Source: Clostridia bacterium (GTDB lineage Bacteria > Bacillota > Clostridia > Oscillospirales > Acutalibacteraceae). From it: a DNA stretch of 37,457 nt. Below are positions 1-37,457 of this stretch, piece by piece. Made by a program: the position numbers and the translations under genes. The stretch is from assembly GCA_017522205.1 (NCBI GenBank), contig JAFWZS010000080.1, positions 1-37,457 of the forward strand, given 5' to 3'. Numbering within the stretch: the first letter of the stretch is position 1; each line of letters starts with the position of its first letter. A model generated the notes under the pieces. That model was not told where the DNA came from. It saw only the letters and a program-made list of their open reading frames with translations, and ran no database searches.

Positions 1-577
1 AATGAGGTATTACAACATTTTTTATAACGGTAAGCTTGTTTGCGCCAAGGTCCTGCGCTGCTTCAACAAGGCTGTAGTCAAGCTTTGCCATAATTGAATA
101 AAGCGGCAGAATCATATAAGGAATATAGTTATACACCATACCGAGAACAACTGCACCCTGAGTGTTTATCATGTGAACCGGAGAAAGCCCGAGTGCCTGA
201 AGTGCGTTGTTTATGATACCCGTATCCTGCATGAGAATCATCATTGAATAGGTTCTTATGAGAAGATTCATCCACATAGGAAGCATAACGAGCATCATCA
301 TTGTTCTTTGCACATTGGCCTTGCTGCGAGCCATAATGTAGGCAAGAGGATATGCCATAATAAGGCTTATTACCGTTGCAACAAAGCCGAGCCAGATTGA
401 ATTGAGCATTATATCCTTGTACTTGCCGATATCTGCAATATACTGCAGTGAGAAGTTTCCGTTTGCATCGGTTACTGAATAATAAAGCACAAAGATAAGA
501 GGAACAATAATAAAGATTGCCGCCCACACAAGATACGGTGCAGAGATGAGCTTTTTGGAGAGTGAGGATTTTTTCAT
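1..577 (-). CDS. potB: Spermidine/putrescine ABC transporter permease PotB (3' end cut by window edge)
   Basis: An inner-membrane permease of a polyamine-type ABC importer. The frame opens at an ATG at 577 and stays open to the window edge, giving the first 192 residues. The product starts MKKSSLSKKLISAPYLVW and has a hydrophobic N-terminal segment (about residues 11-32), then several membrane spans. Near the cut end it carries the EAA loop (EAAQDLGANKLTVIKN) that docks on the ATPase. A PotB of usual length is about 270-300 residues, so roughly 80-100 are missing. It starts 2 bases after the potA stop with GAGGAGG as its ribosome site, so the two genes are translated together. PotC and the PotD binding protein would be expected further left, outside the window. 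PotB rather than PotC is inferred from position directly after potA. Substrate is inferred from family and order only. Confidence 0.9.
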   Translation of the reverse strand, partial: MKKSSLSKKLISAPYLVWAAIFIIVPLIFVLYYSVTDANGNFSLQYIADIGKYKDIMLNSIWLGFVATVISLIMAYPLAYIMARSKANVQRTMMMLVMLPMWMNLLIRTYSMMILMQDTGIINNALQALGLSPVHMINTQGAVVLGMVYNYIPYMILPLYSIMAKLDYSLVEAAQDLGANKLTVIKNVVIPH

Positions 578-579
578 TA

Positions 580-1701
580 TTATTCCTCCTCTACCGTAAC
601 ATCTGAAAGGTGCTCAATTTCATCACTGAATGAGCTGTAGTCACCGTAAAGTCCTGAGTATTCACTCTTTTTCATAACGTGGATTGCATCGGGTTCAATC
701 TGAATACCGATTCTTGTTCCTACGGGATAGTAGTCGGTTGTCTGAATCATCCACTTGAAGTTGTCAATATCAACAATCATTTCAAAGTGGACACCCTTGA
801 ATGTATTGGATGTAATTACGCCGCTGATTGTACCTTCTTCAATAGGTACAACGTCAACGTCCTCGGGACGGACAACGATATCAACGCTTTCATTAACTGC
901 AAAGCCCTTATCAAGACATTGGAAAACTGCACCTGAAAACTTAGCCTTGAAGTCGTCAAGCATTACACCGTCGAGAATATTACTTTCACCGATAAAGTCT
1001 GCCACAAAGGCATTTTTCGGCTCATTATAGATATCTATGGGAGTGCCTATCTGCTGAATCTTACCGCCGTTCATAACAACAACGGTGTCACTCATTGAAA
1101 GAGCCTCCTGCTGGTCGTGGGTTACGTAAATAAAGGTAATACCGAGACGCTTCTGAATGTTCTTCAGTTCAACCTGCATATCCTTACGAAGCTTTAAGTC
1201 CAGAGCACCTAAGGGCTCGTCGAGAAGAAGCACTCTGGGCTCAACGGCAAGAGCACGTGCAATTGCAACTCGCTGCTGCTGACCGCCTGAAAGAGAGGAA
1301 ATATCTCTCTTCTGAAAGCCTGAAAGGTTAACAAGCTCAAGCATTTCTTTAACCTTTTTGCTGATTTCCTTTTCCTTCATCTTCTTTATGCGAAGACCGA
1401 AGGCGATGTTTTCATAAACATTCAGATGCGGAAACAGTGCATATCGCTGAAAGATAGTGTTGACCTGCCTTTTATGAGGAGGTAGGTTATTGATGTCCTT
1501 ACCCTCAAAAATTACACGGCCGCTGTCAGCTTCAAGAAAGCCTGCAATTATTCTGAGCGTTGTGGTTTTTCCACAACCTGACGGACCGAGAAAAGTCATA
1601 AATTCCTTATCTTTGATAAGCAGACTGATGTCGTCAAGAATAACATCATCATCGAATTTTTTCGAGATGTTCTGAAGCTTAATGATTACATTATCTTCCA
1701 T
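580..1701 (-). CDS. potA: Spermidine/putrescine ABC transporter ATP-binding protein PotA
   Basis: The ATPase that powers polyamine import. About 373 residues, the normal PotA length. Visible motifs are Walker [10 protein letters not shown], the Q-loop, the ABC signature LSGGQQQR, Walker [13 protein letters not shown] and the switch histidine in YVTHDQQEA. The C-terminal third matches the TOBE-type regulatory domain of this family, with VRPEDVDV. I chose the ATG at 1701 (MEDNVII) because an AAAGGGG ribosome site lies 7 bases before it; a longer reading to 1734 adds residues with no such site. It is the first gene of the pot unit, followed at 2 bases by potB, and is read from the promoter at 1797-1825. 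Confidence 0.95.
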
Positions 1702-1761
1702 TGATAAACCCCTTTCCCTACTGAAAGTACCCAAGGCATTTCAGACTCGATCGATTTCATT

Positions 1762-1777
1762 TGGCGCCACTACGCCA
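1762..1777. promoter_or_regulatory. Palindrome in the pot leader, possible operator
   Basis: TGGCG, six bases, then CGCCA, an exact 5-base inverted repeat located about 15-30 bases after the expected transcription start of potA. It could be an operator or a small leader hairpin. No T-run follows, so it is not a terminator. Function unknown. Confidence 0.3.
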
Positions 1778-1796
1778 TAGTATTATTATAAGACAC

Positions 1797-1825
1797 AATA
1801 TAGACCAAATTTACGCAATTGTCAA
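1797..1825 (-). promoter_or_regulatory. Sigma-A promoter of potAB
   Basis: On the minus strand TTGACA (1825-1820), a 17-base spacer and TATATT (1802-1797). It lies about 95 bases before the potA start. The consensus -35 and exact spacing make this a strong call. Confidence 0.75.
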
Positions 1826-1994
1826 CAGTTTTTTTGCATTTTTCGTCAAAATTCTGTGCTGTCTTTTGCTCCGTATTTGAATTACTCTTTTTATCTCACG
1901 TTTCCTCATTTTTTCTCATTTATTCTCAAAAAAACTTTTTTTGGAAAAATATCCTTATGCTGATAAAGAATAAACCTTCAGATGATTTTCAGTA

Positions 1995-2025
1995 TAAAAA
2001 ATCAGCCCCCTCAATGGAGGCTGAT
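1995..2025 (-). terminator. Terminator after the small gene at 2033-2356
   Basis: On the minus strand ATCAGCC...GGCTGAT pairs (2001-2025) and is followed directly by a run of T (2000-1996). It starts 8 bases after the stop codon at 2033. Confidence 0.8.
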
Positions 2026-2032
2026 AATTCTC

Positions 2033-2356
2033 TTACATCGAAAAATATTTTTCCTTTTGTTCTTCAAGGAATGCTTTTACCTGCTCTCTGCCCTCTTCGG
2101 TAACAGGGAAGGTTTCAGTGAAGATTTCATCCTCATTCTGACTTTCGTAGCAGTTCATACCGTAATAATAAGCACCCTTGAGATATTCCTCTTCTTCAAT
2201 TTTTTCAATCCATATTCTGTAGTTGAAAATCTTTTTTCCGAAGCAGCCCGTTTCACCGTCTGTTCCCACTGAAGAGATGTATGTGTTATAGGTTCCGCCA
2301 ATTCTTGAGCCGCCGATAAGCCACGGCAGAAGAGGCACAAAAATTTCTCTGTTCAT
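2033..2356 (-). CDS. Conserved-looking small hypothetical protein, 107 residues
   Basis: I do not recognise this protein. The chosen start (MNREIFVPLL) has GGAAG placed 8 bases upstream. It is rich in Tyr and Glu (YLKGAYYYGMNCYESQ), has no signal peptide and no membrane segment, and is probably soluble and cytoplasmic. The last 30 residues look like an amphipathic helix (EEGREQVKAFLEEQKEK). It has its own promoter (2389-2416) and its own terminator (1995-2025), so it is a single-gene unit. Real-gene status rests on promoter, ribosome site, terminator and protein-like composition. Confidence 0.7.
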   Translation of the reverse strand: MNREIFVPLLPWLIGGSRIGGTYNTYISSVGTDGETGCFGKKIFNYRIWIEKIEEEEYLKGAYYYGMNCYESQNEDEIFTETFPVTEEGREQVKAFLEEQKEKYFSM

Positions 2357-2388
2357 ATTGAAACTTCCTTTATTTATTCTGTATATGC

Positions 2389-2416
2389 ATATTACGGTGG
2401 TTTTTCGCAATGTCAA
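2389..2416 (-). promoter_or_regulatory. Promoter of the 2033-2356 gene
   Basis: On the minus strand TTGACA (2416-2411), a 16-base spacer and TAATAT (2394-2389), about 33 bases before the start codon. Confidence 0.55.
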
Positions 2417-2476
2417 AGCGGAAAAGATCCGATAAAAGCCTTAACTTCCTTACGAGGTGTCGCCCAAGCTTTTTTA

Positions 2477-2815
2477 TCAGCCTGCCGGCCAACCGAACTG
2501 TCTGCCGCCCATAAGGTGGAAATGAAGATGCTTTACGGTCTGTCCGCCGTCATTTCCGCAGTTATTTACAATACGGCAGCCGTTTGAAAGGCCTTTTTCT
2601 TTTGCGATTAAAGCCGCAACCTCAAAGATGTGTGCTATAACTGCACTGTTGCCCTCATTAATCTCATCTGCTGAAGCAATATGCATCTTGGGGATAATGA
2701 GAATATGCACGGGAGCCTGAGGCTCAAGGTCGTTGAATGCTACAACGGTGTCGTCCTCGTAAACCTTTGTTGAGGGAATTTCGCCTGAAGCTATTTTACA
2801 AAAAATACAATCCAT
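2477..2815 (-). CDS. HIT family purine nucleotide phosphoramidase (HinT-like)
   Basis: A histidine-triad hydrolase of the HinT branch, which removes amines from adenosine phosphoramidates, including lysyl-AMP type compounds. The 112 residues are the normal length. It opens with the typical MDCIFCKIASGEIPS, where two cysteines belong to the variable zinc site of the family, and ends with the histidine triad HLHFHLMGG and a C-terminal tryptophan (GWPAG). I chose the ATG at 2815 because AAAGGAG precedes it; the frame is open further upstream to 2974 but those residues overlap a hairpin repeat and do not look like HIT protein. It lies 500 bases after alaS, on the same strand. Confidence 0.93.
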   Translation of the reverse strand: MDCIFCKIASGEIPSTKVYEDDTVVAFNDLEPQAPVHILIIPKMHIASADEINEGNSAVIAHIFEVAALIAKEKGLSNGCRIVNNCGNDGGQTVKHLHFHLMGGRQFGWPAG

Positions 2816-3314
2816 AGTTATTTCTCCTTTATTGTTAGTTTTAATTCGGGAAGCAAAGCAATCAACCTGAGAATTACACAAAAGGAAAATTTTACCTTCA
2901 TCTGCTCGAGCCGCATGGCTTTTACTTTTGTCAAGCGTGACAAAAGTAAACAAAAACACGCTTTTGATCCACACTACTCCGAGACCATAAAATTGTCGTT
3001 CATATGAGCAAAATGAATTTCTTTAAGCTCCGTTTTCTGCTCACCTTTTCTGCAATCGGTCGGATTGTACTAATCGACAATTTTAAAGCTCTGCTGCTCA
3101 AAGCAACGGTAGCTGAGTGATTTATATTGTGGCTTTTATGAAATGAGATAAATCGTTCCGCTTGTGTGCGGTGTACTCGAAGCGAGTCAATCGTCTGCTT
3201 TATTGTTTACTCGTTCTTGCGTTCTCACTCCCGACAGTCGTTCACCGCTATTATACTTTCCTTTTTGGAAATCTGTAGGGACAGAGAGCTTGTCGGGCAA
3301 ACATTATTTTATGC
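2816..3314. other. Gap between alaS and the HIT gene, no gene seen
   Basis: About 500 bases without a convincing gene. It holds the perfect hairpin at 2921-2950. At 3275-3296 there is a short stretch (TGTAGGGACAGAGAGCTTGT) that resembles the small palindromic repeats of gut Clostridia. The rest looks like decayed intergenic sequence. No terminator for alaS with a clear T-run was found here. Confidence 0.5.
2921..2950. repeat. Perfect 13-bp inverted repeat hairpin
   Basis: TTTACTTTTGTCA (2921-2933), loop AGCG, TGACAAAAGTAAA (2938-2950). All 13 pairs match. No long T-run follows on either strand, so it is a hairpin repeat rather than a standard terminator. It lies about 105 bases before the HIT gene start. 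Confidence 0.7.
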
Positions 3315-5951
3315 TTATTTAAGCATTTCTGAGATAATTTCTGTTGCTTTCTTCACTGCTTCGGGAAGGGCTGCAATATCCTTTGCACCAGCCATAGCAC
3401 TGTCGGGCTTTCCGCCGCCGCTGCCGCCTGCTTTCTTTGCAACTTCTCTTGCGATGTTACCGCTGTGTGCACCTGCAGCAATTGCGTCCTTACCGCAGCA
3501 AACACAGATGTTACCTGTGCCCTTAGCCTTCTGTACGCCTGCAATTACGCCAACATAGTTTTCGCCCTTGCTCTTAACGAGGTCGCACATTTTACGAAGC
3601 TCGTCAACAGTTGTATCCTCAAGGAAAGCAGTTACAACCTTAAGTGAGCCAACTTCAGCCGCATTTTCGAGCATTGACTGAGTTTTGATGTTGGCAATTA
3701 CGCCTGAAAGCTTTTCGATTTCCTTTTCCTTAGCTTTAAGGTCGGTCATAATTGCTCCGGCTCTTGTTACGATTTCCTTTACATTTGCAATCTTAAGAGT
3801 TGAAGCTATCTCTGTAATTGTTTCAATGTTGCCCCTTACAAAGCTGAGAGCATTAAAGCCGGTTACAGCTTCAATTCTTCTTACGCCTGATGCTACAGAG
3901 GATTCTGAAACGATTTTGAACATACCGAGGTTACCGGTGTTCTTTGCGTGTGTACCGCCGCAAAGCTCAATTGAGAAGTCACCTGCTTTTACAACACGTA
4001 CAACCTCGCCGTACTTTTCACCGAAGAGAGCCATTGCACCCAGCTTTCTTGCTTCGTCAATAGGCATCTCTCTGTTTTCAACGGTAAGAGCATCCATAAT
4101 AATTTCGTTTACTCTGTTTTCAACCTTCTCGATTTCTTCCTTTGTCATAGCTGAGAAGTGAACAAAGTCAAAGCGCATAGCATCCTTATCTACAAGCTGA
4201 CCTGCCTGTTCAACGTGTGAGCCCAGGACTTCTCTTAAAGCTGCCTGAAGAAGATGTGCAGCAGTGTGGTTTTTCATTGTAGCAGTACGTGCCTTTTCAC
4301 AGTAAGCGGTAACTGCGCTGTCGCCAACCTTTACTGAGTCACCTGAAAGCACACCGCTATGAAGAATTACACCGTCAGCATCCTTAGTAGTCTTTGAAAC
4401 TTCAAAGGTACTGTCACCAAGTTTAATTGTACCGCAGTCGCCTACCTGACCGCCGCTTTCTGCATAGAAAGATGTTCTGTCAAGAATAAGTGTTGCTGCT
4501 TCACCGTCTTCAATTGAGTCTTTTCTTTCGCCGTCAGCTACAATTGCAAGAACTTCTGCCTCTGTATTGTTTTCGCTGTAGCCTGTAAATTCAGTTGCAG
4601 GAAGATCTTTAAGTGATACGCCTGAGTTTCTCCAGTCGGAATCAGCTGCATCACGCTTTGCACTCTTAGCCTTAAGTCTTGCCTCTTCAACAAGCTCTCT
4701 GAATTTTGCTTCGTCAACTGTAAGGTTGTTTTCCTCAGCGATTTCCTTTGTAAGGTCAATTGGGAAGCCGTAGGTGTCCTGAAGCTTGAATGCGTCTTCA
4801 CCTGAAAGAATACCGTCAGAAGCTTTTGCCATCATTTCGTTAAGAAGGCCGAGACCTGAGTCGATAGTCTTATAGAAGCTTTCTTCCTCCATTGCAATAA
4901 CCTTTTTGATGTAATCCTTCTTTTCAACAAGGTTGGGATATGCGTTTGCATTTTCAGCAATAACTGTGTCGCAAACCTCTGCAAGGAAGGGTCTGTCAAT
5001 ACCGATAAGACGTCCGTGTCTTGCAGCTCTTCTGAGAAGTCTTCTGAGCACGTAGCCTCTGCCGCTGTTTGAAGGAGTAACACCGTCACCTACCATAAAG
5101 GTTGTACTTCTTATATGGTCGGTGATAACACGCAGAGAAACATCCTTATTTGCATCGTCATGATAGTTGATACCTGCAATTTTGATGATGTGCTTCATAA
5201 TGTTCTGCACTGTGTCAACCTCAAAGAGATTGTCAACATCCTGCATCACGCAAGCAAGTCTTTCAAGGCCCATACCTGTGTCGATATTTGGATTAGCAAG
5301 ACGGGTATAGTTATTGTTGCCGTCGTTTTCAAACTGAGTGAAAACAAGGTTCCATACTTCAATAAAGCGGTCACACTCGCAGCCTACCTTACAGTCAGGA
5401 CTGCCGCAGCCCTTTGATGGGCCTCTGTCGAAATAGATTTCTGAGCAAGGGCCGCAGGGACCTGCACCGTGCTCCCAGAAGTTATCTTCCTTACCAAAGC
5501 GAACCATATGTGATGGGTCAACACCAACCTCTTTAGTCCAGATGTCATAAGCTTCATCGTCTTCAAGATAAACGCTTACATAAAGAAGCTCTTCGGGAAT
5601 TTCCATTACCTTTGTGAAGAATTCCCAAGCCCATGCAGTTGCTTCTCTCTTGAAGTAGTCGCCGAAGGAGAAGTTACCCAGCATTTCAAAGTATGTGCCG
5701 TGACGTGCTGTTTTACCTACGTTTTCAATATCGGGTGTACGGATACACTTCTGGCAGGTTGTAACTCTGTTACGGGGAGGGGTAACCTCACCTGTAAAGT
5801 ACTTTTTCATCGGTGTCATACCTGCATTAATAAGAAGGATACTCTTGTCGCCCTGGGGTACAAGTGAAAAGCTGGGAAGTCTTAAGTGTCCCTTGCTTTC
5901 AAAGAATGAGAGATACTTTTCTCTTATTTCGTTAAGTCCCATCCACTGCAT
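3315..5951 (-). CDS. alaS: Alanyl-tRNA synthetase
   Basis: Charges tRNA-Ala with alanine in the cytoplasm. About 878 residues, the full bacterial length. The N-terminal class II catalytic core is present (GHLRLPSFSLVPQGD, then RHGTYFEMLGNFSFGDYFK). It is followed by the tRNA-recognition domain, the editing domain with its zinc/hydrolytic motifs HTAAHLLQ and CGGTHAKNTG, and the glycine-rich C-terminal C-Ala domain (GGSGGGKPDSAMAGA). I place the start at the ATG at 5951 (MQWMGLNEIR), with AAAGGA 11 bases upstream. A TTG three codons earlier lies too close to that site. The gene is controlled by the T-box leader at 5993-6224. Editing of mischarged tRNA-Pro by alanine is a different job, done by the YbaK-type gene at 15982. 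Confidence 0.98.
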   Translation of the reverse strand: MQWMGLNEIREKYLSFFESKGHLRLPSFSLVPQGDKSILLINAGMTPMKKYFTGEVTPPRNRVTTCQKCIRTPDIENVGKTARHGTYFEMLGNFSFGDYFKREATAWAWEFFTKVMEIPEELLYVSVYLEDDEAYDIWTKEVGVDPSHMVRFGKEDNFWEHGAGPCGPCSEIYFDRGPSKGCGSPDCKVGCECDRFIEVWNLVFTQFENDGNNNYTRLANPNIDTGMGLERLACVMQDVDNLFEVDTVQNIMKHIIKIAGINYHDDANKDVSLRVITDHIRSTTFMVGDGVTPSNSGRGYVLRRLLRRAARHGRLIGIDRPFLAEVCDTVIAENANAYPNLVEKKDYIKKVIAMEEESFYKTIDSGLGLLNEMMAKASDGILSGEDAFKLQDTYGFPIDLTKEIAEENNLTVDEAKFRELVEEARLKAKSAKRDAADSDWRNSGVSLKDLPATEFTGYSENNTEAEVLAIVADGERKDSIEDGEAATLILDRTSFYAESGGQVGDCGTIKLGDSTFEVSKTTKDADGVILHSGVLSGDSVKVGDSAVTAYCEKARTATMKNHTAAHLLQAALREVLGSHVEQAGQLVDKDAMRFDFVHFSAMTKEEIEKVENRVNEIIMDALTVENREMPIDEARKLGAMALFGEKYGEVVRVVKAGDFSIELCGGTHAKNTGNLGMFKIVSESSVASGVRRIEAVTGFNALSFVRGNIETITEIASTLKIANVKEIVTRAGAIMTDLKAKEKEIEKLSGVIANIKTQSMLENAAEVGSLKVVTAFLEDTTVDELRKMCDLVKSKGENYVGVIAGVQKAKGTGNICVCCGKDAIAAGAHSGNIAREVAKKAGGSGGGKPDSAMAGAKDIAALPEAVKKATEIISEMLK

Positions 5952-5992
5952 TTTAATCAATTCCTTTCAGGATTTATTTTTTATATAATAAA

Positions 5993-6224
5993 AAAATATA
6001 GCGCCATACACCTTCGGGGTGAAAAAATCCACGGTACCACCCGAATTGTGCAAGAGCACCACTCTCAATCATTTAACGCATGAATTACGTCTGTTCTTTC
6101 GACAGAAGCTCAGAAGCAGCACACATTTTTGCCATACACTTCAAGAAAGTCTTTCAGCCACGGACCCTCATCTCTTTTGAAGAAACAGAAACGTGATTCT
6201 TCGTCATCGCTTTTATAATATTAC
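5993..6224 (-). promoter_or_regulatory. T-box leader controlling alaS
   Basis: A tRNA-sensing riboswitch in the alaS transcript. The hallmark T-box sequence GGGTGGTACCGTGG lies at 6042-6029 on the minus strand, close to the family consensus AGGGTGGNACCGCG. Upstream sequence has a stem I-like layout. Two adjacent GCT triplets (6120-6118 and 6117-6115) are candidates for the alanine specifier codon, which fits the downstream gene. After the T-box comes a short CACC/GGTG stem and a T-run (5999-5993), the terminator arm. Uncharged tRNA-Ala should stabilise the antiterminator and let alaS be transcribed. Presence is confident; the exact specifier is inferred. Confidence 0.93.
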
Positions 6225-6230
6225 CTTGAT

Positions 6231-6259
6231 ATTTTACTATTATTGCATTGTTTTGTCAA
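6231..6259 (-). promoter_or_regulatory. Promoter of the alaS T-box transcript
   Basis: On the minus strand TTGACA (6259-6254), 17-base spacer, TAAAAT (6236-6231). The expected start point is near 6224, just before the T-box leader. Confidence 0.8.
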
Positions 6260-6268
6260 GAGGTAAAA

Positions 6269-6326
6269 TAACCCCTCTGTCAAAATCGTGTAGCGATTTT
6301 GACATCTCCCCTTTCAAGGGCGACAA
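6269..6326. repeat. Half copy of the TGACCCCTC palindromic element
   Basis: Starts TAACCCCTC, then an 11-bp hairpin TGTCAAAATCG (6278-6288) / CGATTTTGACA (6294-6304), then ATCTCCCCTT and a small CCCTT/AAGGG hairpin. The layout equals the left half of the complete element at 13815-13918, but the hairpin letters differ, so this is a related and truncated copy. Confidence 0.6.
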
Positions 6327-6342
6327 GAAAATCTGCAAACGC

Positions 6343-6366
6343 AAAAAGGACGCCCGATGGACGCCC
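6343..6366 (-). terminator. Terminator after the 6376-7296 gene
   Basis: On the minus strand GGGCGTCC, loop ATC, GGGCGTCC, then five T. The two arms pair fully when G-U pairs are counted. It begins 9 bases after the stop codon. Seen as DNA it is a direct repeat, which can hide the hairpin. Confidence 0.65.
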
Positions 6367-6375
6367 GTACGATTT

Positions 6376-7296
6376 CTATTTTTTACCGCCGTAAAGTATA
6401 TTACCTTCTTTGTCGAGAATGATTTCACCGCCGTCAATTGGGGTTTCTCTTTCGAATGTTTCATCAGTCACATAAATAATCTTTTTCACAGTAACTCTAT
6501 GAACAAAGCCGTGTTCGTCAACAGCTTCAGCATAGAGTTCAAATGTGTCCCCTGTTCTTACATCAGCGTAAGTTTTATATACCGAAATGCTGTCAACTGC
6601 ACTCTCAAAAGCTGTTTCGGGAATTTTATATTCTTCAACTATATCACGGTTTATTTTATAAACAAGTTTTATGTCGGTGAATTCACTTTCCTCTCTCTCT
6701 GTAATATCCCCTATGAACATTACGTCGCCATCAACTTTGAGTCCGTTTCCTGGGGTATAAGCTGTTTTGTCAAAAACAAAAGCGGCATTAAGGGTCGGAA
6801 GATATTGTGAATGCAGTGAACTTATGTACCAATCAAGCATTTCGCTCTGCGAGTTCTTGCCTTCTTTTATAATGAGCTTTACCTTCCGGTTGCTTTCGCC
6901 CAGGAACAAATCAGAGGTAAAATCTGCAGTGAATTCCATCTTGTCCCCTTTTTTCATATCCACGGTTCTCTCACCGAAATCAAGGGTAAGTGAGGTATAA
7001 TCCGTTACGGTTTTGGGAATGATTTTTACGCTTACGGGAACTTTAAGGTTTTTGCTGTCAAGCTCACCGTACTTAAAATCAAAGTAGGTTATGAGACTCG
7101 CCTGCTGTTCCAGCTTTTCATCAACGTTGTTATAAATTGAACTAATCGTGCTGTTAAGATTGTTATACTGATGAGAGAGATTATTAAATCGGTTCTCGGT
7201 TTCTGCCTTGAAACTCTTGAACTGCACAAAGCTGTAAATGAGAGCGACTGAAAGTATCAGGATAACTATTCTCTGTCTTTTAAGCTTTTTCTCCAT
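6376..7296 (-). CDS. Membrane-anchored extracytoplasmic protein of unknown function, 306 residues
   Basis: I do not recognise the family. The product has a basic N-terminus (MEKKLKRQR), one hydrophobic helix at about residues 9-26 and then a long hydrophilic part, so it is probably a type II membrane protein with its body outside the cell. Residues about 30-65 look like a coiled coil (FNNLSHQYNNLNSTISSIYNN). The remainder is beta-rich, in two or three similar sections that each speak of drive-like strands (VPVSVKIIPKTV, GNGLKVDGDVMF, RTGDTFELYAEAVD), which would fit tandem Ig-like folds; this is inference. It follows the zinc-ribbon gene at 12 bases with a strong AAGGAGG site that overlaps the upstream stop, so the two form one operon read from 7726-7754. 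Confidence 0.8.
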   Translation of the reverse strand: MEKKLKRQRIVILILSVALIYSFVQFKSFKAETENRFNNLSHQYNNLNSTISSIYNNVDEKLEQQASLITYFDFKYGELDSKNLKVPVSVKIIPKTVTDYTSLTLDFGERTVDMKKGDKMEFTADFTSDLFLGESNRKVKLIIKEGKNSQSEMLDWYISSLHSQYLPTLNAAFVFDKTAYTPGNGLKVDGDVMFIGDITEREESEFTDIKLVYKINRDIVEEYKIPETAFESAVDSISVYKTYADVRTGDTFELYAEAVDEHGFVHRVTVKKIIYVTDETFERETPIDGGEIILDKEGNILYGGKK

Positions 7297-7308
7297 ATTT
7301 AAGCCTCC

Positions 7309-7698
7309 TTATGGCAGCCTTTTTCCGCATTTATGGCAGAACTCAAAATCTGCCTCAACTCTTGTTCCGCAGTAAGGACAGAATTTGCTTTCTGTTTCCA
7401 AGCTGAAATTATATTCATTTGCTTTGTCTGAAGAACCAAAGCGTTCATTGAAAGGATCCGTTTCTTCGTTTCCATCGGTAATATCAAACTCTGAATATCT
7501 GTTTTTTCCTGTGGCATTCTTGAAATTATATACAGCCTGAACAACTGCATATGCGATAAAAATTAAGCCGAACAGTGAAAATAAACCTCCGCCCATACTT
7601 GCAGCAATTATCGTCCATACAACGCCGAACAAGGCAACAAGAATACTGCTGATGCCACTCATAAACGACGGTCCTCTGCCTGGTTTAATGCTTTTCAT
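7309..7698 (-). CDS. Small membrane protein with C-terminal zinc ribbon, 129 residues
   Basis: Two hydrophobic segments lie at about residues 17-55 (ISSILVALFGVVW and LFSLFGLIFIAYAVVQ). A charged linker follows, and a C-terminal zinc ribbon CPYCGTR ... CHKCGKR provides four cysteines. This arrangement is common in uncharacterised Clostridia membrane proteins and I cannot assign a role. The start at 7698 (MKSIKPGRG) has AGAGGTG upstream; the frame is open to 7788 but that stretch contains the promoter. First gene of a two-gene unit with 6376-7296. Confidence 0.8.
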   Translation of the reverse strand: MKSIKPGRGPSFMSGISSILVALFGVVWTIIAASMGGGLFSLFGLIFIAYAVVQAVYNFKNATGKNRYSEFDITDGNEETDPFNERFGSSDKANEYNFSLETESKFCPYCGTRVEADFEFCHKCGKRLP

Positions 7699-7725
7699 AA
7701 TTGAACACCTCTTTTCTATAGTTTG

Positions 7726-7754
7726 ATTATACCATAAAAAGAGGCATTTTTCAA
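7726..7754 (-). promoter_or_regulatory. Promoter of the 7309-7698 / 6376-7296 operon
   Basis: On the minus strand TTGAAA (7754-7749), 17-base spacer, TATAAT (7731-7726), about 28 bases before the start codon at 7698. Confidence 0.75.
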
Positions 7755-7786
7755 TTAAAATATATTCATGGGAAGATACTTCATTC

Positions 7787-7821
7787 AAAAAAATTCCGGC
7801 AAGACCTCTGCCCTGCCGGAA
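7787..7821 (-). terminator. Strong terminator ending the ORF-less unit
   Basis: On the minus strand TTCCGGCA (7821-7814), 12-base loop, TGCCGGAA (7801-7794), then seven T (7793-7787). It closes the transcription unit that starts near 8379. Only 33 bases separate it from the next promoter. Confidence 0.85.
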
Positions 7822-8379
7822 CTGTATTTTAATTTTGTATTTTTTAGTTATAGGTAAAATATTCTGTTTTTTCTTTTAAGCCTCTTTTTACGTGAATCTT
7901 TTTAAATCATATTGGCTTTTTGTGAAGTTTATTTTCAGCTATAATGCCCTTTTATTCATCTTTAAGCTTTCAGGGATACGACTTCTGGGGTTTCCTTTAA
8001 CTTTGAAAGCTTTTAAAAAGCAGCTTAAATTTTTCTCCGTCTGTCCGGCTTATCGGTCACTACATCCGACCGATTATCTCATTTTAAGCTCTGAACAGTA
8101 TTTTCTTTCATTCAGGTACCTTTTGACCTGCTTTCTCCTTACCTTTGTTTTCAGATATTCCTTATATCTGAATTCATCAGTTATATATAAATTTTCGTCT
8201 TCGTAACGACTTGATATTTTACTTCTCGGGTGCTGCCCTATGATTAACACTTCAAAGGGAGCATAATGATTACATCTTTTTCAGTAATCGCTTTCTTTTT
8301 TATTTTTTCTACAAGTATTATCAAATCGTACGGTTTAAACTAAACAGTACATTGGTAACACCCCTTTCTTTTTGATTGC
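7787..8379 (-). ncRNA. Candidate ~590-nt structured RNA, or remnant of a decayed gene
   Basis: A complete transcription unit, with a consensus promoter at 8386-8414 and a strong terminator at 7787-7821, but no intact long gene. On the minus strand the first ATG (8352) has an AAAGGGG site and opens a 5-codon frame (MYCLV, stop). The same frame is then interrupted by a TGA at 8281 and runs open for 68 codons to a TAA at 8076-8074. That run is rich in Lys, Arg, Tyr and Glu (for example RYEDENLYITDEFRYKEY) and could be a protein remnant. Against a plain pseudogene are strong hairpins: an 8-bp stem at 8151-8171, a 7-bp stem at 8052-8074, a 9-bp stem joining 7964-7972 to 8004-8012 and a 5-bp stem at 8113-8130. 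The length is near that of large ncRNAs of Firmicutes such as ROOL or OLE, but I could not match any of them. Existence of the transcript is likely; its nature is open. Confidence 0.45.
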
Positions 8380-8385
8380 ACCCTC

Positions 8386-8414
8386 ATTATATACGAATCT
8401 GATTTATATGTCAA
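8386..8414 (-). promoter_or_regulatory. Consensus promoter of the ORF-less unit
   Basis: On the minus strand TTGACA (8414-8409), 17-base spacer, TATAAT (8391-8386). All twelve consensus positions match with ideal spacing. It is the best promoter in the window. Confidence 0.85.
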
Positions 8415-8469
8415 TAGTTTTCCACAAATTAATTTAATTTTGTTGAATTTGTACAACGAGATTATTCAA

Positions 8470-8505
8470 AACACCACTTGATATCTGTATCAGGTGGTGT
8501 TTTTG
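8470..8505. terminator. Terminator after the FAD dehydrogenase gene
   Basis: AACACCACTTGATA (8470-8483), loop TCTG, TATCAGGTGGTGTT (8488-8501), a 14-pair stem with one G-U pair. T-runs follow on both strands, so it can stop the leftward gene at 8596 as well as any rightward transcript. Confidence 0.8.
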
Positions 8506-8595
8506 GGGTATATGTTGATATAATGTCAGTTTTTCCTGAAGGAGCAGAATACAGTTTTTTTGTTGATTCTGCTGATTTATAGTTTTGCAATAATC

Positions 8596-9990
8596 TTATA
8601 CGAGACGTCTGCCCATAAGTACGCCCATTACAGATGCCATCATAAGTCCGCGTGTCCAGCCCGAGGAGTCTCCGAGACAGTAAAGACCTTTTACATTTGT
8701 ATTGAAATCCTCGTCCATCTTTACACGGTTACTGTAGAATTTCAGCTCGGGCGAATAGAGAAGTGTTTCATAGGAAGCAAAGCCTTCAACAACATGGTCC
8801 ATCGCCTTAATGAAATTGATAATGTTGGTCATTGCTCTGTAGGGCATTGCGGCGGTGATATCGCCTGCAACCGCATCGGGAAGTGTAGGTCTTACATTGC
8901 TCTGTGCAAGCTCCTTCGGCCAGGTACGTTTACCGTCAAGAATGTCACCGAAGCGCTGAACGAGAATATGTCCCGTACCCAGCATATTTGTCAGCTCGCC
9001 TACCTTCTGAGCGTAGGCAATGGGCTGGTTGAAGGGATAGCTGAAATTATGGGAGCAGAGAATGGAAAGGTTTGTGTTGTTGCTCTTAAGCTCTTTATAG
9101 GAGTGGCCGTTTACCACAGCAAGATTGTTGTCGTAATTCTCCTGACTTACAAAGCCGCCCGGATTCTGACAGAAGGTACGCACTTTGTTTTTGAAAGGAG
9201 CAGGGTAACCGATGAGCTTTGATTCATAAAGAACCTCGTTTACCTTTTCCATAACCTCATTCCTTACTTCCACACGTACGCCTATGTCAACCGTGCCGGG
9301 CTGATGGGCAATATCGTGCTCAGCACAGATTCTCTCCAGCCATTCAGCACCTCGTCTGCCTGTTGCAACAACGGTATGCTCAGCATTAACTATTGTTTCG
9401 CTACCCGTTTTTACATCTGTTAAGATAACACCCTTACACTCGCCGTTTTCAAGAATGATATTGTTACATTCATAGCCAAAGAGAATTTCCACTCCGTTTT
9501 TAATAAGGTACTGCTCAATTGCGTAGTATATATCCTGAGCCTTTTCCGTACCCATATGACGAATAGGACAGTCAACAAGCTTAAGACCTGCCTGAATTGC
9601 TTTTATACGGATTCTTTTTACCTCTTCCGTGTTCGAAACGCCCTCAATATGCTCATCAGCACCGAATTCAAGATAAATTTTATCTGTATAATCTATTGTT
9701 TCCTGAGCCTTTTCAGCACCGATGAGATTTGGCAGATCACCGCCGACCTCATAGCAAAGTGACAGCTTTCCGTCAGAGAATGCACCCGCACCTGAAAATC
9801 CCGTTGTAATATGACAGTAGGGCTTGCAGTTTACGCACTGCTTTGTTTTATCCTTGGGGCAATGACGTTTTTCAACGCTCTGACCTTTTTCAGCTATGAG
9901 AATACTTTTCTTTGAGCCTTTTTTTATCATTTCAAGGGCAGTGAAAATTCCTGCAGGACCTGCGCCTACGATTACTACATCTTTTTTCAT
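8596..9990 (-). CDS. FAD-dependent dehydrogenase of the COG2509 type
   Basis: A soluble flavoprotein of 464 residues, the usual length. The N-terminal FAD fold is shown by VVIVGAGPAGIFTALEM (G9-x-G11-x-x-G14). A cysteine cluster follows, CPKDKTKQCVNCKPYC and then TGFSGAGAFSDGK, a conserved mark of this uncharacterised dehydrogenase family. A second cofactor-contact segment, TVVATGRRGAEWL, lies mid-protein and the C-terminal FAD segment is GLYCLGDSSGWTRGLMMAS. The family has no firmly known substrate. It is read from its own promoter at 10028-10056, which overlaps the end of the PBP gene upstream, and stopped by 8470-8505. Expression could therefore be separate from the PBP. Confidence 0.88.
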   Translation of the reverse strand: MKKDVVIVGAGPAGIFTALEMIKKGSKKSILIAEKGQSVEKRHCPKDKTKQCVNCKPYCHITTGFSGAGAFSDGKLSLCYEVGGDLPNLIGAEKAQETIDYTDKIYLEFGADEHIEGVSNTEEVKRIRIKAIQAGLKLVDCPIRHMGTEKAQDIYYAIEQYLIKNGVEILFGYECNNIILENGECKGVILTDVKTGSETIVNAEHTVVATGRRGAEWLERICAEHDIAHQPGTVDIGVRVEVRNEVMEKVNEVLYESKLIGYPAPFKNKVRTFCQNPGGFVSQENYDNNLAVVNGHSYKELKSNNTNLSILCSHNFSYPFNQPIAYAQKVGELTNMLGTGHILVQRFGDILDGKRTWPKELAQSNVRPTLPDAVAGDITAAMPYRAMTNIINFIKAMDHVVEGFASYETLLYSPELKFYSNRVKMDEDFNTNVKGLYCLGDSSGWTRGLMMASVMGVLMGRRLV

Positions 9991-10027
9991 TTATAATGCC
10001 TTCTTTCAAGTAGTTTTTCTACTTAAA

Positions 10028-10056
10028 AGTATATCAAAGTGAAAAAGGTTTGTCAA
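10028..10056 (-). promoter_or_regulatory. Promoter of the FAD dehydrogenase gene
   Basis: On the minus strand TTGACA (10056-10051), 17-base spacer, TATACT (10033-10028). The -35 box abuts the stop codon of the PBP gene. A small hairpin, AAGTAG / CTACTT, follows in the leader. Confidence 0.75.
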
Positions 10057-11634
10057 TCAGCGTGTAACTATTCCCTCACAGATTTTTTTAAAAACCGGTG
10101 CACAGTCGGTATTTCCGCCTTTTCCGTTTTCGTTCAACACTATTACAATATAGTTAGGGTTATCCGAAGGAAAAAATCCTGAAAACCAGGTGCGTAGAAT
10201 TTCTTTTTCATTTTTATAAACACCGCTTTGTGCCGTGCCTGTTTTTCCCGAAAGTGACACAAGTGAAGAAAATGCCTTATCAGCCTTTCCGTTTTTCACA
10301 ACACTTTTCAGCATTCTTCTCAATTCAATAACAGTTTTGTCAGACAGAAGCTTCTGAGGTATAGCATCCTTCTGTGGTGTCATAAGTCCCATATAGTTTG
10401 TAAGACCCATTATGAGCTTTGAGGGAAGATAATTGCCTGTTGCAAGCGTATGATAGATTTCTGCCATTTTTATAGGTGTTATAAGCAATTCACCCTGACC
10501 GAATGAGAAGTTTGCAAGCACACCTTTAAGGCTCAAGGTTTCTCTTTCGGGCAATACGCCTTTTTGCGAAATGAGAGTTGATGCAAGCTTCACATTACCC
10601 GTAATGCCCAACTTTTCACAAAGAGATATCAGCAACTCCACGTCGGTATTCATTATAAGATTCACAAAGTAGGTATTGCAGGACTCTTCCAGTGCCTCGG
10701 TCATATTTATTTTTCCGTGTGCATTATGATTATAACAGGCGAAAGTTCTGTCCCCTACTTTGATTTCACCCGTACATTCATAAGAAAAATCGGGTGAGAC
10801 TCCGTGTTCTAAGGCAGCAGCGGCCACAAGAGGCTTGAATACAGAGCCGGGAGAATAGGCTGAAAGTGCCTTATTGACAAGCGGTGAATCATTTTCATTA
10901 AGTGCATCGGCAATTCTTGTGGGGTTATAGGTAGGATAGCTGGCAAGAGCGAGGATTTCACCTGTATGAGCTTTCATTACAATTGCGGTACCGCTTTTAA
11001 TTTTGCTTTCAGAAAGGGCTGTTTCTGCAATTTTCTGAATATCCTTGTCAATACTCAGTACAACCCCCGCTTTTGACGTAAAATTAATATCATCAATACG
11101 TTTGTCCATTCCTGCAAGGATTCTGCCCGTACGGTCACAGTCAAAGGTAACAGTGAGCTTTCCTGAGTTTTCCGTAAGGAAACTGTCAAAGGCTTTTTCG
11201 ATTCCGCTTACGCCCTTTTTGTCGCTGTCGATATATCCTATAATGTGAACTGCAGTCTGATTCTCCGTATACCTCAAAGGTACTGAAAAGGTGCGGACAA
11301 TTTCGGTGTTGATTCTTTCGTCTGTTTCTATTATAAAAGGAAAGCCCTTGTCAATTCTTTCTTTGATTTCTTCATCGGTAAGATAATTTTTCATAAAATT
11401 CAAAGAGCCGGCAGAGGGTATCACCACGGACAAAAAACGTTCCTCACTTTCCACAAGCGGTTTATAATATCTGTCGTAAATTTTGCCCCTTGTTTCACCA
11501 ACGGTGAGAGTACGACTGCTCCTTTCTTTACCCGCTTCTGAATATGCAGAAAAGTTCAGCCATACCACCCGGCAAAGCAGAACTGAGAAGCAACAGACGA
11601 AAAATGTATATATAAAAATTACTCTTTTATTCAT
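10057..11634 (-). CDS. Class B penicillin-binding protein (PBP2/FtsI/SpoVD type transpeptidase)
   Basis: A membrane-anchored DD-transpeptidase that cross-links peptidoglycan. 525 residues. One N-terminal membrane helix at about residues 5-25, then a dimerisation region and the transpeptidase domain. All three active-site motifs are present: SVFK with catalytic Ser264 and Lys267, SCN at 318-320 and KTGT at 464-467. The C-terminus ends soon after the transpeptidase domain, without PASTA repeats, so it is shorter than a typical SpoVD or PBP2x. I chose the ATG at 11634 (MNKRVIFIY), 7 bases after AGGGTG; a GTG 9 bases upstream is part of that site. It is divergent from groES. Cell division, elongation or sporulation use cannot be told from the sequence. 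Confidence 0.92.
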   Translation of the reverse strand: MNKRVIFIYTFFVCCFSVLLCRVVWLNFSAYSEAGKERSSRTLTVGETRGKIYDRYYKPLVESEERFLSVVIPSAGSLNFMKNYLTDEEIKERIDKGFPFIIETDERINTEIVRTFSVPLRYTENQTAVHIIGYIDSDKKGVSGIEKAFDSFLTENSGKLTVTFDCDRTGRILAGMDKRIDDINFTSKAGVVLSIDKDIQKIAETALSESKIKSGTAIVMKAHTGEILALASYPTYNPTRIADALNENDSPLVNKALSAYSPGSVFKPLVAAAALEHGVSPDFSYECTGEIKVGDRTFACYNHNAHGKINMTEALEESCNTYFVNLIMNTDVELLISLCEKLGITGNVKLASTLISQKGVLPERETLSLKGVLANFSFGQGELLITPIKMAEIYHTLATGNYLPSKLIMGLTNYMGLMTPQKDAIPQKLLSDKTVIELRRMLKSVVKNGKADKAFSSLVSLSGKTGTAQSGVYKNEKEILRTWFSGFFPSDNPNYIVIVLNENGKGGNTDCAPVFKKICEGIVTR

Positions 11635-11714
11635 ATAAGTCACCCTGTTATATTATTCCGTAAGGCTACAAGATTAAATAATCACAAATTTTTCCATTTA
11701 TTTTTCAAAAAGAC

Positions 11715-11743
11715 TTGACTTATATAAAAAAAGTTACTAAAAT
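11715..11743 (+). promoter_or_regulatory. Promoter of groESL
   Basis: TTGACT (11715-11720), 17-base spacer, TAAAAT (11738-11743). The CIRCE operator starts 5 bases downstream, covering the start point. Confidence 0.85.
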
Positions 11744-11748
11744 AGTCA

Positions 11749-11775
11749 TTAGCACTCAGCGATATAGAGTGCTAA
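11749..11775. promoter_or_regulatory. CIRCE operator (HrcA binding site)
   Basis: TTAGCACTC, nine bases, GAGTGCTAA, an exact match to the CIRCE consensus. It sits at the groESL start point, so the heat-shock repressor HrcA is expected to control this operon. hrcA itself is not in the window. Confidence 0.97.
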
Positions 11776-11816
11776 AACACAGTCGAACATGAAATATTTT
11801 TCAGGAGGAATAAATT

Positions 11817-12101
11817 ATGACTATCAAACCACTTCTTGACAGAGTAGTGCTGAAGCCCACAGAAGTTGAAGAAACAACTCAGAGCGGCTTTATTCTCACC
11901 TCTGCTTCACAGGAAAAGCCTCAGTTTTCAGAGGTTATCGCAGTAGGTCCCGGCGGACTTGTTGACGGAAAGGAAGTAAAGATGTTTGTATCTGTTGGTG
12001 ACAAGGTTATCACCGGCAAGTACGCAGGAACAGAAGTTAAAGTTGACGGCGAGGAATACACAATCGTACGCCAGAACGATATTCTCGCAATTGTAGAATA
12101 A
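11817..12101 (+). CDS. groES: Co-chaperonin GroES
   Basis: The 10-kDa lid of the GroEL chamber, 94 residues, normal length. It starts MTIKPLLDRVVLKPTE, has the mobile loop around SGFILTSASQEKPQ that contacts GroEL, the VGPG turn, and ends NDILAIVE. The start at 11817 is fixed by AGGAGG 8 bases before it. It is the first gene of the CIRCE-controlled operon and lies 12 bases before groEL. Confidence 0.98.
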   Translation: MTIKPLLDRVVLKPTEVEETTQSGFILTSASQEKPQFSEVIAVGPGGLVDGKEVKMFVSVGDKVITGKYAGTEVKVDGEEYTIVRQNDILAIVE

Positions 12102-13751
<1,650 letters not shown>

Positions 13752-13755
13752 AAAA

Positions 13756-13777
13756 AGCTCCTTCGGGAGCTTTTTTT
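13756..13777 (+). terminator. groESL terminator
   Basis: AGCTCC, tetraloop TTCG, GGAGCT and a run of seven T, 4 bases after the groEL stop codon. A run of A on the left lengthens the stem. Confidence 0.95.
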
Positions 13778-13778
13778 A

Positions 13779-13814
13779 ATGCAGAATGCAAAATGCAAAA
13801 TGCAGAATGCAAAA
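13779..13814. repeat. Tandem heptamers ATGCARA, five units
   Basis: Units ATGCAGA, ATGCAAA, ATGCAAA, ATGCAGA, ATGCAAA in exact 7-base phase from 13779 to 13813. The array touches the palindromic element that starts at 13815. Similar heptamers touch the other palindromic element at 19274. Confidence 0.8.
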
Positions 13815-13918
13815 TGACCCCTCAGTCAGACTTTCGGTCTGACAGCTCCCCTTAAAAGGGGAGCCAAGACTTGCCGTCCCTTTCATGGGAAGGGGGACCG
13901 CTTGCGGTGGAAGGGTCA
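13815..13918. repeat. Complete 104-bp palindromic element (MITE-like)
   Basis: Ends are TGACCCCTC and GGAAGGGTCA, inverted repeats with one mismatch. Inside are a GTCAGAC/GTCTGAC hairpin with a TTTCG loop, a GCTCCCCTT/AAGGGGAGC hairpin, and a GTCCCTT/AAGGGGGAC hairpin followed by CCGC TTG CGG. No gene. A truncated relative is at 6269-6326. The layout is that of a small non-autonomous repeat; I saw no target duplication. Confidence 0.75.
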
Positions 13919-14035
13919 AACCCACTTTTAAATGCAACCAATGTAAACAACATACAACAAAAACAATGTTTTCTATAATTATTTTTACTTTTATTTTTTA
14001 TAAAGTTTTACTTTTTTTATTGTATTATTGTATGT

Positions 14036-14070
14036 AAAACCCTCAGAACCCTTATAAATAGAGGGTTTTT
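14036..14070 (+). terminator. Orphan terminator-like hairpin
   Basis: AAAACCCTC, 16-base loop, GAGGGTTTTT. A terminator for rightward transcription, yet no gene ends upstream within 280 bases except groEL, which already has one. Confidence 0.6.
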
Positions 14071-14072
14071 GT

Positions 14073-14120
14073 GTTGACAACCGTGTTGACAATCGTTGAC
14101 AAACTTTTTGCTTTGTCAAC
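14073..14120. repeat. Cluster of GTTGACAA motifs, three direct and one inverted
   Basis: GTTGACAA at 14073-14080, 14085-14092 and 14095-14102, and its reverse TTGTCAAC at 14113-14120. Spacing of 12 and 10 bases suggests protein binding on one face of the helix. It could be integrase arm-type sites left by an excised element; this is inference. Confidence 0.5.
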
Positions 14121-14223
14121 ATATTTCTTCAATTTTATACTCAATATGTTTCCAGTACCTCTGGTGTCCAAACTCTCCCATTCGTTTAGAGGTCTTCATC
14201 CTCACCCAATCCGTCATACCCAC

Positions 14224-14261
14224 AAAAAGTCATCCCGACTGATTAAGCGGGATGACTTTTT
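14224..14261. terminator. Perfect 14-bp orphan terminator hairpin
   Basis: AAAAAGTCATCCCG (14224-14237), 10-base loop, CGGGATGACTTTTT (14248-14261). A and T runs on both sides make it bidirectional. There is no intact gene beside it on either strand, so it may mark a lost gene or an unrecognised RNA. Confidence 0.8.
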
Positions 14262-14508
14262 ATCATTATATTTAACTTAAGAGGTATTTTGCATTTACAA
14301 CACAATGTTGCTTTTTGTTTTAATTTCGACATTCATGTACTGTTTGTTGATAAAAATCTTTACATTTTTAAAGCTTCTTTTTTCAACATATCAGTTCAGT
14401 ATGTTGCATTTTAAACACCTACTAACTTAGTTGTTTAAAATTGTAAATAAACTTTATCCGATTTTACATTTTGTTTACATTTTCTATGCAAATTCGTAAA
14501 AAAGTACA

Positions 14509-14514
14509 TATAAT
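14509..14514 (+). promoter_or_regulatory. Possible -10 box for the acyltransferase gene
   Basis: TATAAT in an AT-rich stretch, 176 bases before the chosen start. No good -35 box is visible at the right spacing, so this is a weak call. It would imply a leader of about 170 bases. Confidence 0.3.
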
Positions 14515-14689
14515 ATATAGTCGAATTGAACAAAGCGGAAAACAATCTGCTCACCCGTTTTGATTCAAAATAATTCAAGCAATTTTTTTGAAATATTAAT
14601 CGGCGTTTAACATTGCCATTTTTTGGTGATTATTTTATACATTTTGGAATTTGAAAAACAACTATGAAAATGAAAAGGAGCTGGTTCAA

Positions 14690-15658
14690 TTGAACATCAC
14701 AAACACAGAACACTTCGGTATCCAGAGAAAAATTGTAGCTGCTATGACAACAGACTCATGGCAGAACATCCCCCACGTAAGCTATATGTATGAACCCGAC
14801 GTCACAGCTTTTTACAAGGAATTCAAGAAAATCAATATCAGCAGAGAGGCTGACGAAAAGATTACCTTTAACACACTTATGCTTAAAGTCATAACTGAGG
14901 GCCTTAAGGCTGCTCCCATTATGAATTCACATATAGAATACAACAAGCATCTTATCAGAGGCAGAATTGATACCTTTGAGGACATCAACATTTCAATGCC
15001 TACTATTCTCCCCAACGGAAAGATGATGACCGTAAACCTCAAGGGCTTCCACAACAAGAACCTTGAAGAAATGACTGATTACGTAAACGACGTAAGACGC
15101 AGAATGGAAAAGACCGACCTTGACGAGGTTATGTACAGAGTTTCAATCGAAAACACCCTGAACGGTCTTAAAAAGGGTAAGCTTTTCAGAACTGCCTGCC
15201 GTCTTTACGGCTCACTTACCGGTAAATATAAAATCAAGCATATGACCGGTAAAGAAAAGAAGGATTACTACTCAATTCCTGAATCAGAAAGACTTACTGC
15301 AAAAGACATTGAGCAGGGCACAATTACCGTTTCAAACGTTGGTTCACTTTATCTCAATCAGACCGGTGCAAATGCCCTTCTTGAAATTATTCCGCCTCAG
15401 GTATGTGCAATTTCTGTAGGTGCAATTCTCGATAAGCCTCTTGTAGTTGAAAAGCACGGTCACAAGGTTATAGAAGCAAGACAGACACTCCCCCTTTGCA
15501 TAGCTTTTGACCACAGAGTGCTTGATTTTGGCGAAACAATCCCCTTTATGAAGCGTCTTGATTATATTTTCGAGCATCCCGAAATTATTCATTCCTGGAT
15601 TCCCGAAAAAGAAATTGAAGCTAAAAAGACAGAGGCTTCTATCACTCACATTGCTTGA
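14690..15658 (+). CDS. Free-standing 2-oxoacid dehydrogenase acyltransferase (E2) catalytic domain protein
   Basis: Belongs to the E2 catalytic-domain family, whose members form trimers and move acyl groups to CoA. It begins close to the catalytic domain (IQRKIVAAMTTDSWQNIPHVSY) and has the family segment GTITVSNVGSLYLNQTGA and the active-site region CIAFDHRVLDFGE, with the catalytic His and Asp of HRxxD. The usual glycine after the Asp is Phe here. There is no lipoyl domain and no E1/E3-binding domain, and no E1 or E3 gene next to it, so it is unlikely to work in a normal dehydrogenase complex. I chose the TTG at 14690 (MNITNTEHFG), 9 bases after AAGGAG; the frame is open upstream to 14651, giving 13 more residues. 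About 322 residues. Single gene, closed by the terminator at 15692-15726. Confidence 0.88.
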   Translation: MNITNTEHFGIQRKIVAAMTTDSWQNIPHVSYMYEPDVTAFYKEFKKINISREADEKITFNTLMLKVITEGLKAAPIMNSHIEYNKHLIRGRIDTFEDINISMPTILPNGKMMTVNLKGFHNKNLEEMTDYVNDVRRRMEKTDLDEVMYRVSIENTLNGLKKGKLFRTACRLYGSLTGKYKIKHMTGKEKKDYYSIPESERLTAKDIEQGTITVSNVGSLYLNQTGANALLEIIPPQVCAISVGAILDKPLVVEKHGHKVIEARQTLPLCIAFDHRVLDFGETIPFMKRLDYIFEHPEIIHSWIPEKEIEAKKTEASITHIA

Positions 15659-15691
15659 TTTTCTCCCTCTTTATTATAAACTCTCTCCAAG

Positions 15692-15726
15692 AAAAAAACT
15701 TCCTTTTTTGAAAAGGAAGTTTTTTT
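15692..15726. terminator. Perfect 16-bp terminator hairpin after the acyltransferase gene
   Basis: AAAAAAACTTCCTTTT (15692-15707), loop TTG, AAAAGGAAGTTTTTTT (15711-15726). 33 bases after the stop codon. Confidence 0.9.
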
Positions 15727-15727
15727 C

Positions 15728-15896
15728 AGCTAAATTCGCTCTGCGAGCTAAATTGACCTTCGGTCAGCTAAATTACTTCGTAGCTAAATTGACCTGCGGT
15801 CAGCTTATAATGCGAATTTAATTTAGCTTTGCCTTTGCAAAATTTAGCTGTGAGCCTAAGCGAGCTATTTAGCTGTTGCGTAGCAACTATTTAGCT
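15728..15896. repeat. Mirror-image hairpin array built on AGCTAAATT
   Basis: Left half: AGCTAAATT at 15728-15736, 15746-15754, 15766-15774 and 15782-15790. Right half: the reverse complement (AATTTAGCT or TATTTAGCT) at 15820-15828, 15841-15849, 15866-15874 and 15888-15896. The pieces between are nearly all tiny hairpins with 3-4 base loops: CGC TCT GCG, GACC TTC GGTC, AC TTC GT, GACC TGC GGTC, TTGC CTTT GCAA, GTTGC GTA GCAAC. The centre is near 15805-15819. It codes for nothing and lies between two convergent genes. It is not a CRISPR: the spacers are short palindromes and the repeats change orientation in the middle. Confidence 0.85.
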
Positions 15897-15905
15897 TGAT
15901 CTGTC

Positions 15906-15964
15906 AAAAAAAGAGAAATGCAGGTCTTCGTCAGTTATAATCGAAACGAAGTGACCCGCATTTC
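15906..15964 (-). terminator. Terminator repeat after the YbaK-type gene
   Basis: On the minus strand GAAATGCGGGTC (15964-15953) pairs with GACCTGCATTTC (15926-15915), one mismatch, and seven T follow after two bases. Heptamers AACTTTT/AACTTTA adjoin at 15965-15978. A relative with the same ends is at 19274-19321. Confidence 0.75.
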
Positions 15965-15981
15965 AACTTTTAACTTTAAAA

Positions 15982-16476
15982 TCAGATATTAATATAGTAA
16001 ATGTCGTTACCTCTTGACTTGATGAACTTTATAAGATCGTCGAACTTAAGCCAGAGAAAAGCTGTATTGTCGTTGGGATGAAAGCCGATAAGACCGTCAT
16101 AGGTTTTCAGATCGCTGTCAAGAACGACATTTACCTCTGCTTCAGGGTCATTGAGAATGCCGAAGGGTGAAACTGCACCGGGCATAAGTCCCATATGCTT
16201 CATAAGACGTTCGTCTGAGCCGAAGCTGAGCCTTGAGCAGCCAAGCTGGGTTCTGATATCCTTCTGAATGTCAGGATGCTTATCCTTCATCATTGAAACA
16301 ACATAATGGGTTTTACCGTTGGCATTTCTCAAAAAGAGGTTCTTGCACACCTCACCGTCTGTGAACACACCGAGAGCATCCATATCCTCAATTGTGTGGA
16401 CTGCCTCATGGTGGATAACCTTATACTCGATTTTAAGCTCATCAAGAGCTTTCAGCACTTTTTCTTCCTGTGTCAT
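15982..16476 (-). CDS. YbaK/ProX-type aminoacyl-tRNA deacylase
   Basis: A free-standing editing protein that hydrolyses mischarged tRNA, most probably Ala-tRNA-Pro as in PrdX/ProXp-ala. 164 residues, the normal length for this group. Family marks are KNLFLRNANGKTHYVV with the key lysine, then CSRLSFGSDERLMKHMG, then PGAVSPFGILND and LIGFHPNDNTAFLWL. The start at 16476 (MTQEEKVL) has AAGGAG 7 bases upstream. It lies 12 bases after the stop of the secreted repeat-domain gene, so they share an operon, though no functional link is obvious. Precise tRNA substrate is inferred from family only. Confidence 0.9.
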   Translation of the reverse strand: MTQEEKVLKALDELKIEYKVIHHEAVHTIEDMDALGVFTDGEVCKNLFLRNANGKTHYVVSMMKDKHPDIQKDIRTQLGCSRLSFGSDERLMKHMGLMPGAVSPFGILNDPEAEVNVVLDSDLKTYDGLIGFHPNDNTAFLWLKFDDLIKFIKSRGNDIYYINI

Positions 16477-16488
16477 TTTTAACTCCTT

Positions 16489-17598
16489 TTACTGCTTAGT
16501 AAGAGTGATTATGTTATCGTTATCAATACCTTTCAGAGTAAGGGTATTGCCCGAAACAGAGAATTTATATACATCCTTTATGGGTGAGCCGTAAATTGAA
16601 ACAGTAATTGTGAGTCTGTCTCCGTTTACTTCATATGAGCCGGTGAATGTGCCGTTAATGGGAATATTCACAACGGGAATTGTAAGATTCACGTAGGTGA
16701 TTTCACAAAGTCCGCCGGGCTTGAACTGAAAACCGCTCATATCAGCGCTGTCACGCCAGGTGCCGAGAAGGTCATCCTCGCTGACTGATACCGATGCGTT
16801 GTCTGTACCCTCTCGTACAAGCTGAATTTCACCATTCTCACCTTTTAAAGTGAGGTTATTCTTTCTTACAGTGTAGGTGTATTTTTCAGTAACCTTGCTG
16901 CCGTTTTTCTTGTACTGCAGGGTAATTTTTCCGTCCTCTGCAAGATAGATTCCGTCATATTCTTTTCCGCTGAGAGTTACTTCAAGCTCACCGTCATAAT
17001 CAAATTCATACTTGTCGCCCTTTGAATTTTCCCATGAGCCGATAATTTCATCGTCATAACCACTGTTGTTTTTTGTTGAGGGCAGAGTAGTCTCCTTGAC
17101 CTTTGTTGTGGTTTCAGCCGTTTCGGTTGCTCTCATATAAGTTGCGGTTTCGAATTCTTCAAGGTCAGTCAGCTTAAGCTCATTTCCTTCAATCTGAACC
17201 TTATAATTATATTCGATAGTGGCAGAATAAATGGAACAACGGGTTGTAAGCTTATCTCCACTAATACTATAAGTACCCTTTGTTTTGCCGTTTACGGGAA
17301 TGTTAATCACAGGTACGGTAAGGTTAACGTAGGTAATTTCAACTGTACCGTCTGAGAAAAATTCAAAGCCGCTCATCTGAGCACTGTCTGTCCATTTGCC
17401 TAAAATAAGCTCAGAAAGCTCTTTTTTCGGCTCGGTTGTGGGTTCGGTGACACTGACAGTAGGTTTGGCAGTGCTGTCTGAAACTGTGGGAAGGTCAGGA
17501 TTATCATTATTTCTCACGGAGCTGATACCTGCAGCAACGCAGACACCCGCCACAAGAACGGAAAGTATGATTGCAATAATCTTTGTGCTTTTAGCCAT
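16489..17598 (-). CDS. Exported protein with three tandem lipocalin-like repeats (DUF5640-like)
   Basis: An exported or membrane-anchored protein of 369 residues. A hydrophobic helix lies at about residues 5-24 with no lipobox cysteine, followed by a Thr/Pro/Ser-rich linker. Two repeats are nearly alike: ILGKWTDSAQMSGFEFFSDG with ITYVNLTVPVINIPVNG, and LLGTWRDSADMSGFQFKPGG with ITYVNLTIPVVNIPING. A divergent middle copy begins IIGSWENSKGDKYEFDYDGE. Each repeat is beta-rich and ends in a GN-LTL strand, in line with the small lipocalin-like domains called DUF5640. A single copy of the same domain is the next gene upstream (17678-18109). The start at 17598 (MAKSTK) follows AAAGGAG by 8 bases; the ATG two codons earlier is too close. 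Function unknown, perhaps ligand binding at the cell surface. Confidence 0.82.
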   Translation of the reverse strand: MAKSTKIIAIILSVLVAGVCVAAGISSVRNNDNPDLPTVSDSTAKPTVSVTEPTTEPKKELSELILGKWTDSAQMSGFEFFSDGTVEITYVNLTVPVINIPVNGKTKGTYSISGDKLTTRCSIYSATIEYNYKVQIEGNELKLTDLEEFETATYMRATETAETTTKVKETTLPSTKNNSGYDDEIIGSWENSKGDKYEFDYDGELEVTLSGKEYDGIYLAEDGKITLQYKKNGSKVTEKYTYTVRKNNLTLKGENGEIQLVREGTDNASVSVSEDDLLGTWRDSADMSGFQFKPGGLCEITYVNLTIPVVNIPINGTFTGSYEVNGDRLTITVSIYGSPIKDVYKFSVSGNTLTLKGIDNDNIITLTKQ

Positions 17599-17634
17599 AT
17601 TCATTCTCCTTTCAGAGTTCGGGAAATATCGAGC

Positions 17635-17660
17635 AAAAAAGGGATATCAGACGATATCCC
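17635..17660 (-). terminator. Terminator between the two repeat-domain genes
   Basis: On the minus strand GGGATATC, loop GTCT, GATATCCC, then six T (17640-17635). It stops the lipoprotein gene; the larger gene downstream must rely on readthrough or an unseen promoter in the 36 bases before it. Confidence 0.85.
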
Positions 17661-17677
17661 CTTCTGTTTTTTTGTTT

Positions 17678-18109
17678 TTACTGAGCTGCATCTGTTGAGG
17701 CAACTGTTCCCTGAGCATCTTCGTAAGCCATATAAACAGTTACGCTGCCGTCAGAAACATCTGTAAGAGTGAGGGCATTGCCGTCAATCTTGAACATATA
17801 ATCTCTTGTGATGCTTGTAGCAAATACAGTGTAAGTGATGGTTACATAATGGTTACCGTCGTCTCTCTTGGTAATCTGATATGTACCTTCAACTGTGCCC
17901 TTGTAAGGAAGATTTACAATAGGTACTGTGATATCGAGGAAAGTAATTGTAACTGCGTTGTTTTCCTTGAATTCATAGCCCATTGTCTGTGTTGAGTCTC
18001 TCCATGAACCGAGGATCTGCTTTTCAGGAGTCTTCACACAAGCTGTAAATACTGTCATTACAAGAATAACGGTAAGTGCAACTGCAAGGATTCTTTTAAG
18101 ATTTTTCAT
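17678..18109 (-). CDS. Lipoprotein with a single lipocalin-like (DUF5640-like) domain
   Basis: A 143-residue lipoprotein. The signal peptide has basic start MKNLKR, hydrophobic core ILAVALTVILVMTVF and a lipobox ending FTAC, with Cys23 as the likely lipidated residue. The mature part is one domain, ILGSWRDSTQTMGYEF, then ITFLDITVPIVNLPYKG and GNALTLTDVSDG, plainly the same domain as the repeats in the next gene. It has a promoter (18135-18163) and a terminator (17635-17660). The pair looks like a duplicated family in which one member grew by internal duplication. Function unknown. Confidence 0.85.
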   Translation of the reverse strand: MKNLKRILAVALTVILVMTVFTACVKTPEKQILGSWRDSTQTMGYEFKENNAVTITFLDITVPIVNLPYKGTVEGTYQITKRDDGNHYVTITYTVFATSITRDYMFKIDGNALTLTDVSDGSVTVYMAYEDAQGTVASTDAAQ

Positions 18110-18134
18110 TTTTAAAACCTCCTTTTATGGGTTC

Positions 18135-18163
18135 ATTATAACATATATTTTTGAATTTGTACA
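18135..18163 (-). promoter_or_regulatory. Promoter of the lipoprotein gene
   Basis: On the minus strand TGTACA (18163-18158), 17-base spacer, TATAAT (18140-18135). The -35 box matches only 4 of 6, but position and -10 are good. Confidence 0.55.
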
Positions 18164-18170
18164 GATATAA

Positions 18171-19226
18171 TCAAAAAATTGCGTAAAAATTACTTTCCCA
18201 CGCAGGGACATAGGGATGATGGCGATAGTAGATTTTATAGTCGGGCGAAAGCTCGTGAATTTTAAGCGGCAGAGTGTACATATCCTCGTCTCTGTGGTAT
18301 GCGCAGACATAAAGCTTCGGGAGATTTTCCTTAATAGTACGCTCTGCACCGTTTAAAGCACGAAGTTCAGCACCCTCAATATCCATTTTAATGAAGGTTA
18401 CCTTGTCCACTACTGTGTTGTCCACACTTCTGAATTCTACGGGTATGCCCTCTTTCTCTGTTCTTGAGCCTCGTGCGGCCTTTTTGTTGAAGTAAAGTGT
18501 TTCTTCTTTGTCCCACGCACCAAGGTTATAAAAGTCAATTTCAGAGAGATTTTCGCACTTTCTCCGAAGCTTTTTAAAGTTCTTACTGTCAGGCTCAAAA
18601 GCGATAATTTTTTTGTATTTTCCGCCTGTTACACCGAGAAATTCTCTGATTGTGTCGCCGTCATAAGCACCGAGGTCAAGAATGGTTTCATCTTCACTGA
18701 GGTGGAGAATTTCATCATAGAGCTTTTCTTTTTCAGATTCACAGTTGAAGAGGTATTTCACCTTACCGCTGAGCTTATATCGAAGCACATCAAGGTAGGT
18801 CTTTTTTGACTTTTCGTCAGCCATAAGCTCATAGGCTTTTCTGAATTCGTCGTTATGCAAGCGAAGAAAATCAGGAGTGAAATACTCTCTTCCGATTATA
18901 GACACGCAGGGCGAGTAGAATTCATACTCCTCACTGAGCTTTTTTATTCTGTCAAGAGTTGGTCTGTCGTGAACGGCAAAGGTCATAAGAATTATGAAGT
19001 CCTCGTATTTTTCTTTTACTTCACTAAGCTTCAGTACCTTTTTTCCGTGAAAGAAGTGTCCGCGGACAAACTCATCACTTGCGAAAATATCACTGTATTC
19101 AATGCCCATTTCTTCCATTACTGAGATTATCATATCGGCTCCGTCGCCCATTCCGTAAAGAACGATTGGCTTTTCGGTTTTCTTGAGATATTCCCAAAGG
19201 GGCGTTTCGTTTACAAGTTCAAGCAT
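18171..19226 (-). CDS. FkbM family methyltransferase with N-terminal Rossmann-like domain
   Basis: An S-adenosylmethionine-dependent methyltransferase of the FkbM family, often acting on sugars or polyketides. 351 residues. The C-terminal half has the SAM site ILDLGAYDGDTIREF, the acidic loop IIAFEPDSKNFKKL and the family motif FIKMDIEGAELRALNG. The N-terminal half is a different nucleotide-binding-like fold (IVLYGMGDGADMI, then FASDEF and ILMTF) seen in several Clostridia FkbM proteins. The start at 19226 has AAAGGT upstream. It lies 120 bases after the foldase gene, beyond its terminator and a repeat, so it may be a separate unit. No sugar or polyketide genes are near, so the substrate is open. 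Confidence 0.88.
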   Translation of the reverse strand: MLELVNETPLWEYLKKTEKPIVLYGMGDGADMIISVMEEMGIEYSDIFASDEFVRGHFFHGKKVLKLSEVKEKYEDFIILMTFAVHDRPTLDRIKKLSEEYEFYSPCVSIIGREYFTPDFLRLHNDEFRKAYELMADEKSKKTYLDVLRYKLSGKVKYLFNCESEKEKLYDEILHLSEDETILDLGAYDGDTIREFLGVTGGKYKKIIAFEPDSKNFKKLRRKCENLSEIDFYNLGAWDKEETLYFNKKAARGSRTEKEGIPVEFRSVDNTVVDKVTFIKMDIEGAELRALNGAERTIKENLPKLYVCAYHRDEDMYTLPLKIHELSPDYKIYYRHHPYVPAWESNFYAIF

Positions 19227-19245
19227 TATAATGTACCTTTCTCAC

Positions 19246-19321
19246 AAAAGTTGAAAGTTAAAATTTAAAAGTTGAAATGCGGGTCGCTTCGCTCCGACTG
19301 TATAATAAAGAGTTGCATTTC
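19246..19321. repeat. Palindromic GAAATGC element flanked by heptamers
   Basis: Four heptamers AAAAGTT, GAAAGTT, AAAATTT, AAAAGTT (19246-19273) abut an element with ends GAAATGCGGGTC (19274-19285) and GAGTTGCATTTC (19310-19321). A relative of the element, in the opposite orientation, is at 15915-15964. Confidence 0.65.
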
Positions 19322-19326
19322 AGCTG

Positions 19327-19352
19327 AAAAAGCACCCAGAGGGTGCTTTTTT
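19327..19352. terminator. Terminator after the foldase gene
   Basis: AAAAAGCACCC (19327-19337), loop AGA, GGGTGCTTTTT. It begins 2 bases after the foldase stop codon on the minus strand and has T-runs on both strands. Confidence 0.9.
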
Positions 19353-19353
19353 C

Positions 19354-21141
19354 TTAGTATGTGCTCTGCTGCTGTGAATTTCTGATCTGGAGCTTTGCGA
19401 AACGGTTAAGCTCTTCATTTGCAAGTTCAATTACAGCTGCATCTTCATTTGAAATTTTTACATTGTCCTTCTTGATGATATCTTCAGCAAAGTCATTGTA
19501 CTTTTCTGTTGCAAGATCAGTCTTGATTACGTCTTCCCAGGTTGTTGTTTCTGCACCAACGTGGTACATTACATGGTAACCGTAGGTGCTTTCAACGATA
19601 CCTACATCGCCGTACTTTCTGTCTTTTGCAAGTGACCAGTTTTCGAATTCCTTAACCATTCTGCCTTCTGTAACACCTGTGTAAATGCCGCCCTGCTCAG
19701 CGTTGTCGTCTTCTGAATACTTCTTAGCAAGCTCTGCAAAAGCAGCTTCTGTCTTGTCGCCGTCAAGGTATTCCTTAAGGATATCCTGAGCCTTTTTGTA
19801 GGTTTCCTTGTCGCCGGTCTTTTCAAGGTCAACATCAATGTCAACGGTTACGTCGTAAGCTGATGCGTCAAGAAGTTCAACTTCGATTTCTTCCTTCTTG
19901 TCTTCCTTTTCTTCTTCCTTGTTTTCCTCAGTTTTGGGGAACATAACGAGGATATGTCTTACGTCATAGGTCTTTGCGTCGGGAGCTGTGTGAACAGGTT
20001 CACTCATCATATAAACTGTGTAGCCTGTATCTGCGTTTTCAACAATGTATGTTGAGCCGACTGCTGTGTTCTTGTCAAATGCCCACTTAGTGAACTTTTC
20101 ATCTGATGATGAAAGAGCGCTGTAGCTTTGGTCAGCGAGAAGAGTAAGTGAATCGTTTGTCTTAAGCTCATCAGCTTTTTCGTTCTTTGCGAGCTTTTCA
20201 AATTCGTAAGCTGTAGCCTTGAAGCTTTCATCGCTGTTTACCTTTGAAGCAAAGGATTCAGCCTTAGTTTTAGCAGCAGCCATTGTTTCCTTTGTAACTG
20301 CTGAGGTTTCTTTTTCTTTGTCTTCAACCTTTTCTGCAGCAACCGCATAGTTTCTCAGTGAAACAACACCGTAAGCAGTAAGATCTTTATTGTAAACCTT
20401 GAGAACGTCTTCAGCTGAGTATTCAGCCTTGTATTCGTCCATCATTGTTGTGCTGAGCTTCTGATCGAGTGTCTGCTGAGTGATGATGTCTCTCATTGCA
20501 GAAACATTCATAGCCTTGCCGTAGAGAAGACGGAGATAAGCTGCAAGTGAATAGGGCTGTTTGCCGCTCTTTGCCTGAGTTTCGATTGACTCAATTGAGC
20601 TTTCGATACTTGCATAATCTTCTTCTGTAAGCTCAATACCCTTTTCTTCAGCATAAAGCTTTGCAGCCTTTGCATACTGAATCTGACGTCTTGCATTATA
20701 ATCGAAGTAATCAGCCCAAGTGGGATTTTCTATACCTTCGATTTCGCCTGAATAAGCCTGAGCATCGGGTGTCTTCCCGCAGTCAAAACCCGTGTACATT
20801 GCGCCCATACCTGCACCGTAATACTGGTCAAACTGAACTGAGTAGCCGTACTGTTCCTGATAGTTTGAGTTGTAGTAGTAGCTGTATTCAGCGAGAGAAA
20901 CGTTTTCCTCACCTACTGTGAAAGCTACCTTACCTCTGAGGAGCATACCTGAATTGCCGATTGCAAAGCCGCCGATACCGAGAGCGATTGCAAGAACAAC
21001 AATTACTGCAATTGCAGCCTTGCTCTTTTTGGTGAGAATAATCTTATTCTGCTTTTTCTGATTCTTTTTTGCTGCCTTGGCGATTCGTGCTTTTCTTTCT
21101 TCACGGTAAAGCTCCGCAGCGTTTTTTTCCTGTTTTGCCAT
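19354..21141 (-). CDS. Membrane-anchored PpiC-type peptidyl-prolyl isomerase (PrsA/SurA-like foldase)
   Basis: An extracytoplasmic folding helper. 595 residues. The N-terminal 40 or so are very basic and probably cytoplasmic (ERKARIAKAAKKNQKKQNK). One membrane helix follows at about residues 44-62. A long SurA-N-like region comes next (VGEENVSLAEYSYYYNSNYQ, a common start of this group). The parvulin domain occupies about residues 390-550, with YDVRHILVMFP, FAELAKKYSEDDNAEQGG and YGYHVMYHVG. It is split by an acidic insert rich in Glu and Lys (EENKEEEKEDKKEEIEVE). There is no lipobox, so unlike PrsA it is held by a helix. I chose the second ATG (21141) because the first overlaps the AAAGGA site. 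Own promoter at 21205-21233. Confidence 0.88.
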   Translation of the reverse strand: MAKQEKNAAELYREERKARIAKAAKKNQKKQNKIILTKKSKAAIAVIVVLAIALGIGGFAIGNSGMLLRGKVAFTVGEENVSLAEYSYYYNSNYQEQYGYSVQFDQYYGAGMGAMYTGFDCGKTPDAQAYSGEIEGIENPTWADYFDYNARRQIQYAKAAKLYAEEKGIELTEEDYASIESSIESIETQAKSGKQPYSLAAYLRLLYGKAMNVSAMRDIITQQTLDQKLSTTMMDEYKAEYSAEDVLKVYNKDLTAYGVVSLRNYAVAAEKVEDKEKETSAVTKETMAAAKTKAESFASKVNSDESFKATAYEFEKLAKNEKADELKTNDSLTLLADQSYSALSSSDEKFTKWAFDKNTAVGSTYIVENADTGYTVYMMSEPVHTAPDAKTYDVRHILVMFPKTEENKEEEKEDKKEEIEVELLDASAYDVTVDIDVDLEKTGDKETYKKAQDILKEYLDGDKTEAAFAELAKKYSEDDNAEQGGIYTGVTEGRMVKEFENWSLAKDRKYGDVGIVESTYGYHVMYHVGAETTTWEDVIKTDLATEKYNDFAEDIIKKDNVKISNEDAAVIELANEELNRFAKLQIRNSQQQSTY

Positions 21142-21204
21142 ATTGGATTTCATCCTTTACTTAAGATTTTACTGAAGCACGCGGCTTCATTGGATATTGC
21201 TCTT

Positions 21205-21233
21205 ATTGTATACCATTTATCAAAAAAAAGCAA
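21205..21233 (-). promoter_or_regulatory. Promoter of the foldase gene
   Basis: On the minus strand TTGCTT (21233-21228), 17-base spacer, TACAAT (21210-21205). Confidence 0.5.
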
Positions 21234-21380
21234 GTCCAATTGAGTATATATTATATCTTATACACGATCTACCTTATATTAACTTTAATATACTCTGTGT
21301 AGTAATGACTAATTTTTTGTATACACCCATTCAGCTCAGTCCTTTTTTGCGTACACAGGAAACTGCACACTATCCTGATA

Positions 21381-21408
21381 TTGACAAATATGAATTTCTC
21401 CCTAAAAT
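21381..21408 (+). promoter_or_regulatory. Promoter of the sigma4-like/XRE regulator operon
   Basis: TTGACA (21381-21386), 16-base spacer, TAAAAT (21403-21408). The expected start point near 21415 coincides with the LexA-type box at 21416-21429. Confidence 0.7.
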
Positions 21409-21415
21409 AATAAAC

Positions 21416-21429
21416 AGAACAAATGTTCG
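21416..21429. promoter_or_regulatory. LexA-type (SOS) box
   Basis: AGAAC AAAT GTTCG, matching the Gram-positive LexA consensus CGAAC-N4-GTTCG at 9 of 10 fixed bases, with the core palindrome GAAC/GTTC intact. It covers the expected start point of the promoter at 21381-21408. Twelve of thirteen bases equal the perfect box at 34633-34646. Confidence 0.7.
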
Positions 21430-21475
21430 TCTGTGCTTGCAAATTTATCGCATTCAGGAGGATTCAGGAAAAACA

Positions 21476-22087
21476 ATGGGTAACAGTTTCAGTTCAGCAG
21501 ATTTTATTAACGCAAGAGAAGCGTTCATCAGATGGCAAGGAAGTATTGACGACACCGTTGAGGGATATGTGCTGAGAAGCAGAAAAAATGAACTGCGACA
21601 GTTAGTGAAAAAGGTAATTGAAAACGAGCTTTCAGACTATGACAAGGCCATTGTCAATATGCGTTGGTATCAGAACATAACCCCCACAGAAATTGCTGAA
21701 AAATTGGGCGTCGACCGTTCAACGGTGGCAAGACATCTCGATAAAATCAACAACACGGTTTATGAAAAGCTGAAGTACGCCATGGAGTACCGATACGGGA
21801 AAAGCTTCAGCAAGCAGTCAGAGATGATTATCAAAAGCGGTGATGCTTACACCTGCACAGTAAGCTCCGACGACATTTCCGAAAGGCTCAAAAAGCTGAG
21901 AACGCACAACTGTCTTTCTGAAAAAGAGGTTGCTTCTCTTACGGGTATAGAGGAAAAACGACTTTCAGAAATCGAAGAAGCAGGCTCTTCTATGACTATG
22001 ACCGAATTAAAAAAGCTGACCACCTTTTACCGCTGCAGCTCGGATTATCTGCTTTTCGGAAAGGGTATCAGCAACCTTGTGAATTAA
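21476..22087 (+). CDS. DNA-binding regulator: sigma region 4-like HTH fused to XRE-type HTH
   Basis: A 203-residue protein with two different DNA-binding helix-turn-helix parts. Residues about 52-105 resemble sigma factor region 4 (LSDYDKAIVNMRWYQN, then ITPTEIAEKLGVDRSTVARHL). Residues about 134-196 resemble an XRE/Cro HTH (ISERLKKLRTHNCLSEKEVA, then RLSEIEEAGSSMTM and CSSDYLLFGKG). There is no sigma region 2, so it is unlikely to be a working sigma factor by itself. I chose the ATG at 21476 (MGNSFSSADF), 6 bases after CAGGA; the frame is open further upstream through the promoter, which rules out a longer protein. It is followed 13 bases later by a coiled-coil gene. The LexA box at its start point suggests induction by DNA damage. 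Role and targets unknown. Confidence 0.85.
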   Translation: MGNSFSSADFINAREAFIRWQGSIDDTVEGYVLRSRKNELRQLVKKVIENELSDYDKAIVNMRWYQNITPTEIAEKLGVDRSTVARHLDKINNTVYEKLKYAMEYRYGKSFSKQSEMIIKSGDAYTCTVSSDDISERLKKLRTHNCLSEKEVASLTGIEEKRLSEIEEAGSSMTMTELKKLTTFYRCSSDYLLFGKGISNLVN

Positions 22088-22100
22088 GGAGGATGTGTCT

Positions 22101-22316
22101 ATGGAAAATGAGCTCAGGACACTGAGTAAGACTTATGAAGAATGCATTGCCGTTCAGGAGAAGGTAATTGAGAGTTACCGAAAAAAGCTGAAAGAGGCAC
22201 GCAGCAAATATAATATGAAAGAAATTCAGCGCCTTAACTCTCTTCTCAGAGTACTTTATGACGAAAAAATGGAGCTGCAGATGACAGCTCATCAGATTAA
22301 TAAGTATCTTTCGTAA
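22101..22316 (+). CDS. Small coiled-coil protein, 71 residues
   Basis: Not a family I can name. Nearly the whole chain is predicted by eye to be helical and heptad-like (LRTLSKTYEECIAVQEKVIE, then YRKKLKEARSKYNMKEIQRL), so it is probably an oligomerising or partner-binding protein. The ATG at 22101 has AAGGAGG 8 bases upstream, overlapping the stop region of the regulator, so both are translated from one message and share the LexA-boxed promoter. The operon ends at the terminator at 22325-22364. It may be the partner of the regulator, by position only. Confidence 0.8.
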   Translation: MENELRTLSKTYEECIAVQEKVIESYRKKLKEARSKYNMKEIQRLNSLLRVLYDEKMELQMTAHQINKYLS

Positions 22317-22324
22317 ATTAATAA

Positions 22325-22364
22325 GTCCGCCGAGGCAAAAGCTGCTCAATCGGCGGACATTTTT
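22325..22364 (+). terminator. Terminator of the regulator/coiled-coil operon
   Basis: GTCCGCCGA (22325-22333), 16-base loop, TCGGCGGAC (22350-22358), then ATTTTT. Perfect 9-bp GC-rich stem, 8 bases after the stop. It also lies at the end of leftward spoIVA but lacks a clean T-run on that strand. Confidence 0.88.
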
Positions 22365-22378
22365 ATTATGGCTTCAAC

Positions 22379-23857
22379 TCAGAGGATTATACAAATCAGT
22401 CCGCTGCAGCCTTCGTTAATAACACGCTCCAGGGTTTCCTGAATTCTTATGCGTGCATCAGTGGGCATTTTGTAAAGCTTGGTATGAAGACCTTCATTAA
22501 CAAGACTGTTGAGGCTTTTGCCGAAAATGTTGCTCTCCCATATTTTTGACGGATTTTCCTCAAACTCTTTGAGCAGATACATTATCATTTCTTCGCTGCG
22601 GCTTTCAGTTCCCACAATGGGTGCAACCTCTGTAGTGATGTTAGCTTTCATCATGTGAATTGAGGGCGCTGAGGCTTTCAGACGGACTCCGTATCTGCCG
22701 CCCTGCTTCATAATTTCAGGTTCTTCCAGCTTCAGCTCCTTCATTGTGGGCATAACAATGCCGTAGCCCGTTGCTTCAACCTCTTCAAGGGCCGTTTTGA
22801 AACGCTGAAACTCTTTTTCAATTTCAGTCATTTCCGTAAGCCTTTCCATAAGGTCACTTTCGTCTTTCACATCAAGGCCCGTTTTTTCGCTGAGAGTTTT
22901 ATAGAAAAGTCCCTCTTTCGGCGTAAGCTTAAGCTTAACCCCGCCGTCAGAAAGATTAGTTTCGGTAAGTGTACATAAGCCTATATTTTCGTTCTCTTCA
23001 AGGCAGCTCGTCATCTCTTTTGCATCCTTCACCTTGGAAAGATTTTTTGCAGACTCTGAAAGGCAGGTAAATACGCTCATTCTCAAGGGATGGCTTTTCG
23101 GCAGCTTGCTTATCCATTTCGGCATATCAATTTTAAGCTCTTTAAGAGGAAATTCATAGAGAAGACCGGAAAGTATATTCTTGATTTCTTCTTCTGTGAG
23201 CGTTTCGCAGTTAACAGGTAAAGCCGTCACACCATAGGCTTCTTTAATCAGATTCACTCTCTGAAGGCACATTTCATTCTTTGGGTTAACTGAGTTGACA
23301 AGGACTACAAAGGGTTTATTTATAGCTTTAAGCTCATTTATAACCCTTTCCTCAGCCTCTTTGTATTCCTCCTCGGGTATATCACTTATTGTGCCGTCGG
23401 TTGTAACTACAAGTCCGATTGTAGAATGCTCCGTAATCACCTTTTTTGTGCCGATTTCAGCCGCCATATTAAAGGGTATATCCTTCTGGAACCAGGGTGT
23501 TTTCACCATTCTCGGCTCTTCGTTTTCTATATAACCCAGGGCACTCGGCACAACATAACCAACGCAGTCAATAAGTCTCACTGAGCATTTCATTGAATTT
23601 TCAATTGTAATTTCTGCCGCCTTTTCAGGTATGAACTTGGGCTCGGTAGTCATTATTGTTCTTCCGTGAGAGGACTGAGGCATTTCATCCATAGCCCTTT
23701 GTTTTTTTGCTTCATCCTCCATATTTGGCAGAACAAGTACATCCATAAAGCGTTTTATAAAAGTTGACTTTCCTGTTCTGACAGGCCCTACAACGCCTAT
23801 GTAAATATCTCCCTTGGTTCTTGCCGCAATTGAGTTATAGATACTTGTGTCTGACAT
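22379..23857 (-). CDS. spoIVA: Stage IV sporulation protein A (spore coat morphogenetic ATPase)
   Basis: The coat-base ATPase that polymerises on the forespore surface and anchors the spore coat. 492 residues, the expected length. The opening SIYNSIAARTKGDIYIGVVG is typical, and Walker A is GPVRTGKST at about residues 24-32. Further family marks are RAMDEMPQSSHGRTIMTTEP, the Walker B-like VRLIDCVGYVVP, and the C-terminus ending in GCSGLICIIL. The start at 23857 has GAGGACGG upstream. In Bacillus the gene is made in the mother cell under sigma-E; a possible sigma-E promoter is at 23894-23922. It is a firm sign that the organism can form, or recently formed, endospores. Confidence 0.97.
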   Translation of the reverse strand: MSDTSIYNSIAARTKGDIYIGVVGPVRTGKSTFIKRFMDVLVLPNMEDEAKKQRAMDEMPQSSHGRTIMTTEPKFIPEKAAEITIENSMKCSVRLIDCVGYVVPSALGYIENEEPRMVKTPWFQKDIPFNMAAEIGTKKVITEHSTIGLVVTTDGTISDIPEEEYKEAEERVINELKAINKPFVVLVNSVNPKNEMCLQRVNLIKEAYGVTALPVNCETLTEEEIKNILSGLLYEFPLKELKIDMPKWISKLPKSHPLRMSVFTCLSESAKNLSKVKDAKEMTSCLEENENIGLCTLTETNLSDGGVKLKLTPKEGLFYKTLSEKTGLDVKDESDLMERLTEMTEIEKEFQRFKTALEEVEATGYGIVMPTMKELKLEEPEIMKQGGRYGVRLKASAPSIHMMKANITTEVAPIVGTESRSEEMIMYLLKEFEENPSKIWESNIFGKSLNSLVNEGLHTKLYKMPTDARIRIQETLERVINEGCSGLICIIL

Positions 23858-23893
23858 ATCATCCGTCCTCTTTTCAAAATAAGTCTATACTCA

Positions 23894-23922
23894 TATCTAT
23901 GACAGATGAAAGTTTTCTATGA
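23894..23922 (-). promoter_or_regulatory. Possible sigma-E promoter of spoIVA
   Basis: On the minus strand TCATAGA (23922-23916), 14-base spacer, CATAGATA (23901-23894), compared with the sigma-E pattern ATATT-like -35 and CATACANT -10. Two mismatches in the -10 box, so this is tentative and leans on the known regulation of spoIVA. Confidence 0.3.
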
Positions 23923-23924
23923 AT

Positions 23925-23953
23925 AAAAAAATCCCTCCACCAAAAGTGAAGGG
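23925..23953 (-). terminator. Terminator after the zinc-ribbon membrane gene
   Basis: On the minus strand CCCTTCAC (23953-23946), loop, GTGGAGGG (23940-23933) with one mismatch, followed after one base by seven T (23931-23925). About 20 bases after the stop at 23973. Confidence 0.75.
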
Positions 23954-23972
23954 AAAAGTTTATGTATTACCG

Positions 23973-24521
23973 TCAGATAACAAACTTGAAGATAAGAACT
24001 CCGCAAGCGATTACCATAAAGATGCAAAGACCGATCATTGTTGAATTGAGAATGTCTTCTGCCTTCTTGGGGAAGCCCTGCTTCTTAGCACCGCTGTACC
24101 AGATCCAGCTGATAAACTGAAGAATGAAGGTTACTGCAAAGAAAGCTGAGAAGAACTTCTTAGCCTTTGAGCAAACGCTGGGATCCTTACCACCGATATT
24201 CTGTCCGTTAACCTGAACAAAGGGACCCTGAGGAGCTGCGGGGAACTGCTGAATAAATACCTGATGAGCATAAACGGGAGCAGTCTGAGCATAGATGGGT
24301 GTGCCCTGGGGAAGGCTTTCGAATGAGGGGAAAGCAGCGGGTGCAGCGCCTACTGCAGCTGCAGGAGCTTCAGCGGGAACAGCAGCTTCTTCAGCTACGG
24401 GTTCTTCAGCCACAGGAGCTTCAGCTTCAAAAGCAGGAGCTTCTTCAGCTACCTTCTGACCGCAAATAAAACAAAAATCTGAACTATCTTCAATTACATT
24501 GCCGCAAAATTTACAAATCAT
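23973..24521 (-). CDS. Zinc-ribbon membrane protein with Ala/Pro/Glu-rich linker, 182 residues
   Basis: N-terminal zinc ribbon ICKFCGNVIEDSSDFCFICG with four cysteines (two CxxC pairs). A low-complexity Ala/Glu/Pro linker follows at about residues 25-70 (VAEEPVAEEAAVPAEAPAAA). Two membrane helices lie near the C-terminus, about residues 123-145 and 162-182. The layout, zinc ribbon then disordered linker then membrane, resembles the unknown gene at 7309 in reversed order. No catalytic motif is visible and I cannot name a role. The start at 24521 has AGGAGG 8 bases upstream. Single-gene unit with promoter 24550-24578 and terminator 23925-23953. Confidence 0.8.
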   Translation of the reverse strand: MICKFCGNVIEDSSDFCFICGQKVAEEAPAFEAEAPVAEEPVAEEAAVPAEAPAAAVGAAPAAFPSFESLPQGTPIYAQTAPVYAHQVFIQQFPAAPQGPFVQVNGQNIGGKDPSVCSKAKKFFSAFFAVTFILQFISWIWYSGAKKQGFPKKAEDILNSTMIGLCIFMVIACGVLIFKFVI

Positions 24522-24549
24522 GTCGTATCCTCCTAAACATTTATTGCTT

Positions 24550-24578
24550 ATTATATCACCTATTTATTTTTTTTACAA
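24550..24578 (-). promoter_or_regulatory. Promoter of the zinc-ribbon membrane gene
   Basis: On the minus strand TTGTAA (24578-24573), 17-base spacer, TATAAT (24555-24550). Confidence 0.7.
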
Positions 24579-24678
24579 TAGTAAAATCAAAATAATTCTG
24601 CTATTTTTCTATGTTTTCCTAATATTTTTTTAATTTTATCTAAAACTAAAACTGAATATGGGGTGAAAGAGTGATAAA

Positions 24679-25029
24679 ATGAGGAAAGCGAAAGATATAT
24701 TATGCGGTTTCGGGGTCGGAATCGTAAACGCACTTTTCGGTGCAGGTGGCGGAATGATTGCCGTACCCGTAATAAAAAGCAAGAGCAAAAGTCAGAAGGA
24801 GGCTCAGGCGTCGGCTGTGGCTGTTATACTCCCCTTATGTATTCTCAGTGCAGTCATCTATTATATAAGGGGTTATTACACACTTTCGGAAGCACTTAAG
24901 TATGTACCTTTTGCACTTGTCGGTGCAATTGTGGGAACGACCTTACTAAAGAAAATCCCTGACCGTATACTGAGAAAAATCTTCTCTCTTTTTATGCTCT
25001 ATCTCGGGATAAGAATGGTGATTAAATGA
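24679..25029 (+). CDS. TauE/SafE family half-transporter, N-terminal-type half
   Basis: A membrane protein of 116 residues, half the length of a normal TauE/SafE (TSUP) anion exporter of about 250. It carries the first-half family motif FGAGGGMIAVPVI after VGIVNAL, and about four membrane segments. The stop codon overlaps the start of the second half by 4 bases (ATGA), a coupled layout. The two probably assemble into one transporter for sulfite, sulfonate or a similar small anion; the substrate is not readable from sequence. The start at 24679 is the first ATG after a weak purine-rich site (GAAAGAG). Confidence 0.85.
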   Translation: MRKAKDILCGFGVGIVNALFGAGGGMIAVPVIKSKSKSQKEAQASAVAVILPLCILSAVIYYIRGYYTLSEALKYVPFALVGAIVGTTLLKKIPDRILRKIFSLFMLYLGIRMVIK

Positions 25030-25391
25030 CCTTACCAATGATAATATCCTCTTTCTTTTCGGGTATTTTAGGCTCTATGGGACTAGGCGGCGGAACAGTT
25101 CTTGTTGTATATCTCACCTATTTCCGTCATATGCCTCAGCTGAAGGCTCAAGGAATCAACCTTGTGTGCTTTATACCTATTGCTATTTTTTCTGTTATTG
25201 TTTACAGCCGGCAGAAGCTGACAGATAAAAAGGTCATTCTTCCCCTTATAATCTACGGCATATCCGGTGCAATTGCAGGTTATCTTCTTCTCAGTATTGT
25301 ACCCGAGGGAATACTCGGGAAGCTCTTTGGCGGATTTCTTATTATCCTTTCGGTTAAAGAGCTTTTTCACAAAGAAAATAAAAGTTTTTAA
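25026..25391 (+). CDS. TauE/SafE family half-transporter, C-terminal-type half
   Basis: 121 residues, about four membrane segments, with the second glycine motif GSMGLGGGTVLVVYL and the family-like end LFGGFLIILSVKELF. It mirrors the first half in layout, as the two halves of a TauE protein do, but here each is its own gene. Starts inside the stop of the upstream half (ATGA), so translation is coupled. It is not a simple frameshift: the second half starts with a regular MTLPMIISS segment and both frames are clean to their ends. Terminator at 25394-25426. Confidence 0.85.
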   Translation: MTLPMIISSFFSGILGSMGLGGGTVLVVYLTYFRHMPQLKAQGINLVCFIPIAIFSVIVYSRQKLTDKKVILPLIIYGISGAIAGYLLLSIVPEGILGKLFGGFLIILSVKELFHKENKSF

Positions 25392-25393
25392 CA

Positions 25394-25426
25394 AAAGGCA
25401 ACATCCTACCTCAGGATGTTGCCTTT
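25394..25426. terminator. Bidirectional terminator between convergent genes
   Basis: AAAGGCAACATCCT (25394-25407), loop ACCTC, AGGATGTTGCCTTT (25413-25426). A perfect 14-bp stem. It serves the rightward transporter and lies 28 bases after the leftward FAD gene stop. Confidence 0.85.
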
Positions 25427-25453
25427 ATCTATATGTAGTTCAAAATTGTATTT

Positions 25454-26782
25454 TTAGTGCTTAAAGCAGCTGTTATAGCTCTTAACCCATTTGAGAACTG
25501 CTTTTCTGTTGTAGGTCTTGGGCATTGCTCCGGTAACAATTGTGGCCCTTACAAGCTCAAGTCCCATACGTATAACCTTTTTAAGGATAACCTTGTTGTT
25601 GATAAGACCTGTAAGCTTGACTTTGATGTCGGCAGGACTCATACCACCGAGCATTGAAGCAAGGTTTGTGTCATCTGCACCGATTGTCATATCGTCTGCA
25701 TTGAGAATGCCGTTGTCGAAAATATAGTCAAGCTCGCCCTCTTCAAGTCTTGTAAGCATAAGCTTAACTGCTGCAAGAGGAGCAAGGCCGCTGCCGAGAG
25801 TTTTATAGAAGCCTGTCTGATAAGCCCAAAGTGATTCGGCACTGTAAGCACCGTCTTTATCGCCTATTACTGCATCAGCAAGGATTTTTGATGCCTTAAA
25901 GCTGTTTGCAATACCTGAACCGATAATGGGTACTGTCATAAACGCACTGTCACCGATTGCCGCATAGCCGTCTGCAACAAGAACACCCAGAGGCTGACGA
26001 ACGGGAATATGTACGAACTGGCCGCCTCTTACGATTTCTGTACCTATGCTGGGATTATCCTTACGAAGAGAATCAATTGTAGCATTTACTTCGTCCATAT
26101 CGAATTCCTTGAATCTGCCGATAAGAACGTCTGTTGTGTTCTCTTCTGTTGCAATCCAGGTGATGCCCAGCTTGTTCTGATGAAGCATAAGCACCTTGAA
26201 CTTGTTCATATCCTCAACTTCTGCAGTTTTGTTGAAGAATGCACGGTATACATAGAACTGCTCATATTCTATTGAATCATTCTGAATGCCGAGAGATTTC
26301 GGAAGATTCTTTCTTACGGGTGAGTGCATACCGCAAGCGTCGATTACGAGATCAGCGAACTTTTCACCGTCGGCAGTTTTAATGCCAACCACACGGTTAC
26401 CAAAGAGGATTGGAGCTTCAACCGCACAGTCAAAAACGAACTTTACTCCTGCTTCTTCAGCAGCGTTTATAATGTATGAGTAAATGTCACGTCTTTCCAT
26501 CTGAATTTCAAGCTGATCTTCAGGTGTATGCTGATTAAGTGCAGTTTTCATTGTAGGACCATAGAAGGTCATATCATGTTTAAGGTTGTACATCTCCTTG
26601 GGAGGTACGGGAAGGCCGATTGCAGTAAAACCTTTTTTATCGAAAATATCGGTCCAGTCGTGACCCATATTGTCTCTTGCGTTTTTTTCGTACACGGTAA
26701 CATCAAAGCCGTTTTTTGCAAGAAGCATACCTGCAGTAATACCGCCGTGGCCGCCACCTGCTACAATGATTTTTTTACCCAT
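25454..26782 (-). CDS. FAD-dependent oxidoreductase (monooxygenase / geranylgeranyl reductase-like)
   Basis: A flavoprotein of 442 residues. N-terminal dinucleotide motif IIVAGGGHGGITAGMLLAK with G-x-G-x-x-G, then DVTVYEK with the acidic ribose-binding residue. Mid-protein VIDACGMHSPVRK and the C-terminal FAD segment GYAAIGDSAFMTVPIIGSG fit the large PHBH/geranylgeranyl reductase superfamily. No isoprenoid or lipid genes lie next to it, so the substrate is unknown. The start at 26782 (MGKKIIVAGG) has AAAGGAGAG 7 bases upstream; the frame is open to 26869 but that part contains a hairpin and the end of ruvX. It ends near the bidirectional terminator. Confidence 0.85.
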   Translation of the reverse strand: MGKKIIVAGGGHGGITAGMLLAKNGFDVTVYEKNARDNMGHDWTDIFDKKGFTAIGLPVPPKEMYNLKHDMTFYGPTMKTALNQHTPEDQLEIQMERRDIYSYIINAAEEAGVKFVFDCAVEAPILFGNRVVGIKTADGEKFADLVIDACGMHSPVRKNLPKSLGIQNDSIEYEQFYVYRAFFNKTAEVEDMNKFKVLMLHQNKLGITWIATEENTTDVLIGRFKEFDMDEVNATIDSLRKDNPSIGTEIVRGGQFVHIPVRQPLGVLVADGYAAIGDSAFMTVPIIGSGIANSFKASKILADAVIGDKDGAYSAESLWAYQTGFYKTLGSGLAPLAAVKLMLTRLEEGELDYIFDNGILNADDMTIGADDTNLASMLGGMSPADIKVKLTGLINNKVILKKVIRMGLELVRATIVTGAMPKTYNRKAVLKWVKSYNSCFKH

Positions 26783-26818
26783 TATTTTTCTCTCCTTTAT
26801 GTTTTTGTAATCTGAAGC

Positions 26819-26838
26819 GGACACGGCAAGCCGTGTCC
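26819..26838. repeat. Perfect 9-bp GC-rich hairpin between ruvX and the FAD gene
   Basis: GGACACGGC (26819-26827), loop AA, GCCGTGTCC (26830-26838). No T-run on either side. Likely a small dispersed palindrome or a processing hairpin. Confidence 0.6.
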
Positions 26839-26862
26839 CCACAGTATTTACAATATTTTTAT

Positions 26863-27273
26863 TCAGCATTTTGATTTCATATAGCTTTCGAGAATCATAA
26901 CCGCAGAAACTGCGTCAACAACGTTTTTACGTTTCTGTCCTCTGACGTTGTTTTCACTGAGGATTCTGTGAGCTGAAACTGTTGTCAGTCTTTCGTCGTA
27001 AAGTTTTACTTCTATTCCCGTTTCTTCCTTCAGCTTCTCTGCAAAGAGAGTGCATTTCTGCGCCCTCTCCCCTTTTGAGCCGTCCATATTAACAGGAAGC
27101 CCCACAACAATAAGCTCAGGCTTTTTATCCCCGATAATTTCCTTTAACTTCGCTATAACCTTTGGCTCATAAGTTTCATGGATAACGCCCACGGGAGAAG
27201 CAAGGATTTCCATTTTATCGCACACGGCGACGCCTGTTCTTGCGTCTCCGTAGTCAACTGAAAGTATTACCAT
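26863..27273 (-). CDS. ruvX: RuvX/YqgF family Holliday-junction resolvase-like nuclease
   Basis: An RNase H-fold protein of the YqgF family, linked in other bacteria to 16S rRNA 5'-end processing as well as a proposed resolvase role. 136 residues, normal length. Motifs are VDYGDARTGVAVCD with the first catalytic Asp, IVVGLPVNMDGSKGERA, and LYDERLTTVSAHRIL, followed by DAVSAVMILESYM near the end with the last Asp. The start at 27273 has GAGGTG 5 bases upstream. It begins 8 bases after the class A PBP stop, so the two are one operon. Confidence 0.95.
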   Translation of the reverse strand: MVILSVDYGDARTGVAVCDKMEILASPVGVIHETYEPKVIAKLKEIIGDKKPELIVVGLPVNMDGSKGERAQKCTLFAEKLKEETGIEVKLYDERLTTVSAHRILSENNVRGQKRKNVVDAVSAVMILESYMKSKC

Positions 27274-27281
27274 ATTTCACC

Positions 27282-29360
27282 TCAGTCTACACTTGAAACG
27301 AGATTGTCAACCTCTTCAATTGTCTTTGAGAAGGTTTTTGCAGGAAGATCCTGATGAAGCTTTCTGAATACGGAAGCAAAAATAGTTTTTGCAGGGTTGC
27401 TTGAACCTGTATGCATATCTGCACGGTAGTCATAGCCGTACCATACTGCAGTTACATAGTGTGGTGTGCCGCCACAATACCACTTGTCGCAGTTGTCTGA
27501 GGTTGTACCTGTTTTTGCAAAGGTCTGGAAACGGCTGATATATGAGCCGTAGCCTGTACCGTTTGACTGTGTAACTGCCTTTGTGAGCATTGAGAGCATT
27601 GTTGAAGCAGTTTCTCTCTTGATTGCCTGCTGCGGCTCGTTGCTTCTGTTATCGAGAATAACGTTACCGTTACGGTCTGTTACCTTATAGTAGCTGTAAG
27701 GTGCAAAGTATCTGCCTCCGTTACCGAAACAAGCAAAGGCTGCAGCCATTTCAAGAGTGGTTACACCTGTATTTGTACCGCCAACCACAAGCGGGCTGAG
27801 GTCCTTGTCATTCTTTGAAAGATTCAGGTGGAACATTTCATTGCAATATCTCATTGAAGTGTCCAGCTCCATCATCTCGTGGAGAATTCGCGCAGGAACG
27901 GTATTGAGTGAACGCACAAGTGCTTCTTCAACGGTTATATATTCACCTGAACCGTGATCACCGTTGAAGTTACGGGGCCAGTCCTTGCCGTTGTTGTAGC
28001 CTTCAAGTGCCTTTTCAATAATAAATGAATTTGCAGAAATTATACCGAGGTCGACTGCAGGAGCGTAAACTGAAAGCGGTTTTATGGATGAACCCGGCTG
28101 TCTCTTTGCTCTGTAGTCAGTTGCTCTGTTATAGGTTCTGTTTGCAGTTTTATTGCCTGTGCCGCCGACGAGAGCAACGATTCTGCCCTGATAGTCCATA
28201 ATTGTCATGGATGACTGAGGAAGCTGACCTCTTGAATCATAACGTGAATACGGGAAGCCCGTTCTGTTTTTGTAGATGCTTTCAAGGGTTTTCTGCATAT
28301 CAAGGTCAACGGCTGCATAGATTCGAAGACCGCCGTAATAGAGCTTTCTGTATGCTTCCTGATAGTCATATTCATACTTTTTCTGAAGATCTTCAATAAC
28401 CTGAGTGATTACATATTCCTCATACCATGAGAAAATCTCTGACTTTTCTTCACTTGTTGAAGAGCCTGATGAACCCTTCGGTAAAACCTTGGGAGATTTA
28501 CCAACATACTTATTATAGGTCTTTTCGCTTATCTTTCCCTCTTCCCACATAGCGTAGAGACAACGGTCAATTCGCTTCTGGAAGTTTTCCTTACTTGCAT
28601 AAGGGTTATTACTGTAAGGAGCTTTTGTGATGCCTGCAAGAGCGCAACATTCAAGAAGATTAAGCTCGCTTACTTCTTTTCCGAAATAAGTTTCAGCTGC
28701 AGTTTTTACACCGTAGCAGCCTGCACCCAAAGATACGGTATTGAGGTAGGCTTCGATAATATCTTTCTTTGAGTAATTCTTCTCGAGATTAAGAGCTCTG
28801 ATAATTTCGTTGAATTTACGGTTATATGTGGTCTGGTCATCGTCAGTTAAGTTTTTAATAAGCTGCTGAGTGATTGTTGACGCACCCTGACCTGCAAATT
28901 CAGGCTTGATCATAACCGCAATTGTTCTTACCCAGTCAACACCGGGATGGCTATAGAACTTTCTGTCTTCAAGGCAGATATATGCCCAGAGAAGATTTTC
29001 GGGCATCTCTTCAAAGTCAACCCAGATACGGTTTTCAGTTCCGTGAAGACGGGCAATTTCAATTGCTTTTCCCGCATCGTTATAGCCGTACATAATAGAT
29101 GTCTGATTCTGAGAATCCTTATAATCCTCAAGGTTGATTGCAAGCTCGCCGTTAATGTGGCTATCCATATATGAAGCCACAGAAGTGCCCACAATTATAA
29201 CAGTAAGCATACCTGCAACAAAAATGCAGAAAAGAGTAAGAAAAGCAACATAGAGCTTGGTGTGCTTCTTTTTTCTCTTCTTATTTCCCTGCTTCTTGTT
29301 TCCCTTTGTGTTTTCATTTTCAGGATTAAGAGGTATATTATTTTCAGTCTTTTTCGCCAT
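27282..29360 (-). CDS. Class A penicillin-binding protein (PBP1A-type, glycosyltransferase and transpeptidase)
   Basis: Bifunctional cell-wall synthase of 692 residues. A basic cytoplasmic N-terminus (about 35 residues, KKQGNKKRKKKH) leads to one membrane helix at about residues 36-62. The GT51 glycosyltransferase domain follows, with EDRKFYSHPG (catalytic Glu131) and GASTITQQLIKNL. The transpeptidase domain has SSIK (Ser424, Lys427), SLN at 484-486 and KTGT at 616-619. It ends soon after the transpeptidase, without a PASTA or long tail. I chose the ATG at 29360 (MAKKTENN), 9 bases after GGAGG; 20 more residues upstream are open but lack such a site. Promoter at 29431-29459, operon with ruvX. 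Confidence 0.95.
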   Translation of the reverse strand: MAKKTENNIPLNPENENTKGNKKQGNKKRKKKHTKLYVAFLTLFCIFVAGMLTVIIVGTSVASYMDSHINGELAINLEDYKDSQNQTSIMYGYNDAGKAIEIARLHGTENRIWVDFEEMPENLLWAYICLEDRKFYSHPGVDWVRTIAVMIKPEFAGQGASTITQQLIKNLTDDDQTTYNRKFNEIIRALNLEKNYSKKDIIEAYLNTVSLGAGCYGVKTAAETYFGKEVSELNLLECCALAGITKAPYSNNPYASKENFQKRIDRCLYAMWEEGKISEKTYNKYVGKSPKVLPKGSSGSSTSEEKSEIFSWYEEYVITQVIEDLQKKYEYDYQEAYRKLYYGGLRIYAAVDLDMQKTLESIYKNRTGFPYSRYDSRGQLPQSSMTIMDYQGRIVALVGGTGNKTANRTYNRATDYRAKRQPGSSIKPLSVYAPAVDLGIISANSFIIEKALEGYNNGKDWPRNFNGDHGSGEYITVEEALVRSLNTVPARILHEMMELDTSMRYCNEMFHLNLSKNDKDLSPLVVGGTNTGVTTLEMAAAFACFGNGGRYFAPYSYYKVTDRNGNVILDNRSNEPQQAIKRETASTMLSMLTKAVTQSNGTGYGSYISRFQTFAKTGTTSDNCDKWYCGGTPHYVTAVWYGYDYRADMHTGSSNPAKTIFASVFRKLHQDLPAKTFSKTIEEVDNLVSSVD

Positions 29361-29430
29361 TTGAAGAGACCTCCAGAGTTTAAAAATCTTTTCGGTAACT
29401 ATTTTCCCATAATTACCCAATATATATTAC

Positions 29431-29459
29431 ATTATAATAAATCAGGACAATTAAATCAA
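29431..29459 (-). promoter_or_regulatory. Promoter of the class A PBP / ruvX operon
   Basis: On the minus strand TTGATT (29459-29454), 17-base spacer, TATAAT (29436-29431), about 70 bases before the start codon. Confidence 0.75.
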
Positions 29460-29542
29460 CATTAAATTTTAAGTTTTTTCGCAAACTTAAGAAAATGTAA
29501 GAATTTATCGGCTTATTTATACATTCTGCCCTCATATAAAAG

Positions 29543-29573
29543 AAAAAAATCTGATTTGTCGCCCAAATCAGAT
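29543..29573 (-). terminator. Terminator of the lipase/glycosidase/exonuclease unit
   Basis: On the minus strand ATCTGATTTG (29573-29564), loop GGCGA, CAAATCAGAT (29558-29549), then a T-run (29549-29543). The stem touches the stop codon of the exonuclease gene. Confidence 0.9.
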
Positions 29574-30835
29574 TATCTTCTTAAAGAAACATACATTTCT
29601 TTTTTATCTGCCTTTACTCCTTTTCGGTTGGAGGAAAGCTGCAGAGTCATATTATGTGTCCATCTGTCAAGCTCACCTGAAGTAAGGTGCGGCAAAAACT
29701 CCTCTTCACAGCAAATAAGCATATTCGAAAAGAATTCTGCTTTTTTCCTTTTCAGGTTAAGGTCGTCGGTTTCAATTTCAGAAATTGCACCAAACCACTT
29801 TTTAAAGTAGCTTTCGTGACAGAAATTACGGTTGATTGTGTTTATCGCAATTGCTTTTTCAAAGTTGTTGTCACTTCTGAGCCATCGGTCGACAACCGAA
29901 ATAAGCTCAGGCTGACGGTTTCTGAAAATCTTAGGGTCAATCAGGTCTGCGGTTTCGTAGTTGTCGATATACGGAATAAATTCGTCAATCTGCGAAACGC
30001 AAAGAGAAAACTTCTTTCTTTTTGAAATTATGATTGCGTGAAGGTTATTTTCCTCGTGATATTCGTGAATCGGCTTTTTAACAAAATCTGATGCTTTGTT
30101 CTGCTTGCAGAGATTATTGGCGTAGCTGAAAAGCAGATGCTCCTTTACACCGATCACTCTTTCATAGTCCATATGGGGATGCTTACGAAGAAAAGCCTCT
30201 CTCACCTTGTCGCTTTGCATATTGAAAAGCACAGACTGAACCTTTTCGGTGAGGGTCTTTTTCTTTTTCGGCTTCAGCTTTCTCATCTTCTGACCTTTAA
30301 GGGCATTGAAGTATGAAAGCTTGGAACTCGGCTCAAAGCCGTTTTTCATAAAGTCGATTATTAGCCTTGCACAGCCCTCACTGTCGCTGAGAGCGTTGTG
30401 ATGGTTCAGGTCAACACCGATATGCTCACAAAGGAAATCAAGACTGTAATGCTCAAGGTGAGGATAAAAGGCTATTCCGATATCGCAGGTGCAAAGGTAG
30501 GGTATTTTATCCTTCCACTTTATTCCGTAATGACTGAGACAGGCACAGAGGGTTTTAAGGTCCCCTGCTGCACCGTGAGCCACAAGAATACCGCTGTCCA
30601 TTATATTCTCAATCTCTCTCCATATTTCAGGGAAGGTAGGCTCATTCTCAACCATTTCAGGAGTAATACCAACAAGGTCAATTACAAATGGGTCAAACTC
30701 TGTTTCGGGATTTACAAGATGGTAATAGTTACCTACTATTTCGCCGTCTTCAACAACGGTTATGCCGATTGCACTTATTCTGAGATCCTTCTGACCGGGC
30801 ATTTCCAGGTCAAAGGCAATGAATCTGTCTGACAT
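29573..30835 (-). CDS. DEDDh 3'-5' exonuclease fused to an AlkD-like HEAT-repeat domain
   Basis: A 420-residue fusion. Residues 1-165 are a DnaQ-type exonuclease: FIAFDLEMPG with Asp9 and Glu11, LVAHGAAGDLKTL with Asp92, and HHNALSDSEGCARL with His146 and Asp151, so all DEDDh residues are there. After a basic linker (about 188-195, KPKKKKT) the rest matches DNA alkylation repair proteins: YERVIGVKEHLLF, HEYHEENNLHAIII, FIPYIDNYETADLID and VVDRWLRSDNNFEKA. In such proteins the third segment reads NWATCD; here Trp is replaced by Tyr (Tyr293) but Asp297 is kept. Both parts act on damaged DNA in known relatives, so a repair role is inferred. It starts 6 bases after the glycosidase stop, in the same message. 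The pairing with sugar and lipid enzymes is odd. Confidence 0.83.
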   Translation of the reverse strand: MSDRFIAFDLEMPGQKDLRISAIGITVVEDGEIVGNYYHLVNPETEFDPFVIDLVGITPEMVENEPTFPEIWREIENIMDSGILVAHGAAGDLKTLCACLSHYGIKWKDKIPYLCTCDIGIAFYPHLEHYSLDFLCEHIGVDLNHHNALSDSEGCARLIIDFMKNGFEPSSKLSYFNALKGQKMRKLKPKKKKTLTEKVQSVLFNMQSDKVREAFLRKHPHMDYERVIGVKEHLLFSYANNLCKQNKASDFVKKPIHEYHEENNLHAIIISKRKKFSLCVSQIDEFIPYIDNYETADLIDPKIFRNRQPELISVVDRWLRSDNNFEKAIAINTINRNFCHESYFKKWFGAISEIETDDLNLKRKKAEFFSNMLICCEEEFLPHLTSGELDRWTHNMTLQLSSNRKGVKADKKEMYVSLRR

Positions 30836-30841
30836 ACCCTT

Positions 30842-33457
30842 TTATACCTCATCATAAGGAAGTGCCTTATTCATAAGCACAACCTTATTTTCATCGTATT
30901 TCATACCCTTTGCACCGCTTAAGTAAAGTCTCTCTGACTTTTCGCCGCAATCCAGCTCACCGTTAATGTAAAGCTTAAGAGCACCGTTGCGTTCTCTTAC
31001 CGCAGTAAGCTGTACAACATCCTCGATTTTTGCATAGGAAAGAACAGATGTAAGTCCCACACCGAAGAGGATATGTCCGTCGGAAATTTTAAGATAAACC
31101 TCTTCTCCCTGACGGTAAAGGTCGCCCTTTGCGTTTTTATCGAGAGTTGCTTTGATTGTGAATTCACCGTCTCCGTAAAAGCCTTCGGTTACAATGTAAT
31201 TATCGTAGTAATCGAACTTGATTTCACCCGATTCACTGTTACCCATAATATCCTTAAGGTCGCAGAGAGTGAGGATGTTCATTCTCTCAAAGCTATTCTT
31301 AAAGGTGATAATTGCCGTCATATAGTCGGGAAGAAGGTTGATTTTCTCTATTTCATTTTCCTTGCAGGAAAGAGTGGCAGTATTCACCGTCTGATTGAAG
31401 GTGATTTTCAGTGTTTTGCTGTTTAGCGCCTTAAGGTAAGTTGCTCTGAGAGCTTTTGCACTTTTTCCGAAGTGGAAAATTTTTGTTTCATAAGGCTTCA
31501 AAGTGACCTTAACCTTATCACCATAGCCGTAAGCACCCATTTCTGCTTCAGGTGTATATGGCAGTATAATATAGGTATTGACGGGAACAAGGGTTTTCTT
31601 TACACCGATTGCTTCGTTCAGTGTGAGTACATATTTCTTTTCTGTATCAGAGCTGTTACGAAGAGACACGATGCCCTCATAATCGGAGAAACAACTATAA
31701 CCGTAAACACCGTTTTCAGAGGGTCTGCTGCCGAAAATAACAGAATTGGAAAGCACATCCTTATTGTCTTCAATGAAACGCATAGCGGCATAATTTATCT
31801 GCCATTTGGTTTCATTCATCATATTGTAGCTATAATAGTATTCCCAGAAAAAGCTGCCACGTGTTGCCATTGTGAAAAGGTAGCTTCTGAACTCCTCGTC
31901 GCTCATTGAAACCTTGGCAGTATTTCCGTAAATGGGGTCGTGGTTATAAAGTCCCATCTGCGGGAACTGGAACTGTCTTACGTTATAGAAATCATAGTAC
32001 TTTTCGTCACGGTAAGAGAGCATTCTGTCCTTGTCGCTGACCTGACCTTTTTTGCCTACAAAGCCTACGTCGTCACTTATCTGCATCCACAGACTGTTGA
32101 CATAACGAAGGAACCAGGGAGACGGCCACGCATAGCAGGTAAGGTTAATCCAGAAGTTATCTGAGCCGTTTTTCTGCAGCTTATTGAAGGTGTCAATCCA
32201 CTTTTCCCAGCTGTCGTTATAGAAGTACATATCCTTGTAGCCCTTAACGAGGTGATCGTGCTTTTTGTTTTTGCAGGGTCTTTGGGCAAAGCCGTCAAGT
32301 TTCCAATAATTGAGGCTGAAACGCTCTTCAAGGTCAAGCATAAACTCGGTTGTTTTTTTGTGATACTTACTGCTTGTTACACAGATATCAAATGCCTGCT
32401 TATTATAATAGCCGTTTCCTGCTTTTTCAATATTTTTTGCAAACTTAGGTGTATCAGTGGTATAGCCGCCACGAGGACCGAGCCAAAGGCCGAAATTTGA
32501 GCCCAAGGCTTCGCTGAGCTTTGTGAAAGGATGAAGCTCATCAGGGAACTTTTCATTGAAGCTCCAGAAATCCTTGCTGTAATCGTTCCATCCGTCGTCG
32601 GCAACATAGGAATCAAGAACAGGTTCACCCGAAAGAGTAAGACCTTTTTCAATTTCAAGAAAAGATGAGGTTACATTTTCTCTTGTTATGTTCAGCATGT
32701 GGTCATACCAGGAATTATACTGTCTGCGAAGCTTAACCGGCTTTGAAACTGTCTTTATGTAAGCAAAGAACGCCTTCTGCACCTGCTCCCTGAGGTTTCC
32801 GTCACCGCAGCCTGCAACAAAGCTCTCGGTTACGAATTTACCTGAAGAAGCGAGCTTCTGTAAAGTGTTGCCGTTAAAGTATCTTACGCTTGTCTGACTG
32901 TCTTCAATTTTAGTAAGGCAAACGGGAAACTCAAAGCCGAAGAACATACTGTCAACATAGACGGGCTGACCGAGACCCAGAGCAAAACCGGGAATATGGG
33001 AGTTTGCCTGCTTCGGCACAGTCCAGTAAGGAAGAGCTGGATTGAATCTGAGATTTTCAAAATCAATATAATCAAGGATAATTTTCTTTGTACCTTGCTT
33101 TATGAAGGAAATTTCAAGATGCTTTCTGAGGAAGAAATCATTATCCCCTATTTCGTAAACAAGAGTAAGGTTAATGATGCTGTCCTTCACCTTGAAAGGC
33201 TCAAAGATTATTTCGTGTTTTTTTGAAAACTTTTCAATTCTTTCTGTTGTACCTTTGATTTTAAGGTCACTTGCTTTTAACTTTTTGCCGAAGAAGCCTC
33301 CGTCAAATGAAAGTTCAAAAACCTCACTGCCGTCAAGGGCAGTAAGGCTGTTTGAAGATAGCTTATTACTGTATGAAAAAGACTTTATTCTATCCTTTTC
33401 AATTATAAGCTCTTTTTTTATAAGACTGTTTTCTATTATGTATCTTTCAGTTTTCAT
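30842..33457 (-). CDS. GH36/melibiase-like glycoside hydrolase with C-terminal LamG-like domain
   Basis: A large enzyme of 871 residues without a signal peptide, so cytoplasmic. It resembles alpha-galactosidase superfamily members: an N-terminal beta-rich region, then a barrel with YVADDGWNDYSKDFW, FGLWLGPRGGY and NYWKLDGFAQRP, the last holding the Lys-x-Asp of the expected nucleophile site. Residues about 500-560 hold a second acidic site region. A beta-rich part follows, and the last 110 residues look like a laminin-G/concanavalin fold (LTAVRERNGALKLYINGELD). Distant from typical GH36, so the substrate is uncertain; an alpha-galactoside is the family guess. The start at 33457 (MKTERYII) lies 2 bases after the hydrolase stop. 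Middle gene of a three-gene unit. Confidence 0.8.
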   Translation of the reverse strand: MKTERYIIENSLIKKELIIEKDRIKSFSYSNKLSSNSLTALDGSEVFELSFDGGFFGKKLKASDLKIKGTTERIEKFSKKHEIIFEPFKVKDSIINLTLVYEIGDNDFFLRKHLEISFIKQGTKKIILDYIDFENLRFNPALPYWTVPKQANSHIPGFALGLGQPVYVDSMFFGFEFPVCLTKIEDSQTSVRYFNGNTLQKLASSGKFVTESFVAGCGDGNLREQVQKAFFAYIKTVSKPVKLRRQYNSWYDHMLNITRENVTSSFLEIEKGLTLSGEPVLDSYVADDGWNDYSKDFWSFNEKFPDELHPFTKLSEALGSNFGLWLGPRGGYTTDTPKFAKNIEKAGNGYYNKQAFDICVTSSKYHKKTTEFMLDLEERFSLNYWKLDGFAQRPCKNKKHDHLVKGYKDMYFYNDSWEKWIDTFNKLQKNGSDNFWINLTCYAWPSPWFLRYVNSLWMQISDDVGFVGKKGQVSDKDRMLSYRDEKYYDFYNVRQFQFPQMGLYNHDPIYGNTAKVSMSDEEFRSYLFTMATRGSFFWEYYYSYNMMNETKWQINYAAMRFIEDNKDVLSNSVIFGSRPSENGVYGYSCFSDYEGIVSLRNSSDTEKKYVLTLNEAIGVKKTLVPVNTYIILPYTPEAEMGAYGYGDKVKVTLKPYETKIFHFGKSAKALRATYLKALNSKTLKITFNQTVNTATLSCKENEIEKINLLPDYMTAIITFKNSFERMNILTLCDLKDIMGNSESGEIKFDYYDNYIVTEGFYGDGEFTIKATLDKNAKGDLYRQGEEVYLKISDGHILFGVGLTSVLSYAKIEDVVQLTAVRERNGALKLYINGELDCGEKSERLYLSGAKGMKYDENKVVLMNKALPYDEV

Positions 33458-33459
33458 AA

Positions 33460-34383
33460 TCAGATGAGTTCCTCAATCCATTCAATTACATCTTCGCAAA
33501 CCTTGTCAAAGAGTGCGCTTTCGTTGAGAATTTCGTGTCTTCCGTCGGGATAGAGAATCTTTTTAAGGTTTTTCTTACCTGCAGCAGTAAGTTTGTCATA
33601 AACCTGTTCAACGCCCTTACTGAAGTTGCCCACGGGGTCCATTGCACCTGAGATCATGAGCACGGGAAGGTCCTTGTCAAGGCTTTCAAACCACTTTTTG
33701 CCTGATACAAAGCCAAGGAGTGAGGTGAGGTCACGGTAGCCGTAAGCGGTGAAAAGGAAGCCGCAGTACTTGTCAGCAACGTATTTATCAACCTGGAATT
33801 CATCTCTTGAAAGCCAGTCAAAAGCAGTTCTCTGCTCGAATTTATTATTGTATGCACCGAAGGCGATTTTATCAACAAGCTTTGTTCTGTAATGGTCACC
33901 CTTTATCTTGCCGATTACGGATGCGATAAGTGAACCCATACCTGCAGCAGGGTTGGGGCCTGCAGTGCCGCAATAAATTGCACCATCGATATCATTTGCG
34001 TGCTCGAGACAGTATGCTCTTGCAACAAATGAACCCATTGAGTGACCGAAGAAAATGAAGGGCTTTCCGGGATTTTCATCCTTGGCCATTCTTGTAAGTC
34101 TGTAGCAGTCACCAATGAAATTCTTCCAGCCTGCTTTTTCACCGAAGTAGCCAAGCTCGTCGTCATTCTTAACGCTCTTGCCGTGACCGAGATGGTCATT
34201 GATGTAAACGGCAATTCCGTTTTTGCAGAGAACCTCTGCAAAGGGCTCATAGCGTTCAAGGTGTTCAGCCATACCGTGTGCAATCTGAAGCACAGCCTTT
34301 ACTTCGCCTTCGGGCTTGAATGAAGCTGCATGAATATCAGCAAGACCTGAAACTGAAGGGAAATAGAATTCGTTTTTAATCAT
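33460..34383 (-). CDS. Alpha/beta hydrolase, monoacylglycerol lipase/lysophospholipase type
   Basis: A serine hydrolase of 307 residues. Motifs are IAHGMAEHLERYEPFA (the HG oxyanion segment), YINDHLGHGKS, the nucleophile elbow IFFGHSMGSFVARAY with Ser115, then LMISGAMDPVGN with the acid and DGRHEILNE with the catalytic His. All three triad members are in order. There is no signal peptide, so it is cytoplasmic; likely substrates are short glycerides or lysolipids. The start at 34383 has AAAGGAGG 8 bases upstream; the frame is open to 34419 through the promoter leader. First gene of the unit read from the -10 box at 34427-34432. Confidence 0.9.
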   Translation of the reverse strand: MIKNEFYFPSVSGLADIHAASFKPEGEVKAVLQIAHGMAEHLERYEPFAEVLCKNGIAVYINDHLGHGKSVKNDDELGYFGEKAGWKNFIGDCYRLTRMAKDENPGKPFIFFGHSMGSFVARAYCLEHANDIDGAIYCGTAGPNPAAGMGSLIASVIGKIKGDHYRTKLVDKIAFGAYNNKFEQRTAFDWLSRDEFQVDKYVADKYCGFLFTAYGYRDLTSLLGFVSGKKWFESLDKDLPVLMISGAMDPVGNFSKGVEQVYDKLTAAGKKNLKKILYPDGRHEILNESALFDKVCEDVIEWIEELI

Positions 34384-34426
34384 AATTATTCCTCCTTTAG
34401 AGTAGTTATATATTAACACATTTTAC

Positions 34427-34432
34427 ATTATA
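34427..34432 (-). promoter_or_regulatory. Extended -10 promoter of the hydrolase unit
   Basis: On the minus strand TATGC then TATAAT (34432-34427), giving an extended -10 (TGN). The -35 position (TGCAAA) is poor. About 44 bases before the start codon. Confidence 0.6.
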
Positions 34433-34591
34433 GCATAAGAAAACGGATTTTGCATTTGTTTTGCGAAATTACCTTTACGGCATTTTTAACAAAAAATCGG
34501 CTTTCTTTTTGACATCCGACAAAAAATATGATAAAATTTAGGCAAAGTCCATTTTTTAGTACACCAAAATAAAATTTATCGAACATTTGTC

Positions 34592-34619
34592 TTGACATTT
34601 CGATTTTTTCTGCTATAAT
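34592..34619 (+). promoter_or_regulatory. Promoter of the small membrane protein gene
   Basis: TTGACA (34592-34597), 16-base spacer ending TGC, TATAAT (34614-34619): consensus boxes plus an extended -10. The LexA box lies just downstream, and a half-site CGAAC with a degraded partner lies upstream at 34580-34591. Confidence 0.85.
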
Positions 34620-34632
34620 TCTAAGTGTAATA

Positions 34633-34646
34633 CGAACGAATGTTCG
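34633..34646. promoter_or_regulatory. Perfect LexA (SOS) box
   Basis: CGAAC GAAT GTTCG, an exact match to the Gram-positive LexA consensus CGAAC-R-N-R-Y-GTTCG. It starts about 7 bases past the expected transcription start, where a bound repressor would block it. A second partial inverted site (TTCGATAACGTTCGA) overlaps at 34643-34657. Confidence 0.87.
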
Positions 34647-34675
34647 ATAACGTTCGACACAGGAGGAACAAAATT

Positions 34676-34924
34676 ATGTTTACATTAGGAACTTTCAGTG
34701 CATTTTTCTGGACACTCGCAAGCATCATTCTTCTTATGCTTGTTTTTGAAGACAAGCTTATCGCTCTTGAGGAAAAGTATGACAGAAAAAGGGAGACAAA
34801 AAAGAGAGCTAAAAAGGCTGCCCAAATAAAAAGCAGAAAAGCCGCTGCTCAGGTTAAAAGAATGCCCACATCAGCAAGAAACGCAAACACAAACAGAAGA
34901 GTAAACAGAAATTACGCAGCATAA
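34676..34924 (+). CDS. SOS-controlled small membrane protein with basic tail, 82 residues
   Basis: One membrane helix at about residues 5-25 (FSAFFWTLASIILLMLVF), a short charged helix (EDKLIALEEKYDRKRETKK) and a very basic, Ala/Lys/Arg/Asn-rich tail to the end. No LysM domain and no family I can name. The start at 34676 has AGGAGG 9 bases upstream. The perfect LexA box at the start point says the gene is induced by DNA damage. Small SOS membrane proteins that stop cell division, such as YneA in Bacillus and SidA in Caulobacter, share this size and layout, so that role is a reasonable guess but not shown. The next gene has its own promoter 12 bases on. Confidence 0.83.
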   Translation: MFTLGTFSAFFWTLASIILLMLVFEDKLIALEEKYDRKRETKKRAKKAAQIKSRKAAAQVKRMPTSARNANTNRRVNRNYAA

Positions 34925-34935
34925 TATACTTACCC

Positions 34936-34964
34936 TTGACTTTTTTCGTTGTTTTATGTAAAAT
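34936..34964 (+). promoter_or_regulatory. Promoter of the pseudokinase gene
   Basis: TTGACT (34936-34941), 17-base spacer, TAAAAT (34959-34964), about 40 bases before the start codon. Confidence 0.75.
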
Positions 34965-35003
34965 TATATAGGATAAATTCGATGAAAGTCAGGTGCTATA
35001 CTA

Positions 35004-36890
35004 ATGGCTGATAATATAAAATACTGTCCGGGCTGCATGGGTGCTCTCGAAGAGGGCGTAAATGTCTGCCCCGAATGCTTCTACAATATAGAAACAGAAA
35101 ACAACTCCCCTGCTCTTAAAGCAGGTACTATCCTTTCAGGAAGATACCTTATCGGTAAGGTGCTGAATTTTGCAAATGATTCAATCACCTATATCGGCCG
35201 TGACCTTTACTCAGATACGGTTCTCAGCATCGTTGAATTTTTCCCGTCAAAGATTCTTACACGTGAAAATGACGATTGCAACATTACCGTAAAGCTTGGT
35301 TACGACACCATGTTTGAGAACTGCCGTGAAAGCTTCCTCAGTCTCTGGCGTGGCCTCGATATGTTTAAAAGTGATGTTTGTCTTCCTAATGTTGAACAGA
35401 TAATTGAATCAAACGGTACAGTTTACGCTATATCCGTATACCTCGACAGCATAAGCCTCAAGGCTTATTTTGACGAAACGAAAAAGCCACTTTCCTGGGC
35501 AAGAGCTCACAGCGCTTTCAAGCCTGTGCTCGCCTGCCTTCAGAAGCTTCATTCAGCCGGCATTATGCACGGCAACATTTCACCGAGCACCATTCATGTT
35601 GGCTCAGACGGCAAGCTTCACATTATGTCTTTTTCAATTCCTCAGTGCTATTCATCCGTTGAAGAGCTGAGAGTAAGACCCGTTCCCGGCTTCTCTCCCA
35701 TTGAGCTTTTCGGTGAAAACGCAAGCCTTTCTGCTGCCTCAGACGTATACTCGGTTATGGCGCTTCTTTATTATTCAATAACCGGTCTTGTTCCTCCCAC
35801 CGCAACAAAAAGAGCAGTCAAGGACACCATGGTTCTTCCTGCGGCAGTTGCATCAACCCTTTCAAGCAAGGTTATTGACTGCTTTGTAAAGAGCCTTTCT
35901 GTTTATCCCCAGAACAGAATCTCAACTATCGACGAAGTAATCAGCTTGCTTTCAACAATCAGCACCCCGAGAAACGCAGCCTCCCCTGCTGCTCCCGCAT
36001 CACCTGTCGCAGAAGAAGCACCTGCACACGAAGCTCCGCCTGAAGCAGAGGCGGAATACGAAGATGAAATTCAGGATGAACCCTACTACGAAGAAGACGA
36101 TGCTCCCACAAAGAAAGGTAAGTCATCTTCAGGTTCACTTATCACTCTTGCAGTTTCAACCTTCCTCGGTGTTGTAGTAGCCTGCACAGTTCTGTTCACC
36201 GTGCTTTATGCAACCTTCCTTTACAAGTCAATTGATGTACCCGTGCTTGATAATCTTCTCGGTTCATTCAGCTTTCTTCCCATGAACGAGGAAGTTACTG
36301 ACGTTTATACTCCGAATTACGACACATCAACAACGGTAAGTCCTGAAACCACAGAAAAGTCCTATGTGACTGTTCCCGATTTCACAAGTCACACACGTGA
36401 CAGCATCAAGACCAACGAAACCTTTAACGAAAGATTCGTTATCATATACACCGAAGATTACAGTGATGAAGTACCAAAGGATGCTATCATTGCTCAGAGC
36501 CTTGAAAAAGGCGAAAGCGTTCTTTCAGGCACAGAAATCACCGTTGTGGTAAGTCTCGGTGCAAAGCCTATTGAGCTTCCCAATGTTATCGGTATGCAAT
36601 ACAGCAAAGCCGAAAAAGAGCTTAAAGACCGTGGCTTCACAGTAAAAAAGGAAGTTATGGAAAACAAAGGTGGTCACAAGGAAAACGAAGTTTATCTGAT
36701 GGATAAGGTTGCAGGACTTGAATTCGAAAAGGGTACGGAAATTGTGCTTTCGGTATGGGGCAAGGAGCCTGAGACAACCACAAAGGAAACCACAACTAAG
36801 AAAAAAGAAGATACCACAAAAGAAAAAGAAACCTCAACTAAAAAGCAAGAGAGCTCAACCAAAGCCTCAGATGCTGACAATGAAAATTAA
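35004..36890 (+). CDS. Zinc-ribbon / pseudokinase / transmembrane / PASTA protein
   Basis: A 628-residue membrane protein resembling PrkC/Stk-type kinases but without their catalytic residues. Residues 8-25 form a zinc ribbon (CPGC ... CPEC). A kinase fold follows at about 43-320 (SGRYLIGKVL at its start). The VAIK lysine site reads SIVEF, the HRD loop reads HGN (189-191) and DFG reads SFS (209-211), so three key motifs are altered. An acidic linker (EAEYEDEIQDEPYYEEDD) leads to one membrane helix at about 379-404. Outside are two PASTA-like domains at about 455-527 and 530-598 (ELPNVIGMQYSKAEKEL), then a Thr/Lys-rich tail. Likely a cell-wall sensor or scaffold, not an active kinase. The start at 35004 has AGGTG 8 bases upstream. 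Confidence 0.9.
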   Translation: MADNIKYCPGCMGALEEGVNVCPECFYNIETENNSPALKAGTILSGRYLIGKVLNFANDSITYIGRDLYSDTVLSIVEFFPSKILTRENDDCNITVKLGYDTMFENCRESFLSLWRGLDMFKSDVCLPNVEQIIESNGTVYAISVYLDSISLKAYFDETKKPLSWARAHSAFKPVLACLQKLHSAGIMHGNISPSTIHVGSDGKLHIMSFSIPQCYSSVEELRVRPVPGFSPIELFGENASLSAASDVYSVMALLYYSITGLVPPTATKRAVKDTMVLPAAVASTLSSKVIDCFVKSLSVYPQNRISTIDEVISLLSTISTPRNAASPAAPASPVAEEAPAHEAPPEAEAEYEDEIQDEPYYEEDDAPTKKGKSSSGSLITLAVSTFLGVVVACTVLFTVLYATFLYKSIDVPVLDNLLGSFSFLPMNEEVTDVYTPNYDTSTTVSPETTEKSYVTVPDFTSHTRDSIKTNETFNERFVIIYTEDYSDEVPKDAIIAQSLEKGESVLSGTEITVVVSLGAKPIELPNVIGMQYSKAEKELKDRGFTVKKEVMENKGGHKENEVYLMDKVAGLEFEKGTEIVLSVWGKEPETTTKETTTKKKEDTTKEKETSTKKQESSTKASDADNEN

Positions 36891-36917
36891 GTCGAATAAT
36901 TAATTTGACTTTTTTTG
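36889..36917 (+). terminator. Terminator of the pseudokinase gene
   Basis: AAGTCGAAT (36889-36897), loop AATTA, ATTTGACTT (36903-36911) with one G-U pair, then a run of T. The stem includes the last two bases of the stop codon. Confidence 0.75.
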
Positions 36918-36926
36918 AAAAAGGTA

Positions 36927-36955
36927 TTGACTTTCTCGGGTTGCTATAGTATAAT
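36927..36955 (+). promoter_or_regulatory. Promoter of tRNA-fMet
   Basis: TTGACT (36927-36932), 17-base spacer, TATAAT (36950-36955), 27 bases before the tRNA. Confidence 0.85.
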
Positions 36956-36982
36956 AGCTAAGCACTTGAGAAAGTGATATAT

Positions 36983-37059
36983 CGCGGAGTGGAGCAACCC
37001 GGTAGCTCGTCGGGCTCATAACCCGGAGGTTGCAGGTTCAAATCCTGTCTCCGCAACCA
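36983..37059 (+). tRNA. Initiator tRNA-fMet (anticodon CAT)
   Basis: A 77-base tRNA with CCA encoded in the DNA. Acceptor arms are CGCGGAG and CTCCGCA, so the first base pair is a C1-A72 mismatch, the mark of an initiator. The anticodon stem has the three initiator G-C pairs (CGGG around CTCATAA and CCCG). The T arm carries GGTTCAAATCC. It is read from the promoter at 36927-36955 and followed by a terminator. The last 30 bases are repeated exactly at 37347-37376. Confidence 0.97.
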
Positions 37060-37064
37060 GAACG

Positions 37065-37099
37065 AAGTACTCACCAAATGGGTGGGTACTTATTTTTTT
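37065..37099 (+). terminator. Terminator after tRNA-fMet
   Basis: AAGTACTCACC (37065-37075), short loop, GGTGGGTACTT (37081-37091) with one G-U pair, then ATTTTTTT. Confidence 0.85.
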
Positions 37100-37346
37100 C
37101 GTAGTTACTGCAACCGACGGGTGTAACCCGGGGCACAGAGCACGACCGCTGCCTGAGGCAGATAAAGGGATTTATCCGGGGGCCCCAAAAAAGCTCAAAA
37201 GCTTTTTGGGGAGAGGAAGCACAACGAAGCGATGAGCTTTTTCCTTGAGGAAAAACGATAAGCGAAGTTAGTGCTGACGAGGCGCAGCGGTCAAAGTTCA
37301 TAGGCGCTCCAAGCCGTTATGAACTTTGGGAACCGCAAGAGGGCCT
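37100..37346. other. GC-rich multi-hairpin insert between two tRNA 3' ends
   Basis: About 250 bases, more GC-rich than its surroundings and without a credible gene. Large inverted repeat GACCGCTGC (37144-37152) / GCAGCGGTC (37284-37292) encloses a CCCCAAAAAAGCT / AGCTTTTTGGGG hairpin (37183-37211) and a TTTTTCC / GGAAAAA hairpin (near 37240-37256). To the right is a 10-bp hairpin AAAGTTCATA (37293-37302) / TATGAACTTT (37318-37327). It could be a small non-autonomous mobile element or a structured RNA. Confidence 0.6.
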
Positions 37347-37376
37347 TTGCAGGTTCAAATCCTGTCTCCGCAACCA
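37347..37376 (+). repeat. Second copy of the tRNA-fMet 3' end (att-like direct repeat)
   Basis: Thirty bases identical to 37030-37059, starting TTGCAGGTTCAAATCC and ending in CCA, 317 bases apart. No acceptor 5' strand or D arm precedes it, so it is not a working tRNA. Such repeats are left where elements integrate into tRNA genes. Confidence 0.85.
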
Positions 37377-37381
37377 ACTAA

Positions 37382-37416
37382 AAGTACCTGTCTTTATGAT
37401 GGGTACTTGTTTTTTA
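37382..37416 (+). terminator. Terminator after the second tRNA 3' end
   Basis: AAGTACC (37382-37388), 13-base loop, GGTACTT (37402-37408), then GTTTTTTAT. Its outer letters resemble those of the terminator after the intact tRNA, so terminator and tRNA end seem to be duplicated together. Nothing further is seen to the window end. Confidence 0.75.
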
Positions 37417-37457
37417 TATTTTTTTGCATATTAAAACTTGGTGATAACTTTATACGG

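What the first reader, a model, noticed from the sequence alone, without database searches (positions are those of the whole stretch)
34580..34924. A small membrane protein under a perfect LexA box: candidate SOS division inhibitor
The sequence shows consensus -35 and -10 boxes, then CGAAC GAAT GTTCG just after the expected start point, then an 82-residue protein with one membrane helix and a very basic tail. Known SOS cell-division inhibitors (YneA, SidA) are small single-span membrane proteins with unrelated sequences. This one lacks a LysM domain and is not next to lexA, so it may be a new type. The division role is inference from size, layout and control.
Basis: partly seen in the sequence, partly recalled or inferred. 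Interest (0 to 1): 0.75.

Follow-up and report, generated by a model that had tools for sequence, protein, structure and literature searches.

The report
DNA-damage-controlled small membrane protein family
A tiny one-helix membrane protein, with no known family, sits under a DNA-damage (LexA) switch that is conserved in many related gut Clostridia; it is a good but untested candidate for the protein that pauses cell division while DNA is repaired.

Summary
An 82-residue single-span protein (34676-34924) has a consensus promoter and a perfect LexA box (34633-34646); lexA, recA and dinB of the genome carry the motif with one mismatch. The protein belongs to an undescribed family seen, in my searches, in one bacterial family. 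All 22 same-genus genes found by sequence keep the box (19 within 2 mismatches) and a second LexA-like element over the -35. Of 106 profile hits, nearly all from other genera, 82 carry a LexA element. A promoter-only search of 21 genomes without a protein hit gave five exact matches, all before a protein of the same build. Most members (93 of 104 counted) end in alanine, as this genome's tmRNA tag does. A genus without detectable LexA keeps the gene but not the box.

A second, LexA-independent regulator is likely.

SOS control is near certain from sequence. The division role rests on analogy with YneA, SosA and SidA and on seeing no LysM-type candidate in ten genomes.

The parts
34676..34924 (+). 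small single-span membrane protein gene (82 aa, stop included)
   Evidence: found in 22 of 34 same-genus genomes by protein search (own genome included)
34691..34747 (+). transmembrane segment (about residues 6-24)
   Evidence: hydropathy; 0 of 103 members have a second segment over 1.6; best segment median 2.33, lowest 0.99
34748..34771 (+). most conserved motif, just after the membrane span, E-x-K-L-I-A-[LF]-E (E25 and E32 invariant in A3)
   Evidence: alignments A1, A3
34916..34921 (+). C-terminal Ala-Ala, candidate degradation signal
   Evidence: 22 of 22 same-genus members found by protein search end AA; 71 of 82 LexA-element members of the wider set end in A against 24 of 266 control frames; 3 of the 5 promoter-found members end in A; own tmRNA tag DNNTTVLKAA
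34633..34646 (.). LexA box CGAACGAATGTTCG, just downstream of the expected transcription start
34580..34597 (+). conserved element CGAACATTTGTCTTGACA: one good LexA half plus a degenerate half fused to the -35
34592..34597 (+). -35 box TTGACA
34614..34619 (+). extended -10 box TATAAT
34546..34563 (.). inverted repeat AGTCC-N8-GTACA (family consensus AGTCC-N8-GGACT, 2 mismatches here), centre about 37 bp before the -35; proposed operator of an unknown second regulator
34661..34666 (+). ribosome-binding site AGGAGG
21476..22087 (+). second genus-conserved LexA gene in the window: sigma-70 region-4-like plus HTH_3 protein (203 aa)
21416..21429 (.). LexA box AGAACAAATGTTCG of the second gene
21338..21355 (.). 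inverted repeat AGTCC-N8-GTACA of the second gene (2 mismatches to the consensus), centre 34 nt before its TTGACA

Best explanation
The gene is a member of the SOS regulon. LexA sits on a box at the start of the transcript, and probably on a second site over the -35, and keeps the gene off. DNA damage inactivates LexA and the promoter fires. The product is a one-span membrane protein, predicted with a few residues outside and a short conserved E-x-KLIA-F/L-E segment plus a long basic tail inside. It pauses cell division (or a late cell-cycle step) by binding a membrane division protein, and is removed afterwards by a protease that reads its C-terminal alanines (ClpXP-like if the tail is cytoplasmic, CtpA-like if it is outside). 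A second regulator that binds AGTCC-N8-GGACT upstream of the -35 adds another input. Shown by sequence: LexA-type sites and their conservation, single span, basic tail, frequent C-terminal alanine, third conserved element. Inferred: LexA binding and induction, topology, proteolysis, division arrest, activation through the third element.
For: Same motif with one mismatch at recA, lexA and dinB of the genome. Box and -35 element in 22 of 22 same-genus genes, box within 2 mismatches in 19. Box within 2 mismatches in 75 of 106 wider hits against 3.7% of 1420 control windows; -35 element in 46 of 106 against 0 of 1420. Promoter-only search: 5 of 5 exact hits precede a protein of the same build. The genus with a PF01726 LexA in 0 of 5 genomes has no LexA element at the gene. 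C-terminal Ala in 71 of 82. No LysM protein under a LexA box seen in 10 genomes: 23 matches, all in frames of 205 aa or more; best box 3-4 mismatches at the 21 examined. Small membrane inhibitors are reported as the more widespread solution (PMC13396833 abstract and Discussion; also PMC6851548 passages, and PMC4211646 passages).
Against: No experiment and no structure model (tool switched off). Predicted topology is opposite to YneA and SosA, and the charge evidence is mixed: K+R counts are higher after the span in 103 of 103, but net charge of the 15 residues after the span averages -0.2 and exceeds the N side in only 27 of 103. Six of 34 same-genus genomes gave no gene by the searches made, four of them at least 90% complete. 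24 of 106 profile hits have no LexA element. One genus keeps the gene without detectable LexA, so SOS induction is not its whole purpose. In one subgroup (G002, G015) the C-terminal Ala is missing, and so it is in 11 of 82 wider members.
Confidence: 0.55

Rival explanations
1. An SOS-induced membrane-active peptide that slows growth by disturbing the membrane (TisB-like toxin or dormancy factor, recalled analogy) rather than by targeting the divisome.
For: Small, hydrophobic N-terminus, cationic tail, LexA-type control. In the window a minus-strand promoter-like site (34992-34963, 10 of 12) and minus-strand terminator-like stems inside the gene (34850-34818) could frame an antisense RNA.
Against: The antisense promoter-like site is not conserved: 2 of 22 same-genus genes have one of at least 10 of 12, against 45 of 1100 shuffles. 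The best-conserved part is the charged E-x-KLIA-F/L-E segment after the span, not the span itself. A tail of about 50 residues with a kept C-terminal Ala suggests a regulated protein.
Confidence: 0.15
2. An SOS-induced membrane anchor or adaptor for another task, for example holding DNA or a repair or proteolysis factor at the membrane through the basic tail.
For: Net charge after the span +8 on average and about 26% K+R; tail sequence poorly conserved, as for a charge-based contact.
Against: No partner gene was seen to travel with it: in the 12 loci downstream neighbours vary, and only a divergent hydrolase-like gene recurs (7 of 12).
Confidence: 0.22
3. A phage- or defence-linked SOS gene.
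For: SOS control is common in prophages (general knowledge).
Against: No relative found in one scan of viral contigs; one of 61 members has a weak PHROGs match and each of five PADLOC models matches one member weakly; a recurring chromosomal neighbour in the genus.
Confidence: 0.04
4. The box is a chance palindrome and the gene is not under LexA.
For: Perfect boxes occur at 3 places in the assembly.
Against: Conservation.
Confidence: 0.02

Closest known systems
YneA (Bacillus subtilis)
   Same: Single span, SOS-induced, turned over by proteases (CtpA is one of two, cited in PMC6851548 passages).
   Different: YneA has an extracellular LysM domain whose peptidoglycan binding is essential (PMC13396833, abstract); no LysM here, gene not beside lexA, predicted tail inside. 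No YneA sequence was compared directly.
SosA (Staphylococcus aureus)
   Same: 77 aa, no LysM, span near the N-terminus, conserved stretch just after the span, C-terminus linked to turnover (PMC6851548, passages).
   Different: SosA's C-terminal part is extracellular by reporter fusion; here K+R bias predicts the tail inside. No SosA sequence was compared directly.
SidA and DidA (Caulobacter)
   Same: Small membrane proteins induced by DNA damage, sidA through LexA, didA through the activator DriD (PMC4211646, passages).
   Different: Two genes serve the two inputs there; here one promoter appears to carry LexA sites and a second operator. Different phylum; sequences not compared.
DdiA (Myxococcus, XRE co-regulator of the damage response)
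   Same: Precedent for an XRE-type regulator acting beside LexA (PMC12288472, abstract).
   Different: ddiA is induced independently of LexA; the 21476 gene here is itself under a LexA box. No homology tested.

Membership tests
LexA (SOS) regulon of this genome | operator matching those of lexA, recA, dinB at the promoter | tested here: met
LexA (SOS) regulon of this genome | operator conserved in relatives | tested here: met
LexA (SOS) regulon of this genome | induced by DNA damage, bound by LexA | not testable with these tools
   needs experiment
YneA family | LysM domain | tested here: not met
   no LysM match in Pfam for the window protein or any of 61 members
YneA family | extracellular C-terminal part | tested here: inconclusive
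   K+R bias predicts inside; net flank charge ambiguous
YneA family | gene beside lexA (recalled feature) | tested here: not met
   lexA lies on contig C71, the gene on C80
SosA | sequence homology to staphylococcal SosA | not tested
   no SosA sequence was fetched; library scans gave nothing
SOS small membrane division inhibitors (functional class) | small, single span, LexA-type operator | tested here: met
SOS small membrane division inhibitors (functional class) | blocks cell division | not testable with these tools
   needs experiment

The most novel reading that the evidence does not exclude
These Clostridia use a two-key damage checkpoint. One promoter carries LexA sites and an operator AGTCC-N8-GGACT for a separate, LexA-independent activator; it drives a new family of cytoplasm-facing membrane inhibitors. 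A second LexA gene, encoding a sigma-region-4/HTH protein, shares both operators and may be that activator, forming a feed-forward loop. In a genus that lost LexA the second key alone keeps the checkpoint.
Probability: 0.3. Interest if true: 0.78.

Novelty: new variant of a known kind. Interest (0 to 1): 0.62.

Why it matters
I found no description of an SOS division inhibitor for this group of gut and rumen Clostridia (paper searches; open-access library only). A widespread SOS membrane protein family without a convincing Pfam, NCBIfam, PHROGs or PDB relative gives a direct candidate, and its predicted inside-facing tail would be a different way to stop division. An operator shared by two SOS genes, and kept in degenerate form where LexA is missing, makes a LexA-independent damage input in this group testable with one pull-down or reporter experiment.

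Tried and rejected
Family libraries: every match below E 0.01 was seen in one member of 61 only. PDB by sequence: one chance match, E 0.32. Genome-contig scan: 12 named loci from 210 candidate stretches, all titled Clostridia, Ruminococcaceae or Oscillospiraceae MAGs. Order-level search with the 61-row profile: 19 of 395 genomes, all in the window's own family; how many of the 395 lie outside it is not shown. Two hits from other families of the order (G126, G175) lie in longer frames that I read as YidC tails, and G115's is interrupted; I dropped these from the family (L039-L042 in all). The palindrome GTACC-N6-GGTAC in the LexA-less genus was first tried as a replacement LexA motif; it gave no clear regulon and fits AGT[CA]C-N8-G[GT]AC[TA] instead. 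Gene neighbourhood gave no clue to function. An antisense RNA like that of type I toxin loci: a candidate site in the window is not conserved. Paper searches that gave nothing on this gene or operator; PMC3998124 (gut SOS meta-regulon, passages) names MraZ as an SOS division candidate, not this protein, in what I saw.

Limits of the counts: relatives are not independent. The -35 element, the box expression and the degenerate repeat were written after reading the sequences. Three of 22 same-genus boxes exceed 2 mismatches (L024, L032, L034), as does that of G018 (L237). The 106 rows are all rows with E up to 6.0e-4 except four same-genus rows already covered; 30 weaker rows were not fetched; one of the 106 is same-genus (L092). 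The 176 and 116 loci are loci, not genes: several genes were fetched more than once, and the class of 176 includes a few loci without the gene. One search covers 388 kb of the 1.45-Mb own assembly, window included.

Full report
What is there. Contig C80 of a 1.45-Mb, 74% complete assembly is the window. Near its end it carries a gene at 34676-34924 for an 82-aa protein: about five residues, one hydrophobic segment, the motif E-D-K-L-I-A-L-E, and a basic tail ending Ala-Ala. It has a consensus promoter with an extended -10 and a perfect CGAAC-N4-GTTCG box a few bases after the expected start. An in-frame ATG at 34640 lies inside the box; relatives and the ribosome-binding site support the start at 34676.

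Is it a LexA box. In the same genome, boxes with one mismatch stand before lexA (CAAACATTTGTTCG), recA (CGAACATTTGTGCG) and dinB (AGAACATTTGTTCG) (lexA by PF01726, recA and dinB named from their translations). By count alone a perfect box is not rare enough: 3 places in the assembly. So I tested conservation.

Conservation in the genus. A search of 197 genomes with the protein gave 26 with a match, 22 of them in the genus, which has 34 genomes, the window's own included. Of the other four, one (G084) is real by later evidence and three look like chance. All 22 keep a box before the gene, 19 of 22 within two mismatches, and all 22 keep a second element, in most (C/T/G)GAACATTTGTNTTGAC, over the -35, 53-57 bp upstream of the box. 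In an alignment of the 22 upstream regions the conserved blocks are this element, the -10, the box, the ribosome-binding site and one more repeat described below.

Promoter-only test. In 21 genomes without a protein hit (11 same genus, of which nine had been searched only with the single window protein, and 10 of other genera), the -35 element allowing one mismatch gave 9 places in 8 genomes. The five exact places (G002, G015, G018, G031, G033, all same genus) are each followed by a box (within two mismatches in four, four mismatches in G018) and by a small protein that reads as one N-terminal span and a basic tail. Three of these five end in Ala; G002 and G015 end in Ser. Of the four one-mismatch places none precedes such a gene: one stands before a transporter-like gene, one before a tRNA-like stretch, one before a protein that I read as SRAP type, one before nothing clear. 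With one more by profile (G026), 28 of 34 same-genus genomes have the gene. G007, G009, G020, G027, G029 and G030 gave none; of these only G009 and G030 were also searched with a profile.

Wider family. A 23-row profile against 398 genomes of the same bacterial family matched 124 at E up to 0.01, in 51 of 135 genera. I examined all 106 rows with E up to 6.0e-4 outside four same-genus rows already covered. 75 of 106 have a box within two mismatches in 160 nt upstream, 46 of 106 have the -35 element within two mismatches, 82 of 106 have either; 1420 control windows from the same loci give 3.7% and 0. 36 of 45 genera have at least one. 24 rows have neither: five from g52 (below), four from g182, whose best boxes have four mismatches although the two g182 genomes tested have a LexA, and 15 others, several of which look like chance matches or extra copies. 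An order-level search with 61 rows found 19 of 395 genomes, all within the same family. One scan of viral contigs found no relative.

Protein features. In 103 members of at least 50 residues there is one span near the N-terminus and no second one; the weakest best segment scores only 0.99. K+R counts are higher after the span than before it in 103 of 103, which by the positive-inside rule puts the tail in the cytoplasm; net charge of the first 15 residues after the span does not support this, so topology is a prediction. E25 and E32 are invariant in the 61-row alignment. The last residue is Ala in 71 of 82 LexA-element members, and 22 of 22 same-genus members found by protein search end Ala-Ala, against 24 of 266 open frames of 200 codons or more. 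The genome's tmRNA tag is DNNTTVLKAA. A C-terminal Ala pair is what ClpX reads on tagged proteins (recalled), and tail-specific proteases such as CtpA also prefer small non-polar ends (recalled); PMC6851548 passages report CtpA for SosA and cite it for YneA.

A natural contrast. In genus g52, PF01726 at E up to 1e-8 finds no LexA in 5 of 5 genomes, while 24 of the other 25 genomes in that call have one; the exception is from another family. In g52 the gene is kept but has no LexA element and ends in Lys in 5 of 5. The g52 genomes are 74-95% complete, so LexA loss rests on five concordant misses.

The third element. The repeat AGTCC-N8-GGACT starts 35-36 nt before the GAACATTTGT element in 22 of 22 same-genus genes, within two mismatches in all (window copy AGTCCATTTTTTAGTACA, 34546-34563, two mismatches). 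Taken by itself the window copy is unremarkable: 10 matches of this quality in the window, 10.1 expected. Among the 82 LexA-element members of the wider set, 42 have the repeat within one mismatch in 260 nt, against 2 of 610 control windows; 194 draws of permuted arms gave a mean of 0.07 and a maximum of 1. Of 50 cases with a recognisable promoter its centre lies 34-38 nt before the -35 in 33, 42-44 nt in 7, and elsewhere in 10. Two distances about one helical turn apart suggest a protein that touches RNA polymerase (inference). The exact repeat is in 29 of 176 loci fetched for the small gene, duplicates included, and 0 of 116 other loci. With the degenerate form, 24 of 25 lexA loci have no match within one mismatch in 330 nt, one has a match far upstream, and recA and dinB have none. 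g52 keeps a copy in 5 of 5 (AGTACCAATAATGGTACA and similar, read), two to three mismatches from the strict consensus, fitting only the degenerate form, and nearer the -10.

A second gene with the same two operators. At 21476-22087 the window has a 203-aa protein with Sigma70_r4 and HTH_3 matches over cut-off, found in 30 of 34 same-genus genomes. All 30 have a LexA box within two mismatches, 26 within one, 10 perfect. Its promoter carries the repeat, AGTCCTTTTTTGCGTACA, centre 34 nt before TTGACA. In the 60 nt before the -35 of the 30 promoters 12 are within two mismatches and 23 within three; 7 show none. 59 permuted-arm controls give means of 0.14 and 2.8 and maxima of 2 and 9. In 388 kb of the own genome, window included, only these two genes combine repeat, well-placed promoter and LexA box. 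The gene could encode the factor that reads the repeat; nothing here tests it, and four genomes without a small gene found (G007, G009, G020, G030) still have it.

Function. In 10 genomes of good quality, 23 LysM matches lie only in frames of at least 205 aa; at the 21 examined no box within two mismatches was seen, so no YneA-type candidate was seen. lexA in the own genome faces a protein that I read as M23/SpoIIQ-like, not a LysM protein. Apart from SulA, reported SOS inhibitors are often small membrane proteins acting on FtsW or its partners (PMC13396833 abstract and Discussion; PMC4211646 passages; PMC6851548 passages). By layout, control and likely turnover this family fits that class; it lacks YneA's LysM domain and its predicted topology differs. 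The C. difficile LexA regulon paper (PMC4234289, passages) has no occurrence of 'cell division' or YneA in its main text. I put the division role at a little over one half.

Rival check. The window shows a minus-strand promoter-like site after the gene and terminator-like stems within it, as a toxin locus with an antisense RNA might. The site is not conserved: 2 of 22 same-genus genes, against 45 of 1100 shuffles.

Verdict. The division reading is plausible and unproven.

Noticed in passing
window 21338-22087: Second genus-conserved LexA gene: sigma-70 region-4-like plus HTH_3 protein with a LexA box and the same AGTCC-N8 repeat as the small membrane gene.
   Followed up: yes
window 35004-36890: Downstream gene encodes a protein kinase-like domain plus PASTA repeats, with a promoter-like site of its own at 34936-34964; similar proteins follow the small gene in L078, L079 and L082, 3 of 12 loci (my reading).
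   Followed up: partly
genomes G084, G416, G460, G356, G280 (genus g52): No LexA found by PF01726 at E up to 1e-8 in 5 of 5 genomes of this genus.
   Followed up: partly
window 34992-34818, minus strand: Promoter-like site (10 of 12) after the small gene and terminator-like stems within it, on the antisense strand; site not conserved in the genus.
   Followed up: yes
L238 1501-1516: In G063 a one-mismatch copy of the -35 element stands before a protein that I read as SRAP (SOS response-associated peptidase) type.
   Followed up: no
L102, L147 (G050 contig C36): G050 (genus g18) carries two extra hits to the small protein without LexA elements or C-terminal Ala beside one with them (L055).
   Followed up: no
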